A stretch of DNA of 64,000 bases from Neolewinella agarilytica (GTDB taxonomy: Bacteria; Bacteroidota; Bacteroidia; Chitinophagales; Saprospiraceae): positions 186,001 through 250,000 of the forward strand of contig NZ_FOFB01000004.1 of NCBI RefSeq assembly GCF_900110645.1, written 5' to 3'. Shown here one piece after another: positions 1 through 64,000 of the stretch (its first letter is position 1; every line of letters begins with the position of its first letter). The notes beneath the pieces were generated by a model. The model saw nothing but the letters and a program-made list of their open reading frames with translations. It ran no database searches and had not been told where the DNA came from. The position numbers and the translations under genes were made by a program.

Positions 1-1404
1 CAGCGCGCCGTAAGCGATGTTCTCCCGGATGGTGCCACCAAAGAGTAAGACCTCCTGGGGTACCAAGGCAAGATCCTGGCGGAATTCGTGGAGGTCGTAG
101 TCTTTGATGTCGCGCCCGTCCACCGTAACCCTGCCGGAGTTGATGGGGTAAAAGCGCAGCAGCAATTTCATAATGGTGGACTTCCCGCTGCCACTGGCCC
201 CTACGAGGGCAACTTTTTGCCCCGGTTCGATATCCAGACTGATGTTCTTTAGTACCTGGACGTCGGGTCGGGTCGGGTAATTAAAGCGCACGTTCTCGTA
301 GCTGATTTTTCCGCGAAGCTTTTGAGCATTTTGCGGCGCGATCGCAGGTTCAGCGATGGTTGAAGAAGCAGAGGAGATAACTCCTTCGATCTCTTCGCTT
401 TCGAGAATGTCGACAATCCGGTCAGAAGCCCCCAGTGCGGCGACGATCTGGGTGTAAAAATTACCCAGGCTGGCAATGGACCCGCCGATGAGTGCGGTGA
501 AGATGACAAAGTTGAACAGGGTGCCGTTTTCCATGGTGCCATCCTGAACGGCCAGTACCGCTTTATAGATGATGAAGAACAGCGAGCCAAACATCACCGT
601 AACGATAAAGGAGGAGAACAGCCCCCGGGCGGAAGCTGTTTTGAGGGAGATGCGGATGGTCTCATCAATACTGCGGGCGTAGCGGTTGAGTTCAAACTTC
701 TCGTTGGTGTAAGCTTTAACCGTATTGATGCTCTGTAAGCTTTCTTCTACGATGATGTTGGACTGGGCCAGCTGCTCCTGCCTGGCCTTAGTCATTTTTC
801 GGACGTACCGGCCAAAAAACATAGCCGCCAGAACAACCACCGGGAAAATCAGGAAGCTAACGAGGGCCAACTGGGGCGAGGTCCATAAAATGATCGTTAT
901 GGCACCAACGAGAATGATCATCTGCCGGAGAAACTCCGCCAGGGTAAGGGAGAAAACACCTTGGATTTGGGTAATGTCATTAGTAATCCGACTGGTCAGT
1001 TCACCCACCCGGGTACGCTCGAAGAAGGGAATCTTGAGGTGTAAGATCTTATCATAGAGGTCTTTTCTCAGTGCGCCCATCGCTCTTTCACTCACTTCCG
1101 CCTGCAGGCGAACCCGCAGAAAGCTGAGTGGTGCCTGGACAACCAGCAGAATGGCCAGCAGTGCAAAAATCTCGGTGACGGTAAGACCGTATTTACCCTT
1201 ACCATCGATTACGTTAAGCGCTTCGCCCGGTAGCTGCAGCAGCACCAGAAAAACGAGACTGCTCACCCCCAGGATGATGAAGCTTACCGCAAATTTCCAG
1301 CGGTATAACCAGACGTAATCGAAGATGCGTAAAGAGCGGTTAAACTTCTCCCTTTGCGATCTTCCGGAATCCGGACGATCCTCTTTTGTAATAGATTTTG
1401 CCAT
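1..1404 (-). CDS. ABC exporter, fused permease and ATPase, C-terminus cut by window edge
   Basis: MsbA-type half transporter of the inner membrane, expected to export a lipid, drug or peptide-like substrate as a homodimer. Residues about 30-310 form the six-helix permease domain. The nucleotide-binding domain then begins, with Walker A GASGSGKST (Lys at about residue 408) and a Q-loop VPQEVLLFG. The LSGGQ signature and Walker B lie beyond the window. The start ATG at 1404 is followed by a charged cytosolic stretch (MAKSITKEDRPDSG). There is no N-terminal C39 peptidase domain, so this is not a double-glycine peptide processor. The frame is open to base 1. Substrate cannot be told from sequence. 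Confidence 0.93.
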   Translation of the reverse strand, partial: MAKSITKEDRPDSGRSQREKFNRSLRIFDYVWLYRWKFAVSFIILGVSSLVFLVLLQLPGEALNVIDGKGKYGLTVTEIFALLAILLVVQAPLSFLRVRLQAEVSERAMGALRKDLYDKILHLKIPFFERTRVGELTSRITNDITQIQGVFSLTLAEFLRQMIILVGAITIILWTSPQLALVSFLIFPVVVLAAMFFGRYVRKMTKARQEQLAQSNIIVEESLQSINTVKAYTNEKFELNRYARSIDETIRISLKTASARGLFSSFIVTVMFGSLFFIIYKAVLAVQDGTMENGTLFNFVIFTALIGGSIASLGNFYTQIVAALGASDRIVDILESEEIEGVISSASSTIAEPAIAPQNAQKLRGKISYENVRFNYPTRPDVQVLKNISLDIEPGQKVALVGASGSGKSTIMKLLLRFYPINSGRVTVDGRDIKDYDLHEFRQDLALVPQEVLLFGGTIRENIAYGAL

Positions 1405-1445
1405 AATGAAGTGCAAAGGAAACGTATGAGACAGGAAATTGTGGG

Positions 1446-1473
1446 TTTTAGGGCAATTTTTGGTGTAACTTTG
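1446..1473 (+). promoter_or_regulatory. Candidate Bacteroidota promoter for the 1577 barrel gene
   Basis: TAACTTTG at 1466-1473 matches the TAnnTTTG -7 box exactly. A T-rich GTTTTA at 1445-1450 may be a weak -33 element, although the spacing is short. It lies in the 172 bp spacer between the divergent ABC gene and the 1577 gene and points toward the latter. Confidence 0.45.
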
Positions 1474-1576
1474 ATATTTCTAAGACAGTGAACCCTAAAG
1501 CAGGCATATTAACTGGTTATAATGGGGTTTAAGACTAGTACTTCTAAATCCCAATCATTAAAACAGAAACCTCGTT

Positions 1577-2440
1577 ATGCGCACGCGCTTATATTGTTTT
1601 CTTGCTCTGGCTCTGTCCATTTCGCTGAGCGCTCCCCAATTGTCCGCCCAAAATCTGGAGATCGGTATCAAAGCAGGGGGAGCCTTGTACAGTGGTGACC
1701 TTAGCCCCGGAGAATTTGGTCTCTATTTCGAAGACCTCAACTTTGCCGGAGGAGCTTACCTCCGTTACCGCCCCACCACCCGTTTTGGTATCCGGGTAAA
1801 TGGAAACTTTGGTCGCCTGAGCGCTGAAGACAATGCTGTTGTCCCCGATGAGACAGGCGAGCGAGTAACCGTCAGTCGGAATTTCCGGACTAAACTTTCG
1901 GAGTTCAACGCCGTACTAGAATACGATCTCTTCTATCTGGGAGACCGGGACCGAAATTTTTTCGCTCCTTATGCCTATGCAGGCATCGGCGTACTCAGCT
2001 TTAACCCGGAAAGCGAAATTGACGGTGTCTATACCGAACTGCAACCATTACGCACCGAAGCGCAGGGGCAAGACCCTACCCGTTACGATGTAACCCCTTA
2101 TGAGCTGACGAAGGCCGTCTTCGTATTCGGCGGAGGCGTCCGGGTTCGTTTTGCGGACCGAATCGTTGTGGGCCTGGAAATCGGTGGGCGAAACACTTTC
2201 ACGGACTATATTGATGACATCACCAACCGGCAGGTAAACTACCTGGACGTGATCTCCGGCCCTGGTGGTACACTCGCCGGTCAGTTCTCTAATCCCGCAG
2301 TAACTAACCCTGCAGAAGTGACTGATCTGGAATATCGTCGCGGCGGAGAGTACAATGACTTCTACTTCGTTGGTGGCCTTACCCTTGGCATTACCATTGG
2401 GCAGGGAGGCAGCAATAAGTCTGGTTGCTATAAGTTCTGA
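1577..2440 (+). CDS. DUF6089-type outer membrane beta-barrel protein
   Basis: Secreted 287-residue protein, probably an outer membrane beta-barrel. Residues 1-25 are a signal peptide ending LSAQ. The rest alternates short amphipathic strands with turns rich in Gly and aromatic residues. The GGALYSGDLSPGEFG opening, PYAYAGIGVLSFNP, PLRTEAQGQ and GLEIGGRNTFTDYIDDI segments are the hallmarks I associate with the DUF6089 family. Function of that family is not established; a structural or transport role in the envelope is inference. It stands alone, reads toward the PBP gene, and is followed by a strong hairpin terminator. Confidence 0.85.
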   Translation: MRTRLYCFLALALSISLSAPQLSAQNLEIGIKAGGALYSGDLSPGEFGLYFEDLNFAGGAYLRYRPTTRFGIRVNGNFGRLSAEDNAVVPDETGERVTVSRNFRTKLSEFNAVLEYDLFYLGDRDRNFFAPYAYAGIGVLSFNPESEIDGVYTELQPLRTEAQGQDPTRYDVTPYELTKAVFVFGGGVRVRFADRIVVGLEIGGRNTFTDYIDDITNRQVNYLDVISGPGGTLAGQFSNPAVTNPAEVTDLEYRRGGEYNDFYFVGGLTLGITIGQGGSNKSGCYKF

Positions 2441-2487
2441 TGCGAATCGCAACACCCATCTGACCGAAGACCGAGGTCATTTGGAAT

Positions 2488-2532
2488 AAGAAATCCCCCA
2501 GAAGCAACCTGCTTCTGGGGGATTTCTTTTAT
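2488..2532. terminator. Strong bidirectional rho-independent terminator
   Basis: Arms 2488-2506 and 2510-2528 form a 19 bp perfect stem with a 3-base loop. The right arm runs into TTCTTTT and the left arm begins AAGAAA, so it can stop transcripts from both convergent genes (the 1577 barrel gene and the PBP gene). Confidence 0.9.
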
Positions 2533-2551
2533 AAGCATCGCCAATCAGCCG

Positions 2552-5125
2552 CTAAAAATCAGGATCATTGTCAATACTTCCGCCACCGAAAGGATCAACT
2601 TCCAGCAGCAGGCTATCTACACCATTTCCTTCCAGAATGTCATCATTACCGCTGGAGTAGGCTTCACAATCAAGCTCAATACCCAGGCTTCCACGAGGGC
2701 GGAAGAAATCCCGCTGGGTGTTCCAGGCGATTTTATCGTCTTTCTGTGCATTTCGGACGAAATGACGGAAGAAAGGCTTGGCCATGTGGGCACCCCCTCC
2801 AAGACCAAGCGTCCGGAAGCGAATCCAACGATCATCTCCACCTACCCAGGTGCCGACCACCAGCTCCGGAGTGAGACCCATGTACCAGCCGTCGGTCTGG
2901 TCATTAGTTGTGCCTGTTTTACCGCCAACGGGGCCTTGCACTCCACCCAGTGCGCCTACGGAGGCTTTACGCAGCATATCCACCATGACGTAATTAGCAG
3001 CCGGGCTGATTGCCCGGGCTTCATCCGGTACGAATTTATATACTACCCGCCCGGCCCGATCGGTGATCTTAGTCAGGAATACTGGCTTATTGAACGTTCC
3101 GTTATTACCGAAGGTGGTGTAAGCACCGGTCATCTGTTGAACGGTCAGATCAACCGAACCCAGGGCGATGGAGGGTGCATCCGGGATTTCTTCTTTAGGG
3201 ATGCCCATCCGGGAAACCATCGTCCGCACGGGCTCCGTGCTGCCCAGTTCCTGCATCAGGTAGGCGGAGACGGTGTTTACGGAGTTCTTGAGGCCATGGT
3301 AGAGGTTCATGAAATCCCCGCTGTAATTATCATTTGAGTTGCGTGGCGTCCAGGGCTTTTGCAGGTAGAAGCTACCGTCTCCCGGGGCAATGGTAATCGG
3401 CTGGTCGAGTACTTCAAAGCAGGGGCTGATGCCTCGCATATCCACCGATGCTGCATAAATGAAGGGCTTGAACGTGGAGCCAACCTGCCGTTTTGTGGTG
3501 GCGTGGTCAAACTGAAACCACTTGAAGTTAACGCCACCAATCCAGGTGCGTACAAAACCGGTGGTGGGCTCTACGGAAATGCTGCCGATCTGTAGAATCA
3601 TCTTGTGGTAGCGTACACTGTCCAGCGGAGTCATCGTAGTGTCTGTCTCCATATTGGCCCGGTCGTAGGTGAAGACCCGCATTTTCACGGGCTTGTTGAA
3701 GACAATGTTTACTTCCTTTTGGAGCTTTTCCCAGGCTTCTTTCAATTGACCGAAAGACTCCAGTTTCATCACCTGCCGGTATTTAGCGGCCAGTTTGTTC
3801 CCGATCAGGTCACGGCGGACCAGGTCCGTAATGACGCCCGGTGTCTCCAGTTCCCGCATCATGCGGTTGATCTCCCGATCATCCGTATGGAAGGTGAGGT
3901 CGTGCTTTTTGTTAACCTCTTTGATGGCAGGGACCAAATACTTAGTCCTGAGGTTCTGGTAGCGGCTGGAAGCCCGGACAGCCCGGTTGAGGCTCTCCTC
4001 CCGAATGTCCACCGAAATTTCCGTTTCACTGGTTGGGCTCTCGTACGTCCAGGGGTCTTCATTGCGCCAGTGGCGGAAGAATTCTTTCTGGAGCCCCTTC
4101 ATATGTTTTACCGATTGCTCCTCGGCATGCCGCTGCATGTTGGGGTCAATGGTGGTGTAGAAGGTCAGCCCGTCCCGGTCAATATTGTACCGTTCTCCGC
4201 TGGATTTATAGTACTGTTTCTGGTTCAGGATCTTCTTGGCTTCCTCTTTCAGTACCATGCGGAAGTATGGGGCAGCACCATCGTCGTGCCGCTGTACGCT
4301 ATAACTAATACCTAGCGGTAGTACTTTCAGGCTATCCACTTCTGCCTGGGTCAGCAGCCCGTTTCGCTTCATTTGAGCAAATACCTGATTACGCTGATTA
4401 AGTACTCCTTCGGGGTTCCTGAGTGGGTTATAAAGGGAAGAGTTTTTCAGCATCCCAACCAGCACTGCTGCTTCGTGAAGTTCCAGTTCATGAGGGCGCT
4501 TGCCCCCAAAGTAGTTCTCGCTGGCTGCCCGAATGCCCTGGGCGCCATTGATAAAGTCATAGCGGTTGAGGTACATCGCCATGATTTCCTGCTTCGTGTA
4601 CTTGCGCTCCAGACGAACGGCAATAATCCATTCCCGTAATTTCTGAAAGAGTCTGGTCACAATGTTGGAGCTGCCTTCCCCGCCTTCAGTAAAGAGCAGT
4701 TTAGCCAGCTGTTGAGTAATGGTTGACCCACCTCCGGAGGCAGTTTGGCCCATGATGCCGGTCTTGACCACAGCCCGCCCCAGCGCCCGCCAGTCAATGC
4801 CACTGTGGTCATAATAGCGTTCGTCTTCCTTAGCGACCAGGGCCGTAACCAGGTGATCACCCAGTTCGTCATAGTCTACCATCACCCGGTTTTCGAGGAA
4901 GTAACGACCCAGCACGGAGCCATCAGCGGCCAAAATTCGGCTGGCTTCATTGTTTTTGGGATTCTCCAGCTCTTCCACTGAAGGAAGGTTCGTGAAACTA
5001 AGGCCAACGAAGAGAAGAAGGACAGCAAGAGGTGCCAAAAAAACGAGCCGCCAAAACCAGGTCATGGTGCTGCGGTGGCCGTCATCTTTGATGCTGCCGA
5101 AGAAAAAGTCTTTGATCCTATGCAT
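2552..5125 (-). CDS. Class A penicillin-binding protein (PBP1A-like transglycosylase/transpeptidase)
   Basis: Bifunctional peptidoglycan synthase anchored in the inner membrane: polymerises lipid II and cross-links stem peptides. One N-terminal membrane helix at about residues 23-45. The GT51 domain follows, with KEDERYYDHSGIDW (catalytic Glu about residue 100). The transpeptidase domain has STFK (Ser550, Lys553), an SVN motif and KTGTT (Lys736). Length 857 is usual for class A PBPs with an inserted central region. All key residues are present, so it should be active. It converges on the 1577 gene across a shared terminator. Assigning ponA versus mrcA would be arbitrary here. Confidence 0.96.
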   Translation of the reverse strand: MHRIKDFFFGSIKDDGHRSTMTWFWRLVFLAPLAVLLLFVGLSFTNLPSVEELENPKNNEASRILAADGSVLGRYFLENRVMVDYDELGDHLVTALVAKEDERYYDHSGIDWRALGRAVVKTGIMGQTASGGGSTITQQLAKLLFTEGGEGSSNIVTRLFQKLREWIIAVRLERKYTKQEIMAMYLNRYDFINGAQGIRAASENYFGGKRPHELELHEAAVLVGMLKNSSLYNPLRNPEGVLNQRNQVFAQMKRNGLLTQAEVDSLKVLPLGISYSVQRHDDGAAPYFRMVLKEEAKKILNQKQYYKSSGERYNIDRDGLTFYTTIDPNMQRHAEEQSVKHMKGLQKEFFRHWRNEDPWTYESPTSETEISVDIREESLNRAVRASSRYQNLRTKYLVPAIKEVNKKHDLTFHTDDREINRMMRELETPGVITDLVRRDLIGNKLAAKYRQVMKLESFGQLKEAWEKLQKEVNIVFNKPVKMRVFTYDRANMETDTTMTPLDSVRYHKMILQIGSISVEPTTGFVRTWIGGVNFKWFQFDHATTKRQVGSTFKPFIYAASVDMRGISPCFEVLDQPITIAPGDGSFYLQKPWTPRNSNDNYSGDFMNLYHGLKNSVNTVSAYLMQELGSTEPVRTMVSRMGIPKEEIPDAPSIALGSVDLTVQQMTGAYTTFGNNGTFNKPVFLTKITDRAGRVVYKFVPDEARAISPAANYVMVDMLRKASVGALGGVQGPVGGKTGTTNDQTDGWYMGLTPELVVGTWVGGDDRWIRFRTLGLGGGAHMAKPFFRHFVRNAQKDDKIAWNTQRDFFRPRGSLGIELDCEAYSSGNDDILEGNGVDSLLLEVDPFGGGSIDNDPDF

Positions 5126-5242
5126 GTAAACAGGTTATCTACCAGAAAGCGTAAAAACGTTGATGGGGCGAAGATCGGTATAAAATCGCGCTTTATCACA
5201 GCAGATTAGAATTCGCAGATGCCGAATGAGAATTTGGGCGAC

Positions 5243-5261
5243 GGGGCGCGGGTGCAAGGGG
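5243..5261 (+). repeat. Dispersed GGGCGC/GCAGGTGC repeat, shortened copy
   Basis: GGGGCGCGGGTGCAAGGGG: the spacer bases and CGCA are shortened and GGGTGC replaces AGGTGC, but both ends match the family seen about 17 times in this window. It lies in the spacer between the PBP and aminotransferase genes and abuts the GGTTGC hairpin array. Confidence 0.5.
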
Positions 5262-5321
5262 AGTTGCAAGGTGCAGGTTGCAAGGTGTACCCCGCAACCT
5301 GTAACCTGTAACCTGCAACCT
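5262..5321. repeat. Hairpin array of 7-base GGTTGCA-like units
   Basis: The left arm (5262-5285) carries repeated GTTGCAAGG/GTGCAGG words. The right arm (5293-5321) carries four CAACCTG/TAACCTG units in the opposite sense. The arms can pair imperfectly around GTGTACCC. The array ends three bases before the stop of rocD, so it may act as a transcript 3' end, though no T-run follows. A longer relative lies at 28174-28289. Confidence 0.6.
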
Positions 5322-5323
5322 AC

Positions 5324-6607
5324 TCACATCTCCCGCACCACCTCCGCAATAATACTGCAGGCTTCCAGCAATTGCTCTTTGTTGATCACGAGCGGTGGCG
5401 CGAAGCGAATGATGTTGCCGTGAGTGGGTTTGGCCAGGAGGCCTTTGCTGGCCAGGTTGAGGCAGAAGTTCCAGGCCGTTTTACTTTCCGGGCTGTCATT
5501 GATGACCAGGGCGTTGAGCAGGCCTTTACCCCGGACGAGGGTCAGTAGATTAGGGTTCTCGTCCACCAGCTTTTGCATCTCTGCCCGGAAAATATGACCG
5601 AGCGCACGGGCATTTTGGGTCAGCTTTTCGTCGCGGATCACCTCCAGGGCTTCCTGAGCGACGGCACAAGCGACGGGGTTGCCACCGAAGGTGGAGCCGT
5701 GCTGGCCGGGTTGGATAACCTCCATGATCGCATCATCCGCTAGTACGGCGGAGACCGGGTAAGCACCGCCACTGAGGGCTTTGCCGAGGATGAGGATGTC
5801 CGGGCGGACGTAAGTCTCCTGCTGCTCACAGTGGCCGCCACAAGAGCAGTCTCCACAAACGCGGAGCAGGGCTCCGGTCCGGCCGATACCCGTCTGAATT
5901 TCATCGGCGATGAAAAGCACATTGTTCTCCCGGCAGGCTTCGGCGACGGCTTTGAGGTAACCGTGTTCCGGCACGAAGACTCCCGCTTCGCCCTGGATGG
6001 GTTCTACGAGGACCCCGGCAATGGTCGCCGGGTCATTATCCAGTGCGGCCCGCATGGCTGCCACATCCCCGTAGGGCACACTCTCAAAGCCCGGGGTGTA
6101 AGGGCCGAATTGCCCCTTTGCGTCCGGGTCGGAGCTGAAGGAGATGATGGTCGTTGTTCGGCCATGGAAGTTTTGCCCGCAAACAATGATCCGGGCCTGG
6201 TCAGTAGGAATACCTTTCTTTTCGTAGCCCCACTTACGGCAGATTTTAATGGCGGTCTCTACGCCTTCGGCGCCGGTGTTCATCGGCAGCACCTTATCGA
6301 ATTTGAAGTATTCCGTCAGGTACTTTTCATACTCGCCAAGCTGATCGTTGTGAAACGCCCGGCTGGTAAGGGTGAGCTTTTGGCTTTGCTTCACCATCAC
6401 ATCGATGATACGCGGATGGCAGTGCCCCTGATTGACGGCGGAGTAGGCGCTGAGGAAGTCAAAATACTGCTTGCCATCTACGTCCCAAACGTAACAGCCT
6501 TTCCCTTCGCTCAAGACGACGGGAAGGGGGTGATAGTTGTGTGCGCCGTGGCGGTCTTCGAGGGAGATGTGGTGATTGGCCTTGGTGGTGGGCGTGTTAG
6601 TAGACAT
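5324..6607 (-). CDS. rocD: Ornithine--oxo-acid transaminase
   Basis: PLP-dependent class III aminotransferase, 427 residues, transferring the delta-amino group of ornithine to 2-oxoglutarate to give glutamate semialdehyde (arginine/ornithine breakdown, proline supply). Visible marks: [14 protein letters not shown] and [15 protein letters not shown] near the N-terminus, [24 protein letters not shown], and the PLP lysine in [18 protein letters not shown] cysteine-rich insert, [10 protein letters not shown], follows the [11 protein letters not shown] motif; I recall such inserts in some Bacteroidota homologues and it could bind a metal. Cytosolic and monocistronic. A TACCTTTA box lies close upstream on the minus strand. 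Confidence 0.93.
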
Positions 6608-6713
6608 GATCTTATTGGTTAGACCGTAAAGGTAATTGTTTCCGCTGGCCTCCGTGCGCTCCGGTCACTACGCGCAGGAGCGCGTGGGTTGCGAGCCCCG
6701 GCTTTCTAAGGTT

Positions 6714-6736
6714 CCCTTGCACCCGCGTCCGCGCCC
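6714..6736 (-). repeat. Dispersed GGGCGC/GCAGGTGC repeat
   Basis: CCCTTGCACCCGCG, then TCC, then GCGCCC. Reverse orientation, intergenic, 50 bp upstream of the nucleotidyltransferase start. Variant CACCC for CACCT. Confidence 0.6.
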
Positions 6737-6786
6737 TAATCCCCGAGAGTAGTCGTAATTCTCCCCTAAAAAACTATCTTGCGACT

Positions 6787-7785
6787 ATGAAAGCAATCAT
6801 CCCCGTTGCGGGTAAAGGCGTGCGCCTGCGTCCGCTTACGTATACACAGCCTAAACCACTGATTCCGGTGGCGGGTAAGCCCATTATCAGCTTTATCGTG
6901 GAGCAGCTGATTGAGCTGGGAGTTGATGATTATGTTTTCATCATCGGCTACCTCGGCGAAAAAATCCGGGAATATATTGAACGGACTTACCCTGAGTTGA
7001 ATACCACCTTCGTTACTCAGGAAGACCGGATGGGCAGCGCCCACGCCATTTGGCTGGCCCGGGACCATTACGCTAATGCCGAGGAGCTGATTATTTTCTT
7101 CGGAGATGCCATTATTGATGCTGATCTGGAAGCTTTTCGGGACAGTGAAACGAGCTGCCTTGGCGTCAAAATTGTTGATGACCCCCGAAAATTCGGTGTC
7201 GTGGAAATGGATGATGAAGGACGCATTCGTGGCCTCATTGAAAAGCCGAAAATTCCTAAATCCAATCTGGCCATGGTGGGCTGCTACAAAATTCGGGAGG
7301 TCAGCCAGTTTATTGACGCCTGCGCTTATAATCTGGACAACAACATCAAGAGTATCGGAGAGTTCCCGTTAACCGACGCTCTTGCCCGTATGCTGGAGTG
7401 GGGAACCCAGTTCACTACGCTTTCTGTAGACAACTGGTTCGACTGTGGCCGCCGGGAGATCTTACTTGAAACGAACGCTATTTTCCTCGACCGTGAAGGA
7501 TTCGCCACCGAAGACCCGCCTCCCTTCGATAACAGCATCATCATTCACCCGGTCAACATCGGCCCGAACTGCGACATCTCTAATTCTATCGTTGGCCCGT
7601 ACGTCACCCTGGGTGCCAACACCAAGCTGGAACACGCCATCGTCTCGGATTCCATCATTGGCGATTATGCCCGCATTCATGATATCGTGCTGCGGAATTC
7701 CGTCGTTGGCTCCGACGCCAGTATCGGTGGTCTGCGGCAAAGCCTGAATATTGGAGACAATACGGAGATTGACTTCGGAGGGTGA
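6787..7785 (+). CDS. Sugar-phosphate nucleotidyltransferase with left-handed beta-helix tail
   Basis: Cytosolic enzyme joining a sugar 1-phosphate to a nucleotide (NDP-sugar synthesis for envelope polysaccharides). Residues 1-235 are the nucleotidyltransferase fold: MKAIIPVAGKGVRLRPLT with the phosphate-binding loop, then PKPLIPVAGKPI, and the metal-binding GDAIID. Residues about 245-332 show hexapeptide-like repeats (NCDISNSIVG, NTKLEHAIVSDSIIG), a left-handed beta-helix. This architecture occurs in glucose-1-phosphate thymidylyl-/uridylyl- and mannose-1-phosphate guanylyltransferases; the sugar cannot be fixed here. A TATCTTGC box ends only four bases before the ATG, suggesting a very short leader. 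Confidence 0.9.
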   Translation: MKAIIPVAGKGVRLRPLTYTQPKPLIPVAGKPIISFIVEQLIELGVDDYVFIIGYLGEKIREYIERTYPELNTTFVTQEDRMGSAHAIWLARDHYANAEELIIFFGDAIIDADLEAFRDSETSCLGVKIVDDPRKFGVVEMDDEGRIRGLIEKPKIPKSNLAMVGCYKIREVSQFIDACAYNLDNNIKSIGEFPLTDALARMLEWGTQFTTLSVDNWFDCGRREILLETNAIFLDREGFATEDPPPFDNSIIIHPVNIGPNCDISNSIVGPYVTLGANTKLEHAIVSDSIIGDYARIHDIVLRNSVVGSDASIGGLRQSLNIGDNTEIDFGG

Positions 7786-8011
7786 TTGGTATTTTGGTTC
7801 GTTGGTCTTTTGGTCTTTTGGTCTTTTGGGCTACCGCTGTTTTCTTGCACGCTGCTGCGCAGCTGGAAGGGGCTGTTTTTTGTGCAATTTGTTATTCACT
7901 CGACAGCAGTGCAATCGCATACTATCGACGCCAGAGAACCTATCTTTATAAAGTTCAAGCCACTGCCTCGCAGGTGCGGCAGCCCAAAAGACTAACGAAC
8001 CAAAATACCAA
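7786..8011. mobile_element. MITE-like 226 bp element with 28 bp terminal inverted repeats
   Basis: Positions 7786-7813 and 7984-8011 are inverted copies with 27 of 28 bases matching. The left repeat runs on into three tandem GGTCTTTTG units (to about 7829). The interior has no credible ORF. The element begins at the base after the nucleotidyltransferase stop and ends nine bases before the creD ATG, filling the spacer. No clear target-site duplication. It could be a non-autonomous transposon relic or an attenuator-like stem; a single copy here cannot decide. Confidence 0.6.
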
Positions 8012-8020
8012 AGAACCAAC

Positions 8021-9394
8021 ATGTCCTTCCTAGATCGCTTAAATTCCTGGGCCCGCCGTTCCGTAACGCTCAAACTCGCCATCATTGGTTTCCTGATCCT
8101 GTTTCTGCTCATCCCGACGAGCATGCTGGACAGTCTGATCTACGAGCGGCAAAATCTGCGGGATAGTGCCCAGACGGAAGTGGCCAGCAAATGGGGGCTG
8201 CAGCAGGTGGTTGGCGGGCCGGTCATCTCCGTGCCCTACAGCTATGAAGTGCCCGCTGCTGAAGATAAAACCGTCACCCGTTCAGGTTACGCCCACTTCC
8301 TGCCAGACGAAATAAACATCGACGGTGACCTTAACCCACAGGAGCGCTACCGGGGCATTTTCGTCGTTGTGCTCTACAATACCAAGCTGAAGGTCAGTGG
8401 CTCCTTCGGCAATTTTGACGCAGCGGCGCTCAACATTCCCGAATCTGCCCTACGCTGGGAAGATGCCCTGTTTACCATTGGCATCAGTGATATGACGGGT
8501 ATTCAATCGGCCATCGACCTGCAACTGGGAGACTCGACGTTGAGCCTCGGCCCGGGGACCGTCACTAAGGATATCTTCGATAGCGGTGGCAGCGTACTGG
8601 CCGGTCTCGATGGCGACAGCAAAAACGTAACCTACAGCTACGAACTCGACCTCAACGGCAGCTCCGCCCTCTACTTCCGCCCCTTCGGAAAACGGACAAC
8701 GGTGAACCTGAACGGTGGCTGGGGCAACCCCAGCTTCGACGGCGGCTTCCTGCCGAAGGAGCGGGAGGTAAGCGACAGCGGCTTCTCCGCCAGCTGGGAA
8801 GTACTGCAACTCAACCGGAATTACCCGCAGCAGGGGACGGGGAGTTTTGCGCCGAAGGGTAATACCTACATCAGTAAAAGTCTCGGGAACAATTATGTAG
8901 ATCCTTCAAGTAATTATGACCAGTTCGGTCTCCGCCTCCTCCTCCCCGTCGATGAATACAAGAAGACCTACCGGAGTACCAACTTTGCCATCATCTTCAT
9001 CTTCATCACCTTCCTGACTTTCTTCTTCATGGAGGTGCTCAACAAGCGGCGGGTGCACCCGATCCAGTACCTGCTAATCGGGGCGGCCATCATCCTCTTC
9101 TACGTTCTGCTGCTTTCCATCAGCGAGCATCTGCTCTTCGATGCGGCCTACTGGATTAGCTGCGTGGTTATTGTGACTTTGATTACGGGCTACAGTTGGT
9201 TCGTACTGCGCAATGCGAAGCTGACGGGGCTGGTGGCCGGTATTCTGCTGGTGCTCTATGTCTTCTTCTACAGCCTGCTACAATTGCAGGATTACGCCCT
9301 GCTCTTTGGGGCTGTCGGCCTGCTGCTCATCCTGGCCGTGATTATGTGGCTTACGCGGAATATTGATTGGTATAATCTGGAGAGGGAATCGTAA
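8021..9394 (+). CDS. creD: CreD-type inner membrane protein
   Basis: 457-residue inner membrane protein of the CreD/Cet family, linked in enterobacteria to envelope stress and colicin tolerance; the biochemical role is unknown. One N-terminal helix (about 18-38), then the soluble, strand-rich domain beginning SLIYERQNLRDSAQTEVASKWG (conserved start of the family, here cut into RQNLRD and EVASKWG signatures), then about five to six helices from residue 325 on (FIFITFLTFFFMEV, YLLIGAAIILFYVLLL and others). Start ATG at 8021 directly follows the right arm of the MITE-like element, so that element holds its promoter or leader. No creABC neighbours. Confidence 0.9.
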   Translation: MSFLDRLNSWARRSVTLKLAIIGFLILFLLIPTSMLDSLIYERQNLRDSAQTEVASKWGLQQVVGGPVISVPYSYEVPAAEDKTVTRSGYAHFLPDEINIDGDLNPQERYRGIFVVVLYNTKLKVSGSFGNFDAAALNIPESALRWEDALFTIGISDMTGIQSAIDLQLGDSTLSLGPGTVTKDIFDSGGSVLAGLDGDSKNVTYSYELDLNGSSALYFRPFGKRTTVNLNGGWGNPSFDGGFLPKEREVSDSGFSASWEVLQLNRNYPQQGTGSFAPKGNTYISKSLGNNYVDPSSNYDQFGLRLLLPVDEYKKTYRSTNFAIIFIFITFLTFFFMEVLNKRRVHPIQYLLIGAAIILFYVLLLSISEHLLFDAAYWISCVVIVTLITGYSWFVLRNAKLTGLVAGILLVLYVFFYSLLQLQDYALLFGAVGLLLILAVIMWLTRNIDWYNLERES

Positions 9395-9410
9395 GGCGCT
9401 GCGCTTCCGA

Positions 9411-9485
9411 TTTTAGACGACCTTCGGCCTTTTAGACACTGCGCTTTCAGACGAAAACGCGCTTCGCTTGTTTTTCTTTTAGATG
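9411..9485. repeat. Short degenerate TTTTAGAC repeat cluster
   Basis: TTTTAGAC at 9411 and 9430, TTTCAGAC at 9445 and TTTTAGAT near 9478, separated by GCGCT-containing words, in the 129 bp spacer between the converging creD and propeller genes. No clear terminator seen. Confidence 0.35.
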
Positions 9486-9523
9486 CGCTACGTGCTTTTA
9501 AGTGCAATCTGCCTTGTGTCCAA

Positions 9524-10606
9524 TTACTCTTCCCGGAACCAGTCAAAGGCCGTCCCGTCGTAGCGGCCCACTCCCCGAAGGCTACCGACCCAGATGCCGC
9601 CCTCGCTGTCTTCCGTGATGCCGAAAAACATATTCTGTTGTTGCAGGATGATGGCAGGGCTTGCGGTGTCGCCTTCCAGATCGTCCGCTGCATAGCGGGA
9701 TATTCGCCACTCCTGATTTTCACCCGCTTCGGCGCTGGTCCAGATATTTCCCGCCCGATCTTCCAGGATGTAACCGGTAAACTGCTTATCGAATTGGACG
9801 AACCTCCCGTCGGTACCGTATCGCCACAGTCCATCGTTTCCACCGAACCAGATATTCCCCTTACGGTCTTCAATTACCTGTCGGACGTTATAGAAGGATT
9901 TGGCCTCTTTATTCGCCAAAGAAGGGATCAGTTGATGGTTGTCCTTTTGTATTTGGGTGAAGGTTTCTCCGTCGTAGGTAAACAGAGTACCGGAGGCAAT
10001 CCAGATTTTTCCCGATCGATCTTCAAGAATAGAGTTGATGTCGTTGCTCAGCAGACCATTATCAGTGTTAAGGTTGCGGTAAGACGTACCATCGTAAATG
10101 CTAATACCGCCGCCCAAAGTACCGATCCAGATTTTCCCGCTTCGATCCTGAAAAAAGCAACCTAGCTTATCGCCGGCGAGACCGTCCTCTTTCGTGATGT
10201 TGGTAAATTTTTTTCCGTCATAACGGTAAATACCCGCCCCGATGGTGCCGAACCAAAGGTTACCGTCCCGGTCTTCCAGAGCGGAGAATACATGGAATTT
10301 TCTGAGGGCATTTTGATCGGTGAAATTGGTGAAAGACCCTCCGTCGTAGCGAATAATGCCCTCCCAGGTTGCCAGCCAGATATCACCGCTGCGGGTCTGG
10401 ATGATGTTACGGGTGATGCTCTTGGGCCCCTGCTTCGGAGAAGTGGTAGTGGAAGGGGAGAAGTAAGGATCAAAATCCTGCCGCGCTGTCTGCTTCGCTA
10501 CCGTAACCTTCCGGCTGACGGGCTTTTTCTCCTGCCCCTGGCAGGTAGTAAGGCTGATGAGCAGGAGCAGGAGCAAAGTGCTGCGGAAGAAAGTCGTTGC
10601 GTTCAT
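9524..10606 (-). CDS. Two-component-regulator-type propeller lipoprotein
   Basis: 360-residue protein built almost wholly from Reg_prop-like blades: repeats of the form DRxGxIWxGTxGGGIxxYDG occur at least seven times (for example DRDGNLWFG, DRSGKIWIG, DRKGNIWFG, DRAGNIWTS). The start is taken at 10606, because MNATTFFRSTLLLLLLIS followed by LTTC is a lipoprotein signal (Cys about residue 22); the frame is open 60 bases further but that extension is hydrophilic. Such propellers usually form the sensor part of hybrid kinases; here no kinase or DNA-binding domain follows, so it is a stand-alone periplasmic or surface propeller of unknown ligand. Confidence 0.85.
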   Translation of the reverse strand: MNATTFFRSTLLLLLLISLTTCQGQEKKPVSRKVTVAKQTARQDFDPYFSPSTTTSPKQGPKSITRNIIQTRSGDIWLATWEGIIRYDGGSFTNFTDQNALRKFHVFSALEDRDGNLWFGTIGAGIYRYDGKKFTNITKEDGLAGDKLGCFFQDRSGKIWIGTLGGGISIYDGTSYRNLNTDNGLLSNDINSILEDRSGKIWIASGTLFTYDGETFTQIQKDNHQLIPSLANKEAKSFYNVRQVIEDRKGNIWFGGNDGLWRYGTDGRFVQFDKQFTGYILEDRAGNIWTSAEAGENQEWRISRYAADDLEGDTASPAIILQQQNMFFGITEDSEGGIWVGSLRGVGRYDGTAFDWFREE

Positions 10607-10737
10607 GTCGGTTGGTTTTATGAGAAGGGCGCTGTGTCCATGCACAAGAAACCAATAAGGCGGCAAGGGAGATGTAAAAGCTTGTAAAAGCCGACTTTCC
10701 CTTCCACGATCAGCGCCCGATAACCAACGCGCAGACC

Positions 10738-11328
10738 TCAGGAGGCGCGCGCCGCACGGTAGGCCCGCGCTGCCCGGTAGATCATGAAGCTGAAAACAGC
10801 GACTCCGATGGTCAGGTAGAGATAGTTCAATTGACCGACCTTACCAAAAATGGCGATGAAGGGAACGCTGACCAGAAAGAAGGTGGGCACCTCATTCCAA
10901 AGTCGCAACTGCCAGCCGGTAAAGGGGCGCTCACCGGCCTGCATAGGCTGCATGAGCTTCTTTTTTGTCCAGACCTGATAAACCACTAAGAGGACGACCA
11001 GCAGCAATTTAAGGTGAAGCCAGCCGGGGGTGCCGGACTGCAGGTAGCCTGGGTTCCAGGCGATCATCACCAGGCCGGCGACCCAGGTGATCATCATGGC
11101 CGGATTGACGATGATTTTGTAGACGCGGTCTTCGGTAGCGGAATATTCTTCGTGCAGAATCTCCCGTTTCAGGCGGTTGCGTACGGCATCCGGGGCATCG
11201 CCTTCCAGCGGGCTGAGGTTATCGGACTCGGCGTGATTCACCAGGCAGCGGCCCAGATAAAAAAGCCCGGCAAACCAGGAGACGAAGCCCACAACGTGCA
11301 GGGCTTTGGCGATGAGAATGATTTCCAT
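10738..11328 (-). CDS. hemJ: Protoporphyrinogen IX oxidase HemJ
   Basis: 196-residue membrane protein of the HemJ (UPF0093/CopD-like) family, which oxidises protoporphyrinogen IX to protoporphyrin IX in haem synthesis. Marks: a His in the first helix (KALHVVGFVSWFAGLFYLGR), YKIIVNPAMMITWVAG, a P-G-W-L-H-L-K-L segment and NEVPTFFLVSVPFIAIFG. Four to five membrane helices. No other haem gene is nearby, which is common for hemJ. The tail repeats RAARAYRAARAS. About 70 bp separates it from the next minus-strand gene. Confidence 0.92.
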   Translation of the reverse strand: MEIILIAKALHVVGFVSWFAGLFYLGRCLVNHAESDNLSPLEGDAPDAVRNRLKREILHEEYSATEDRVYKIIVNPAMMITWVAGLVMIAWNPGYLQSGTPGWLHLKLLLVVLLVVYQVWTKKKLMQPMQAGERPFTGWQLRLWNEVPTFFLVSVPFIAIFGKVGQLNYLYLTIGVAVFSFMIYRAARAYRAARAS

Positions 11329-11363
11329 AACTGCAAAGTAAGGGCAAGTGAGCAGAATAGTCA

Positions 11364-11385
11364 GGCGCGGCCGCAGGTGCAGGGG
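11364..11385 (+). repeat. Dispersed GGGCGC/GCAGGTGC repeat
   Basis: GGCGCGGC, CGCAGGTGCAGGGG. Intergenic, upstream of both hemJ (minus) and tamB (plus). Confidence 0.65.
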
Positions 11386-11390
11386 AAAGC

Positions 11391-11432
11391 TTGACGGAGC
11401 AATGACGCTTGGCCTAAGGTGCTATCCGTCAA
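11391..11432. promoter_or_regulatory. Inverted repeat TTGACGGA ... TCCGTCAA upstream of tamB
   Basis: A perfect 8 bp dyad (11391-11398 and 11425-11432) with 26 bases between. Two related words, TCTGACGC and ACCGTCAAA, follow. Located in the 255 bp divergent spacer between hemJ and tamB, so it could be an operator or a hairpin. No regulator family can be named. Confidence 0.3.
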
Positions 11433-11583
11433 AATTGTCTGACGCACGGCTTCATTCCCACTACCGAAGGATTCTACCCCCATAACCGTCAAATCCACAT
11501 CTATTCTCTCTGGCGCTGAACACCTTCGGTTAAGCAGGGGTTATAGCATCGCTACTCCACTCCATAAGATCAAGTTTCCTTCA

Positions 11584-14500
11584 TTGGCTAAAAGTTTACC
11601 CGCTAAAATTTTCAAGGTTTTCCTTTGGGTCATCGGCATTCTGCTGGGGATTCTGCTATTGGTATTTCTGCTGTTGCAGGTACCCGCCGTACAGCAACGG
11701 CTGGCCCGGGAAATTGAAAAGGTAGCCAGGGAAAGCCTGGGCACGGACCTGGGTATTGGTGCTTTGGACATCGACTTCCCCAGCCGGCTGGAGATCGACA
11801 ACTTTTACCTCAATAACCCGGCCGGCGACAGCATCGCCCGCGTTGGTCACCTTGGCGTAGGGATTAACATGTTGGGCTTGCTGAAGTCTCGGGTGGAAGT
11901 AACGGACCTTGTGCTGCAAGATCTCTTCGCCAATATCCGCACAACGGATTCTACCTCTAACATTGATTTCTTGCTTCAGCTGGGGGCGGTAGATTCATCG
12001 GCAGTTGATTCCAGCCAACTTGTGGTTCAGGATACAACAGCCACGTCTGCGCCCTGGGTCATCGACGCTGCAGGAGCGGAGTTGTTGCTGGAACGAGCAG
12101 ACATCTACTATCAGGACGATCCCACCGGCATCCTGGCCGACCTCAGCGCCCGCCGCCTGGCGGGGCAGATCAATGGGTTAGACCTGGAAGGTCAAGTCTA
12201 CAATATCGATTACCTGGAGCTGGAAGGTGCAGATGCCCTCGTTGGCATCGGTAGCAGTTCTGCCCCTGTGGATACCTCGGCAACTGCCGCTGCGATGCAG
12301 CTTCTGGCCGGCAGGGTAACGATTCAGGAGACGGACTTCGCCCTGAAGATGGAGGGGATGGACATTGCCACACGGCTCCCCTACGTTAATCTGGAAGGAG
12401 CGGACTTACGGTTAGGAGAAGAGATGGCCTTCAACGGTGAAGTATTTCAACTAAGGGACCTGGCCCTTAAACTGGACACCCCCGCCCCAAAGTTGACCGG
12501 GCCGGGGATGGACTACAACCATCTTGACCTAAGCGATATTCAGGCGGAGGCTACTGACATTGCTTACATAATCGATTCCCTGCACCTGCGTTTGCGCCAA
12601 CTGGCCGTGAAGGAAAAAAGCGGGCTCACACTCGAACGTAGCGAAGGCACAGTGATTTATAATCCGACCTTTCTTGGCCTCGAAAACTTCCTCCTGCGGA
12701 CGCCCAATACCGAAATCAAGAGCGACAATACGGCCCTCAACTACGACTTCGCCGCCGGAAACATGGCTGACCTGCTGGCCCGCCTCCAACTTGATGGCTA
12801 TCTGGGGCTGAAGGACGTTGCCCTGCTGGCCCCTGACCTGAGCGCGATCCCCGTTATTGGTAATAATCTTAGTCAGCAGCTAAGCTTTTCTATTCGCGCC
12901 AGCGGCACGATGGCCGCCATGCAGCTCAGTCGCGTTCAACTCGATGGTCCCGGCGTAAAGGTCCGCGCCTTCGGCCGGGTAGAAAATGCGCTTGACGTTG
13001 ACAAAATCGCCGGCCGGCTAACCCTGCGGGAGTTTAGCCTTATTCCCGGCCCGTTGCTGCCCCTTGTCCCCGATGGGATGCTGCCGCCAGACATCGATTG
13101 GCCCGAAAAAGTAGTCGCCGAAGGCAGCGCTGAGTATCGGGGTGACCGCTTGCAAATGAACTTCTACGCCGTCGAAAACCGACAGTTTGGCAACGGGCTG
13201 CTGAGTCGGGTGAAAACGAACGGCGTGATCGAGGGCGTGACGACTTTCCCCCAAACCCGCCTCAACGTAGAACTCGATACGCTGCTGGCCACCAGGGCCA
13301 CCATTCTGGCTTACGTCCCCCCCGGAAGCCTGCCCGAAGACTACCGTATTCCCGATTTTCTGCGGGGCAGCGGGACCGTCAGCGGCCCCATGGAAAGCCT
13401 GGACGTAAACCTCCGGCTTAATCTGCCCGGCGAGCAAACCTTCGCCAGCATCCGGGGAAACATCCGGAATGCACTCGATCCGGACAAGCTGAACCTCGAT
13501 GTAGAGGTCTCGGATCTGGCCGTCAATATCGCCGACGTGCGGGAAATTCTACCGGATAGCACGCTCCCGGCGGATCTCAATATCCCCGACCTGAAAATCA
13601 GAAATGCCCGGATCTCCGGAAACCTTACCAACCTTGATTTTGATGTTCCGCTGGAAACCGACAACGGTATCTGGAACCTGAAGGGGAAATACAATCCGGA
13701 AGACCTGAACATTAACCTGGACCTGAAAGACATTCGCATCGCGGAGCTTTTTACCGGCCCGATGCGGGATACGCTGGAGACACTCGGCCTCGGCGCGCTC
13801 AACATTACCGCTCAGGTAAAAGGCCGGCTGGAGCCCGCCATGAACCTCCTCGTGGATGCCGCCATCAGTAACGAAGCCGTTGGCGAAATCGTCGATTTCA
13901 ATGCATTGGTGGAGGATGGCCAATACGCCGCTGATTTCAATATTACGCATCCGGAAGCTCTGGCCTCGGGGCAGGGGAGTTACGTTCTTGGTCCGGACAG
14001 TGTCGCCTCCGTTGAAGCCCTCGTAGACATCAACCGCCTCAACCTGCAGCATTGGGATATCACGGAGGTGCCCATGCTGGTGGACGGCCGCCTGGCGGCC
14101 AACAGTGAAGGCCTGGACCCTTATCGTATGATCGCTTACGCCCGCCTGGATTCTATCCGCTTGCGCGGGGCGGAGGGGAGCAGCTACGTGGACAGCCTGG
14201 TGATGAGGGCTAGTCTGCAAGATTTTAAAAACGAAGTCTATGTTCGCTCCGATGTGTTGGATGCGGAGCTGCTGGGCACTTTTGACCCCGTAAAGACGCC
14301 GCAGAAAATGCTTCAGTTCATCATGGCTTATTGGGACGAATCGCTCCGCCAGCCAACACCGGTGGAAAACGGAGAAGAGATGGACTTTGTCTTTGAGCTC
14401 AAGCGGCCGCAGCCACTTACGGGAGGGCTTATTAATGGCTTGACCGAGCTGTCACCCTTCAAGATGAGCCTGCTCTACCGGGACGCTTCGCCGGAGCTGT

Positions 14501-16875
14501 TGATCAATTTTGACCTGGCGGAAATCGGTTACGCCGGGCTTTCCGCCAAAGATTTAGCCTTCCGAACGGTTGGCGATACGGTGAGCGTTGGCTTTGAGGC
14601 CAATTGGTCTAACATCAGTTACAACGACCAGATAGAATTAGGAAAGACGGTCCTCAGTGGAGAATCAGTGAATGACGAACTGTTGGTAGAGCTTAAGTTA
14701 TATACTGATACAGACAGTCTCCGGCATTACCTCGGCTTCGTAACGGACCCTGAATCAGACACGATCTCCATCCGTATGGAGGAGGAGCAGATCCTCAATT
14801 TTGAGACCTGGACGGTGCCGGCCAGCAACCTGATTACGATGGCGGGGCCAAGTTTGCTGATTCAGAATTTTGCGCTTCGTAACGGAGAGCAATCTTTGTC
14901 CGCCGAAACAACGGAGCCGGGAGATGTAGTGATCACCTTCGGGGATTTTAACCTGCGCACTCCCAGTCGCTTACTCTTTTCCGAAGAAGAGGTGGCGGCG
15001 GGCATCGTGAACGGAACGGTGGGGCTGGATAATGCACTGACTAACCTGGGAATTCAGTCGAATCTGTCGGTTGATCAGCTGAAGTGGTCGGGAACTTTGC
15101 TGGGCGACATAGTGGCCGAAGTCAGTAGCGACAATGAGCAAACCTATAGCGTAGACATTGCCATAGAAGAAGCCGGAAATAATGCGGCTCTGACGGGAGC
15201 CGTGGAACTCAACGGGCCCATTGACCTGTTGCTGGACGTGAAAAAGTTGCAGTTGGCTTCCGCCGAACCCTTTAGCCTTGGCTATCTGACGGGCGGAGAG
15301 GGCTACCTGACGGGACGAGTGGATATCGGGGGGACCATAGAGGCGCCCACGCTAAACGGTGACCTGAGTTTCAGGGACGCCAGCCTGGTGATCAGTCTGC
15401 TGGGTGAGCGTTTTCGGTTAGACGAAAAGCCGCTCACCTTCCGGGGGCAAACCATCTCTTTCGGCAATGACTGGAGAGTGTATGACTCGGAGGGCGGCGC
15501 CGCGCAGGTGCAGGGGGAAGTGGTGATGCAAAGTCTTAATGATGTACTCCTGGACCTGGAGGTTAATGCCGAAGACTTTCTGGCCATCAATTCCACCCTG
15601 AAGGATAACAAGGACTGGTACGGTAAGATGTTTGTGGATGCCGAGGTGAAAATTGGTGGCAGGGCTGTTCTGCCCGTCGTTGAAGTAAACGCAACCACCA
15701 GTAAAGAATCTGAGCTTACCTACATCTATCGTATTGCTCAGCAAGGACTGGTAGAGAGCGAAGGAGTGATCGATTACGTTGAGCAGTACCGCTGGCGTGA
15801 CGTCATCCGGCGGGACACCCTGCAGAGCGATACTACCCTGACCGAGGTGGTGGGTATGGACCTGACACTGGACCTGAAGGTAGACCCGAATCTGGAAGTT
15901 ACCGTTGTGGTGGACCCGATCTCCGGACAGACCTTCGTTGGCAAAGCCAACGGCGACCTGACCATGCGCATCTACCCCGATGGCCGCCAGGAGGCCGTTG
16001 GGCGTGTGGAACTTACCGAAGGGGAGTACGATTTCATCTATCAGAATATCATCAATAAAAAGTTTGAAGTCCTGGCGGGGAGCAACGTGACCTTCACCGG
16101 AGACCTGCTTAACCCCCAGCTGGACCTGCAGATCAGACACCTGGCGAAGACTTCTCCGCTGGCGCTGGTGCAGGGAGTACAGGGAGAGAGTGCGGACCTG
16201 ACCAGTCTGCGACGATCGCAGACCTTTTATGTAGACATTACCCTCAAAGGAAACCTGGAGGCGAGCAATATCACCACGGATGTCTTGTACCCCGAGGATG
16301 CCTACGGTAATCTGGGCCTGAGTACCGTCGAAAGCTCGCTGGCCACTCTCCGCCAGGATCAAAGCCGGATGACCACAACGGCCTTTCAGCTGCTGGCCTT
16401 CGGCAGCTTCAACATACCATTGCTGGATAGCGGCAGTGGCAGCAGCAGCCTGGCGGCTACGACGCTGACCAACGTAATGAGCAATTACCTTAACAACTTC
16501 GCCGACCAGTTAGTCGGCTTCGTTGACCTGGACTTCGGGCTCAACAGTTATGAGGACGAGGGCGGAACTACACAGACCAATTTGAGAATCAGCCTGCGAA
16601 AAGCCCTTTTCGATGAACGGGTGATCATTAGTGTTGACGGCGTTGCCGGCACCTCTGCGGATGAGGTGGCCGGAACTCAGCAAACCTACCTGGATAACAT
16701 TACGGCAGAATACCTGATCAACGAAGACGGAACCTTCCGGCTCAAGTTTTTCAATGACCGGGATCGGAGCTCGCTGGTGGGGGACAACGTAATCCGCTTC
16801 GGTGGTAGGCTGACTTTTGGAAAAGACTTCGGTAAGCTCCGCTGGTTTGGCAGAGACAGTAAAGGGAAAGATTAA
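11584..16875 (+). CDS. tamB: TamB-type translocation and assembly module protein
   Basis: Large 1763-residue protein with one N-terminal inner membrane helix (about residues 7-33) and a long periplasmic region of repeated beta-strand segments, as in AsmA/TamB proteins that form a hydrophobic groove between the membranes. The C-terminal TamB domain (about 1340-1750) ends KDFGKLRWFGRD. It likely moves lipids or helps insert outer membrane proteins together with the next gene, five bases downstream. The frame opens with TTG at 11584; no ATG fits better before the helix. Two copies of the dispersed short repeat lie inside it (12578 and 15493) without breaking frame. Confidence 0.92.
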   Translation: MAKSLPAKIFKVFLWVIGILLGILLLVFLLLQVPAVQQRLAREIEKVARESLGTDLGIGALDIDFPSRLEIDNFYLNNPAGDSIARVGHLGVGINMLGLLKSRVEVTDLVLQDLFANIRTTDSTSNIDFLLQLGAVDSSAVDSSQLVVQDTTATSAPWVIDAAGAELLLERADIYYQDDPTGILADLSARRLAGQINGLDLEGQVYNIDYLELEGADALVGIGSSSAPVDTSATAAAMQLLAGRVTIQETDFALKMEGMDIATRLPYVNLEGADLRLGEEMAFNGEVFQLRDLALKLDTPAPKLTGPGMDYNHLDLSDIQAEATDIAYIIDSLHLRLRQLAVKEKSGLTLERSEGTVIYNPTFLGLENFLLRTPNTEIKSDNTALNYDFAAGNMADLLARLQLDGYLGLKDVALLAPDLSAIPVIGNNLSQQLSFSIRASGTMAAMQLSRVQLDGPGVKVRAFGRVENALDVDKIAGRLTLREFSLIPGPLLPLVPDGMLPPDIDWPEKVVAEGSAEYRGDRLQMNFYAVENRQFGNGLLSRVKTNGVIEGVTTFPQTRLNVELDTLLATRATILAYVPPGSLPEDYRIPDFLRGSGTVSGPMESLDVNLRLNLPGEQTFASIRGNIRNALDPDKLNLDVEVSDLAVNIADVREILPDSTLPADLNIPDLKIRNARISGNLTNLDFDVPLETDNGIWNLKGKYNPEDLNINLDLKDIRIAELFTGPMRDTLETLGLGALNITAQVKGRLEPAMNLLVDAAISNEAVGEIVDFNALVEDGQYAADFNITHPEALASGQGSYVLGPDSVASVEALVDINRLNLQHWDITEVPMLVDGRLAANSEGLDPYRMIAYARLDSIRLRGAEGSSYVDSLVMRASLQDFKNEVYVRSDVLDAELLGTFDPVKTPQKMLQFIMAYWDESLRQPTPVENGEEMDFVFELKRPQPLTGGLINGLTELSPFKMSLLYRDASPELLINFDLAEIGYAGLSAKDLAFRTVGDTVSVGFEANWSNISYNDQIELGKTVLSGESVNDELLVELKLYTDTDSLRHYLGFVTDPESDTISIRMEEEQILNFETWTVPASNLITMAGPSLLIQNFALRNGEQSLSAETTEPGDVVITFGDFNLRTPSRLLFSEEEVAAGIVNGTVGLDNALTNLGIQSNLSVDQLKWSGTLLGDIVAEVSSDNEQTYSVDIAIEEAGNNAALTGAVELNGPIDLLLDVKKLQLASAEPFSLGYLTGGEGYLTGRVDIGGTIEAPTLNGDLSFRDASLVISLLGERFRLDEKPLTFRGQTISFGNDWRVYDSEGGAAQVQGEVVMQSLNDVLLDLEVNAEDFLAINSTLKDNKDWYGKMFVDAEVKIGGRAVLPVVEVNATTSKESELTYIYRIAQQGLVESEGVIDYVEQYRWRDVIRRDTLQSDTTLTEVVGMDLTLDLKVDPNLEVTVVVDPISGQTFVGKANGDLTMRIYPDGRQEAVGRVELTEGEYDFIYQNIINKKFEVLAGSNVTFTGDLLNPQLDLQIRHLAKTSPLALVQGVQGESADLTSLRRSQTFYVDITLKGNLEASNITTDVLYPEDAYGNLGLSTVESSLATLRQDQSRMTTTAFQLLAFGSFNIPLLDSGSGSSSLAATTLTNVMSNYLNNFADQLVGFVDLDFGLNSYEDEGGTTQTNLRISLRKALFDERVIISVDGVAGTSADEVAGTQQTYLDNITAEYLINEDGTFRLKFFNDRDRSSLVGDNVIRFGGRLTFGKDFGKLRWFGRDSKGKD
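12578..12598 (-). repeat. Dispersed repeat-like copy inside tamB
   Basis: CCCTGCACCTGCGTTTGCGCC, one base short of the copy at 16981. Read in frame as SLHLRLRQ. It may be a chance match favoured by codon use, but it equals the full core. Confidence 0.45.
15493..15517 (+). repeat. Dispersed repeat copy inside tamB
   Basis: GGCGGCGCC then GCGCAGGTGCAGGGGG, translated GGAAQVQGE in frame. Matches the consensus on both sides of the variable spacer. Confidence 0.5.
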
Positions 16876-16880
16876 AAAGA

Positions 16881-19364
16881 ATGAAGGGATTCAATTCTAA
16901 TGCCAAAAGAGGATTTAACCAAACCGGAAGCTTCCGGGAATTGGCCGAACTCCTGTGGTCGCCCTGCGGCATTTCAACCTCCCCTTGCACCTGCGTTTGC
17001 GCCCTGCTTTTGCTGTTCTTTTTCACCTCCTGCAGCGTTACCCAATATCTCCCTGAAGGAGAGTATCTATACAATGGCTCCTCGGTAAGAGTGACCGCCC
17101 CGAAAGGGCAGTCGGTGGGCGAACTGGAAACTGCCGTTACCGGTGTGCTGAATAATAACACCAACGCCCGTCTGCCGATTCTTGGTTATTATGAGATCTA
17201 TCGCTGGTATAAATTTGAGGAAAAGTTAGCCGCCAGGCCGGAGAAGTTTGGCGAAAAAGATCATTGGGGCCGAGAACCGATTTTTTTTGATGAAACATTG
17301 GTGGAAAGCGTAAATGCCCTGATTGAGAACCGGGCCAGTAATGAAGGCTATTTTAATAACGAAGCAGACTGGAAGCTTGATACGAATCAGGCTGCACAGA
17401 CGATCTCCGCGAGTTTTGATCTTTCCGTGGGGCGGCCGTATCTGATGGATTCTGTTCGCTATTTCTGGCGGGACAGTGCCGTGGCGCGGGTTATTAATCC
17501 TCTCCGGGAAAACAGCCCGCTGGCGAAAGAGAAGCGATACAAGCTGGACAACGTAAAGGCAGAGCGGGAGCGCTGGCAAAACGCACTTCGGGAAGCCGGG
17601 TTCTATTATGCGCGTAGTGAAGACTATCTCTTTTTGGCGGATACGGTGGCCGGAGACCACAAAGTCAATATGCTGGCTAAGCTTAAGGATGAAGTACCGT
17701 CAAATCATCTGCTGCCCCAGCGTATTGTTGCCATTAACGTTCATCAGAATGCGGAGACACAAGATTCCGCCGGAAGGTATTCGGCATCCGACACCGTGAA
17801 AACCGGGGGGCTCAACGTCATTTGCCGGGACTGTCCCCTACGGGCTAAAATAATTGATGAGGCTTTTGAACCCATGGCCGGAGATCTTTACAGCCCTCTG
17901 GCGCACAAGAAGACCCTCCAGCGTTTAGCTGATTATAATACCTTCCGCTACATTGCCATGAGCTATGATCCGGTGCCGGGAAGTGACTCTTCCCTGGTGC
18001 TCAATGCCTACATGCAGCCACGGCTCCCGCGCCGTTTTGAAGGGGAGCTAGGTCTTTCTTACAATAGTGCTGATTACTTTGGCCCTAACGTTACGCTTGC
18101 CTACGTAAATCGTAACCTGCTGCGTGGGGCGGAGTTGTTACGGGTAGAAGGGGACTTTACTTACGCCCAGTTTTTGGGGGATGCAAGGACCGCCCGTGTG
18201 CCACAGTCAGGTATCTACGGACTCTCCGCCAAGCTCAACGTTCCCCGTCTCTGGCTGCCCAAAAGGCGGAAGCTGATTCCGCGGGTCTATACCAGCGGGA
18301 CGGTAATGGAATTGAGCGGTAAAGTGGAAAGCCTGAGTATGAACCTGGCCCAGTTCACGGATGAGATTGAGGCGTCAGACCTCAGCGGTCTGGCTTCAGA
18401 ACTGGAGGCTGACCCGGACGCTAAAGAATCCCTTAGCCTGATGCAGCTGAGTGCACAGTTCGGATATACCTGGAAACGGCGGGTGGTAAATAACCACCAG
18501 CTCAACCCACTGAGCATCCGCTTCCAGAATCCGTCAGTGGCGACCGAGGAAGTATTGGAGCTGGCCCGGCAGGTGAATCTGGCTCCCGGAACAGATGACG
18601 CCCTGACGAACCGCTTCGATCGGATGCTGGTCTTTTCCCCTAATTACACCTTAACCAATGATACCCGGCTGGCGGGGCTGAAGACCCACTCCTTCTTCTG
18701 GAAACAGTTCGTGTCGATGAATATGAACAATGTTTTTCCCGTTGGTACGGGAGCTGACGTGCGGGATAGGGAAGTAAGCTACTATCCCTTGCTGGAGACG
18801 GACTTTCGTTACTATCTGACCTTCAATAAAAAACAGCAGATTGCCACCCGTTTTCATGGAGGTATAGCTTTTCCCTTGTTTAGTGACCGGGCCATCGTGC
18901 CGTATTTCGACCTTTTCTCCATCGGAGGGCCGAACAGTCTGCGGGGCTTCGCCCCGCGGCAGGTCGGCCCCGGCCGAACCGTACCCTTTGCGAACAACCT
19001 GCTCACTTTTGGTGGTTTCGGCAATCTCATCCTCGAGGGGAGTATTGAGTACCGCCACCGGGTCAATGAGATCGTTGAGCTGGCGCTTTTTGCCGATGCG
19101 GGCAATATCTGGACCTATAAAACGGAGCTCGAAGAATTAGATACGGACTTCAAAACGGACGCCTTCGCCGGTGATGTTGCCGTCAATGCCGGTCTTGGCG
19201 TACGCTTCGATCTGCAGTTTCTCATCTTGCGGATCGATCTGGCCCAGCCGCTCGTAACGCCCTATGAGGAGGCTGCTGCCCAACTGGTTATCCCGCTGGA
19301 GGATGCCCGCGATGTGCCGGCGGATAATTTGCGGCTGGTGGTGGCTTTTGGGTATCCTTTTTAG
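16881..19364 (+). CDS. tamL: TamL/BamA-family outer membrane barrel lipoprotein
   Basis: 827-residue Omp85-superfamily protein and likely partner of TamB. A lipobox-like FFTSCS (Cys about 51) precedes SVTQYLPEGEYLYNGSSV, typical of the lipidated TamA relative called TamL in Bacteroidota. POTRA-like segments cover about 60-380. The barrel follows, with the conserved FFSIGGPNSLRGFAPRQVGPG motif (about 675-695) and the C-terminal strand ending in Phe. The gene starts five bases after the tamB stop, so the two form an operon. Its N-terminal stretch before the lipobox is unusually long (about 50 residues) and holds a dispersed repeat copy encoding SPCTCVCAL. Confidence 0.9.
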   Translation: MKGFNSNAKRGFNQTGSFRELAELLWSPCGISTSPCTCVCALLLLFFFTSCSVTQYLPEGEYLYNGSSVRVTAPKGQSVGELETAVTGVLNNNTNARLPILGYYEIYRWYKFEEKLAARPEKFGEKDHWGREPIFFDETLVESVNALIENRASNEGYFNNEADWKLDTNQAAQTISASFDLSVGRPYLMDSVRYFWRDSAVARVINPLRENSPLAKEKRYKLDNVKAERERWQNALREAGFYYARSEDYLFLADTVAGDHKVNMLAKLKDEVPSNHLLPQRIVAINVHQNAETQDSAGRYSASDTVKTGGLNVICRDCPLRAKIIDEAFEPMAGDLYSPLAHKKTLQRLADYNTFRYIAMSYDPVPGSDSSLVLNAYMQPRLPRRFEGELGLSYNSADYFGPNVTLAYVNRNLLRGAELLRVEGDFTYAQFLGDARTARVPQSGIYGLSAKLNVPRLWLPKRRKLIPRVYTSGTVMELSGKVESLSMNLAQFTDEIEASDLSGLASELEADPDAKESLSLMQLSAQFGYTWKRRVVNNHQLNPLSIRFQNPSVATEEVLELARQVNLAPGTDDALTNRFDRMLVFSPNYTLTNDTRLAGLKTHSFFWKQFVSMNMNNVFPVGTGADVRDREVSYYPLLETDFRYYLTFNKKQQIATRFHGGIAFPLFSDRAIVPYFDLFSIGGPNSLRGFAPRQVGPGRTVPFANNLLTFGGFGNLILEGSIEYRHRVNEIVELALFADAGNIWTYKTELEELDTDFKTDAFAGDVAVNAGLGVRFDLQFLILRIDLAQPLVTPYEEAAAQLVIPLEDARDVPADNLRLVVAFGYPF
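16981..17004 (-). repeat. Dispersed repeat copy in the tamL signal sequence
   Basis: CCCCTTGCACCTGCG, TTT, GCGCCC. Encodes SPCTCVCA just before the hydrophobic core of the signal peptide. Confidence 0.7.
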
Positions 19365-19578
19365 ATCATGGATTACGCTTATAAATGTGGACTTTGCTGC
19401 TTCGCAGGTTTTGAGGTGGTCGTTTATCTCTTGGCCATTTTTTCCTGAGGAGCGGGAGGAGAGGAGGAGTTGGGCGAGAGAAAGTCATTAATGAACTCAC
19501 TTGGGCAGGCTGATTTTATTTAAAGCGTAATGGTTTTTAATTTTTAATTAAATAATTTTTGTGTTTATATTTGTGGTG

Positions 19579-20001
19579 ATGAGCTTGAAAACGAAAGAAA
19601 TAGCCTCAATAAATGCTTTGACTGAGATAATTGTCGACGAAATATTTCAGACCTACTTTATGTACGGACCTGGATTATATGAGCGAATCTATGAAGCAAC
19701 CCTCGCTGGTAGATTGAGAAGTCGAGGACTTAAAGTAGAGAGGCAAAAACAAATCTTTATCTCTAATGAGTTTATTGAAAACGAGCCTGCATTTTTTGCA
19801 GATTTAATCGTTGAAGAACTTGTAATAATCGAACTAAAATCTGTTGCAAAACTTGAGAAGGTGATGTTTAAACAGGTAAGGTCTTACCTCAAGTTACTTG
19901 ATTTAAGAGTTGGTTTCTTGGTTAATTTCAATTCAAGTTTCCTGAAAAGAGATATCCACCGTGTTACTAATCAATACGATGAAGAATTGCATGGGTTCTA
20001 A
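19579..20001 (+). CDS. GxxExxY family protein
   Basis: 140-residue protein of the GxxExxY family (PF13366-like), which carries a PD-(D/E)XK nuclease-like fold of unknown role. The family signature is seen as GPGLYERIYEATL. ADLIVEELVIIELKSV supplies the acidic and ELK residues of the nuclease-like core, and KQVRSYLKLLDLRVGFLVNF the C-terminal strand. Start chosen at ATG 19579; the frame also opens at GTG 19561. Gene and leader are clearly more AT-rich than neighbours (runs such as TTTTTAATTTTTAATTAAA just upstream), suggesting acquisition. Such genes often sit near other mobile or sugar-related loci in Bacteroidota. Confidence 0.85.
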   Translation: MSLKTKEIASINALTEIIVDEIFQTYFMYGPGLYERIYEATLAGRLRSRGLKVERQKQIFISNEFIENEPAFFADLIVEELVIIELKSVAKLEKVMFKQVRSYLKLLDLRVGFLVNFNSSFLKRDIHRVTNQYDEELHGF

Positions 20002-20046
20002 ATAAAACATTTATAAACCTTTGGACCTAGCTATCCACATCTCAGC

Positions 20047-20249
20047 GGAAAAAGCTGCGAAGCAGCCAAGCGGGATCGGTTTTCCTCTTTGAGAAAGGAG
20101 CTTTAGGCTGGAGAGAGAACTCTCTTCCAGCTCCTCTTCTCCTTCAGCTCCTCCGGAAAAACTGAGAAGCAGGTAAGCCAGATCGGCTTCCTCTCTGAGA
20201 AAGTAATTTTAGGTTGGGAGTTAACTCTCTTCCATCTCCTCTGGAAAAG
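20047..20249. repeat. Imperfect tandem duplication, about 108 + 88 bp plus a stub
   Basis: Unit 1 starts GGAAAAAGCTG at 20047, unit 2 starts GGAAAAACTG at 20155, and a third start GGAAAAG is at 20243. Shared words in order: GAAGCAG, AAGC, GATCGG, TTCCTCT, TGAGAAAG, TTTAGG, AACTCTCTTCCA, CTCCTCT. The array fills the spacer between the GxxExxY gene and the convergent MocR regulator gene. No ORF in it. Confidence 0.7.
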
Positions 20250-20288
20250 CCCCGGAGGAGTCAAGTCTTATTCAGCAGATTATTCCAA

Positions 20289-21734
20289 CTAAACCGCCAA
20301 AGAGTTTCGCAAAATCCGTACCGCCTCCTCTAATTCTTCTTCATTACTCGAAGCAAAACCCAACCGCGTAGCATTCCATTCCCTGCCGTACCCCGCCCCG
20401 TCTGAGAAGCTGAGCCCGAGCCGATGTGCCCGCTGACGGGCGTCGGTGAGATTGATTTCCGGAGCGAACTTTGTCCAGATGGCCATGCCGCCATCCGGTA
20501 CTTTAAAGCTGACCCGATCGCCCAGTTGCTCGGCTAGCAAACTGGCTAATACATCACGCCGCTTTTGGTAAAGCCCCCGCGCCCGCCGCAGGGAGCGTGG
20601 CAATACATCGAGCCGGAAGAGCTCCAGCAGCGCGTGCTCCAGGGTAGGGTCTCCCTGCCGGTCCACGATCCGCCGGATTTTAGTCAATTCATTGATCAAA
20701 GCCGGATCACCCACGAGATAACCGACCCGAAAGGCCGGAGAGATCGCTTTCGTAAAGGAGCCAGCATAGAGCAATAAACCATCGTGCCGGGCACTGGCCA
20801 GCGGCATAATGGGCACATTGCCGTAGTGAAAGTCGAAGTCGTAATCGTCCTCGAAAACGTAGACGCCGTGTTTGCGGGCCAACTCCAGCAGTTGGATACG
20901 CCGGGCGGCGGGCATGATGAGTGTCGTCGGGTACTGATGATGGGGCGTCAGGTAGATCATCCGTACGTCGTTGCGGACCATCAGTTCTTCTACGTGATCG
21001 GTGTTCAGTCCCTTTTCGTCAATACGGGCTTTTAGTAAGCTTCCGCCGTGGAAGCGAATCGCGTTATTGCCGTTAGCCCAGTTGAGCTCGGGGACGATGA
21101 CTTTGTCGCCCGGTTTTACCATCGCCGTGAGGGCGAGGTGAAAGGCGTGGGTAACCCCACGCGTCAGCAGTATGTGATCCGCCGTTACCATCAGTCCGCG
21201 TGTCCGGCTGAGGTAATCAGCAATGGCCTCCCGGAGGGGAGGCAGGCCCTGGGGCGAGGCGTAGCCGAGCCGGTGGTATTGGTTGCCGCGGCGAAGAGCG
21301 CTCTTCCAGGCACGTTCTAATTCAACGAAGGGAATGAGCCTTGGGTCCGGCAGACCATCATCCAGGTGGTAGGGCAGGTGAGTGACGGACTCCGCCATGG
21401 TCATGTAGTCGGGCAGGCTGATATCAACGGTTGGTGAGCTTGTTCCCGTCTCCGGTAAGGAGGTGAGCTTTTTGGGGCCAATATCCGGGAGATCATCGGA
21501 CACAAAAGTTCCCCGGCCGGTAGCGGTGTAAATCCAGTCCATTAGCTGCAGCTCCTCGTAGGCGTGGACGATGCTCTTTCGGTGAATCCCCAGTTGCTGA
21601 CTCAGTAACCGACTGCTGGGCAGCCGGGCTCCACTCTGCAGGTATCCCTGTTGGATCTGGTCGATGATCTGCTCACTGATCTGGCGGTAGTGGGGGAGGG
21701 GAGAGTCCCGGTCAATGCGGATAGGACGAAGCAT
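20289..21734 (-). CDS. MocR-type transcription regulator (GntR HTH + aminotransferase fold)
   Basis: 481-residue MocR/PdxR-like regulator. Residues 1-75 are a GntR winged helix (PLPHYRQISEQIIDQIQQG, LPSSRLLSQQLGIHRKSIVHAYEEL). Residues about 120-475 form a class I aminotransferase fold that binds PLP as effector: NWANGNNAIRF, YVFEDDYDFDFHY and the lysine in AGSFTKAISPAFRVGYLVG. Divergent to a pyridoxamine-phosphate-oxidase-like gene, so it may control PLP-related or flavin enzyme genes and itself. A dyad GGACTAC...GTAGTCC overlaps its likely -7 box. Pfam-level identity is firm; the regulon is inference. Confidence 0.92.
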   Translation of the reverse strand: MLRPIRIDRDSPLPHYRQISEQIIDQIQQGYLQSGARLPSSRLLSQQLGIHRKSIVHAYEELQLMDWIYTATGRGTFVSDDLPDIGPKKLTSLPETGTSSPTVDISLPDYMTMAESVTHLPYHLDDGLPDPRLIPFVELERAWKSALRRGNQYHRLGYASPQGLPPLREAIADYLSRTRGLMVTADHILLTRGVTHAFHLALTAMVKPGDKVIVPELNWANGNNAIRFHGGSLLKARIDEKGLNTDHVEELMVRNDVRMIYLTPHHQYPTTLIMPAARRIQLLELARKHGVYVFEDDYDFDFHYGNVPIMPLASARHDGLLLYAGSFTKAISPAFRVGYLVGDPALINELTKIRRIVDRQGDPTLEHALLELFRLDVLPRSLRRARGLYQKRRDVLASLLAEQLGDRVSFKVPDGGMAIWTKFAPEINLTDARQRAHRLGLSFSDGAGYGREWNATRLGFASSNEEELEEAVRILRNSLAV

Positions 21735-21737
21735 ATT

Positions 21738-21778
21738 GGACTACTTGAATTGGAAGTATTGGGGCATAAAGGTAGTCC
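21738..21778. promoter_or_regulatory. Candidate MocR operator overlapping its own promoter
   Basis: GGACTAC (21738-21744) and GTAGTCC (21772-21778) form a perfect inverted repeat just upstream of the mocR-type start; TTGGAA words repeat nearby on both strands. On the minus strand, TACCTTTA (21774-21767) resembles the TAnnTTTG -7 box and shares bases with the right half-site, fitting autoregulation. Confidence 0.45.
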
Positions 21779-21795
21779 GGTTTTCCAATAGTTTT

Positions 21796-21885
21796 GGGGC
21801 GCTCACCGCAGGTGCAAAGTTTTAATAGAGGGGCCAGGTGAATCCTGCCTGCCAACCCAAGCCTGCACCTGCGGGGAGCGCCCCC
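21796..21885. repeat. Two dispersed repeat copies in inverted orientation
   Basis: Forward copy at 21796-21819 (GGGGCGCTCACCGCAGGTGC...) and reverse copy at 21861-21885. Facing each other they match over about 20 of 21 bases, so they can fold into a long stem with a loop of roughly 45 bases between the divergent MocR and flavin-enzyme genes. Confidence 0.65.
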
Positions 21886-21944
21886 GCTGCGCTTACCCAA
21901 GTACCCAAATGCTCTTCCGTCAGCTAAATCTAAAAAAAGGACTC

Positions 21945-22586
21945 ATGAATCGAGACTCAAGAATCGTACCTTCCCGCTACCCCAAGCGTGCTCATCACGA
22001 CCCGGAAACCATTTATCCCATTCTGGATGAGGCACTCTTCTGCACCATGAGTTTCGTCCATGAAGGGCGGGTTCGAAGCATTCCTCAATCCATCGTGCGA
22101 GTAGGTGATGCGGTCTACTTTCACGCCTCAGTCGGGAGCCACTTTTTCCGCAGCCTGGCGGAGCTGGAGGAGGTCTGCATCACCGTAACCCTGGCCGATG
22201 ACATCGTCGTTGCCAAGACGGCCTTTAACCATTCCGTCAACTATCGTTCTGTGGTCATGTGGGGCAAGCCGGAAGTGATCGATGAACATGATGAAAAATA
22301 CGCCGCCTTCAAAACCCTCACCGAAAAGATGGTGCCCGGCAGCTGGGATTACCTGCTGCCGATGACCGATAAGCAAATGGCTAAAACCATGGCCATCAAG
22401 GTGCCCATTACCGAAGCATCCGCCAAGGTGCGCCAGGGCCCACCCTCCGACGTGGAGAGTGAGGAGCCAATCTGGACGGGCCTGATTCCGATTAAAACCG
22501 TACGCGGTGCCCCGGTTCCCGGACCGGATGCTGCGGGGATTTCGCTGCCAGCGCACCTTGTTTCGCCAACTTCCGTCAAGGAGTGA
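21945..22586 (+). CDS. Pyridoxamine 5'-phosphate oxidase-like FMN-binding protein
   Basis: 213-residue split-barrel flavin protein of the PNPOx-like group. Marks: RIVPSRYPKRAHHDPETIYPILDEA, CTMSFVHEGRVRSIPQSIVRVGDAVYFHAS (FMN-binding strand pair), then a conserved NYRSVVMWGKPEVI strand and GSWDYLLPMTDKQ. Relatives are often called NimA-like or 5-nitroimidazole-resistance-like proteins, but substrate is not predictable. Start taken at ATG 21945, matching the family start; the frame extends to 21909. It is divergent from the MocR regulator, a frequent pairing, so control by that regulator is likely. Confidence 0.85.
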   Translation: MNRDSRIVPSRYPKRAHHDPETIYPILDEALFCTMSFVHEGRVRSIPQSIVRVGDAVYFHASVGSHFFRSLAELEEVCITVTLADDIVVAKTAFNHSVNYRSVVMWGKPEVIDEHDEKYAAFKTLTEKMVPGSWDYLLPMTDKQMAKTMAIKVPITEASAKVRQGPPSDVESEEPIWTGLIPIKTVRGAPVPGPDAAGISLPAHLVSPTSVKE

Positions 22587-22591
22587 TCCCT

Positions 22592-22615
22592 GTGAAGTGA
22601 GCATTATCACTTCAC
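22592..22615. terminator. Hairpin between convergent genes
   Basis: GTGAAGTGA / TCACTTCAC, a perfect 9 bp stem with a 6-base loop, overlapping the stop codon of the minus-strand BNR gene. No T-run follows, so termination is only suggested by position between converging genes. Confidence 0.4.
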
Positions 22616-25501
22616 CTCAAAGCGAGCCTCTGCTTTAGTGCCTTCTACATTCAGCACCGCCGTATACTTTCCGGCAGGAAGGTAGTAGACTCCATTCTTG
22701 CCTGCCTTCAGTCTGATGGGGCGTTTGTCTTCTTTGCGGCCTTTGTTCAGCTCAACCTCCAGCATTTCCTTAAAGCGACCTTCATAGCTCATGTCGTAGG
22801 GGATGGTGTTGACACCACCGGTGAGCTTTACGTCTTTAGTGAAAATCGTAATTCCTTCACTGCTCTTTATACTCAGGCTTGCACCTGCGGCCGCGCCCGG
22901 AAGGTAGACCTGGAAAGCTGTTTCCGGCTCGATGGTCGTAAAGTTGAAGTTCTGGCTGCCGTAACGACTGGAAGAACGCAGGCGACCTGGCGCTACCAGC
23001 GTGATGCCCGGCTCTTCCACTGCGGCGGTGCGCAGCAAGCTAATGTTGGCTTTGTACAGACTGCGGCCGTGGGTGCCAACGATCAGGTCCTGAGCTGTTT
23101 CCTGAATCACCAGGTCGTGGACCGCAACAGCGGGTAGGCCATTGTCCATAGCCACGAACTTCTTACCGCCGTCCATACTTACGTAAAGCCCATGGTCAGT
23201 GCCCACAAAAAGCAAACGCTCATTCTTAGCGTCCTCATAAATGACGTTGACGGCCTCTGCTGGCAGGTTGGCACCAATGGGAGCCCAGGTGCTGCCCATA
23301 TCCATACTCTTGTACACGTAACTCTTGAAGTCATCGAAGCGGTAACCATTCAAGGTGGCGTAGACGACGTTCTTATCGTGCTTACCCGCTGCGATTCGAC
23401 TCACCCACAGATCTTTGGGCAGACTTTCCCCAATGCGGTCCCAGCTTACCCCACCGTCTTTACTACGGTGCATTATCCCGTCGTCACTGCCGGTGTAAAG
23501 CAGGCCAAATTGCAGCGGACTCTCATCAATGGTCGTCAGCGTACCGTAAGCCACGTCGCCCTTCTTACCTCCGTTGGTCAGGTCCGGGCTGATGGTCTCG
23601 AACTTGTCCCCCCGGTTAAAGCTCCGGTGCAGATGGTTGCTGCCCATGTAGAAGATGTCGGGCTGGTGTGGGCTGATCAGGATGGGGCTCTGCCAGTTCC
23701 AGCGGTAGGGGCGCTGGCCGAGCTCATGCTTGGGCGTGATGGGCTTAGTGCTTCCTTTCTTCGGGTTGAGCCGGTAATAATTGCCAAACTGAAAGCCGAC
23801 GTAGACGGTCTCATGATCGCGTGGGTCCACCTGCACCTGCATCCCGTCGCCACCAAAGAGTGCTTTGTAGGGGTACTCACCTCTTTGCGTCCAGCCACGG
23901 CTGGCTTCGTAATTGCCCGGTCCCCGCCAGGTTCCGTTGTCTTGCAAACCACCGTACACCCGGTAGCCATCAGGGTGGTCGTCTACCGCAACGGCGTAAA
24001 ACTGCCCCAATGGCGGGTTGTTACACTTGATCCAGTTCTTACCTCCATCGTAGCTGATGTTTATGCCTCCGTCATTACCGTTTATGAGGTGGTCGGGGCG
24101 TTTGGGGTTGATCCACATATAGTGGTGGTCAGCATGAACATTAGCGGCATTGATGCCGGTCCATGTCTTGCCGCTGTCCTCGGATTTGACTACCGGAACG
24201 CCCATGGCGTAGATGGTGGTAGGATCTTCCGGGTGCACCGTGATGTTCCCGAAGTAATAGCCGTAGGAGGAGTAAATACGGTCGAGGTAATCCTCGTGCG
24301 TGCGCGTCCATTTTTCCCCGTTGGTCGTCGTATGATAGAGCTCGAAGCCTTTCACCGGCGTATCGAACAGCAGGCTGTTGGCATCATCGAGGTATTCAAC
24401 AAGTTGAGCAGTCGTGATCTTATCGCTTTTGATCTGACTGATGACCGATGCAGCCTTCAGGCTGCGCGGGAAACCGTTGCCACGTAGAAATTCCTCTACC
24501 TGGTAACTCTTCAGACCAAGAAACTGATCCTTGCTCATGCTGCGGAGCTGGTTCTTGGTAAGGCGATCATCGCTGTCATCCTTAGCCAGTTCGGCAGCCG
24601 TTTTGCGGAAGTAATTATCGATGCTGGCGTAGACATGCCGCTTGCCGCCGCTGTCGTAGCTCAGGGCCAGGCCGATGCGGCCACCGCCTTCTCCGGTCGG
24701 GAAACCACTGGCTGCGGAAGTGATCCGCTTCCAGTTGGACCCGCCATCCGTGCTGTGCCACACGCCACTGCCCGGGCCGGATTCTTTGAAATCCCAGGCC
24801 CAGCGGCGGCGTTCCCACATGGCGGCGAAGAGTTCGTTCGGCTTGCGGGGGTCACGGACGATATCTACGGCACCGGTTTTATCATCGACGAAGAGCGTCT
24901 TCGTCCACATTTGTCCACCGTTAGTGGTTTTGTAGACGCCCCGTTCGGGATTATCTCCATACAGATGGCCTAGTGCGGCAACCCAGACGGTGCTGGCGTC
25001 CTTGTCGTCAACAATGATCCGGCCAATGTGGTGGGTTTCGTCCAGCCCCATATGCGTCCAGCTGCTACCGCCATCGGTGCTGCGATAAACGCCGTTACCG
25101 GCATAACTGCTGCGGCTGGAGTTGACTTCTCCGGTACCTACGTAGATGGTTTTCGATATCCAGTGAACGGCAACGGCGCCGATGGTCATGACGGGCAGGT
25201 CATCAAAAAGCGGGCTGAAAGTGATGCCATTGTCCTTCGTTTCCCACAGTCCTCCGCTGGCATAACCGACGTAAAAGTGTGTCGGGTCTTCGGGGTCAAC
25301 AGCTACGTCAGACACCCGTCCACTCATGATCGAAGGACCAATATTGGTGAACTCCAGACCGGCAGCCGGGCTGTTTTGCTGCAGCAGCATACGCTGTTGG
25401 AAGGCCTGATCCCGTTCCTGGGCGGTCGTCGCTTTTTGGGCGCTGACGCAGGTGCAGACGAAGGTTATCAAAAGCAAAGTAGGGAGTAGAAAGCGTCTCA
25501 T
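22607..25501 (-). CDS. Secreted BNR/sortilin-type beta-propeller protein
   Basis: 964-residue exported protein with many Asp-box/BNR repeats (STDGGSSWTHMG, TTNGGQMWTKT, SYDGGKNWIKC, SKDGGVSWDRIG, SMDGGKKFVAM), forming one or two large propellers like VPS10/sortilin and xyloglucanase folds. Signal peptide 1-21 ends CTCVSAQ, part of which is a dispersed repeat copy. A helical insert rich in Lys and Asp (about 305-375) interrupts a blade. The last about 100 residues form a Ig-like beta domain. No catalytic residues can be assigned; annotators often call such proteins glycosyl hydrolases without proof. It converges on the PNPOx-like gene. Confidence 0.88.
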   Translation of the reverse strand: MRRFLLPTLLLITFVCTCVSAQKATTAQERDQAFQQRMLLQQNSPAAGLEFTNIGPSIMSGRVSDVAVDPEDPTHFYVGYASGGLWETKDNGITFSPLFDDLPVMTIGAVAVHWISKTIYVGTGEVNSSRSSYAGNGVYRSTDGGSSWTHMGLDETHHIGRIIVDDKDASTVWVAALGHLYGDNPERGVYKTTNGGQMWTKTLFVDDKTGAVDIVRDPRKPNELFAAMWERRRWAWDFKESGPGSGVWHSTDGGSNWKRITSAASGFPTGEGGGRIGLALSYDSGGKRHVYASIDNYFRKTAAELAKDDSDDRLTKNQLRSMSKDQFLGLKSYQVEEFLRGNGFPRSLKAASVISQIKSDKITTAQLVEYLDDANSLLFDTPVKGFELYHTTTNGEKWTRTHEDYLDRIYSSYGYYFGNITVHPEDPTTIYAMGVPVVKSEDSGKTWTGINAANVHADHHYMWINPKRPDHLINGNDGGINISYDGGKNWIKCNNPPLGQFYAVAVDDHPDGYRVYGGLQDNGTWRGPGNYEASRGWTQRGEYPYKALFGGDGMQVQVDPRDHETVYVGFQFGNYYRLNPKKGSTKPITPKHELGQRPYRWNWQSPILISPHQPDIFYMGSNHLHRSFNRGDKFETISPDLTNGGKKGDVAYGTLTTIDESPLQFGLLYTGSDDGIMHRSKDGGVSWDRIGESLPKDLWVSRIAAGKHDKNVVYATLNGYRFDDFKSYVYKSMDMGSTWAPIGANLPAEAVNVIYEDAKNERLLFVGTDHGLYVSMDGGKKFVAMDNGLPAVAVHDLVIQETAQDLIVGTHGRSLYKANISLLRTAAVEEPGITLVAPGRLRSSSRYGSQNFNFTTIEPETAFQVYLPGAAAGASLSIKSSEGITIFTKDVKLTGGVNTIPYDMSYEGRFKEMLEVELNKGRKEDKRPIRLKAGKNGVYYLPAGKYTAVLNVEGTKAEARFEVK
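22878..22900 (-). repeat. Dispersed repeat copy in the BNR gene
   Basis: CTTGCACCTGCG, GCC, GCGCCCGG. Inside the C-terminal domain, read on the coding strand as PGAAAGAS. Confidence 0.6.
25438..25456 (+). repeat. Dispersed repeat copy in the BNR signal peptide
   Basis: GGGCGC, TGA, CGCAGGTGCA. On the coding strand it gives CTCVSA at the signal peptidase site. The same residues arise from the copy at 35567. Confidence 0.7.
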
Positions 25502-25579
25502 GAATGTGATTTAGTGTGGTTGGGGTGGGGAAGATAAGCTGCAAGTGTAGATTATCTTAGCCTGAAAGTGGAATTGGAT

Positions 25580-25587
25580 TACTTTTG
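25580..25587 (+). promoter_or_regulatory. TAnnTTTG -7 box for the 25633 gene
   Basis: TACTTTTG, exact match to the Bacteroidota -7 consensus, 46 bases before the ATG. The -33 element is weak (TTAG). Confidence 0.4.
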
Positions 25588-25632
25588 CAGCTCTGGTCAT
25601 TATTGGCCGCCCTTTTAACTTGAAACAATAAA

Positions 25633-26385
25633 ATGAATCACCTGAAATTTCTCCTCCTCCTCGTGGGGGTAATAATTTTTCCTTCAAGCAGCTCTGCTCA
25701 GGAACTTGTCACCTTCAATATTTTACCCAAAACAGCTTTTGTTAGAGTTGACGGGCAATTACTTGATCTTAGCCAAAAGACAAGTATAAAGCTGTTGCCC
25801 GGCCAATATGTGGTTGAGGTATGGGCGCCAGAATTTGAAGTGCTTAAAGAATCCATTCAGGTAGAAGCCGGGAAGCCACTAAGTGTAAACCTTGGGCTTA
25901 AAACCCAGTCGTCAGCTTACAAAGAATTCAGTAACGCCCGGACACGCTACAACACAGCAGTTTTGAAGCGAACACTCAAAGACGGGACCTTTCTCTTCGT
26001 AACCGGAGGACTCACCTACGCAGCCCTCACCGGAAGAAAGGGAAAGCTGAATGAGTTGGAGGATCTGATAAATAATCGAAGTAATGCTTACGACCTTGCC
26101 ATAAGCCCGGATCGTATAGAATCCATTGCCAGTCAGTACAACCAGGCGGTTGCGGATTATGAGGATACCCAGAAGACACACAATACAATTGTAACCGTTA
26201 CTTCCGTCTTAGCGGTCGCCAGTGGCGTTGCGACTTACTTCTATTTTAAAGGTGATGGTCGGAAGAAATTAGTTAAACCTGTTTTCTCTGCTGAGAACCC
26301 GCTTGCCGGAAGCTCCTTTCGCAAGCGGAGTTACCTAAGTCCGGGAACCACGGAGTCTCTATTCGGCCTCACCCTAAACTTTTAA
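25633..26385 (+). CDS. Exported PEGA-like domain protein with one membrane segment
   Basis: 250-residue protein of unknown function. Signal peptide 1-22 (ending SSSSAQ). Residues 23-95 resemble a PEGA surface domain: VTFNILPKTAFVRVDGQLLDL ... LLPGQYVVEVWAPEFEVLKESIQV. A helical, Tyr/Asn-rich middle follows (YKEFSNARTRYNTAV; SQYNQAVADYEDTQKTHN), with two hydrophobic stretches (TFLFVTGGLTYAALTG and IVTVTSVLAVASGVATYFYF). The stop overlaps the start of the next gene by one base, so the two are coexpressed. Role unknown; envelope location is inferred. Confidence 0.75.
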   Translation: MNHLKFLLLLVGVIIFPSSSSAQELVTFNILPKTAFVRVDGQLLDLSQKTSIKLLPGQYVVEVWAPEFEVLKESIQVEAGKPLSVNLGLKTQSSAYKEFSNARTRYNTAVLKRTLKDGTFLFVTGGLTYAALTGRKGKLNELEDLINNRSNAYDLAISPDRIESIASQYNQAVADYEDTQKTHNTIVTVTSVLAVASGVATYFYFKGDGRKKLVKPVFSAENPLAGSSFRKRSYLSPGTTESLFGLTLNF

Positions 26386-26789
26386 TGATGAAATTAAATA
26401 TCCTATTATCCTTATCGCTATTGTTTTGCTGTGGCTGCCTGGACAATACTTTCCCGACACTAGAAGAACAAGGCGATAATATTTTTGCGCCCGATGGACC
26501 AGCTTTATTCACCATTACCTCTGTAGTGCAGCAGAGAATTGACTTCAGTACTCGTAGGCTCGAGATCGATTTCACCAACGTTTTAGATCAGGTGCCCAGC
26601 TTGCAGAGAGAGAATATTAACGGAATTTTGTATACCTCACCGGGCAGGTCGACGGACCTTGAGTTAGATCGGACCCGCATTGTAGATGGGCCATATGAGG
26701 TAGGTACTACGCCTTGTTTTAGCCTCGTCTTCACAGCGGTAGATGGAGGAAGTAGTCGGGAAACAGCGTTTTGTATTACAATAGAATAA
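26385..26789 (+). CDS. Small predicted lipoprotein of unknown function
   Basis: 134 residues. MMKLNILLSLSLLFCCGC is a lipoprotein signal with several possible lipid-bearing cysteines (the last Cys precedes LDNTF). The rest is strand-rich, with LEIDFTNVLDQVP and TTPCFSLVFTAVDGGSSRETAFCITIE; the two late cysteines may form a disulfide. I recognise no family. The ATG overlaps the stop of the PEGA-like gene (TAATG), so they form a two-gene operon and may act together at the envelope. A second in-frame ATG follows immediately. Confidence 0.7.
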   Translation: MMKLNILLSLSLLFCCGCLDNTFPTLEEQGDNIFAPDGPALFTITSVVQQRIDFSTRRLEIDFTNVLDQVPSLQRENINGILYTSPGRSTDLELDRTRIVDGPYEVGTTPCFSLVFTAVDGGSSRETAFCITIE

Positions 26790-26866
26790 AGTACTGGTAG
26801 ACTAATTTGCCTCTTGGTTTCTATCCGGCCTTTCTGCTTTTATTCAGGAAGCCATAAACCATGTGT

Positions 26867-28171
26867 CTAAATAACCTCCGCCACCGTGAAAATACTCCCC
26901 CCCACAAACACGATCCCGTCCGTAGTTTCCCAGGCGCGTGCATCGGCTTTGGCCCGTTCAAACCCTTCCATGACGCTGGGGTAAGCCTGCCCCTTAAGGC
27001 CATGTTCCGCGGCGGTTTTCTGCAGTTCCTCTGCAGGCAAACCCCGGGGAATGTCCGCTTTCACGAAGTAGTAGGTAGCGTCCTTCGGGAACAATGGGAG
27101 AGCTTTGCTGAGGTCTTTGTCATTGACCACCCCGAGCACAATGTGCAGCGGCTGCTGGTAAGCTTCCAGCCGTTGAATGACGGGAATGAGCCCCTCCGCA
27201 TTATGCGCACTGTCGGCAATGCAGAATGGCTTCCGCTCGCGTAATACCTGCCAGCGACCCAGGTAATAGGTCTCTTTGGCTACCTGTTTCCAGGCCAGTT
27301 GCAGGGCTTTGCCGCTGAGGGTAAACTGCTGGTCAGCCAGCATCAACAGGGCAACGTAGGCCGTCAGTAGGTTTTTGGATAAATGAGGCCCGCCCAGATC
27401 GGTTCCAATGATCAGGCCGGCTTCCTGATTTGGTAAACGGAGGGAAAAGTAATTCAGGTTGTCCCCTCCCCGCATGCCAATGGACTCAATGGCGTAGGCT
27501 TTATCCGCAAAGATGATCTGGCTGCGGCCGGAGCGTGCCAGATCCAGAAAGACGGGCTGGGTGGCTGACTGCGTTTCCCCGATGATTACCGGTATGCCCG
27601 GTTTTATAATTCCGCCTTTTTCAAAGGCAATTTCGGGCAAAGTCTCTCCGAGAAATTGTGTGTGATCCAGCCCGATATTCGTGATCACAGAGAGTAGGGG
27701 AGTGATGACGTTGGTGCTGTCGAGCCGACCACCCAGACCAACTTCGATTACGCAATAGTCGGGTTGTTGACGGGCAAAGTAGTCGAAAGCCATCGCCACC
27801 GTAATCTCAAAAAAGCTGGGACTAATGTCCAGCTTAGCTTCCGCCAGCCGTTCGGTGAAATCAATCACTTCTGCTTCGGAGATGAATTCAGCGTTGATCT
27901 TGATTCGCTCCCGAAAGTCCTTATAGTGAGGGCTGGTGTACATCCCAACACGATGACCGTGCCCCTGCAGGGCGGCGGCGATCAGGTGGCAGGTGGTTCC
28001 TTTACCGTTGGTGCCCGCTACGTGGATGCATTTCAGCTTTTCGTGCGGGTTGCCCAGCCAGTTGAGGAGCACACGGATATTCGTCAGGTCCTTCTTCATC
28101 GCCGGAGCGCCCTGCCGCTGATACATGGGCAGCTGGGTGAAAAGAAAATCGAGCGTTTCGGCGTAGGTCAT
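26867..28171 (-). CDS. folC: Bifunctional folylpolyglutamate/dihydrofolate synthase
   Basis: Mur-ligase-like cytosolic enzyme adding L-glutamate to dihydropteroate or folates using ATP. Marks: P-loop HVAGTNGKGTTCHLIAAALQ, TSPHYKDFRERIKIN, EVGLGGRLDSTNVI, SVITNIGLDHTQFLGETLPEIAFEKGGI and the C-terminal ADSAHNAEGL. Start set at 28171 (MTYAETLDFLF), the usual family start. The open frame runs 39 codons further upstream, but that stretch (Pro/Asn/Arg-rich and self-repeating) is merely the translation of the GGTTGC hairpin array. 434 residues is normal length. Divergent from the TPR gene. Confidence 0.94.
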   Translation of the reverse strand: MTYAETLDFLFTQLPMYQRQGAPAMKKDLTNIRVLLNWLGNPHEKLKCIHVAGTNGKGTTCHLIAAALQGHGHRVGMYTSPHYKDFRERIKINAEFISEAEVIDFTERLAEAKLDISPSFFEITVAMAFDYFARQQPDYCVIEVGLGGRLDSTNVITPLLSVITNIGLDHTQFLGETLPEIAFEKGGIIKPGIPVIIGETQSATQPVFLDLARSGRSQIIFADKAYAIESIGMRGGDNLNYFSLRLPNQEAGLIIGTDLGGPHLSKNLLTAYVALLMLADQQFTLSGKALQLAWKQVAKETYYLGRWQVLRERKPFCIADSAHNAEGLIPVIQRLEAYQQPLHIVLGVVNDKDLSKALPLFPKDATYYFVKADIPRGLPAEELQKTAAEHGLKGQAYPSVMEGFERAKADARAWETTDGIVFVGGSIFTVAEVI

Positions 28172-28173
28172 GG

Positions 28174-28289
28174 TCGGTTGCAGGTTGCGAGGTTGCGGGT
28201 TGCGAGGTACGGGTTGCGGGTTGAGTGTTACTGGGGCGGGTTTGCCTGGCACCCGGCACCCCGGCACCCTGCAACCTGCACCCTGCAAT
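28174..28289. repeat. Large hairpin array of GGTTGC(A/G) units
   Basis: The left arm has GGTTGCAGGTTGCGAGG followed by further GGTTGCGG/GGTACGG words; the right arm carries CACCCGGCACC and CAACCTGCACCCTGCA words in the other sense. The arms are imperfectly complementary around GTGTTACTGGG. It fills the divergent folC-TPR spacer and must therefore carry or overlap both leaders. Related to 5262-5321. Confidence 0.65.
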
Positions 28290-28318
28290 AATTGTTAACC
28301 GGCAAACAAGCTAAAAGG

Positions 28319-28645
28319 ATGACCCGAAAAGAACGAATTGAAGCCATGCTGCTGGAAAACCCAAAAGATGCCTTTCTGCGGTTCGCGTTGGCGAAGGAAC
28401 ACGAAAAGGAGGGCGCAGACGCAGGTGCAAGGGAAATCTATGAGCAATTAGTGCAGGATGAGCCTGAATACGTGGGGACTTACTACCACCTCGGTAAAAC
28501 GCTCGAGCGATTAAATGAGCAAAGCGAAGCCTGGAGAATCTACTCCGAAGGTATCAGGGTCACCCGCCGCCTGGGCGAAAAACACGCCATGAGCGAGCTC
28601 GCCGGCGCCCGCCTCGAATTGGGCGACGAAGACGACTTCGAATGA
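28319..28645 (+). CDS. Small tetratricopeptide repeat protein
   Basis: 108-residue protein with two to three TPR helices pairs: NPKDAFLRFALAKEHEKEG, AREIYEQLVQDEPEYVGTYYHLGKTLERLNE and AWRIYSEGIRVTRRLGEKHAMSEL. Start set at ATG 28319 (MTRKERIEAMLLENP), preceded by AAAAGG; the frame is open to 28292. No signal peptide, so cytosolic, probably a protein-protein adaptor. A copy of the dispersed repeat (28411) is read in frame as GADAGAR between the first two helices, where TPR linkers tolerate change. Next gene 85 bp downstream in the same direction. Confidence 0.85.
   Translation: MTRKERIEAMLLENPKDAFLRFALAKEHEKEGADAGAREIYEQLVQDEPEYVGTYYHLGKTLERLNEQSEAWRIYSEGIRVTRRLGEKHAMSELAGARLELGDEDDFE
28411..28433 (+). 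repeat. Dispersed repeat copy inside the TPR gene
   Basis: GGGCGC, AGA, CGCAGGTGCAAGGG: the best match to the full consensus in the window. In frame it encodes GADAGAR. Confidence 0.7.
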
Positions 28646-28682
28646 CCCTGATCACGGAAGTACTGTGTTCAAACATCCTTAA

Positions 28683-28725
28683 CCCCGGATGAAGGAGAGG
28701 GCGAAGCCCTCCCCGCAATCCGGGG
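28683..28725. repeat. Nested GC-rich hairpin before the YyaL-type gene
   Basis: Outer arms CCCCGGAT (28683) and ATCCGGGG (28718-28725); inner arms GAGGGC and GCCCTC around GAA. It ends four bases before the ATG at 28730, and a further small palindrome (GCGCGAAGCGC) follows inside the ORF. No T-run, so more likely a translation-control stem or repeat relic than a terminator. Confidence 0.6.
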
Positions 28726-28729
28726 ACAC

Positions 28730-30901
28730 ATGAGCGCGAAGCGCGAGCTCCCCTTTAAAACATCAACCCTGAGCCAGTCGTTCTCATCACCATTCACGCC
28801 AAATAATTCTTCCGCCATTTCTCCGCATAAATATACCAACGCCCTCATCCACGAATCGAGCCCTTACCTGCTCCAGCACGCCCACAACCCGGTGAACTGG
28901 GAGCCATGGAGCGAAAAAGCGCTGGCCCGGGCCAAAGCCGAAAACAAGCCTATCATCGTCAGTATCGGCTATAGCACCTGCCACTGGTGTCACGTAATGG
29001 AGCGGGAAAGCTTTGAAGACGAAGCCACCGCGGCCGTGATGAACGAGCATTTCGTCTGTATCAAGGTGGATCGCGAGGAGCGCCCCGACGTAGACCGTAT
29101 ATATATGGAAGCCTGTCAGGCCATCAGCGGTGGTGGTGGCTGGCCGCTCAACGCCTTTTTATTACCCGACGGACGGCCCTACTACGCCGGCACCTATTAC
29201 CCGCCCGTTGCCAAATACAACCGCCCCAGCTGGACGGGAGTGCTGGCACAGATGAGCAAGGTCTTTCACGAAGACCGCAACACCGTCGAAGAACAAGCCA
29301 ACCGCCTGATCGAGAATATCCGCGGCGGCGGTACCCGCCTCCTCAAAATCGAACCCACTGCCGAAAACCACACCGCCTGGCGGGAGACCCTGACGGAAAA
29401 ACTAAGGGCTAACTATGACCTTCGTCGCGGCGGCTTCGGTGGCGCACCAAAGTTTCCCATGAGTCAGTCGCTGGAAGTGCTGCTCGCTAATGGTGTTCTC
29501 TACCAGGAGTTCAACGATCAGCACCTGGCCGCCCATGGCGTGTTAGCCATGCTCGATGGCGGAATTTATGACCATCTGGGTGGCGGCTTCAGCCGCTATA
29601 CGGTGGATGCGGAGTGGCGGGTGCCTCACTTTGAGAAAATGCTCTACGATAATGCCCTGTTACTTCGCCTCATGGCCAAGTTGCAGATGGTATTGCCTAA
29701 CCAGCGCTTTCTGGAGGGCATCGCGGAAACAACAGCCTGGTTACAGCGGGAAATGTTATTACCCGGGGGCGGATACCGTGCCGCCCTCGACGCTGACAGT
29801 GAAGGCGTGGAAGGGAAATACTATATCTGGGACTACGAAGAACTGGCCGGCCTCCTGCCAGCGGATCAGCTTGAACTTGTCGTTGCTTTCTTCGGTGTCA
29901 CCGAAGCCGGGAACTGGGAGGAAGAGAACAGCAATATTCTTTACCGGCCGGATACCCTGGCGGCTGTTGCTGCCAGCCTGGACCTGAGCACCGAAATAGC
30001 GACCGTCAAACTGGCGGAAGCAAAGAAAACGCTGCACGAATACCAGTTTAAAAATCGCGTCCATCCCGGAGCAGACGACAAGCTGATCCTGCAGTGGAAT
30101 GCACTACTTATCTCCGGCTGGAGCTGGTGCTACCGGGCAACGGGGGATGAGAAATACCGGGAACTGACCACGGGCCTTTGGCAGACCCTTACGGAGCAAC
30201 TTTACGTGAAGGGGCAATGGCACCGTAACCTGACCAATGGCGACCTGGGAGCGCCTGCTTTCCTGGATGACTACGCTGCACTCGCCGAAGCTGCTATCGA
30301 CCTGCACGATATCACCTTCGAGCTGGATTATGCCATTCCTGCCTCCGCCGGGGATGCCTCTTTGACGAACGCCGCTGCTATCGTAGACTATATTTTGGCC
30401 ACCTTTTCCATGCCGGAAGGCCCCATGTGTTATCTGCGGGGCACTGAAGACAGTGAGTTGCCCGTTGCTTCCCTTGACCTTTTTGATAATGCGCTGCCCA
30501 GCGGCAACAGTCAATTGGCGCATAGCCTGCTTCGCCTGTCTCATCTGACCGGAAAGGATCACTATCTGACCAGGGGAGAAGAGATGCTGGCGGCGATGTC
30601 CGGCAGTTTGGAACGATACCCTTCCAGCTTTGGAGGCTGGGCGCACGCAGCCCTCCTGCATGCTGCTCCGGTCAGAGAACTGGTCGTTGCCGGGCCCGGA
30701 GCCCGGGCCGCTGCGGGGCAATTCCTGTCGCGTTACCGACCTGAACTATTAATCGTGGCTTCTCCGGAAGCCCGTGAAGACCTATCCCTTCTCCAAAACC
30801 GTTACCTTCCCGGAGAGCTGCGGTTTTATGTTTGTGAGAACCAAAGCTGTCAGCTTCCCGTTGGTACGGTGACGGAAGCTGAGGACCAACTTGACCGATA
30901 A
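28730..30901 (+). CDS. YyaL/SSP411-type thioredoxin-domain protein
   Basis: 723-residue cytosolic protein of the DUF255/YyaL family: an N-terminal thioredoxin-like domain (about 38-200) fused to an (alpha/alpha)6 barrel like N-acylglucosamine epimerases. Marks: [20 protein letters not shown], the CHWCH active-site-like motif in [55 protein letters not shown], and [25 protein letters not shown]. Function of the family is unclear. The first 35 residues (Ser-rich) lie outside the fold and follow a GC-rich hairpin, so the true start may differ. Its stop lies just before the porP gene. Confidence 0.9.
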
Positions 30902-30911
30902 CCCCCGACTT

Positions 30912-31883
30912 ATGCGCCTACGATTATTACTCCTGCTACCAATTCTTAGCCTGGGCTTTATGGTCTCCGGGCAGCAATTGTCTCGCTACAGTATGCCGTG
31001 GCTGGATCCCGTGCAGTTTAATCCGGCCTACGCAGGCCTGGATAACAGCCTGAGCGTCACCGGTACCTATCGCTCGCAGTGGAACGGCCTGGAGGGAGCT
31101 CCGGTTGGCCAGCGGCTGAGCGCTCACCTTCCGGTTTATTACCTCAGCGGAGGCTTTGGTGTAGAAGTTGAATTGGACGGACTGGGGGCCAGAAACCTCA
31201 ACAGCTTTGGCGCTTCGTACAACTACCAGTTGGTCCGGGGACAGTCGGTTTGGTCCGTAGGCATCTCCGCCCGGATGCTCCAACTCAGCCTTGACGGGGC
31301 CGCGCTAAGAACACCAACGGGCAATTATGAGGATCCGAACACCATCATCCACAACGACGATTTACTGCCCACTAATCAGGTAAATAATTCTTCCGTAGCG
31401 CTCGGACTGGGTCTTTTTTACCAATCCCCATCCCTTGAAGGCGGTCTTTCGGCCCGTAACCTGAATGCACCCGTAATCGCTTTTCCGGGCTTAGACTATG
31501 GTCTTGGCCGACAGTACCACGCCTACCTCCAACTAAAGCTGGACCTGTTGAGCAAATGGGAGGTACTCCCGGTAGCTTACGCTGTGAGCGATGGCACCCA
31601 AACGCAAATTAGTGGCGGTGCCAGATTTCGGTATCAGGAAAATATTTACGCCGGTTTGGTGTATCGTGGCCACAGCGGGCCTACCAGCGATGCACTGGTC
31701 ATCACCGGTGGCTTTAATCTCAATGATAAATTGACCGTGGCTTACGCCTACGACCTGACGCTCTCTCAGCTTAGAAGTGTAGAGGACGGAAGCCATGAAA
31801 TCACCCTGAAGTACAACCTGCATAAGCGGATTGGTGCCGGGGTGCCTCCTCCAATTATTTACTATCCCAGGACAAAAGAATAG
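30912..31883 (+). CDS. porP: PorP/SprF family T9SS outer membrane protein
   Basis: 323-residue outer membrane barrel of the PorP/SprF family, which works with T9SS in export or surface attachment of specific substrates. Signal peptide MRLRLLLLLPILSLGFMVSGQ, then the family opening SRYSMPWLDPVQFNPAYAGLDNSLSV and YRSQWNGLEGAPVGQRLSAHLP. The end, with KLTVAYAYDLTLSQLRS...GSHEITLKY, is also typical. Start set at ATG 30912 rather than the overlapping TTG at 30891. The next gene is a GldK/PorK lipoprotein, the same order as porP-porK in Porphyromonas gingivalis, although 203 bp with a promoter lies between. Confidence 0.92.
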   Translation: MRLRLLLLLPILSLGFMVSGQQLSRYSMPWLDPVQFNPAYAGLDNSLSVTGTYRSQWNGLEGAPVGQRLSAHLPVYYLSGGFGVEVELDGLGARNLNSFGASYNYQLVRGQSVWSVGISARMLQLSLDGAALRTPTGNYEDPNTIIHNDDLLPTNQVNNSSVALGLGLFYQSPSLEGGLSARNLNAPVIAFPGLDYGLGRQYHAYLQLKLDLLSKWEVLPVAYAVSDGTQTQISGGARFRYQENIYAGLVYRGHSGPTSDALVITGGFNLNDKLTVAYAYDLTLSQLRSVEDGSHEITLKYNLHKRIGAGVPPPIIYYPRTKE

Positions 31884-32015
31884 ACGGACGGACACCAAAA
31901 TTCTGTTAAAAGTTGGTTTATGTTCACAAATTAATAATAAGCCCTGCCAAACGTGCGTTTCGGTCGGGTAACAGATGAAAGCGATGTTAAAAACTTTTCT
32001 ACTCCTCTTGGAAAG

Positions 32016-32045
32016 TTGGTAGCCAACCGGAATCTGCTATCTTTG
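32016..32045 (+). promoter_or_regulatory. Promoter for gldK
   Basis: TTG at 32016-32018, 19 bases, then TATCTTTG at 32038-32045: both parts fit the Bacteroidota TTTG/TAnnTTTG pattern. It lies 41 bases before the gldK ATG, so gldK can be expressed apart from porP. Confidence 0.6.
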
Positions 32046-32086
32046 TCCTGCTTTTTGAACTTTCAGAGGTAAACTCGGGTCTTTTA

Positions 32087-33313
32087 ATGAAGAAATTTTT
32101 CAACCCCATCCTGGCCGCATCCCTAATGGCCCTTTTCCTTTTCAGCTGTGGTAGCCGCGAGAGCGGTGAACTCGTCGGTGTACTTGATCGTCCCGATTGG
32201 AAAGGCATTCTCCCTTACGGTATGGTCTATGTACCACCTGGAACGGCTCACGTCGGTAACAGTGATCAAGACATTACCGGAACTTTCATCCAACGTCCGA
32301 AGTCCATTACTATTAATGGTTTCTTCATGGATGACACGGAGATCACGAATAACGAATACCGCCAGTTCATCCACTGGGTACGGGATTCTATCGCTCACGA
32401 CATGATGGGCGATTTTGACGAAGACGGAAACATCGACTGGGAGATGGACCTTGATTTCTCCGATGAAGCCCTCGCTGACCTTTGGTTAGAAGAAAGCTTC
32501 GCCGGTAAACGTCAGGTAAACACCAACCTGTACGAGTACACCTACAAGCAGGTAGACTGGGGTGCTGCCGCCCGCGCTCGCCCGAATGGCAACAGCGGTC
32601 AGGGTATGTCTCCTTATATCTCAGAGACGCCTGTGAACATTTACCCGGACACTTTGGTGTGGGTACGTGACTTCGCTTACAGCTTCAACGAGCCAATGGC
32701 GCGTAGCTACTTCTCTCACCCTGCTTACGATAACTACCCGATTGTAGGTATCGACTGGCACATGGCAAACGCCTTTAGCTACTGGCGTACCAGCCTGTGG
32801 AATCAGTACAACGATGTACTGGTGGAAGAATTCCGCCTGCCAACCGAATACGAATTTGAGTACGCTGCCCGCGGCGGTAAAGAGCACGCTCCATACCCAT
32901 GGGGTGGCCCTTACGTTCGGAACTCTAAAGGTTGTCTGCTGGCTAACTTCAAGCCTGGCCGTGGTAACTACCCCGATGATGGTGGCGCTTACACCGTTGC
33001 TGCGGATGCTTACTACCCCAATGATTACGGCCTCTACAACATGGCTGGTAACGTTGCAGAATGGACCATTACGGCCTTCAATGAGAATGCCAACAGCTTT
33101 GTACACGATTTCAACCCGGACGTACGCTACAACGCTAAAGATGATGATCCCATTACAGCTAAGCGTAAGGTTATTCGCGGCGGTAGCTGGAAAGATATCA
33201 GCTTCTACCTCCAGTGCGGTACCCGCACTTTTGAATACCAGGATACTACCAAGTCTTACGTAGGCTTCCGGAACATTATGTCTTACACAGGACGTTCTAT
33301 CAACGATTTCTAG
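32087..33313 (+). CDS. gldK: GldK/PorK T9SS lipoprotein
   Basis: 408-residue lipoprotein of the formylglycine-generating-enzyme fold, the periplasmic outer-membrane ring component of T9SS that partners GldN. Signal MKKFFNPILAASLMALFLFSCG with lipid Cys 21. Family marks: SGELVGVLDRPDW ... PYGMVYVPPGTAHVGNSDQD, FFMDDTEITNNEYRQFIHWVRDSI, FRLPTEYEFEYAARGG, YNMAGNVAEWT and VIRGGSWKD. Normally gldK is followed by gldL, gldM and gldN. Here a strong terminator and queG follow, so it is either an orphan paralogue or a relocated sole copy. Slightly short for GldK (usually about 450-490). Confidence 0.88.
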   Translation: MKKFFNPILAASLMALFLFSCGSRESGELVGVLDRPDWKGILPYGMVYVPPGTAHVGNSDQDITGTFIQRPKSITINGFFMDDTEITNNEYRQFIHWVRDSIAHDMMGDFDEDGNIDWEMDLDFSDEALADLWLEESFAGKRQVNTNLYEYTYKQVDWGAAARARPNGNSGQGMSPYISETPVNIYPDTLVWVRDFAYSFNEPMARSYFSHPAYDNYPIVGIDWHMANAFSYWRTSLWNQYNDVLVEEFRLPTEYEFEYAARGGKEHAPYPWGGPYVRNSKGCLLANFKPGRGNYPDDGGAYTVAADAYYPNDYGLYNMAGNVAEWTITAFNENANSFVHDFNPDVRYNAKDDDPITAKRKVIRGGSWKDISFYLQCGTRTFEYQDTTKSYVGFRNIMSYTGRSINDF

Positions 33314-33340
33314 GCAAACGCTTCGCGTTTACCAGTAGTA

Positions 33341-33380
33341 ACAGCTGCTCTCCATCAGGATGGAGAGCAGCTGTTTTTTT
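33341..33380 (+). terminator. Rho-independent terminator after gldK
   Basis: ACAGCTGCTCTCCATC (33341-33356) pairs with GATGGAGAGCAGCTGT (33359-33374), followed by a T-run to 33380. Confirms that transcription stops after gldK. Confidence 0.92.
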
Positions 33381-33477
33381 GGTAGGCCCCTGCTGGCAAA
33401 GAATTATTTTAGACACGCTCTAAAGCGGTCAGGAATAAGCTATCGTATCTTGCCCTTCTACTAACTTCCTTTTCAAT

Positions 33478-34407
33478 TTGTCTCCTGCCCAACTTTCAAC
33501 GCTCGTTAAGCAAACTGCTCTGGATGCAGGCTTCTCCTTCGTGGGCGTTGCTAAGGCGGGACCTATGGAGGAAGAGGCTCGTCATCTGGAAGAATGGCTC
33601 CGGCAGGGACGCCACGGGAGTATGCACTGGATGGAGAATCACTTTGATAAACGGGTAGACCCTACCAAATTGGTGCCTGGTGCAAAGTCAGTGGTGTCCT
33701 TGCTGTACAACTACTTTCCGGAGGATGACCGGCCCAGCCAGGAAGCACCTAAAATAAGCCGCTACGCCTATGGTGAAGATTACCACAAGGTCGTTAGGGC
33801 CAAGCTGCGCGAAGTAGTACAACGTGTCGAGGAAAGCATTGGCAGCCCGATTGATGGGCGCGTCTTCGTTGATAGCGCTCCCGTTTTGGAGCGGGACTGG
33901 GCCCGCCGCGCCGGAGTAGGGTGGACGGGAAAGAACACCCTGCTCATCAATCCGAAAGCAGGGAGCTACTTTTTTCTGGCGGAGATTATCTCTGACCTGA
34001 ACCTGGCGCCCGATCAGGAAATAAAGGACTACTGCGGTACCTGTACGGCTTGCATCGATGCCTGCCCAACGGAAGCCATTAGCCCGGAAGGGTACTTACT
34101 GGATGGCTCCAAATGTATCAGTTACCTGACCATTGAGCTGCGTGAGGCCATCCCGGAAGAGTTTGCCGGTCGTATGGAGGGCTGGGCTTTCGGCTGCGAT
34201 ATATGCCAGGAGGTTTGCCCCTGGAACCGTTTCAGCAGCCCGCATAAGGAACCGGCTTTCAACGCTCATCCGGACCTCCCCGAAATGTCCTCCAGGGAAG
34301 TAAGGGAAATGACCGAGGAGGTTTTTCGCCGGGTCTTCCAGAAGTCGGCCGTTAAGCGGACAAAATTCACCGGCCTGCGCCGCAACATAGATTTTCTGGA
34401 TGTATAG
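33478..34407 (+). CDS. queG: Epoxyqueuosine reductase
   Basis: 309-residue cobalamin-dependent [4Fe-4S] enzyme that reduces epoxyqueuosine to queuosine in tRNA. Marks: SRYAYGEDYHKVVRAKL, DSAPVLERDWARRAGVGWTGKNTLLI, GTCTACIDACPTEAI and CDICQEVCPWNRF (two iron-sulfur clusters). The C-terminal HEAT domain of some QueGs is absent, as in short forms. The frame begins with TTG at 33478, with TATCTTGC 25 bases upstream; no nearer ATG precedes the conserved region. Overlaps the next gene by eight bases. A GluQ-like synthetase 1.4 kb away would act on the same modified base. Confidence 0.93.
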   Translation: MSPAQLSTLVKQTALDAGFSFVGVAKAGPMEEEARHLEEWLRQGRHGSMHWMENHFDKRVDPTKLVPGAKSVVSLLYNYFPEDDRPSQEAPKISRYAYGEDYHKVVRAKLREVVQRVEESIGSPIDGRVFVDSAPVLERDWARRAGVGWTGKNTLLINPKAGSYFFLAEIISDLNLAPDQEIKDYCGTCTACIDACPTEAISPEGYLLDGSKCISYLTIELREAIPEEFAGRMEGWAFGCDICQEVCPWNRFSSPHKEPAFNAHPDLPEMSSREVREMTEEVFRRVFQKSAVKRTKFTGLRRNIDFLDV

Positions 34408-34762
34408 ACCCTGGTTTTCTCTGCTCTTTATCCCTTTGCTTGCACCTGCGTGCGCGCCCGCTGAAAACACGGTCGAAGAAGTTTTGCCCGTTCGCCACGT
34501 GGTGATATTGACCGATACCCTGCAAAACGGGCACCTGATTGCCGGTTTCCGTGATAGTCTGACTGAGGCAGGAAATCGCGTTCTCATCAGTGGTTACCCG
34601 GGGGAGACGGCGGAGGCCATCACGGCCAGGCTGCCCTGGCTGCTGCAGCCGGGGGTGGATCTGTTTATTTATGATCAAAAGCTGGCGGGGAAACCCGGAG
34701 AAGATAGTTTGCGGAATTATCTGGACCGAATGGCCCATCCGGCTGAAGTAATATCGCTTTAG
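34400..34762 (+). CDS. Small predicted lipoprotein of unknown function
   Basis: 120 residues, starting inside the last codons of queG (8-base overlap), so translationally coupled to it. MYRPWFSLLFIPLLAPAC is a lipoprotein signal; the Cys is supplied by a dispersed repeat copy. The mature part (AENTVEEVLPVRHVVILTD, GHLIAGFRDSLTEAGNRVLIS, LLQPGVDLFIYDQKLAGKPG) looks like a small alpha/beta domain. I recognise no family. No link to queuosine is evident beyond position. Confidence 0.65.
   Translation: MYRPWFSLLFIPLLAPACAPAENTVEEVLPVRHVVILTDTLQNGHLIAGFRDSLTEAGNRVLISGYPGETAEAITARLPWLLQPGVDLFIYDQKLAGKPGEDSLRNYLDRMAHPAEVISL
34439..34460 (-). repeat. Dispersed repeat copy in a lipoprotein signal
   Basis: CTTGCACCTGCG, TGC, GCGCCC. 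Read as LAPACAP, a different frame from the CTC-type copies, with the spacer TGC being the lipobox cysteine codon. Confidence 0.7.
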
Positions 34763-34796
34763 CGGCTATCCCCTCAATAAGAGCGTTTTAGCCTGG

Positions 34797-35627
34797 TTAT
34801 TTTGACGGATTAGGGAAAAGCACGTATCCCGTTCTGGCCAGTCGGCCAAAGTCGTCATAACTGATGCTAACGTATCCGGCATTAGCCCAAAGCCGGCCAT
34901 AAACACCCCTTAATTCGAAGGTTTCTGTTTCGCTGTCGTAGCCCACTACGGTCAGGTAATGTGCTTCTCCTCCCGGTTGAGCAGTGGTGTAGCTGCCAGA
35001 GCGCAGGTTGATGAAACTCGCATCGGTTTCCAGCTCAACAATAACGGGGTTGCCCCGGCTGAGGGCTTTTCGCGTTTCAAAAACGCGATTTCGTGCCCGG
35101 GTTTCGGGCTGGAAGAGGAAGCCGAAATTGGCAATGGAATACTTGGGGACGGAATAAACAGCATTAGGAATTACCGGGCTGCCGTAGGGGACAATGGCGG
35201 CCGAAACCGTCCCTTGTTTAACGAGCAGTTTAAGCCCGTCATTTATGGTTGGCGCATTCCCCTGGTAGGCAAGGCTTAGCGTGATGTAGTCAGGGCTCAG
35301 GTTGTCCTTGAAGTTGTTGTTCAGATTCTGGTAGTATTCCACCGCTCCGGCCAGCGCGTAGGCCCATTCCATCCCCGGACTGGGGGACTGCCGGATGGGC
35401 ATCATGTAACTCTTAATATTTTGTCGCAGCAGTTCTTCCCGCGAAGGACTGCCCACGCCCGGGATATAGAACATCTGCTGATCAATAGCGATCGCATCCG
35501 AAATTCCTAAGACTGCCGTTTCGCTGCGGGCTGCCCCGTAGCCGTAGGTATTGGCGGGCTGCGTTTGGGCGCTGACGCAGGTGCAGAGGAGGGTGAAAAA
35601 GAGCAAGGAAAAATAGCCGCGAAGCAT
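34797..35627 (-). CDS. Papain-like (C1) protein with all catalytic positions but His replaced
   Basis: 276-residue secreted protein, signal peptide 1-20 ending CTCVSA. The fold is papain-like: MMPIRQSPSPGMEWAYALAGAVEYY matches the active-site helix but with Glu87 where the catalytic Cys belongs (CWAF becomes EWAY). GGEAHYLTVVGYD keeps His223. The NSWG motif is GVYG (Asn to Gly241), followed by the usual RLWANAGYVSISYDDF. It should therefore be an inactive protease homologue, perhaps binding peptides or an inhibitor partner. Alone on the minus strand between queG-side genes and the gluQ-like gene. Confidence 0.82.
   Translation of the reverse strand: MLRGYFSLLFFTLLCTCVSAQTQPANTYGYGAARSETAVLGISDAIAIDQQMFYIPGVGSPSREELLRQNIKSYMMPIRQSPSPGMEWAYALAGAVEYYQNLNNNFKDNLSPDYITLSLAYQGNAPTINDGLKLLVKQGTVSAAIVPYGSPVIPNAVYSVPKYSIANFGFLFQPETRARNRVFETRKALSRGNPVIVELETDASFINLRSGSYTTAQPGGEAHYLTVVGYDSETETFELRGVYGRLWANAGYVSISYDDFGRLARTGYVLFPNPSK
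35567..35592 (+). repeat. Dispersed repeat copy in the C1-like signal peptide
   Basis: GGGCGC, TGA, CGCAGGTGCAGAGGAGGG. Coding strand reading CTCVSAQ, identical to the BNR gene copy at 25438. Confidence 0.7.
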
Positions 35628-35757
35628 AGGATAGTTTTGGAGGATGAACCGGGTTCCTCTATAACGTTAAAGGGGACTGCTTTCGTTCCCTGAATGCGAA
35701 ATGACTTACGGAACGGTCGGGAGGCAGTTCCTGCGGGGCCTGTAAGCGGATAAAAGG

Positions 35758-35785
35758 TTGAATGCGACCGAAAGTCTTATGTTTG
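35758..35785 (+). promoter_or_regulatory. Promoter for the GluQ-like gene
   Basis: TATGTTTG at 35778-35785 fits the -7 box exactly; TTG at 35758-35760 with a 17-base spacer may be the -33 part. The ATG is 28 bases downstream. Confidence 0.5.
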
Positions 35786-35813
35786 CTAGCCCACCACGCT
35801 GAACTCACTATCT

Positions 35814-36641
35814 ATGCAAGATGCTCCGGTCATCAGTCGTCTGGCGCCTACACCATCAGGATTCCTGCACCAGGGTAATGCTGCTAACTTTGCGCTCAAC
35901 GCCCGGCTGGCCGGCTCCGCCGGCCGGCTCTACCTGCGTATCGATGACCTCGACCGGGGCCGCTTCCGGGAGGAGTACCTCGTTGATATTTTTCGCGTCA
36001 TTGATTGGTTGGGCATTACCGTAACGGATGGCCCGGGCTCTCCGGAAGATTTTCACGCCCGCTGGAGCCAGCAATTCCGCCTGAAGGATTATGAAGAGGC
36101 TCTTCTTAGCCTGCGGGGGCACCCCTTGCTGTTCGCCTGTCCTTGTTCCCGTAAAGAACTGGCACAGGGAGACCATGCCTACGGTTGTCTTTCCGGAAAG
36201 ATATCCCTGGACGCCGAAGGCGTCGCCTGGCGAATCAATACCCGGGAGTTGGCAAGTGTCTTCGTCCCGGACCTGGTACAACCCAAGTCATTCACCGTTG
36301 ATCTGCACCAGGAGATGCCGGACTTCGCCGTCAGGAAAAAAGACGGTAAGCCCAGCTACCAGACGGCCTGTGTGGCAGACGATGTCTTATTTAACGTTAA
36401 TCGGGTAGGGAGAGGAGAGGACCTGCTGGCGAGCACGGCCGCACAGGCGGTACTGTCGGATCTTTTGGGGTATGGGAGTCTATTTGACCGTATTGCATTT
36501 CTTCACCACCCTCTGGTGAGTAAGCCGGGGGGAGAGAAACTCAGTAAGTCAGCTGGGGCACGGGGCGTGTCAACCCTTGAGAGTTTACGGCCGGAAGACA
36601 TTTTTGTTCTGGCAGAATCCTGGATGAAGCAGCCCTACTAA
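35814..36641 (+). CDS. gluQ: Glutamyl-Q tRNA(Asp) synthetase-like protein
   Basis: 275-residue paralogue of the catalytic half of glutamyl-tRNA synthetase. GluQ-type enzymes attach Glu to the queuosine base of tRNA(Asp) rather than to the 3' end. Marks: RLAPTPSGFLHQGNAANF (HIGH-like, HQGN), LRIDDLDRGRFREEY, zinc-type CPCSRKEL ... HAYGC, and KLSKSAGA (KMSKS-like). No anticodon-binding domain, as expected. The nearby queG, needed to make queuosine, supports this call over a truncated GltX. Starts at ATG 35814. Confidence 0.85.
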   Translation: MQDAPVISRLAPTPSGFLHQGNAANFALNARLAGSAGRLYLRIDDLDRGRFREEYLVDIFRVIDWLGITVTDGPGSPEDFHARWSQQFRLKDYEEALLSLRGHPLLFACPCSRKELAQGDHAYGCLSGKISLDAEGVAWRINTRELASVFVPDLVQPKSFTVDLHQEMPDFAVRKKDGKPSYQTACVADDVLFNVNRVGRGEDLLASTAAQAVLSDLLGYGSLFDRIAFLHHPLVSKPGGEKLSKSAGARGVSTLESLRPEDIFVLAESWMKQPY

Positions 36642-36709
36642 AGTCGGGACCATAGCCTGCGTTATCGCCTAAGTCTCTTCCATGTTTTTTCCCGATCTTC
36701 GCGCTCCCG

Positions 36710-38395
36710 ATGTCAACAACAATTTCTGCATATTTTCATTCACTTTCTTCCCCGAACGTCGGCGATATGCCCGCTCGTTTCACTTTTCCCTTTCACTATC
36801 AACCTCATCCGCTGGCCCGGGAGGCCGTGGCAGATTTGCAGCAACATCTCCGTAATCAGACCGATTGGACACATGACTTCGGCCACGATGAAGCTGCGGG
36901 GGTAGGGGCAAAAGGAAAAATGTTTGGCGTTTTAGTGGTGGAAAACGAGAACGGCGAACTGGGCTATCTGGCCGCTTTTTCGGGGAAATTAGCCGACTCT
37001 AATCATCTTCCGGGCTTTGTTCCGCCCGTTTATGACGTATTGAAAACGGATGGTTTCTATAAGCGCGGCGAACGGGAGGTAAACGCCATTAACGACCGGA
37101 TTGAGAAACTTGAAAAGTCTGATGAGTTGGCAGCAGCGTTTGCTAATCTGGCCAGGCTGGAGCAGCAGTCGGCAGAAGAAATCATAGCTGAAAAAGCGGC
37201 CCTGAAAGCGGCCAAAACTGACCGGAAACGGCAGCGTCAGGAAGGGAAAGAATCGATGTCTGCGGAAGCATTCGCTCAGCTGGAAAAAGAGTTGGCTCAT
37301 CAGAGCGTTGGCCGGCACTATGACCTCAAAGATTTGTCGCGTTCCTGGGAAAAGCGTTTGCGCATGGCTCGGGAAGAACTCGCCGTGTTTACGGATGAAA
37401 TTGATCAACTCAGAGAGGCGCGCAAGGCCATGTCTAACGACTTGCAGCATCGCATTTTTGCGGAATACCGTTTTCTGGATGCCAGGGGTGAGACCCGTGA
37501 CCTGACGGATATTTTCGCAGAGACCATTTTCAAAACCCCGCCCGCCGGGGCGGGGGAGTGTGCTGCGCCCAAACTTATGCAGTTTGCTTACCTGCACCGG
37601 CTCCGACCCGTCTGTATGGCAGAGTTTTGGTGGGGACAGTCTCCTCGCTCCGAGATCAGGAAGCATGGCCATTTTTACCCTGCCTGCCGTGGTAAGTGCG
37701 AACCCATCCTGGGGCATATGCTGGGCGGCTTGAAGGTTGATCCTAATCCATTGCTGACGAACCCGGCCGCCGGCAAGGAACTGCCCATTGTTTTTGAAGA
37801 CGATCACCTGATTATTGTCAACAAACCACACGAGTTCCTCTCGGTGCCCGGTCGCCAGATAGAAGACTCTGTTTGGCTGCGTATCAAGCAGCAATACCCG
37901 GAGGCTACTGGTCCGCTTATTGTCCACCGGTTAGATATGAGTACGAGCGGGCTTCTTTTGCTCACCAAAACAAAGGAGACCCACAAGGTTTTGCAGCACC
38001 AGTTTTTCAAGCGTTCGGTGAAAAAGCGCTATGTCGCTTTGCTGGAGGGAATCGTTGACGGCGAAGAAGGAATAATTGATCTTCCCTTACGCGGAGATAT
38101 TGAGGACCGGCCCCGACAGATCGTTTGCTATGAACACGGAAAGACTTCGCGTACGATTTGGAAAGTGATTGGTCGGGAAGCCGGCCGTACGCGTATCCAC
38201 TTCTGGCCGGTTACCGGCCGAACGCATCAACTACGGGTACACGCCGCTCATCCGCTTGGGCTTAATATTCCTATCGTCGGAGACGACCTGTACGGGCAGC
38301 CGGATGAGCGTCTCTGTCTCCATGCAGAACACATTGAGTTTATTCACCCGTATAGCCGCGAGGAGGTAGCTTTTACGGCCGAAAGCAGTTTCTGA
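36710..38395 (+). CDS. RluA-family pseudouridine synthase with long N-terminal domain
   Basis: 561-residue RNA-modifying enzyme. The catalytic domain (about 345-555) has IVHRLDMSTSGLLLLTK with the active Asp409, KKRYVALLEG and RTHQLRVHAAHPLGLNIPIVGDDLYG. The first 330 residues hold a long charged coiled coil (about 125-255, EKLEKSDELAAAF ... KRLRMAREELAVF) and a Cys/Trp motif, GECAAPKLMQFAYLH ... MAEFWWGQSPRSEIRKHGHFYPACRGKCEPIL. This layout recurs in large RluA-type proteins; the coiled coil may give substrate specificity. Target RNA not predictable. Confidence 0.9.
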   Translation: MSTTISAYFHSLSSPNVGDMPARFTFPFHYQPHPLAREAVADLQQHLRNQTDWTHDFGHDEAAGVGAKGKMFGVLVVENENGELGYLAAFSGKLADSNHLPGFVPPVYDVLKTDGFYKRGEREVNAINDRIEKLEKSDELAAAFANLARLEQQSAEEIIAEKAALKAAKTDRKRQRQEGKESMSAEAFAQLEKELAHQSVGRHYDLKDLSRSWEKRLRMAREELAVFTDEIDQLREARKAMSNDLQHRIFAEYRFLDARGETRDLTDIFAETIFKTPPAGAGECAAPKLMQFAYLHRLRPVCMAEFWWGQSPRSEIRKHGHFYPACRGKCEPILGHMLGGLKVDPNPLLTNPAAGKELPIVFEDDHLIIVNKPHEFLSVPGRQIEDSVWLRIKQQYPEATGPLIVHRLDMSTSGLLLLTKTKETHKVLQHQFFKRSVKKRYVALLEGIVDGEEGIIDLPLRGDIEDRPRQIVCYEHGKTSRTIWKVIGREAGRTRIHFWPVTGRTHQLRVHAAHPLGLNIPIVGDDLYGQPDERLCLHAEHIEFIHPYSREEVAFTAESSF

Positions 38396-38404
38396 ATCAG
38401 TGCT

Positions 38405-39358
38405 TTACTCTATGGTTGAGGAAGCGGTGGCTGCAACTTCTACTATTTCAGTTTTTACTTTAACCGCGTGATCGTCCGGAATAATGGGGTTGCCTCTCCA
38501 TTTGGCCCATACGGCCGTAAACTCTGCGCCAAGGAACAATATCTGGCTGTTATAATAGGTCCATACCAAGAGGGTGATCAGGGCGCCGGCGGACTCGTAG
38601 GTACTGCTGAAATCACTGTTTCCGATATAGAAACCAATCAGGAATCGACCGATGCCGAACAACAAGGCCGTGAAGATGGCCCCCGCCCAGATATCCCGCC
38701 AACTTGCTTTTGCATCCGGAAGGTAGCGGAAGAGTAATGCGAAGATGAGCGCCGTTACGAGAGTTGTTAGTATCCAGCTGGTTACCGCCAGCATTAGTGG
38801 GCCAATGGCCGGAAGGAAGGCTGCAATTTGATCCATAAAACCGATAACCAATGCGTTCAGTAACAGAGAGGTCATGAGAAGGAAGCCCAGCCCGACAACA
38901 AAGCCAAAACTGAGCAGGCGGGTGGAAATAAAGGAGAGGATGCCGCTGGCGGGTGTGGGCTTAATGGCCCAAATTTTGTTCAGGCTGATTTTTAAATTAC
39001 TGAAAACCCCCGTTGCCGCAAAAATTAAGGTGCCGGTGCTGATCAGTGTTGCCCAAAAGGTTTCTCCTGAATTGTAAGCGTTACCGACAATTTGCTGAAG
39101 CGATGCCGCAGCATCTTCGCCTAATAATCCGGACAGCTCGTTGTCAAGCTGACCGGAGATGGCCTCCGGGCCAAGGAAATAGCTGGCGATGGTAGTTGCT
39201 ACTACCAACATCGGAGCAAAACTGAAAACAGTATAATAGGCCAGCGCAGCCCCCAGGTTAAAGGCGTCGTCTTCCAGGTAATTATTAATCAGTTCTTTAC
39301 TGAATGCGAAGATTTTTTGAAACACGTTTTTTCGGGCCACTACCTTGGATTTTTCCAT
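38405..39358 (-). CDS. YihY/BrkB family membrane protein
   Basis: 317-residue inner membrane protein with six helices, of the YihY/virulence factor BrkB family. Marks: NLGAALAYYTVFSFAPMLVVATTIASYF at the first helix, a long loop with ELSGLLGEDAAASLQQIV, then KISLNKIWAIKP and YYNSQILFLGAEFTAVWAKW at the end. The family was once called RNase BN in error; its real role is unknown, perhaps transport. The C-terminal tail is hydrophilic. Followed closely on the same strand by nothing; the K+ channel gene lies 47 bp upstream, so they may share a transcript. Confidence 0.92.
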   Translation of the reverse strand: MEKSKVVARKNVFQKIFAFSKELINNYLEDDAFNLGAALAYYTVFSFAPMLVVATTIASYFLGPEAISGQLDNELSGLLGEDAAASLQQIVGNAYNSGETFWATLISTGTLIFAATGVFSNLKISLNKIWAIKPTPASGILSFISTRLLSFGFVVGLGFLLMTSLLLNALVIGFMDQIAAFLPAIGPLMLAVTSWILTTLVTALIFALLFRYLPDAKASWRDIWAGAIFTALLFGIGRFLIGFYIGNSDFSSTYESAGALITLLVWTYYNSQILFLGAEFTAVWAKWRGNPIIPDDHAVKVKTEIVEVAATASSTIE

Positions 39359-39405
39359 TCTAACGGAGGGTAGCCAACAGAGGTTCGGGCCCGGAAGGAT
39401 CGACT

Positions 39406-40233
39406 TTAGTGCTCTTCATTTAGTCGGCCACCACAATACTTACAGTAAGTAGCGTCATCGTCGTGGCCTTCTTTAGCACAGTAGCGGCAAACCTGGGTAT
39501 TCGTTTTCCGCGCCATTGCTGCCTGCTCAAACATTTCACTACTGACAATTCCGGTAGGTACTGCGATAATGGCGTAGCCAAGAATCATGACAACAGCGGA
39601 AAGAAACTGGCCAACGTCCGTTTGTGGTGTGATGTCTCCATAACCTACTGTAGTCAGGGTCACGATCGCCCAGTAGACGGCTCTGGGGATGGAGCTGAAT
39701 CCATCGTTTTGCCCCCCCTCAATAAGATACATTACCGAGCCAATCAAGACGACCAGCAAGGTTACCGCAAAGAGAAAAACGGTGATCTTATTTCTGCTGG
39801 CAATCATCGCCCGGCGGAGTTGGTCTCCCTCCGTTAAGAACTGACCCAACTTAAAGACTCGAAATACCCGCAACAATCGCAGGATGCGGATAATGACGAA
39901 ATACTGTGTCCCTACCAGAAAGAAACTTAGGTAAGAGGGGAGAATGGCAATGAGGTCAATGATACCATAAAAACTCAAGGCATACTTCAATGGCCGAATG
40001 GTCACCGTCAGTCTTAGTATGTATTCAATCGTGAAAACGATCGTGAAGATCCATTCTAAAACGTAAAAGAGGCCACTATACCTGGATTCCCACTCTTCTG
40101 AACTCTCCAGCATAACTACAATGACGGAGAAGACGATGAGAATCATCAATCCAATGTCGAAACGCTTTCCCGTAGGGGTGTCTGCTTCGAAAATAATTTC
40201 GTGTATACGATCACGCGTCTGGCGGTTGGCCAT
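39406..40233 (-). CDS. Voltage-gated-type K+ channel with C-terminal zinc ribbon
   Basis: 275-residue six-helix potassium channel. S4 is IIRILRLLRVFRVFKL with regularly spaced Arg; the pore loop carries the filter TTVGYGD in AIVTLTTVGYGDITPQT. S6 ends at about 238. The cytosolic tail is a zinc ribbon, CRYCAKEGHDDDATYCKYCGG, with two CxxC knuckles, an unusual place for a metal site; it could couple gating to redox or metal state. Likely passes K+ and helps set membrane potential. Cotranscription with the YihY gene 47 bp downstream is likely. Confidence 0.92.
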   Translation of the reverse strand: MANRQTRDRIHEIIFEADTPTGKRFDIGLMILIVFSVIVVMLESSEEWESRYSGLFYVLEWIFTIVFTIEYILRLTVTIRPLKYALSFYGIIDLIAILPSYLSFFLVGTQYFVIIRILRLLRVFRVFKLGQFLTEGDQLRRAMIASRNKITVFLFAVTLLVVLIGSVMYLIEGGQNDGFSSIPRAVYWAIVTLTTVGYGDITPQTDVGQFLSAVVMILGYAIIAVPTGIVSSEMFEQAAMARKTNTQVCRYCAKEGHDDDATYCKYCGGRLNEEH

Positions 40234-40664
40234 AATCTTAACTGGAAATGAGGCTCAAATGTAAGTAAATATGCTTAGGGCATCAGTTCGATCCTGCTCA
40301 ATGGTATTGCAGATAGGCGGTGATCATCTTGATATTGAAGATCCCCGCTGACTTTCATCAGTACATTTTCAGAATGTGTTCTGGCCTTACGCAAGCTCTT
40401 CAGGGCTGCTGCGCGTTGAGCGCCCGGGTTTTAGCTTACGATTTCCCGGGACGGACTAGGGGAATCCTACAGAGCAGTCATATAAAAATTGTACATTTGT
40501 TATTAATTCCAGTGCGCTAAACAGGTGTTATTGCTTTACCTTTTTTAGCCGGCAAATCGCTGCTAAGCACTCTGGTTGAGCTTGAGAAGGTTACATAAAT
40601 AGTATAGTTGGCTGCATGACTCCCCAAAGATTGGTAAGTTGCCTGCTAAGAAAAAGAATAAAAT
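40234..40664. other. 431 bp divergent spacer upstream of the response regulator
   Basis: No ORF or RNA gene seen. It holds one exact -7 type box, TACATTTG (40492-40499), pointing to the LytTR regulator and giving a leader of about 160 bases. A GC-rich palindromic stretch CCCGGG recurs at about 40430 and 40447. Confidence 0.5.
40492..40499 (+). promoter_or_regulatory. TAnnTTTG -7 box upstream of the LytTR regulator
   Basis: TACATTTG matches the consensus exactly. No convincing -33 element. Leader to the ATG at 40665 is long. Confidence 0.4.
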
Positions 40665-41429
40665 ATGTTATTGAATGCCGTAATCATTGAAGATGAACGC
40701 AATGGTCTGATTAACCTGAAACACCTGCTGGCTGAGCACTGTGAAGATGTCGAAGTTATTGGTGAGGCAGATGGCGTAGAGAGTGGGCTGAAACTATTTC
40801 AGCAAGAAGACATTAAGCCGGATATCGCCTTCCTGGATATCAATCTGCAAGACGGCAAAGTGTTTCAGTTGCTCAACCAATTGGAGAACATCGATTTTGA
40901 TGTGATTTTTGTCACCGCTTACGATCAGTTCGCCATGAAGGCCTGCGAATATTCCAGTATCGGCTACATTCTGAAACCCATCGATCCGGATAAACTCGTA
41001 GAGGCCGTTTCCAGGGTTCGACCTAAAAGGCAAGGGCGTACGGAAGAGCGCTTGCAGATCATGCAGCAGTACACCAGCCATCCGAATTCTTTCGAGAAGA
41101 TGTCCATCGCTGCTCTTGATGGCATTCATTTTGTGAAGATTCGCAACATTATGCGCTTCGAAGCAGAAGATAATTATACACATATTTTTCTGGAAGGCGG
41201 ACATCGTATTACAGCCTCAAAAACGATAAAGGCTTATGAGGACATGTTGACGCCTTTTAACTTCTACAGAGTTCATAAACGCCACGTGATCAACATGAAT
41301 TATATGAAAAAATTTGTAAAAGGTGACGGAGGGTACCTAATCATGGATGATGACGAAAAAATTGAGGTGAGCCGCAGAAGACGGCCCGCTTTCATGACGC
41401 AACTAAGAATGTTGCAAGACGTTTTATAG
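40665..41429 (+). CDS. LytTR-type response regulator
   Basis: 254-residue LytR/AlgR-family regulator. The receiver (1-120) has acidic residues ED in VIIEDERNG, phospho-acceptor Asp58 in IAFLDINLQDG, Thr84 region FVTAYD and Lys104 in GYILKPID. The LytTR DNA-binding domain (about 150-250) has DGIHFVKIRNIMRFEAEDNYTHIFLEGG, SKTIKAYEDML and FYRVHKRHVINMNYMKKF. Partner of the LytS-type kinase at 41748. A tiny double-glycine peptide gene lies between the two, 108 bases after this stop, and is its most obvious candidate target. Confidence 0.95.
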   Translation: MLLNAVIIEDERNGLINLKHLLAEHCEDVEVIGEADGVESGLKLFQQEDIKPDIAFLDINLQDGKVFQLLNQLENIDFDVIFVTAYDQFAMKACEYSSIGYILKPIDPDKLVEAVSRVRPKRQGRTEERLQIMQQYTSHPNSFEKMSIAALDGIHFVKIRNIMRFEAEDNYTHIFLEGGHRITASKTIKAYEDMLTPFNFYRVHKRHVINMNYMKKFVKGDGGYLIMDDDEKIEVSRRRRPAFMTQLRMLQDVL

Positions 41430-41448
41430 GTAGTTCCGAAAAAAAGTG

Positions 41449-41456
41449 TATTTTTG
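41449..41456 (+). promoter_or_regulatory. -7 box of the peptide-kinase transcript
   Basis: TATTTTTG matches TAnnTTTG exactly, 20 bases after the regulator stop and 82 before the peptide ATG. A TTTTA at 41422-41426 could be -33 though 22 bases away. An imperfect 8 bp dyad (GCCAACCG/CGGTTAGC, about 41474-41501) follows in the leader and may be an operator or hairpin. Confidence 0.45.
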
Positions 41457-41537
41457 GATCGGTATTGAATACAGGCCAACCGGCGTTCCCCGTTCGGTTA
41501 GCGGTCATCTCTAAACGTGTACTTTAAGAATTTCTCT

Positions 41538-41687
41538 ATGTCACAGAATGGGAAAAAAACTATTGAAGAGCTAAAGCGGGACCAAAAAGATAAGATTTTG
41601 GACCGTAAAAGCATGGATCAGGTTACTGGTGGTAAACGCCGTGGTAGCTGGCTTCGTCGTGTTTATAACGGTATTATGCCGCAGTAA
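41538..41687 (+). CDS. Double-glycine-leader peptide precursor between regulator and kinase
   Basis: 49-residue ORF. The leader, residues 1-32, ends LDRKSMDQVTGG: Leu at -12, Met at -7, Val at -4 and Gly-Gly at -2/-1 relative to the cut, the classic pattern cleaved by C39-peptidase ABC exporters. The predicted core is KRRGSWLRRVYNGIMPQ, strongly basic (one Lys, four Arg) with Trp and Tyr and no Cys. It has its own -7 box upstream and lies 60 bases before the kinase ATG. Context (LytTR regulator, kinase) recalls pheromone or bacteriocin circuits of Gram-positives. No C39 exporter or modifying enzyme is in the window. Function is inferred only. Confidence 0.75.
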   Translation: MSQNGKKTIEELKRDQKDKILDRKSMDQVTGGKRRGSWLRRVYNGIMPQ

Positions 41688-41747
41688 ACTCATTGTTCTT
41701 ACGTACTTTCGTCCTTTCACCGCATCACGGAAAGGATCTATATCAAC

Positions 41748-43694
41748 ATGCCAACCCATCGAGGCTCGTTTACCGAGCTCCCTTACCTTGAAGAAAAACT
41801 TGCGGAGGCTACCAACCCGGCAGATCGGCAACATTATCTCGAATTACTTATCAGGCAGTACGTTTACGTAAAGCCGGTCAGGGCTCGTGAACTACTCCAA
41901 ATCCTACTGGATACAGCGAACGAAGTGTCGCCTGGAAGACTTTCCTTCTCTTATTTTCTACACCTCGCTAATCTTGAAGCGCAGGAATACGAAAGCCAAA
42001 AGGCTCTACCGCTTTTGCAGGAAGCCGTTGCACGAGTAGATCATGGAGGAGACATTGCTGATAAAATTGAAGTTTACCTCGATTATGTAGGCGTTCTGGT
42101 TGATTCCGGTAAACTGGATATTGCCCGGGATTACTTCGACCGTGCCAGCAGATTATTAGAGTCCTATTCAAGTGAGCGTCTTCGTTCAAGGGCGCTGGTT
42201 CGTCAGGGCTACTTATATCTTAACTCGTTTAGCTACCCGGAAGCAACTCCCATCTTATTAGAGGCGGAAAGGCTGTTCTCTTCTCTGGAGGATGAACTCG
42301 ATTTGAAGGACCACTATTTCTATACCCTCGTTCAGAGTGGTTTAGGCACATTGCAAATTCAGTCCGAAACTCTTGAAAGTGCAGCTGCAGCCTTCCAGCG
42401 GGCCATTGAACGCTGTGAACAGAAAGGCCTTAAAGCCAGATTGCCATGGCACCGACTCAACTTGTCGACGGCATTGGTTGGAATGGAAAAGTATGAAGAG
42501 GCCATCTCTAATGTTCAGTCCATTATCGATACCAAGGCTAACGGAAGTCGATTAGCTCTTGCCGCGGCTTACTTAAATCTGGGCATGTGCTTTTATTTTA
42601 CGAATGAGCCCGCAGAGAAGGTTACCCCTTATCTGGACACTGCAGAGGAGCTGTATCTGGCAGAGCCGACCCCTGATCGCCAGAAGATCGTTTCAATCGA
42701 AATTGCCAGGGCCCAACTCTCCTTTGACAAAAAAGACTTTGAGGCTTCCATTGAAAAGCTTTTGCAAACGCTGGATGACATGGACCCCGAGGCCAATGTG
42801 TCTAACCTTGAGATGATGGGGCATACGGTGGAGATTTACCAAATGCTGGCCAGCAACCACGAGCAGATTGGTGATTTTGAAATGGCCTACAACCACCAGC
42901 TTAACTACGATCACTACCTGGACATCTACAATTTCCTTCAGCGAAATAAACGGACAGAAGAGTTTGCCACTAAGTTTGAGGCCGCTCGTTGGGAAAAGGA
43001 AAGAGAAAGCCTTCAACTCAGGGCAAGTCAGTTGCAGCTGCGGGCACTGCGGGCCCAAATGAACCCTCACTTTCTCTACAATGCCCTTAACAGCATCCAG
43101 TCATTTATCACTACCAATGAAGCAAGCACTGCCTCAAAGTATCTGGCTAAGTTTGCAATGCTGATGCGCAGAAGCCTGGAATACACCAATCGGGAGTACA
43201 TCACCCTGGAGGATGAGGTCGAGTTTCTGACGGATTATCTGGAGATTAACTGTCACCTCAGGTTTGCCGGGCAGCTCTCTTATTCGGTGAAAATCGAGGA
43301 TGATCTTGAAGAGGATATCATCGGAGTTCCAACCATGATTTTACAACCTTACGTAGAAAATGCGATCGAACATGGACTTCGGACCAGGCCCAAAGGACAC
43401 ATTAAAGTATCCTTTAAAGCAATTGAAGGGGATGACAACAGCATCATTGCCGTAGTTTCCGATGATGGTATTGGCCGGGAGCGAGTCGCTGAAATGCAGG
43501 CTAATGACCCGACGCGTCCGTTTCATCAATCACGGGGAACGAGCATAACGCAGTCTCGCCTCGAACTATTGACCAATGATCCGGAAAACAGAGTTGTAGT
43601 TGATGATCTGAAGCATCCGGATGGTACGGCCGCAGGAACAAGCGTTACCATCAAAATTCCCGTGGCAGATGTCCTGCCAAGAAGAGGAGGGTAG
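41748..43694 (+). CDS. Soluble LytS-type histidine kinase with TPR-like sensor region
   Basis: 648-residue kinase of the His_kinase (PF06580) class, partner of the LytTR regulator. Residues about 10-400 are helical TPR-like repeats (ALPLLQEAVARVDHGGD, LDIARDYFDRASRLLESY, AAAAFQRAIERCEQKG, YEEAISNVQSII). A short coiled coil (about 405-435) leads to LRALRAQMNPHFLYNALNSIQSF with His441; the ATPase part has PTMILQPYVENAIEHGL and VSDDGIGRE. There is no signal peptide and no membrane helix, unlike most TPR kinases of Bacteroidota, so it should sense a cytosolic cue. It sits directly after the peptide gene. Confidence 0.93.
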   Translation: MPTHRGSFTELPYLEEKLAEATNPADRQHYLELLIRQYVYVKPVRARELLQILLDTANEVSPGRLSFSYFLHLANLEAQEYESQKALPLLQEAVARVDHGGDIADKIEVYLDYVGVLVDSGKLDIARDYFDRASRLLESYSSERLRSRALVRQGYLYLNSFSYPEATPILLEAERLFSSLEDELDLKDHYFYTLVQSGLGTLQIQSETLESAAAAFQRAIERCEQKGLKARLPWHRLNLSTALVGMEKYEEAISNVQSIIDTKANGSRLALAAAYLNLGMCFYFTNEPAEKVTPYLDTAEELYLAEPTPDRQKIVSIEIARAQLSFDKKDFEASIEKLLQTLDDMDPEANVSNLEMMGHTVEIYQMLASNHEQIGDFEMAYNHQLNYDHYLDIYNFLQRNKRTEEFATKFEAARWEKERESLQLRASQLQLRALRAQMNPHFLYNALNSIQSFITTNEASTASKYLAKFAMLMRRSLEYTNREYITLEDEVEFLTDYLEINCHLRFAGQLSYSVKIEDDLEEDIIGVPTMILQPYVENAIEHGLRTRPKGHIKVSFKAIEGDDNSIIAVVSDDGIGRERVAEMQANDPTRPFHQSRGTSITQSRLELLTNDPENRVVVDDLKHPDGTAAGTSVTIKIPVADVLPRRGG

Positions 43695-43719
43695 GGGCCA
43701 CACCACTATGAGTAAAGGA

Positions 43720-43750
43720 GGGGCGCCGGAGCGCAGGTGCAAAGGGGGGG
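43720..43750 (+). repeat. Dispersed repeat copy with G-run
   Basis: GGGGCGCC, GGAG, CGCAGGTGC, AAA and a run of seven G. Intergenic, just after the kinase stop. Confidence 0.65.
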
Positions 43751-43845
43751 CAGTCTGTTAACCTGGTTACTAAGCTGGAAAAATGCAGTAGCTTTTTCAT
43801 CATCAATCCCGTGCAAGAGAAGTGATGTTGCTGGGTTGGTTTCTT

Positions 43846-44853
43846 CTAGCGCTTAGTAGCAGCGTTAGGACGAAGAACGCCGCCACCATTTGTACGAGCT
43901 TCAGAAGCAATGCTGCGGGAAACACCCAGGTCAGAAACATCATTTCCTAGGATAGAAGCATTACCCTCGAAGAAGCAGTTTTCTACTACTGGAGAGCAAT
44001 CACCGTTGTCGTTGGCCATGTTAAAGATGGCAGCACCGTTTAGCACAGATACATTGTTGACGAACTGGCAGTCGAGTACCAGCGGGCTGGAAGCGCCATT
44101 CATACCGTAATTTGTCATGCCGGCTCCGGAATTACTTGCGTTGTCTTCAAATAAACAGTCACGAAAGATCGGGCTTGCCTCAGATCCACTGCCCTGATTG
44201 AAGACTGCGCCACCGTTGAAGTCTGCAGTGTTACTAACGAAAAGGCATCCTACAAAGGATGGACGACCTGAGTCCAGGTAAACTGCTCCTCCGTTATGAG
44301 CACTGTTCTGCTTAAAGATACAATTAGAGATGCGGTGATTGCTAAGGCCATCTACTGCTGGCAGGATGAACAAACCACCACCCGCATTTTTCTTGCTGAA
44401 CCCTTCAGTGTAGCTTCTGCCAAAACCGTTTTCAATAACGAAGCCATCCATCGTTGTTGATGTCGTCGCAGAAGAGCTCATACTTACTACCGTATATACG
44501 TTGTCACCTTGTAACCCTTTCTGTCCGATATCACCGGAAAGAACCGATTTCATTTCAGCCTGGCGCTGGTGTAGCTGAGTTTCTGTGCCCAGAAAGCCAC
44601 CATAAAGCTGAATACCCGCTGGCAGAAGGAAGGTTGCTGTCCGGTCACCATTAATGGTTGGCATGTAGGTCCCTTGCTGAACCCAAACCTCATCGGATGC
44701 CTGAGCAGCCTTTAGTGCGGTCTGCAGGTCCATTGCCTGAGACCAACTGGAACCATCAGCCCCAACAGTACCCTGTGGGCTAACGTAAAAACGCTCAGCC
44801 TGGCTGGTTGCCGAAACTGATAAGATGGTAATAAGAAGAAGAAAATATTTCAC
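43846..44853 (-). CDS. Secreted right-handed parallel beta-helix protein
   Basis: 335 residues, signal peptide 1-19 (ending TSQA). Opens with ERFYVSPQGTVGADGSSWSQAMDLQTALKAA, the usual start of polymorphic/beta-helix proteins of Bacteroidota. From about 150 on it shows turn repeats such as NCIFKQNSAHNGGAVYLDSGRPSFVGC, CLFVSNTADFNGGAVFNQG and CLFEDNASNSGAGMTNYG, one coil each. A surface or cell-wall-facing role is likely; some relatives bind polysaccharide. It lacks an evident T9SS sorting domain, ending in a short NGGGVLRPNAATKR tail. Divergent from the porP operon. Confidence 0.88.
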   Translation of the reverse strand: MKYFLLLITILSVSATSQAERFYVSPQGTVGADGSSWSQAMDLQTALKAAQASDEVWVQQGTYMPTINGDRTATFLLPAGIQLYGGFLGTETQLHQRQAEMKSVLSGDIGQKGLQGDNVYTVVSMSSSATTSTTMDGFVIENGFGRSYTEGFSKKNAGGGLFILPAVDGLSNHRISNCIFKQNSAHNGGAVYLDSGRPSFVGCLFVSNTADFNGGAVFNQGSGSEASPIFRDCLFEDNASNSGAGMTNYGMNGASSPLVLDCQFVNNVSVLNGAAIFNMANDNGDCSPVVENCFFEGNASILGNDVSDLGVSRSIASEARTNGGGVLRPNAATKR

Positions 44854-45345
44854 GATTCAATCCATTTGCTAGATCCCAAAAAATGACAATGCTATACTCG
44901 GTAGCAAGTCAGTCAAATGAAAGCAGCATGGAAAGACACACAGATATTATACTCCACCAGAGGGATGGAGTGAAGGCGGAAGATCTTACAGATCCGGCCA
45001 AAAGAGTTGTAATAGAGGGGGAGTGCTTATAAAATTGTCAAACTAAAAAACAACCTTGTCATCGATTGTGGCGCTAAAATAGGTCGTAAGTCTTTGATAT
45101 TGTTTGTGCAGTGCGAAAAAGAGCGATTGAATTAGGAAGCGGTAGTGAAAATAAAAGAAGCGGTTTATTATGTGAATTTCTTTAAAGCGTTGTAGATTTG
45201 TCTTGGTATTCGGATTGTGACATGGGATGACGAGGTTCAATACTCGTCTAAATAAAAGTTTATTTTTTTCGGTCCAAAAAGTGACTAACACGCCTTGTAA
45301 ATGTCCAATATGCGAATGTCTATTCTCAATATCGAAAAGCTGGTT
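44854..45345. other. 492 bp divergent spacer between beta-helix and porP genes
   Basis: AT-rich. No RNA gene seen. T-rich boxes such as AAGTTTATTTTTTTCGG near 45260 may be the porP promoter, but no exact TAnnTTTG with good spacing. A 48-codon frame from 44883 has no family-like features. Confidence 0.4.
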
Positions 45346-46407
45346 ATGTATTCCACCCGCCGACATCTGGTGGTAATGGCCCTTGTGCTGTTACCCATTC
45401 TTGCGTTTGCACAAGACTTCCATTACTCTCAATTTTATAATGCTCCCCTGCATTTGAATCCGGCTTTAACGGGTATTTTTCGGGGAGATGTCCGAGCGAT
45501 GGGTAACTATAAGTCGCAGTGGACTGACGTTCCGGTAGACTACAAGACCGTAACACTTGCAGTAGACAAGAAATTTCTGAAGGTGTCTAATAGTAAAGGC
45601 TTCTTCTCTGGTGGCCTGGCCTTTAATTATGACCGTGCCGGTGACAGTAAACTGACTTGGGCAAACCTGGACCTTAACCTATCCTATACTAAGGTCTTTA
45701 GCCCGAAGGTTATTGTCAGCGTTGGCGGAAAAGGAGCACTGGTCCAACGTTCGTTTGATCAAGGTAACCTGCGCTACGATAATCAATTTGACGATGCAAG
45801 AGGCGTTTTTGATCCGGGGCTTGGCTCAGGAGAGAATTTTGACACAGATGGTCAGATTTTCCCCGATTTTGGCTTAGGTATCAACCTTCGCCTGCAGGCT
45901 AAGCAGACCGATGAGCTGGTTTACCGTAATAACCGCCGGACCAAGCTTGACCTGGGTGTTGCGCTCCATCACCTGTTTGCACCAGACCAAAACTTCTACG
46001 ATAACGTAAGCGTACCAATTGAGCGTCGACTTAGCCCCTACGCTATTGCTACCTTACAGGTTTTACCCATTGTTGATGTCGTTGCTGGCCTCACTTACCA
46101 AAACCAAGGCTCTTTCTACGACGAACTCGTAGGAATGCTTGGTGGTCGTGTTTGGGTAAAGAACTCTTTAAGCAACCAAATCAGTGTTATGGCTGGAATG
46201 GGCTTAAGGAGAGATAAGATTCAGGATGCCTTCTGGCCCACCTTTGAAATCTCCTACAACAACTGGAAGGTTGGGTTGAACTACGACTTCAATACCAGCC
46301 AATTTGATATCGCTACCGAAAACCGTGGTGGCATGGAACTATCTGTTCGCTACATCCTCCGTAAAGTCCGGCCACTACCGGAATTTAAGGTTTGTCCACT
46401 CATTTAA
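45346..46407 (+). CDS. porP: PorP/SprF family T9SS outer membrane protein (second copy)
   Basis: 353-residue barrel of the PorP/SprF family. Start set at ATG 45346, giving the signal MYSTRRHLVVMALVLLPILAFAQ; the frame opens 45 bases earlier. Then DFHYSQFYNAPLHLNPALTGIFRGDVRAMGNYKSQWTDVP, the family signature in longer form. SprF-type proteins are known to help surface display of one cognate T9SS substrate encoded nearby; here the giant adhesin two genes downstream is that candidate. The OmpA gene begins 25 bases after the stop. Confidence 0.93.
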   Translation: MYSTRRHLVVMALVLLPILAFAQDFHYSQFYNAPLHLNPALTGIFRGDVRAMGNYKSQWTDVPVDYKTVTLAVDKKFLKVSNSKGFFSGGLAFNYDRAGDSKLTWANLDLNLSYTKVFSPKVIVSVGGKGALVQRSFDQGNLRYDNQFDDARGVFDPGLGSGENFDTDGQIFPDFGLGINLRLQAKQTDELVYRNNRRTKLDLGVALHHLFAPDQNFYDNVSVPIERRLSPYAIATLQVLPIVDVVAGLTYQNQGSFYDELVGMLGGRVWVKNSLSNQISVMAGMGLRRDKIQDAFWPTFEISYNNWKVGLNYDFNTSQFDIATENRGGMELSVRYILRKVRPLPEFKVCPLI

Positions 46408-46431
46408 TCCACCACGGAATCCCAATTACTC

Positions 46432-49185
46432 ATGCACAGATTTACGCACATTCTTGCAATTATTGTCCTGGCCTCTGTCGGGCTAATGGCGCAAGCTCAA
46501 ACTTTTGAAGGCTATATTGAAGCTGCTGATCAATCCGTTGCCCGCGGAGACCAGTATAATGCTTTTCGCTTGTATGCTATTGCCGCCGAGGAATCCTGGG
46601 CCGAAGATAACGCTTATGACGAGCGGATTGCCGAGGTTTACTATAAGGCCGGTGTCGCTGCTTACCGGGCAACTGCCTACGCAGAAGCCGAAAAGTATAT
46701 GGTTAAGCTTCAAAATCAACCTGAAGTAACCAAGTACACCTTACACAAATACTACATTGCCCAATCCGCCTTTCGGCAGGGAAGGTACGATCAGGCTGCT
46801 TCCAGCTTTCAGCAGTTCCTTGATGAACAGCCTGGAGCACCTGAAGAGTACCGGTCAACGGCTTTGGCCCAAATCAATGATGCTGACTGGGCTATTGATG
46901 CAATGGCCAATGCTGCAGATATTCAGTTCCGCCATATGCCTGAAGGCATCAATACACCGGACTCTGATGTGATGTACGTGCGTGGTCCAAAAGGAACGCG
47001 TTACTTCTCTTCCAACAACTTTGAGTATAAGGCGGATTCTCTTACCCCACAGCGGAGATTAAGCCGAATTATGAAGCAGACCGGAGAGAACACTGCGGAA
47101 GCACTCCCCGAAAGCATCAATATCCCAAATAAAAATGTAGCGTTTTCTGCTTTCAACAAAGCAATGAACAGGGTCTACTACAGCGTGTGTGATTTCCGCA
47201 ATTACGATGAGTTGATCTGTGATCTCTTTGTTGCAGAAGTGGGAGCTGATGGCAACTGGACCAACCCACGGAAGCTTGATATTAATCAGGCAGGGTACAC
47301 AACTACTCAGCCTAATGTTGGCTTTGACGCTACTTCTGGCTCGGAGTACCTCTTCTTCTCCTCTGATCGCCCGGGCGGCCAGGGAGGTATGGATATTTAC
47401 CGGGTTAAGGTGTCTTCAGACGGCACACTTGGTACAGTAGAGAATGTAGAAAAGGTTAATACCTCTGAGAACGACGTAAGTCCTTTCTGGTACGGACCAC
47501 GGCAAACCTTATACTTTGCCAGTGATGGCCGCTATACTTTTGGCGGGCTTGATATCTTCAAGTCTTACCTTATTGATGGTCGTTTCCGCAATCCTATTAA
47601 TCTGGGCGCACCGGTTAACTCCGCTGCCGATGATGCTTACTATACCCGGTTCGATGATCCGGACATGGCTTATGTTTCTTCTCGTAAACCAGTAGAAGAA
47701 GCTACCTACTATAGTGACAACCGGGATGTGTGTTGTTATGACATTTACGAGTTTACTCCAGATCCCCGGATTGATCTTCAAGTCCTGACTTTCAATAAGC
47801 TTAACCAGAAAGAACTGGAAGGCGTTACTGTCGCTCTTTATCAGGAAACGCCAAGTGGGCCTGAACTAGTTCAGGAAATCACTAATCTGGAAGATAACGA
47901 ATTCAACTTCCTGGTGGAGCCAGGAGGAGAATACAGCCTGAAGGCTACCCGTGACGGTTTTACGGAAGACCTTGACGAATTTGACCTGGCTAGCCCGGAA
48001 CTCAAGGATCTGGCGTTCATTGAACGCAGAATGTACCTCAACCCGATCATCAAGCTCGATGTGTTTACGTTCAACAACGTAGATGAATCGGAGCTTCCCG
48101 GAGCGACGGTTCAGCTATTTGAAGTAGCTGATGATGGTTCGATGACCCTGGTGAAAGAGATTACTAACCCTACGGGTAATGACGCTCACTTTGACCTGGA
48201 AATTGGCAAGCGTTACCACGTAATTGGTGCTAAAGCCGAATTTGGTAAAGCAACTACGGATGTAGACCTACGTGAGGCAAGTGCAGATCAGGGCGGAACC
48301 ATTCGTCGTGATCTTTACCTCGGTCAGGAGTTGGAGATCTACGTAATCGATGGCAGAACCGATGAACCCCTCGACAACGCATCCATCCGCCTTACCAAAA
48401 TTGATGGTACTGTAGTTGGTGAAGACACCAACCCTGATGGGAATGACTTCTACTATACGGTTAACCTGGATCAGGACTTCATTCTTGAAACCAGCCGTGA
48501 CGGTTACTTCCCTCGAAGAGATACGCTACGTTTCACTCGCCAGGATCTGATTGATGGTGGCGGTAAGCTCGTTTATACCGTGCCGCTGTTCAGTGATGAT
48601 ATTGATAAGTTCCTGCCATTTGAAGTGTACTTCGATAATGATCATCCCGATCCGGATGCTTATCGTTCCACCACGAAACTTCGTTACGATGAAACTTACT
48701 TCCCTTACATCGCTAAGGAAGGCGAGTTTAAGGAAGAAGCTGTCAGAGGTATGGAGAAGGAAGAAGCCTTCCTGATTGGAGGAGACATCTCTCAGTTCTT
48801 CACCCAAGAGGTGAAAGCAGGCTGGAAGCAGCTTACAAGATTCTCCGATGCCCTCATTCAGCACATGCAGAATGGTCGCTCCTATTCAATTGCTCTTCAA
48901 GGCACCGCAAGCCCAAGGGCTCCAACGGAGTACAACCGCAGGCTTAGTGCAAGAAGAAATATGTCTTTGGATTTATTCTTCCGCCATTACAAGGGAGGTG
49001 TACTCGCAAAATACCTGGATAGCGGAAAATTAGAGTTTGTGGAATCTGCTTTAGGAGAAACGACTGCTAATCTCGACAAGATTTACTCCCGTATTGATCG
49101 TCCGCGCGAATCTGTTTACAGCCCTCGTGCTTCCATTGAACGTCGGGTATCGCTTGTAAAAGCGACTCCAACTAAGAAAAAGTAA
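46432..49185 (+). CDS. OmpA-family protein with TPR, PD40 propeller and Cna-B-like repeats
   Basis: 917 residues, signal peptide 1-22 (ending AQAQ). Order: TPR-like helices (about 25-150, AYAEAEKYMVKLQNQP, YDQAASSFQQFLDEQPG), PD40-type beta-propeller (about 165-435, SEYLFFSSDRPGGQGGMDIYRVKVS, TLYFASDGRYTFGGLDIF), three Cna-B/prealbumin-like beta domains (about 445-720, LDVFTFNNVDESELPGATVQLFE), and a divergent OmpA domain (PTEYNRRLSARRNMSLDLFF) for peptidoglycan binding. Such proteins link PorP-type barrels to the cell wall, as PorE does in T9SS. Middle gene of a three-gene operon; 15 to 60 bases to the next start. Confidence 0.9.
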   Translation: MHRFTHILAIIVLASVGLMAQAQTFEGYIEAADQSVARGDQYNAFRLYAIAAEESWAEDNAYDERIAEVYYKAGVAAYRATAYAEAEKYMVKLQNQPEVTKYTLHKYYIAQSAFRQGRYDQAASSFQQFLDEQPGAPEEYRSTALAQINDADWAIDAMANAADIQFRHMPEGINTPDSDVMYVRGPKGTRYFSSNNFEYKADSLTPQRRLSRIMKQTGENTAEALPESINIPNKNVAFSAFNKAMNRVYYSVCDFRNYDELICDLFVAEVGADGNWTNPRKLDINQAGYTTTQPNVGFDATSGSEYLFFSSDRPGGQGGMDIYRVKVSSDGTLGTVENVEKVNTSENDVSPFWYGPRQTLYFASDGRYTFGGLDIFKSYLIDGRFRNPINLGAPVNSAADDAYYTRFDDPDMAYVSSRKPVEEATYYSDNRDVCCYDIYEFTPDPRIDLQVLTFNKLNQKELEGVTVALYQETPSGPELVQEITNLEDNEFNFLVEPGGEYSLKATRDGFTEDLDEFDLASPELKDLAFIERRMYLNPIIKLDVFTFNNVDESELPGATVQLFEVADDGSMTLVKEITNPTGNDAHFDLEIGKRYHVIGAKAEFGKATTDVDLREASADQGGTIRRDLYLGQELEIYVIDGRTDEPLDNASIRLTKIDGTVVGEDTNPDGNDFYYTVNLDQDFILETSRDGYFPRRDTLRFTRQDLIDGGGKLVYTVPLFSDDIDKFLPFEVYFDNDHPDPDAYRSTTKLRYDETYFPYIAKEGEFKEEAVRGMEKEEAFLIGGDISQFFTQEVKAGWKQLTRFSDALIQHMQNGRSYSIALQGTASPRAPTEYNRRLSARRNMSLDLFFRHYKGGVLAKYLDSGKLEFVESALGETTANLDKIYSRIDRPRESVYSPRASIERRVSLVKATPTKKK

Positions 49186-49245
49186 CCTCTCACTGGCTTT
49201 GTGCTTTTAAAGAACGTAATCGTGAAACTATCTATCAAAATTCGC

Positions 49246-52200
49246 ATGTCGCGCTTTGCCTGTGGTTGGTTGTTACCACTGCTAGCATTATTTACTGTAT
49301 CCACGCTGCAGGCGGAGGGAATTAAGGACGTTGCTCCAAACGCAGCTTCTGCTCCGGTAATGCTTGAAACTGCTGGCGACTTTGCCGCCTATGACGGTGA
49401 CCCTAATGCTCGCCTCATTGTTGAAATGACGGGGCCGGAAGAAACGCTGTTTCTTGGTCTGTCCGCAGAATTCAGCCGGCAGGGTGAGCCTTTCACTAAC
49501 CTGAATTTCTCTCGCTACAACTTCAGAATTGTACAGGTGAATGACGATGGTACTACCAATGTGGTACACGGCCCTTTCACTGTAGGAAATGACAATGCTA
49601 ACCTGGACGGCTTCGCAAATGCTGAGTTCCCCCTATACCCAACCACAGATCCTATGTTCGTCTTTCAGCCAACGGTTGGAGGTACTTACGCGATCGAATT
49701 TGAAGAATTTTCTAATGACAGAGATTCTAAAGTCAACATCGCTTATTGGGATTTCGCCGTTGTACGCGGTGGTGCAGAGCAGAATGGTCGACTTTACTCT
49801 AAATCCTGGGGCTTCCGTACGCCACAAGTAACGGGTGAAACGGACGAATGTGAATTCGACCGGCAATTCAACGGCTCATTCTTTAGCTATACTGCTGAAG
49901 GGTTTGTTTCCGAGGTTGACTTTGCTGATTCCGGCTTTCAGGGCCTTTCTTTCAGCGTAGCTTTCAACTCTCGTGGCCCCAGTAATGCTGGAAGCCTGGC
50001 TCTTGATCGTCGTTCTGTTGACGGTGCGGATTCTACTCTTACCGCTGCAGAACACCTTATTTTCTTGACCGAACCTGATGAGAGCTTATTCCCTAGTGAT
50101 ATTCAGAATTGTGGTGTTATCGCTCAGGTTGGTGAATCCTTCCGCTGTGATCAGGCTCAGGATTTTCCCTACTGCTTAACGGTAGAAGTAACCAAGCCAG
50201 GGCAGATTGATATCCTACTGGATTTTAACGAGAATGGTATCCTTGATACTGGTGCTCTTAGCCAGGACAGGGTTATTGTAGCAGATTTTAGCGACCCGGC
50301 TCAACTTACCCAATGCATTCCCTGGAATGGTTTGAGAGGTGACGGAACACGGGCTGATTACACGGATACCGTAGGTGTAATTATCACTTACACCCAGGGT
50401 GTTCAGCATTATTCCGCTTACGATGTCGAGTTTATGAAAAACGGTTTTACCGTTCAGACGGTACGCCCTAACTGTGGAAGTGTTGGTGTACCCGTTGAGC
50501 TCTACTGGGATGACCGTGACATTGCTCTTGACCCCGGTATTGACGGCATTCCCAAAGATAACCGGACGGGTAGTCTGCGCTCAGAAACTCCCCGCGCCTG
50601 GAACAACTTCAGTCTTGGTGATCAACCTGACGGCCGTGATTGTAGCAACTTCTTTGACAGTTTCACGGAAGGCTATGGCGATAAAAGCACCTTGAACACC
50701 TGGTGGTTTGCCAGTATGGAAACCTTTACGCCCATTAGAATTCCAGTGGTATCGGCTTTCATCTCCGGCCCGCAGGTAATTTGTATGGGGGACACCTCAA
50801 TGCTTGTGGCAGATGATCCTTTTGCTGTAGGCGAATTGAGCTTCGTCTGGTCTGGTCCGGGTGTCGACGGGTTAACAACCGGCACCGTTCCGGCAACTAT
50901 GACCGGAGAGTACTGCGTAGATGTAACGGACTCTGAAGGCTGCTCCGGAGAAACGTGCTACTCTATTGAAGTACTGGACTTTGATAATAACCAGTTCCCG
51001 GAAGAACTCTCCATTTGCTTTGGTGATGATGTTCAACTGCCGGTAGCAGGCCGTACGGACTACTCTTACGAGTGGAGCCCTAACATTGGTATCGATGACG
51101 TTAACTCGAGCCAACCAACCTTTAATCCTGAAGTTACAACGGTATATACCGCCACGATTACTAATGAAACCGTCGACGGTCTCTCCTGTCAGTCAACAGA
51201 AACGATCACCGTTACGGTTGCGCCTGACATCGGACTGGAAGTGTTGGGAGGTGGACCAATCTGTGACGCCACTACTACACTGACCGCGACTACGCAAATA
51301 CCTGCAACGGTTGTTCTGTTTGATCCAACCGGTGTTCAAATTGGCACCGGAACATCGTTCGACGTACCCGTTAGCGGAGAATCCGATTACGTACTGGTGG
51401 CTACTGATGCTGCTGGTTGTACGGACACGATCACATTTACGGTATCAGGAGGCCCGGTAGATATTTCTTTACCTGACACCGTACTGAACTGTACGAGCGA
51501 AGGTGTAAATATCGCTGTGCAAAACCTGGACGCAAATGACGTACTTACCTATGTATGGTCTCCGGCGGAGCTTTTCGATCCTGAAACAATTAACAGCGCA
51601 ACTCCTACTTTCATCGGAGGGCCTGGTGATTATCTGACAAGCGTAGAGGTTACCAACCAATATAACTGTACGACTACTGAGGAAGTCAGAGTAATTCTCA
51701 TCAATGACGATGGTGCACTAAGCTTTACTCCAATGGTGGATTGTGACGGCAGGACCGTTAGCTTCACCAATACCAGTACAGTACCTTTCGGCTACGTCTA
51801 TGATTTCGGAGATGGTAACACCAGTAATGAGACCAGTCCTACTCATGTGTATGGTAGCGTTGGAACCTTTACGGTTACTTTGGACCTGATCTATAATCAG
51901 GACTGTGTTGCCTCCTTCACTCAGGAGGTCACCACTTCAGAGACGCTCGTTGATGCAGCCGCAGGTGTTGCACTCGGAGACTGTGATAACGGTACGGCAA
52001 CGATCAATTTCACGGATAACTCCATTAATGCTACTGGTACTCCATTAACTTATGCATGGACCTTTACGGGGGCTGACCAAACGGAAAGCATGGACGCAAA
52101 TCCTTCCGTGACGGTTAGTCAGTCAGGTACCGTTACGGCGAGCCTTAGCGTAACTTCTTCTGACAATTGTACGTCTACCTTTGACACCACTTTCACGGTT

Positions 52201-54324
52201 GACCTTTCAATTGTAAACCTTCAGGATGAGGTTACCATTTGCCCGGGGGCCACTACTGAACTAAACCCCGGTGCTGTATCTGGTCAGACCTATACCTGGT
52301 CTCCATCGCCTGATTTTGATCCCAATGAACCAAATCCGGTAACGGGTGTGGCAGGAACCTACAGCGTAACGGTTACTTCTACTGCTGCAGACCTTAACTG
52401 CTCTAATGTAGATATGATTACAGTTGTCATTGCTGACAGCATCGGTCTTGTTGTCAACGGTCCTAACGGTCCCGTAAACGACGGAAATGCTAACGGAAAC
52501 GGCGGTGCGGCCGGTGATGACGGAGACGGTGACGCCAGCGACGGTGACGCCGGTGGCAACGAAGTAGTACTTCCTTCGGTAAATACCTGTGGTGGCAGTA
52601 TCGATCTTGATGTTGACCTGATGACTAATGACGACGTTACGGTTACCTACACAGACCTTGACGGAAACGTGATCGGTACCGGTGGAATGATTACGTTGAG
52701 CCCTGACGGCCGGGATACGGTTGTCGTTACGGCAGTTAACTCATTTGGTTGTATTGAAAGAGATACTATCATTCTGGTCAACAACCAGGTTGATGCAGGA
52801 GTAGACGTAGGCGCTGATGGCCTTAACTTCTGCTCTGCTACTGATACTTCGGTATTGGTAGTTAATAATGACCCCAATGATGTCCTTACCTATATGTGGG
52901 AAGCAAACGATATCATTTCCGGCCCACTGGATGGCGAATCGGTTGATATCACTTCACCTGCAGAAGGTTCCGTTGACCTGATGGTCACCGTCACCAATCA
53001 GTTTGGTTGTGATACCATGATCACCGTAACGGTGACGGCAACTCCGTTCACACCCAATGAATACCCTCCGGTTATTCTGCCTTGTTACGATGATGAATTC
53101 ACCATTACGGGTGGAGATCGGGTGGACGGCTACGAATATGTTTGGGAGCCATCGGAGAATCTTGACCTGACGGATCCTGCTAACCCGGTTGGAACCTTTA
53201 CAGAAGATGGTTCAGTAATGGTAACCATTACCGACCCCCTAACGGGCTGTTCTTCCTCACAAACGATTCAGGTGGATGTCGCTCCGGAGATTGATTTTAT
53301 GGTGTCTCCTGCTGATACTGCCGTTTGTGAACCAACAATGGTTACCGTTGGTGGCTCTTCCGTTAACGACGATGTAAACATCACCTGGTACAGCGATGCT
53401 GAACTGATGAATGAAATTGGTACGGGTGGCACCTTTACTATTGATGCCGCTGAGCCCGGACAGACGTACACGATCTACGGACAGGCCGTTGACCCCAATA
53501 CGGGATGTCAGCAGACTACGCCCGTAACGGTAACGGTTTCTGATATTACTTCGAATCTACCTCTGCCAAACATCGCGGCATGTGCTGGTGAAACACCAAG
53601 CATCTTCGGTGAGGTAGAGCCTTCCGGAGACCTGACTTACAGCTACGAGCCGGCTGGCTCCGTAGACGCTTCTGATCCCAGCAATCCGGTATTCACCGGA
53701 ACGGATTCTGAGGTGATTACCGTAACCATCACCGACCCCGCTACGGGTTGTACAACGATGCGTGAAGTGGACGTAACCGTTACCGACCTGGGTAACCTTA
53801 CGGGATCTGCTGACCCATCTGTTATCATCCTGGGCTCCGATACGGAACTGACCGTGCAGGGTTGTGATGACTGTGGCTATGACTGGATGCCTCCTAACGG
53901 TACTATTACCGGTAACGGTAGTACCGTAACGGCAACACCCGATGAAGCTGGCGACCTGATTTACGACGTTGAAGTAAGCCAGAACGGTTGTACGGAGATC
54001 GTGATGATCGAAGTTCGCGTAGAAGATCCCCTCTGTGATACGGATAACATCTACATCCCTAATGCCTTTACACCAAACGGTGACGGCATGAACGATGAGA
54101 TGCGTGTACGCTCTAACTTTGCAGATCAGCTGACGGAGTTCCGCTTCATCATCTATGATCGCTGGGGACAGGAAGTCTACTCCAGCGACGATATCTTCGA
54201 AAGCTGGGATGGTACAACGGAAGGGGATGACCTTGAGCCTGACGTCTATGGCTACTGGCTGCGCGTTCGTTGTCCTGCCGGACAGGAACTCATCCAGCAA
54301 GGTAACATTACCATCCTTCGGTAA
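49246..54324 (+). CDS. Giant PKD-repeat adhesin with type B T9SS sorting domain
   Basis: 1692 residues from ATG 49246 (MSRFACGWLLPLLALFTVS signal; the frame opens at GTG 49201). The N-terminal beta domain to about 235 is followed by SprB-like Ig/PKD repeats, for example YDFGDGNTSNETSPTHVYGSVGTFTVTL and repeated TYVWSP-type strands, then an acidic Gly/Asp-rich linker (52456-52560). The C-terminal type B sorting domain begins YIPNAFTPNGDGMNDEMRV and ends VYGYWLRVRCPAGQELIQQGNITILR. So it is exported by T9SS and likely displayed through the upstream PorP/SprF protein. Role: adhesion or gliding track by analogy with SprB. Confidence 0.93.
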   Translation: MSRFACGWLLPLLALFTVSTLQAEGIKDVAPNAASAPVMLETAGDFAAYDGDPNARLIVEMTGPEETLFLGLSAEFSRQGEPFTNLNFSRYNFRIVQVNDDGTTNVVHGPFTVGNDNANLDGFANAEFPLYPTTDPMFVFQPTVGGTYAIEFEEFSNDRDSKVNIAYWDFAVVRGGAEQNGRLYSKSWGFRTPQVTGETDECEFDRQFNGSFFSYTAEGFVSEVDFADSGFQGLSFSVAFNSRGPSNAGSLALDRRSVDGADSTLTAAEHLIFLTEPDESLFPSDIQNCGVIAQVGESFRCDQAQDFPYCLTVEVTKPGQIDILLDFNENGILDTGALSQDRVIVADFSDPAQLTQCIPWNGLRGDGTRADYTDTVGVIITYTQGVQHYSAYDVEFMKNGFTVQTVRPNCGSVGVPVELYWDDRDIALDPGIDGIPKDNRTGSLRSETPRAWNNFSLGDQPDGRDCSNFFDSFTEGYGDKSTLNTWWFASMETFTPIRIPVVSAFISGPQVICMGDTSMLVADDPFAVGELSFVWSGPGVDGLTTGTVPATMTGEYCVDVTDSEGCSGETCYSIEVLDFDNNQFPEELSICFGDDVQLPVAGRTDYSYEWSPNIGIDDVNSSQPTFNPEVTTVYTATITNETVDGLSCQSTETITVTVAPDIGLEVLGGGPICDATTTLTATTQIPATVVLFDPTGVQIGTGTSFDVPVSGESDYVLVATDAAGCTDTITFTVSGGPVDISLPDTVLNCTSEGVNIAVQNLDANDVLTYVWSPAELFDPETINSATPTFIGGPGDYLTSVEVTNQYNCTTTEEVRVILINDDGALSFTPMVDCDGRTVSFTNTSTVPFGYVYDFGDGNTSNETSPTHVYGSVGTFTVTLDLIYNQDCVASFTQEVTTSETLVDAAAGVALGDCDNGTATINFTDNSINATGTPLTYAWTFTGADQTESMDANPSVTVSQSGTVTASLSVTSSDNCTSTFDTTFTVDLSIVNLQDEVTICPGATTELNPGAVSGQTYTWSPSPDFDPNEPNPVTGVAGTYSVTVTSTAADLNCSNVDMITVVIADSIGLVVNGPNGPVNDGNANGNGGAAGDDGDGDASDGDAGGNEVVLPSVNTCGGSIDLDVDLMTNDDVTVTYTDLDGNVIGTGGMITLSPDGRDTVVVTAVNSFGCIERDTIILVNNQVDAGVDVGADGLNFCSATDTSVLVVNNDPNDVLTYMWEANDIISGPLDGESVDITSPAEGSVDLMVTVTNQFGCDTMITVTVTATPFTPNEYPPVILPCYDDEFTITGGDRVDGYEYVWEPSENLDLTDPANPVGTFTEDGSVMVTITDPLTGCSSSQTIQVDVAPEIDFMVSPADTAVCEPTMVTVGGSSVNDDVNITWYSDAELMNEIGTGGTFTIDAAEPGQTYTIYGQAVDPNTGCQQTTPVTVTVSDITSNLPLPNIAACAGETPSIFGEVEPSGDLTYSYEPAGSVDASDPSNPVFTGTDSEVITVTITDPATGCTTMREVDVTVTDLGNLTGSADPSVIILGSDTELTVQGCDDCGYDWMPPNGTITGNGSTVTATPDEAGDLIYDVEVSQNGCTEIVMIEVRVEDPLCDTDNIYIPNAFTPNGDGMNDEMRVRSNFADQLTEFRFIIYDRWGQEVYSSDDIFESWDGTTEGDDLEPDVYGYWLRVRCPAGQELIQQGNITILR
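52456..52560 (+). repeat. Acidic Gly/Asp/Asn-rich linker in the adhesin
   Basis: Low-complexity coding stretch with GACGGTGACGCC repeated at 52525 and 52540. Translates to alternating NG, GDG and SDGDAGG words between two PKD-like domains; not a regular RTX nonapeptide. Confidence 0.7.
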
Positions 54325-54330
54325 AACGCC

Positions 54331-54416
54331 TTTAGCTATCAGCTAAAAAGTATATCAGCGATCAACGATCAGTTGTAAGGGGTGAAACCCGGATACTGAT
54401 GGTTGATCGCTTTTTT
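54331..54416 (+). terminator. Two adjacent hairpins ending the adhesin operon
   Basis: TTTAGCT/AGCTAAA (54331-54347), then GCGATCAACGATCAGT (54358-54373) with ACTGATGGTTGATCGC (54395-54410, one mismatch in 16) and TTTTTT. The second is a clear rho-independent terminator. Confidence 0.85.
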
Positions 54417-54556
54417 GTTTAAAGAAGAGGAAAAGAAATAATAGTGAGGTGCAACGTTGCTCGGGAGCCGGGAGAGTTGCTTGAAGTGCTAAGCCTAAGC
54501 ACCTCTTTAAAGAAGCAATCATTGAACCTGCGGCCCCTCGCCCAAAAGGCTTTAAG

Positions 54557-55513
54557 CTAAAACATCCGCTTCCGCCGGAAATAGTAAATGACGGCAATGC
54601 TTAGCATTATGGAGAGCGCAATGATGCCCAAAAAGGCCCAAATACCCTGGTTAGCCTGGAACGGAACCTGAACGTTCATGCCAAAGAAAGAGGCAATTAC
54701 CATAGGCACCGTCAGAATGATGGTGATAAGGGTAAGTCGCTGAATAGTAATGTTCAGATTGTTGGATATAATGGATCCATAAGCATCCATCGTACCGTTG
54801 AGGATATTCGTGTAAATGTTTGCCATCTCAAGGGCCTGACCGTTATCGATGATGATGTCCTCAAAAAGATCGGCCTGTTGCTCATCGTGGCGAATGCCCA
54901 GAAAGTCAGTTCGTTTCATCTTCATCTTCAGCAGTTCGTTACCGTTGAGTGCGTTGATAAAGTAAACCAGCGATTTTTCAATGCTGAGCAATTGCTTTAG
55001 CTCCCGGTTTCGGCTACTGTCATAGAGCTCCTGCTCAATCAGATTGCGTTTCACGTTGAGGCGCTTAAGGCAGGTGAGAAAGCGATAGACCGTATGCTCA
55101 AAGATGCGAAGTACGAAATCGGTTCTTCGGGCAGTGTTCACGTTCCGGATCTTGTTCTCCACGAAGAGCTTGAGCACGGGGTGCTGATCCCAGGAACAGA
55201 TCGTAATCAGGTGGTCAGTGGTCAGGATAATCCCGATGGGGACGGTAATGTAAATACCCTCATTGTCGACTTCTGAACGAGATAGTACGGGGGTATTAAC
55301 GACGATCAGCCGGGCATCCTCTTCGCGCTCATAGCGAGAGCGTTCGTCGGTGTCGAGTGGGTCCGTGAGGAAGTCAAGAGGCAAGCTATACTCTTCCGCA
55401 AAGGAAGATAGCTCGTCCGCCGCAAAGGGAGGAGAGAGCTTAATCCAGCAGCGTTCTTCCCGTTCGCCCACTTCTTCCAGACGACCATTGCGAGTGGCGT
55501 AGTAGCTGACCAT
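54557..55513 (-). CDS. corA: CorA-family magnesium/divalent cation transporter
   Basis: 318-residue channel of the CorA family: large N-terminal cytosolic domain, then two helices at the end. The signature GMN is in SFFGMNVQVPF between the first helix (LTLITIILTVPMVIASFF) and the second (GIWAFLGIIALSIMLSIAVIYYF). Long stalk helix with NILNGTMDAYGSIISNNLN. Start set at 55513 (MVSYYATRNGRLEEV); the frame is open 63 bases further, but that part is not CorA-like. Tail RRKRMF is the usual basic end. Passes Mg2+ (or Co2+, Ni2+) inward. Confidence 0.92.
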   Translation of the reverse strand: MVSYYATRNGRLEEVGEREERCWIKLSPPFAADELSSFAEEYSLPLDFLTDPLDTDERSRYEREEDARLIVVNTPVLSRSEVDNEGIYITVPIGIILTTDHLITICSWDQHPVLKLFVENKIRNVNTARRTDFVLRIFEHTVYRFLTCLKRLNVKRNLIEQELYDSSRNRELKQLLSIEKSLVYFINALNGNELLKMKMKRTDFLGIRHDEQQADLFEDIIIDNGQALEMANIYTNILNGTMDAYGSIISNNLNITIQRLTLITIILTVPMVIASFFGMNVQVPFQANQGIWAFLGIIALSIMLSIAVIYYFRRKRMF

Positions 55514-55866
55514 GGAAAGATAATTTAGTGAACGGGGACAAAGATAGACGGGATGTTGGTTCACACCCGCTATCATAAGTTTAATCTTAGGATAAAAGTT
55601 CTCTGGAATGGATCTTTTGGCGTTTCATTTCTCTCGTGATCGATGATTTGAAGATTAAAGGGGCGCTACCGCAGGATGCAATGAATGGGTAAAGGCGCAA
55701 TGAAACCCCGATAGGCAGCGACTCCGGAAGAAGTAACGGCCAAATATTCGCAGCCTTACAAGGCTCCGTCTAGGCGGTAAATTAGTTTCCGGATAATATT
55801 CAGCCCGTTTTCCGGATGCGAATAAGGATGGTATATTTAGGTATTCAGCTGATCTAAACTTAACTC
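55514..55866. other. 353 bp divergent spacer between corA and the VOC gene
   Basis: Holds a weak dispersed-repeat copy (55660-55684: GGGGCGCTACCGCAGGATGC). No M-box or other riboswitch that I can recognise, and no ORF. TATATTTAGG near 55830 may be the VOC promoter. Confidence 0.4.
55660..55684 (+). repeat. Degenerate dispersed repeat copy
   Basis: GGGGCGCTACCGCAGGATGC: one base inserted (GGATGC for GGTGC) against the consensus; otherwise like the forward copy at 21796. Confidence 0.5.
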
Positions 55867-56241
55867 ATGACAGAATCTACAATTAACCCGGCCATGGCCA
55901 CTCGCTGGATTGAGATCCCGGTGAGTGACTTTGATCGGGGGAAGCAATTTTACGAGCAAGTTTTCCAAACAGATATCGAAGTGATAGAGTTGGGGGATTT
56001 GCGCATGGGAACTTTCAAAGACAGTAGCGTTGCCATCTGCCATCATCCGCAATTTTACTTCCCGGCTAAGGAAGGCATGATCGTTTACTTCAAGGCAGCA
56101 GAAGACATGGAAGCCATGCAAAATCGAGTAGTCGCGGCCGGAGGAGAGATACTCATTCCCTGGAGAGTAATCAGCCCGGAGCAAGGCTCAATGGCATTGT
56201 TTCTGGATAGTGAAGGGAATCGGGTGGGGGTGAGGAGCTAA
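55867..56241 (+). CDS. VOC (glyoxalase/bleomycin-resistance fold) protein
   Basis: 124-residue single-module VOC protein: TRWIEIPVSDFDRGKQFYEQVF starts the first beta-alpha-beta unit, SMALFLDSEGNRVGVRS closes the second. Metal-binding positions are only partly evident, so enzymatic activity is unsure; many such proteins are labelled glyoxalase-like. Cytosolic (no signal). Monocistronic, with a sulfatase gene 126 bp downstream on the same strand. Confidence 0.85.
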   Translation: MTESTINPAMATRWIEIPVSDFDRGKQFYEQVFQTDIEVIELGDLRMGTFKDSSVAICHHPQFYFPAKEGMIVYFKAAEDMEAMQNRVVAAGGEILIPWRVISPEQGSMALFLDSEGNRVGVRS

Positions 56242-56367
56242 GAAGTCAAATAGTCAGGGGTATGCTAAATTTGTGGGGGAACCTCAGGGCGATTTGCAGC
56301 GGGTAGTTTTACCCTTTTCAGGTCAGGAATTAGCATCTTACACGATTATAATTTAACCCTTCCCGCT

Positions 56368-58167
56368 ATGCGACGTTTTCTTCCCTTGCTTTTATTAACC
56401 CTCCTTTGCACCTGCGACCGCGCCGGAAAAAGTCAGGGAATCAGGGAGCCAGATAATCAGGAGTTTGGAGAGTCGGAGAGCCGGGAAGAACTACCTAATG
56501 TTCTCTTTATTCTGACGGATGACCAGGGCTACGGAGATCTGTCGATGATGGGCAACGACAGCATTGAGACGCCGCATATGGATGCGCTGCTGCAATCGGG
56601 CGCTTTCTTTGACCGCTTTTACGTCAGCCCGGTATGCGCGCCCACCCGCGCCAGCTTCCTGAGTGGGCTCTATGCCCCACGCACGGGAGCGGTCTTCGTA
56701 ACCCGCCGACGGGAGACGATGGACGACGGCATCCTCACGCTGCCCGAATACCTGAGGCACGCAGGCTACCGAACCGGCCTGTTCGGTAAATGGCATAATG
56801 GGGCGACTTTTCCTTACCACCCCGGCGGGCAGGGCTTCGAAGAATTTCTGGGCTTCACACTGGGGCATTTCAACGATTACTTCGAGGGAGAACTGGTAAA
56901 TGAGCGCGACGAAGTGGTGCCCTTTAGCGGGGATTTGACGGAGATTCTGACGGATACCGCCAGCCACTTCATGCAGCAGGAATCCTCCCAGCCCTTCTTT
57001 TGCATGCTGACCTATCAGGCGCCGCATACTCCCGTTCAGGTGAGTGATAAGCACTGGGATCGGGTGAGCCAGCGAGGACTGACGCCTTACAATACCGGTA
57101 TCTACGCGATGATTGAATCCATCGATGAGCAGATTGGACGGCTACTGGAGGAGCTGGAACAAGCTGGTAAGCTGGAGAATACCCTCATCGTTTTTGCTAC
57201 GGACAATGGCCCGAACGGAGACCGGTATCGGGCAGGGCTGAAGGGGACGAAGGGGCAGGTGGATGAAGGCGGTGTACGGGTGCCTTTCGGAATCAGGTTC
57301 CCCGGAAACCACCCGGCGAACGGGCGGAAGATCAGCACTCCCGCGGCTCACATTGATTTGGTGCCGACGCTCCTGGAACTGGTGGATTTGCCGGTTCCGG
57401 AGGAGCTGGACGGGCAGAGCCTTTTGCCGCTGCTTCTACCTGAACACCCGGACACATTTACCCAGGAGCGATTTATCTATGCTTTCAAGCAGGGCTATGA
57501 CTTTACGCCCTACCCGGGAAGTATGCGAGATCAGAATTTCCTATACGTACTGCGTGGTCCTAACGAACATGAATTGTATCAATTGGATAAGGATCCGGGA
57601 CAGCGTACGGATATTATGCAAACTAAGCAGGACTGGCTCAAAGGGTTGCGATCGCGTGGTAGAGACATGGCAGAGGCATATGCGACTTTCGCCGCTACCG
57701 TTGCCCGCCCGGACCTGGTCGCTCCGCCCATCGATCTGGATGCGGCCCCCGGCCCGATCCGATTGCTGGCGCACGAAGGGGAACCCCGGGGAAAGACACA
57801 CTTTATGGACAAATACGGCTGGGCTAACGATTTTTTCGTTGACTTAGGATCGGAGGGAGCGTACTGGCCGGTAGAAACGGATGAAGCGCGTAGCTACCGG
57901 GTGAAAGTTCGCTACCATTTGGAGGGCAATAGGGCGCGGACGCTGGTGCTGAGAACGGATAAGGGCAATGAAGTCTCGGTGGCGCTGCCTCCGGCGCGCA
58001 CAACACTCATTCCCGTTGCCGACCGGGTGAAGCGCAAAGAAGTGTACCCCCGCCGTTGGGCGGAGGTAGAAGTCGCCGGTCTGTCCGTTAGCCCGGGAAG
58101 CAGGGAGCTCAGCATCGCCAGCCCCGGAGGGGAGGGCTTGTGGGTGAAAGAAATTACGCTGGAGTAG
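56368..58167 (+). CDS. Sulfatase lipoprotein (type I, Cys-type formylglycine)
   Basis: 599-residue sulfatase. LLCTC at 12-16 is a lipoprotein-like signal (formed by a dispersed repeat copy). Metal-binding DD at 51-52 in LTDDQGYGDLSMMG; the formylglycine motif VCAPTRASFLSG gives Cys90 and Arg94. Later come GLFGKWHNG, TDNGPNGDRYR and GLKGTKGQVDEGGVRVPF, typical of arylsulfatases. The C-terminal about 100 residues form a separate beta domain. It removes sulfate from a sugar or other ester, common in marine Bacteroidota using algal polysaccharides, though no glycoside hydrolase cluster is here. Residues 21-40 come from an 8-base-periodic repeat. Confidence 0.92.
   Translation: MRRFLPLLLLTLLCTCDRAGKSQGIREPDNQEFGESESREELPNVLFILTDDQGYGDLSMMGNDSIETPHMDALLQSGAFFDRFYVSPVCAPTRASFLSGLYAPRTGAVFVTRRRETMDDGILTLPEYLRHAGYRTGLFGKWHNGATFPYHPGGQGFEEFLGFTLGHFNDYFEGELVNERDEVVPFSGDLTEILTDTASHFMQQESSQPFFCMLTYQAPHTPVQVSDKHWDRVSQRGLTPYNTGIYAMIESIDEQIGRLLEELEQAGKLENTLIVFATDNGPNGDRYRAGLKGTKGQVDEGGVRVPFGIRFPGNHPANGRKISTPAAHIDLVPTLLELVDLPVPEELDGQSLLPLLLPEHPDTFTQERFIYAFKQGYDFTPYPGSMRDQNFLYVLRGPNEHELYQLDKDPGQRTDIMQTKQDWLKGLRSRGRDMAEAYATFAATVARPDLVAPPIDLDAAPGPIRLLAHEGEPRGKTHFMDKYGWANDFFVDLGSEGAYWPVETDEARSYRVKVRYHLEGNRARTLVLRTDKGNEVSVALPPARTTLIPVADRVKRKEVYPRRWAEVEVAGLSVSPGSRELSIASPGGEGLWVKEITLE
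56403..56424 (-). repeat. Dispersed repeat copy in the sulfatase signal
   Basis: CCTTTGCACCTGCG, ACC, GCGCC. Reads LLCTCDRAG; the same CTC codons as in the BNR, C1-like and TamL genes. Confidence 0.65.
56431..56486 (+). repeat. 8-base-periodic CAGGGAAT-like tract in the sulfatase gene
   Basis: CAGGGAAT, CAGGGAGC, CAGATAAT, CAGGAGTT, GGAGAGTC, GGAGAGCC in a row, encoding a polar Glu/Ser/Asn linker between lipobox and sulfatase domain. Confidence 0.55.
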
Positions 58168-58203
58168 ATGCCCGCCTCCAAACAGCAGAGTGCCCCCCAA
58201 TAA

Positions 58204-58245
58204 AAACGCCCGCTCCGATTCATTCGGAACGAGCGCTTTCTCTTT
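58204..58245. terminator. Hairpin between convergent sulfatase and ATP-grasp genes
   Basis: CCCGCTCCGA and TCGGAACGAGC pair with two mismatches; T-rich flank TTTCTCTTT follows. Likely a shared terminator. Confidence 0.6.
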
Positions 58246-58263
58246 GTATGATCGATTCAAATA

Positions 58264-59226
58264 TTAGCGGTTGGAGTCATAGGTGCCAGCCACCGACTGT
58301 TGCACAAACTTGCCCCAGGTGAGATTGCTTTTGCCGGGTTCCTGTGCCTGCGCGCGTTCGATGGCGTATTTGGCGGCGTGCTCGATAACCCAGTTGAAGT
58401 TTTCTTCTCCGACACTGAACTTGTCAGCGTCAGGGGCGGGATTGCAGAAGTCGATGGCGTAGGGAATGCCGTCGCGGACGGCAAACTCAACGGTGTTGAA
58501 GTCGTAGCCCAGCCACTCGTTAATTTTGATGACATAATCGTGCATCGTCTGCATCAGCTCATCGCTTACTTCGTGGTGACAGTTGTAGCGATCGAGGAAT
58601 TCGTTGCGGGGCTCATAGTGCATGATTTTTACGTACTTGCGGCCAATGCAGTAGCAACGGAAGTAACTGGTAAAACTGATGTTTTCCTGTAACATCATCA
58701 CGAGCTGGCCCGTCTCGGCGTGCGCCTTCCAGAGGTCTTCTGGGGAGTTGAGTTTGTATACTGATTTCCAGCCGCCGCCATCGTGGGGCTTCGTCCAGGC
58801 AGGCCAACCAATGTAGTTAAAGATACTCTGCCAGTCCAGGGGATGAGCAAGATTCGTGAAAGATTCATCTGATGTGTCATCCGGCTTTTCAAAACTGGGT
58901 AGTAACACTGTCTTAGGGACGGGGACATCCAGGGCTCCGACACTCAGGACGTTATTGAAGAACTTCTCATCAGCGCTCCACCAGAAGGGGTTATTGATAA
59001 CGGCCGTACCCGTAGCCGCAGCGTTTTTCAGCATAGCGCGGTAGAAGGGGACATCCTGACTGATCCGGTCGATGATGACAGCGTAGCCCGGATTAAGCCC
59101 CTGGCCGCACTTGTCGATTTTAACGGGCTCGGCCATGATGCCATCTACGTTCATATCATTGATACGCTGGATAACTGCCGGCGGAAAGGATCGCTCGCGG
59201 CCGTAAAGGATGCCAATTTTCTTCAT
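58264..59226 (-). CDS. RimK-like ATP-grasp protein
   Basis: 320-residue cytosolic protein with an ATP-grasp layout. N-terminal alpha/beta part MKKIGILYGRERSFPPAVIQRIN; the middle has PVPKTVLLP and PAWTKPHDGGGWKSVYKL (the Lys/Gly-rich ATP loop); the end has YDFNTVEFAVRDGIPYAIDFCNPAPDAD, where Glu and Asn would bind magnesium. ATP-grasp ligases join a carboxylate to an amine (peptide, amino acid or cell-wall ligation). Substrate unknown; no peptide or biosynthetic partner is next to it. FDCNP-like end (IDFCNPAPD) is shared with a circularly conserved subgroup I only half recall. Confidence 0.7.
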   Translation of the reverse strand: MKKIGILYGRERSFPPAVIQRINDMNVDGIMAEPVKIDKCGQGLNPGYAVIIDRISQDVPFYRAMLKNAAATGTAVINNPFWWSADEKFFNNVLSVGALDVPVPKTVLLPSFEKPDDTSDESFTNLAHPLDWQSIFNYIGWPAWTKPHDGGGWKSVYKLNSPEDLWKAHAETGQLVMMLQENISFTSYFRCYCIGRKYVKIMHYEPRNEFLDRYNCHHEVSDELMQTMHDYVIKINEWLGYDFNTVEFAVRDGIPYAIDFCNPAPDADKFSVGEENFNWVIEHAAKYAIERAQAQEPGKSNLTWGKFVQQSVAGTYDSNR

Positions 59227-59385
59227 GTCTGAGGGTGGTTTCTGTTGATAAGTGTCAATAATAGGGAAATGTTCTTACATGTTGGCATTATGGGAGGGGA
59301 ATGGTGAGTTTTTCTAGGAGCGGAAGAAATACCGGGGCTTTCAGGCGTTTGGGTAAATGACGGGCAGACCTTTCAGGACCGCAGT

Positions 59386-61836
59386 TTAGAAATCTTCCCC
59401 GCCGCCACCGCCGCCGCCACTCTGACGATTACTACGCTGCGGCTTCAGTTTTTGCAGGCTGTACTGGAAGCCGACATATACAATCCGACTCTCCCGTTGG
59501 AATTCACTACGGGTAGTCAGGTTGGTGAGCTCCGTATCAAAACGGTACCGCCGCGTATTGAACAAGTCAGTAGCGCGGAGGGTGAGGGCCCCTTTGCCGT
59601 CCAGGATTTCTTTGCGGAAACCAAGATCAACACTCTGGATGGTGCCGATGCGGCCCTGTGGGCGCACGCCCGGGCTTCGGTAGAAATAAGTGAACTGTGC
59701 CTGCACGTTCCAAGGCAGCTGGTAGCTACCCTGAAGGTTGCCGCTGAAGAGGTAACCATTGGCCTCAATGTTCTCGTTGTCGGCATTGCCAATCACTTCA
59801 CTGCGATAGCCGTTGGCACTGGCCGTAAGTTCGAAATTTTTACCCGCCCGGTAGGTAGTGATCAGCTCAATACCGTAGTTGCGGCCACGATCGAGATTAG
59901 CCCGTGTACTCAGGGTAACACCGCCGGGCTGGCTTTCACTGATGCGGCTGATCAGGTTGTTGAGTTGCCGGAAGTAGCCGCCAACCGTGATGGTTCCGCT
60001 TCCATAACGTTGCTGAAGGTTCAGCTCAAAACTATTGATGGTTTCCGGAAGGAGGAAAGGGTTGCCACTACGGAGATTGAAGGGGTCGCCACGATCTACA
60101 AAAGGGTTGAGCGCCCCGGCACGTGGGCGGTTAATGCGACGACTATAGCTCGCTTGCACGGTTGTATTGTCGTCGAATTCATAGCCTGCGAACACACTGG
60201 GATATACCTTGAAATAGTCGTTATTGAATACCTCAAGATTGGGTTCCAGCAGGGTACTGGTAGCAAAAACCTGCTCAATACGCAGGCCGGCACTAAAGGT
60301 GATTTTATCAATCTGGCCGCCAAAGGTGCCGTAGATGGCGTGAACGTCTTCTTTATAGTTGAAGAGGTTGCTAAGACTATCGATTTTCATCAGACTGCCG
60401 GTGGCCGCATCCTCAAAGGCTGCATCAGTAGTCATGTCGAGAAGAGTACTGCGCCACCCGGCCTCAAATTTGTAATCCCCGATCTGTTGCTCGTAGTCTG
60501 CCTGGGCCAGCCATTGCTTCCGGTCCTCCAGGGTAGGGGCCCGCTGAAGCACATTGGCCAACAGGGCACCAGCGCCGTCGGTAATGGTTTCGTCGTAGTT
60601 TTCGGTTTCCGATTCGTCGTTTTGGCTAAACTGCAGGGCGGCGGAGAACTTACGCCCTTCTTTGGCAAAGGTGGTGGAGTAATCGGCTTTGATCTCGTAG
60701 TCAGTTTCTTCGCTGGGCTCTGTCTCCATCCGGAAACTGCTGCGGTCAAGTACCCCTTCACTGTTGAAAAAGTCCGTTACGCGGTCATTATTGCTTTGCC
60801 CGTTTTCCAACTGGTAGTTCCCCTGAATACCGATAGTACCGCGTTTGCTGATAGCGTATTCTGTTCCCAGCTTAAACATCTGAGACTCCCGCACGCGGTC
60901 TCCGTCGAAGGTGAAGAAGCGACTAAAGCTACTGTCCGCAATCACGCCCGTTTGATCCCGGAACCCCTGGAAGAAGCGCTCGTCGTAGCGGCCGCTAATA
61001 CCGGCAAAGGAGTTGAATTTACCTTTTTTCCAGTTAAGGTCAAGGCTGCCGTCAAATTTATTATTGGTTCCGGCATTAAGGTTTATACTGGCGTTGAAGC
61101 CATCTTCCCGCTTGTTTTTTAGTACAATGTTGATCAGGCCGGCGGTGCCTTCCGGATCGAAAGCCGCACCGGGGTTAGTGATGATCTCGATGCGCTCAAT
61201 GTTAGTGGCGGAAAGGGATTTCAGATAAGTAGCCGGGTCGCTACCGACCAGTCCGCTCGGACGACCATTGATCAGGAAACGGACATTCCCGCTGCCCCGC
61301 AGGGAGATGTTGCCCTCCAGGTCGACACTTACGCTGGGAAGTTGCCGGAGCAGGTCTTCAGCGGATCCACCGGCGGCAGCAACACTTTTTTCTACGTTGA
61401 ATACTTTACGGTCGAGACCCAGTTCCATCACGGCGCGGTCGGCCGTTACCACAACTTCTTCCAGGTCCTGTCCACCCGTACCCAGCACGACATCCCCCAG
61501 TGCAAAGAAGCGCTCTGATTCGTTGAGCTCTACTTCCAGGTTCTCTGTAGAGTAGCCAATGAAGCTGGCTTCAACCCGGTAATCTCCAAGTGGCAGGTTG
61601 TCGAAGTTGAAGGAGCCGTCCAGTTCCGTGGTAGTGCCGGTGATAAGACTATCGGTAATGGTGTAAACGACTACGTTGGCAAAGCCAAGAGGCTCTTTGG
61701 TTGTGCCGTCAATGAGCTTTCCACTCAGTCCTCCACCTCCGGGTGCGGAGGGAGGGCTGTCTTGAGCTTGTAAATTTGGAAAGAGTACAGAAAATAAACA
61801 GAGGGCCAAAAGGATAAGGCGCAAACGCGGGTGCAT
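59386..61836 (-). CDS. TonB-dependent receptor-like outer membrane protein with carboxypeptidase-like N-domain
   Basis: 816 residues from ATG 61836 (MHPRLRLILLALCLFSVLFPNLQAQ signal). Residues about 35-125 are a carboxypeptidase-regulatory-like domain (GKLIDGTTKEPLGFANVVVY, GSFNFDNLPLGDYRVEASFIGY). A plug follows (EDLLRQLPSVSVDLEGNISLRGSGNVRFLINGRPSG, INIVLKNK), then the outer-membrane-barrel family domain (PF14905-like). The tail ends in a run of seven Gly then EDF. No SusD partner. Imports an unknown ligand through TonB, or is a related barrel. The start codon lies inside a dispersed repeat copy; the upstream in-frame Met at 61854 is less likely. Confidence 0.92.
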   Translation of the reverse strand: MHPRLRLILLALCLFSVLFPNLQAQDSPPSAPGGGGLSGKLIDGTTKEPLGFANVVVYTITDSLITGTTTELDGSFNFDNLPLGDYRVEASFIGYSTENLEVELNESERFFALGDVVLGTGGQDLEEVVVTADRAVMELGLDRKVFNVEKSVAAAGGSAEDLLRQLPSVSVDLEGNISLRGSGNVRFLINGRPSGLVGSDPATYLKSLSATNIERIEIITNPGAAFDPEGTAGLINIVLKNKREDGFNASINLNAGTNNKFDGSLDLNWKKGKFNSFAGISGRYDERFFQGFRDQTGVIADSSFSRFFTFDGDRVRESQMFKLGTEYAISKRGTIGIQGNYQLENGQSNNDRVTDFFNSEGVLDRSSFRMETEPSEETDYEIKADYSTTFAKEGRKFSAALQFSQNDESETENYDETITDGAGALLANVLQRAPTLEDRKQWLAQADYEQQIGDYKFEAGWRSTLLDMTTDAAFEDAATGSLMKIDSLSNLFNYKEDVHAIYGTFGGQIDKITFSAGLRIEQVFATSTLLEPNLEVFNNDYFKVYPSVFAGYEFDDNTTVQASYSRRINRPRAGALNPFVDRGDPFNLRSGNPFLLPETINSFELNLQQRYGSGTITVGGYFRQLNNLISRISESQPGGVTLSTRANLDRGRNYGIELITTYRAGKNFELTASANGYRSEVIGNADNENIEANGYLFSGNLQGSYQLPWNVQAQFTYFYRSPGVRPQGRIGTIQSVDLGFRKEILDGKGALTLRATDLFNTRRYRFDTELTNLTTRSEFQRESRIVYVGFQYSLQKLKPQRSNRQSGGGGGGGEDF

Positions 61837-61838
61837 GG
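61816..61838 (+). repeat. Dispersed repeat copy containing a start codon
   Basis: AAGGCGC, AAA, CGCGGGTGCATGG. The CAT of the receptor's start codon (61834-61836) replaces the usual CAA of the motif. Confidence 0.55.
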
Positions 61839-61950
61839 TCGAGGTATTAAGCAAGGGAAGCTATTTGGTTACTGGGTGATATTCCTGCAACCCGACTACG
61901 GCGAAGGTTGTTTTGCCGCCACATTACGTTAACAAGCTATTGGGAAACCA

Positions 61951-61979
61951 TTGGGCAGACTTCAATACTACTATCTTGG
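61951..61979 (+). promoter_or_regulatory. Promoter for the 61984 lipoprotein gene
   Basis: TTG at 61951-61953, 18 bases, TATCTTGG at 61972-61979. The expected start site falls within a few bases of the ATG at 61984, so the mRNA may be leaderless. Confidence 0.5.
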
Positions 61980-61983
61980 GGCC

Positions 61984-62811
61984 ATGATCAAGTTGCCTTT
62001 AATCGCCCCGTTAATTTGCTTCCTGCTGTTCTTTGGCTGCCAACCAAAAGAGGTTGTTCCTGAGACGATTACCATGACTAAAGGAGACATTGTCTTATCT
62101 GTAGAGCCCGCATCGGGAGGGCGGATCAGCAGCCTCACTTTCCGCGGGCGGGAGGTGCTGAAAACCAGTCGCGACAGCCTTGGCTTACAGTGGGGGAGCA
62201 CTGCCTGGACCAGCCCGCAGTCAGACTGGAGCTGGCCCCCCATTGCTACTTTTGACAGCGAGCCCTTCACCGTCACCGAATTGCGGGAAGGTGTTATCCT
62301 GCTGGAAAGTAAAAGAGACCCCGATACTTATCTGCGTATGCGTAAGCGGATTTCCCTTGGTGAAAAATCAGATATCGGCATCACTTACTGGGTAACCAAC
62401 GAAGGGCCTTCTTCCACAAAGGTTGCCCTGTGGGAAAATACCCGAATCCCCTACGGAGGCTATCTGTCTTTCCGGGCAGACTCTCTCCGCGGCAGCTTGG
62501 ACTCGCTTCCGACAGAACTTGTTGATTCCACCTATCGTATCTACCTGGACGAACGGCATACCCAGCCGCAAAAGGTCTTTACTGACCTGAAAGCGGTACC
62601 CGTAAACTACCACCACAAAGGCCTCGTACTGCGAAAGTATACGAGCGTGAAAGAGTTGTATCGTACGGCGCCAGGACAGGCGCCATTGGAAATTTATCTC
62701 GACCCACCGGCAGGTTTCGCCGAATTTGAATTGCAAGGTGACTACCTCCTGCTGCCACCAGGCGAAAGCGCTAACTTGCGGGTACGGTGGGAAGTGTTTC
62801 CTGAGCTGTAA
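61984..62811 (+). CDS. Predicted lipoprotein with aldose-epimerase-like beta-sandwich
   Basis: 275 residues from ATG 61984; MIKLPLIAPLICFLLFFGC is a lipoprotein signal. The mature part, GDIVLSVEPASGGRISSLTFRGREVLKT ... GLQWGSTAWTSPQSDWSWPP, resembles DUF4380/galactose-mutarotase-like beta-sandwich proteins. Later IGITYWVTNEGPSSTKVALWENTRIPYGG and LLLPPGESANLRVRWEVFPEL fit the same fold. Active-site residues of mutarotases are not clear, so carbohydrate binding is a guess. Alternative start at 61951 would bury the promoter. Monocistronic; divergent from the receptor. Confidence 0.75.
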   Translation: MIKLPLIAPLICFLLFFGCQPKEVVPETITMTKGDIVLSVEPASGGRISSLTFRGREVLKTSRDSLGLQWGSTAWTSPQSDWSWPPIATFDSEPFTVTELREGVILLESKRDPDTYLRMRKRISLGEKSDIGITYWVTNEGPSSTKVALWENTRIPYGGYLSFRADSLRGSLDSLPTELVDSTYRIYLDERHTQPQKVFTDLKAVPVNYHHKGLVLRKYTSVKELYRTAPGQAPLEIYLDPPAGFAEFELQGDYLLLPPGESANLRVRWEVFPEL

Positions 62812-62973
62812 GCGAAAGTAGCGGGGCGGCCAAAGGAACAGCCCCTGAGTGACGTTTATTGAAAAATGAGCGGCAGCTTAGCGCAGTAACCTCTTCGGGG
62901 TAGCTTAAAGTTACACTTAAGCGCTTTTACCTAGCTTTAGCCATCATGGGGGTTAATGACTAACTTAAAGGCG

Positions 62974-64000
62974 ATGAGTACAAACAAAGATTTCCAGCAA
63001 TTCGAAAACATGCACGAGGAGCAATTGCCCGTGCCAAAACACAAGCTTCACGACTGGACACATTTTGCCGGATTGTATGCCGCAGAGCACGTCGCGGCAA
63101 CAGAGTTTGTGATCGGAGCCACCTTCGTTGCTCTGGGGGCAAAAACCATGGATATTATCATGGGGCTCCTGATCGGTAACATCCTGGCCGTGTTGAGCTG
63201 GACCCTGATTACCTCCCCGATTGCGGTTGACACCCGGCTGAGTCTGTATACCTACCTCAATAAGATTGCGGGGGATTCTATGTCAAAGCTCTATAATTGG
63301 GCTAATGTCTTAATCTTTACGGTCATCTCGGCGGCCATGGTTACGGTCTCTTCCACGGCAGTTCGCTTTGCTTTTGACATACCGGCACAGCTGGATTGGT
63401 ACCCTACCAATGTATGGTTTGTCATGATCGTTCTGGCCGTTGGTGCTTTCGTAGTCTTTGTGGCTATTTATGGCTTTAATGCCGTTTCAGAGTTTTCGGG
63501 AATATGTGCTCCCTGGCTGTTTACCATGTTTGCCAGTGGGGCTATTGTGTTACTGCCAGCCTTGTCTTTAGACGTTTTGGGCAAAACACTGCCGGGCGGA
63601 TGGTCTGATTTGGTCAGCATCGGAAATCAATCTATATGGACGGGAGTCAACAGTGAGGGGCAACCGGGAATCGGGCTGGTGGAAGTTATTGGCTTCGGCT
63701 GGGCCGCTAACACGATTACGCATTTTGGCTTGATCGATATGGCATTACTCCGGTTTGCCAAAAAGAAATCCTACGGCCTGGCTACCAGTACCGGAATGCT
63801 GTTCGGGCATTATATCGCATGGATCTCGGCCGGGATTATGGGGGCCGGTGCTGCCGTAATTCTGGGTAAAACTATCGTAGAGTTAGACCCGGGAGACGTA
63901 GCCTACTACGCCCTGGGCTGGTCAGGCTTTGTCATTGTTATTGTGGCGGGCTGGACGACGGCCATCACCAATCTGTACCGGGCAGGCCTGGCAGCCCAGG
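62974..64000 (+). CDS. NCS1-type (cytosine/purine) permease, C-terminus cut by window edge
   Basis: At least 342 residues, open at the right edge. Inner membrane transporter of the purine/cytosine permease family. N-terminal cytosolic stretch MSTNKDFQQFENMHEEQLPV, then hydrophobic helices: FVIGATFVALGAKTMDIIMG, NILAVLSWTLITSPIAVDTR, VWFVMIVLAVGAFVVFVAIYG. GFGWAANTITHFGLIDMALLRF and YIAWISAGIMGAGAAVILG are family-like. Substrate (cytosine, purine, allantoin or thiamin-type) cannot be fixed. Start ATG 62974. Confidence 0.82.
   Translation, partial: MSTNKDFQQFENMHEEQLPVPKHKLHDWTHFAGLYAAEHVAATEFVIGATFVALGAKTMDIIMGLLIGNILAVLSWTLITSPIAVDTRLSLYTYLNKIAGDSMSKLYNWANVLIFTVISAAMVTVSSTAVRFAFDIPAQLDWYPTNVWFVMIVLAVGAFVVFVAIYGFNAVSEFSGICAPWLFTMFASGAIVLLPALSLDVLGKTLPGGWSDLVSIGNQSIWTGVNSEGQPGIGLVEVIGFGWAANTITHFGLIDMALLRFAKKKSYGLATSTGMLFGHYIAWISAGIMGAGAAVILGKTIVELDPGDVAYYALGWSGFVIVIVAGWTTAITNLYRAGLAAQ

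Follow-up and report, generated by a model that had tools for sequence, protein, structure and literature searches.

A conserved double-glycine peptide gene beside a LytTR response regulator and a soluble TPR histidine kinase suggests an unusual form of peptide signalling in Neolewinella and other Saprospiraceae

The window, i.e., the whole 64,000-nucleotide stretch of Neolewinella agarilytica DNA analyzed here, contains a small gene for a double-glycine (GG) peptide that, judged by its comparison across the genus, is a real, conserved gene under purifying selection, and its position beside a response regulator or a soluble receptor-like kinase suggests an unusual form of bacterial peptide signalling. 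Our preferred reading, to which we assign a probability of about one half, is that the ORF encodes a signal, namely an exported linear peptide that would be read by the soluble TPR kinase in a manner resembling the action of RRNPP systems, albeit with differently built components. The features of the locus are collected in Table 1.

Table 1. Features of the peptide–regulator–kinase locus, in window coordinates
Feature	Coordinates	Strand	Details and evidence
LytTR response regulator (receiver + LytTR DNA-binding domain)	40665..41429	+	Pfam LytTR E 1.7e-18, Response_reg E 6.3e-14
TATTTTTG promoter box	41449..41456	+	upstream of peptide ORF
Three imperfect repeats ATCGGTATT / ACCGGCGTT / AGCGGTCAT	41458..41508	+	21-bp period; possible LytTR operator (weak lead)
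Precursor peptide	41538..41687	+	49 residues; genus matches, alignment, pN/pS
GG leader, 32 residues	41538..41633	+	Leu -12, Met -7, Val -4, Gly -2/-1
Predicted mature core KRRGSWLRRVYNGIMPQ	41634..41684	+	17 residues; C-terminal motif conserved across family
Soluble TPR sensor histidine kinase, 648 aa	41748..43694	+	His_kinase E 3.8e-22, TPR_12 E 1.4e-10
TPR superhelix, kinase residues 8-390	41769..42917	+	model, mostly pLDDT 80-97
His_kinase + HATPase_c regions, kinase residues 430-639	43035..43664	+	Pfam

The precursor consists of the leader MSQNGKKTIEELKRDQKDKILDRKSMDQVTGG followed directly by the core and a stop codon, and its gene is placed between those of the LytTR response regulator and the TPR and His_kinase protein. 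The leader displays the hallmark of C39-exported peptides, viz., a GG motif preceded by hydrophobic residues at -12, -7, and -4. There is an alternative in-frame start (GTG at 41517), and we prefer the ATG at 41538 because the genus alignment supports it. Upstream lies what we take to be a Bacteroidota-type -7 promoter box (consensus TAnnTTTG), and a TAnnTTT(G/A) box precedes the peptide ORF in 15 of 17 Neolewinella loci. The CGGTATT-like repeats between this box and the peptide start, which are restricted to the window and its close congeners, might constitute a LytTR operator: their 21-bp period is prominent among 35 family upstream regions (z 4.1) and ranks only second in the genus upstream regions (z 2.6 vs 3.3 for a 14-bp period), and, as the shuffles preserved base content only and these regions are AT-rich, we treat it as a lead, not a result. 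The window additionally codes on its reverse strand (39406-40233) for a potassium-channel-like protein, with a TVGYGD filter that we take to be the potassium-channel signature, and a homologue occurs near the cassette, on either side, in 13 of 16 congeners (within the 16 kb examined).

Strong matches to the peptide (E 4.6e-8 or better) were recovered from 17 of 21 genus genomes, i.e., the window genome and 16 of its 20 congeners, with G009, G013, G018, and G019 returning none. The absence in G009 and G018 may be an assembly gap, since the former is 55% complete and the kinase of the latter is cut at a contig start. The 17 aligned peptides yield the consensus MAQNGKKTIEELKRDQK.K.LDR..MDQVTGG-KRRG.W.RRVCGGIMPQ, from which the window core deviates in reading VYNGIMPQ (C-terminus YNGIMPQ): its Tyr-Asn at 41664-41669 corresponds to Cys then Gly in 14 of 16 congeners and Cys is kept in 15, the exceptions being L035 (Ala-Gly) and L046 (Cys-Gly-Asp). 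Over 16 of the 17 sequences (L046 left out of the count), pN is 0.134 vs a near-saturated pS of 0.737, indicating purifying selection that extends over both core (0.101/0.715) and leader (0.150/0.751). The gene order is likewise constant, with an orthologous LytTR regulator upstream and a TPR/His_kinase gene downstream of the peptide in all 16 congeners (in L035 the contig ends within the kinase). Its shortness and the lack of a Pfam match to the window peptide would fit a chance ORF with no function; however, the low pN relative to pS and the retention of frame and place across many genera run counter to this, and given such conservation we consider that reading already refuted, with a negligible residual probability. 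The initial annotation, made from the letters of the stretch, had described a 49-residue GG-leader ORF with Leu -12, Met -7, Val -4, and Gly-Gly, its own TATTTTTG box, and a place between response regulator and kinase in a Saprospiria-type bacterium; all these details are present and the host is a member of the Saprospiraceae. Its expectations of an ORF conserved in relatives, a selection pattern unlike that of noncoding DNA, and a C39 exporter elsewhere in the genome are equally borne out, the last by five C39 genes.

Across the family as a whole, column counts over 54 distinct peptides (rows anchored on the leader GG; the unlinked g62 peptides, L121, and L185 left out) define a coherent family. 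The leader has L/I/V/F at -12 in all 54, Met at -7 in 45, and I/V/F/L/M at -4 in 52, and is followed by a core of 16-28 residues that usually ends in CGGI(x)PQ. Read backwards from the C-terminus, the conserved positions are Q (46), P (53), a variable hydrophobic residue, I (45), G (44), G (42), and C (41). A scan of 107 loci with the family motif returned 58 distinct matches, 53 at regulator or kinase loci and 5 in unlinked relatives that share the C-terminal style of the family; the scan covered 2.5 million strand-bases, with some DNA counted twice, and is descriptive as the motif was derived from the family itself. NCBIfam and Pfam searches with 20 family peptides yielded nothing beyond weak matches, chiefly to models of general GG leaders or bacteriocins. 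Six of these 20 weakly matched the rSAM-RiPP model TIGR04149 (best E 1.9e-4), and this, together with the Cys found seventh from the end in 41 of 54 peptides and the lanthipeptide-type cluster on contig C43 of the genome, could point to a RiPP whose CGGIxPQ cysteine and glycines are modified by an unlinked enzyme before export. Against this, the Cys is replaced by L, F, I, Y (in the window), A, S, or G in 13 of 54 peptides and no modification enzyme was noticed beside the peptide locus, and we judge such modification very improbable. Given these replacements, the family can evidently do without Cys chemistry, and this speaks against a functional role for a disulfide, thioether, or thiolactone.

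A search of 396 genomes of the order with the response regulator (positive at E<=1e-75) identified 66 genomes from 27 genera, 15 of them in the genus of the window. Among 39 regulator loci of at least 55% identity from non-genus Saprospiraceae, 37 have a GG peptide within about 0.85 kb downstream (five of these identified by eye), and in the two exceptions, G330 and G140, the peptide lies just before the kinase, on a contig other than that of the regulator. Twenty-nine of the 39 have the kinase at most about 4.5 kb downstream; of the other 10, all nine that were searched have it elsewhere in the genome (the copy in G390 is incomplete), and the tenth, G330, has it beside the peptide. Thirteen further loci at 48-54% regulator identity, comprising 12 genomes of the genus g62 and a second copy in G365, have neither peptide nor kinase adjacent. 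Eight of nine searched genomes of this group carry the full kinase, and five of six g62 genomes examined carry an unlinked peptide relative (L116, L178, L179, L180, L182), a longer precursor encoded away from regulator, kinase, and exporter, with a (C/F)GGTIPQ C-terminus in 4/5. The parts of the system can thus separate on the chromosome, yet, going by these gene contents, tend to remain together in genomes. Consistently negative are the regulator-negative genomes G013, G019, G067, G080, and G093, in which the kinase search found no full-length kinase. The boundaries of the system are nevertheless soft, since G060, regulator-negative at the threshold, has the kinase, a C39 gene, and a divergent peptide-like ORF (L121, 1501-1647) that ends in ACGGIIKQ and lies downstream of a regulator of 39% identity. 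A phylum-wide peptide search matched 9 of 296 genomes at E<=0.01, 6 of them outside the family; no regulator orthologue adjoins these loci (L117-L120, L122-L126), and they therefore look like other GG leaders.

This distribution bears on the function of the peptide. It might be an output and not a ligand, with the kinase sensing a cytoplasmic cue and the regulator controlling a peptide that acts outside the cell, be it as a bacteriocin or as a matrix or adhesion factor. Bacteriocins often have GG leaders and cationic cores, the family cores have a net charge of +1 to +7 in 51 of 54, and the window peptide has a weak similarity to bactofencin A (16.3 bits vs a cut-off of 35). However, the window locus shows no apparent gene for immunity or modification, the C-terminal motif is common to many genera, which is unusual for a bacteriocin, and the peptide accompanies the regulator or the kinase in 39 of 39 non-genus cases; we hence consider an output role unlikely. 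Of the two functions offered by the initial annotation, a peptide-signalling or a bacteriocin circuit, the former thus gains and the latter is weakened, because the locus lacks an apparent immunity or modification gene, the core persists across many genera, and the peptide stays with its regulators.

The kinase itself sets the system apart. Its TPR_12 match (41.6 bits vs a cut-off of 30.1) is clear, and HATPase_c falls just below its cut-off (23.6 vs 26.4 bits). A hydropathy scan of the window kinase found no hydrophobic segment, with no 19-residue stretch above 1.06 on the Kyte-Doolittle scale, for which the usual membrane threshold is 1.6, and none above 1.58 was seen in 14 congener and 30 family kinases; we accordingly predict it to be cytoplasmic. 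The N-terminal part instead carries about 380 residues of TPR helices. The structural model of the kinase (mean pLDDT 81, pTM 0.61), in which the TPR superhelix is predicted with high confidence and the stretch at 426-445 poorly, retrieved in Foldseek, as top matches, TPR proteins solved with peptide ligands: LGN ranked first, APPBP2, a C-degron receptor, came 20th, and Rap of phage Phi3T, solved with its pheromone, 22nd. The modelled superhelix thus plausibly resembles peptide receptors, Rap among them; such TPR fold matches are generic, and render peptide binding plausible rather than proven. Across congeners the TPR half is more divergent (32-55% identity to the window kinase) than the catalytic half (61-82%), as is expected of a sensor. 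The parallel drawn earlier with Firmicutes LytTR/LytS-like pairs, in which a membrane kinase reads the peptide outside the cell, does not hold here: given a kinase with TPR helices and no hydrophobic segment, sensing must differ from that mode.

The peptide locus is devoid of an exporter gene. The five C39 genes of the window genome include one on contig C37 that codes for a 731 aa protein with Peptidase_C39 and ABC domains and adjoins a gene for an HlyD_3 protein; no convincing GG peptide was found in its neighborhood in the window genome. Three other C39 loci (on contigs C30, C73, and C26) have a GG ORF near each and the fourth is lanthipeptide-type. We infer that the C39 ABC/HlyD pair on C37 probably handles the peptide; the lack of an exporter at the peptide locus and the four further C39 genes of the genome are points against the signalling reading. 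Orthologues of the C37 exporter (57-98% identity) are present in 18 of 20 congeners, i.e., 19 of 21 genus genomes, including G009 and G018 despite their missing peptide match, and are absent only in G013 (100% complete) and G019 (98%), the two genomes that also lack the peptide, the regulator, the TPR kinase, and any C39 gene. Across the 396 order genomes, C39 is present in 66/66 regulator-positive vs 114/330 regulator-negative genomes (Fisher p 9e-27, kinship ignored). As for uptake, SBP_bac_5 proteins occur in 21/21 genus genomes, including G013 and G019; being present even where the system is not, they make import possible and do not pin down the importer.

Among the other C39 loci, L165 (G000 contig C43, 64500-76500) is a lanthipeptide-type cluster in which genes for a LANC_like protein, a lantibiotic dehydratase, and a C39 ABC exporter adjoin one another. 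L166 and L167 (G000 contigs C73 and C26) code for two near-identical C39 exporters, each near a hydrophobic GG-type ORF; from their sequences these ORFs look bacteriocin-like, and one gives a weak match, below cut-off, to the cerein family.

A soluble kinase and the lack of a linked importer would also be compatible with a gauge of export, in which the TPR kinase would bind, within the producing cell, either the precursor before export or the leader after cleavage and would report exporter capacity, requiring neither re-import nor cell-to-cell signalling. While conservation covers the leader in addition to the core, the residues best preserved outside the leader are those of the C-terminus, which a reader of leaders would not need, and the peptide has no fixed place beside an exporter; we regard this proposal as rather unlikely. 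In the preferred signalling reading, a C39 ABC/HlyD exporter, probably the C37 pair, would cut the 32-residue leader and export KRRGSWLRRVYNGIMPQ. Since the kinase is soluble, the peptide would be needed inside the cell, and it or its C-terminal part would re-enter the cytoplasm, be it that of the producing cell or of a different one, where the free C-terminal motif would bind the concave face of the TPR superhelix. The ensuing shift in kinase activity would let the LytTR regulator switch its target genes, perhaps including the peptide-kinase unit. The fully specified version of this, i.e., export-import quorum sensing in a Bacteroidota family by a linear GG peptide that is exported by a shared C39 transporter, carries its signal in a C-terminal GGI(x)PQ, and is re-imported to be read by a soluble TPR histidine kinase, is put forward tentatively, as a joint claim that falls somewhat short of even odds.

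If true, it would link peptide reception inside the cell, as in RRNPP systems, with two-component signalling, in an arrangement that arose apart from those of Firmicutes, and would provide both a role for C39 exporters with no local substrate and an example of a soluble histidine kinase gated by a peptide. The peptide-kinase-regulator set offers a candidate signal, receptor domain, and exporter in a marine family of Gram-negative bacteria, and a single synthetic 17-mer would suffice to test each of them. We found no description of such a set among the open-licence literature matches listed, an absence that is not proof.

Several known systems share some of these elements. TIGR04149 and other Bacteroidota GG-leader RiPP precursors have, by weak matches, a similar leader style (L....M..I.GG), and differ from the present system in its two-component linkage and the lack of a noticed modification enzyme at the locus. 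The bactofencin A family (NF038163) also combines a GG leader with a basic core, and we take the local similarity of bactofencin A to the window peptide to run over the RVYN..MP stretch. Membership in that family was rejected, the window peptide scoring below the curated cut-off and having no Cys, whereas bactofencin has a Cys7-Cys22 disulfide (PMC5465099). Similar in composition are the streptococcal ComCDE, BlpRH, and GSP-BlpHR systems, which likewise comprise a GG peptide, a C39 exporter, a LytTR regulator, and a histidine kinase. Their kinase, however, is a membrane protein, with 5 transmembrane regions reported for BlpH (PMC8545106), whereas the present one is a soluble TPR protein and the exporter gene lies elsewhere in the genome.

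The RRNPP/RRNPPA systems (Rap-Phr, PlcR-PapR, NprR, Rgg-SHP, AimR) provide a parallel in logic. In these, as here, a small propeptide gene adjoins that of a cytoplasmic TPR protein, an adjacency seen for the present peptide in 16/16 congeners and, with the kinase within about 4.5 kb, at 29/39 non-genus loci. The TPR receptor has its counterpart in the TPR_12 match, the lack of a hydrophobic segment, and the modelled TPR helices, with a cytoplasmic location that is predicted; the linear unmodified peptide with a conserved C-terminal part also has its like, predicted here from sequence. The architecture differs in that the receptor has 648 aa as against the 250-500 aa given for RRNPP receptors in PMC10075063, and in that its output is a His_kinase acting with a LytTR regulator in place of the HTH or Rap-type output described in PMC9765709. 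Export would be via a GG-type leader as opposed to the Sec or PptAB routes that the same sources indicate for RRNPP peptides. Finally, the reception of peptide signals by TPR proteins inside the cell has been described for Firmicutes, the hosts of RRNPP systems (PMC10075063, PMC9765709), whereas the peptide, regulator, and TPR kinase described here belong to Bacteroidota.
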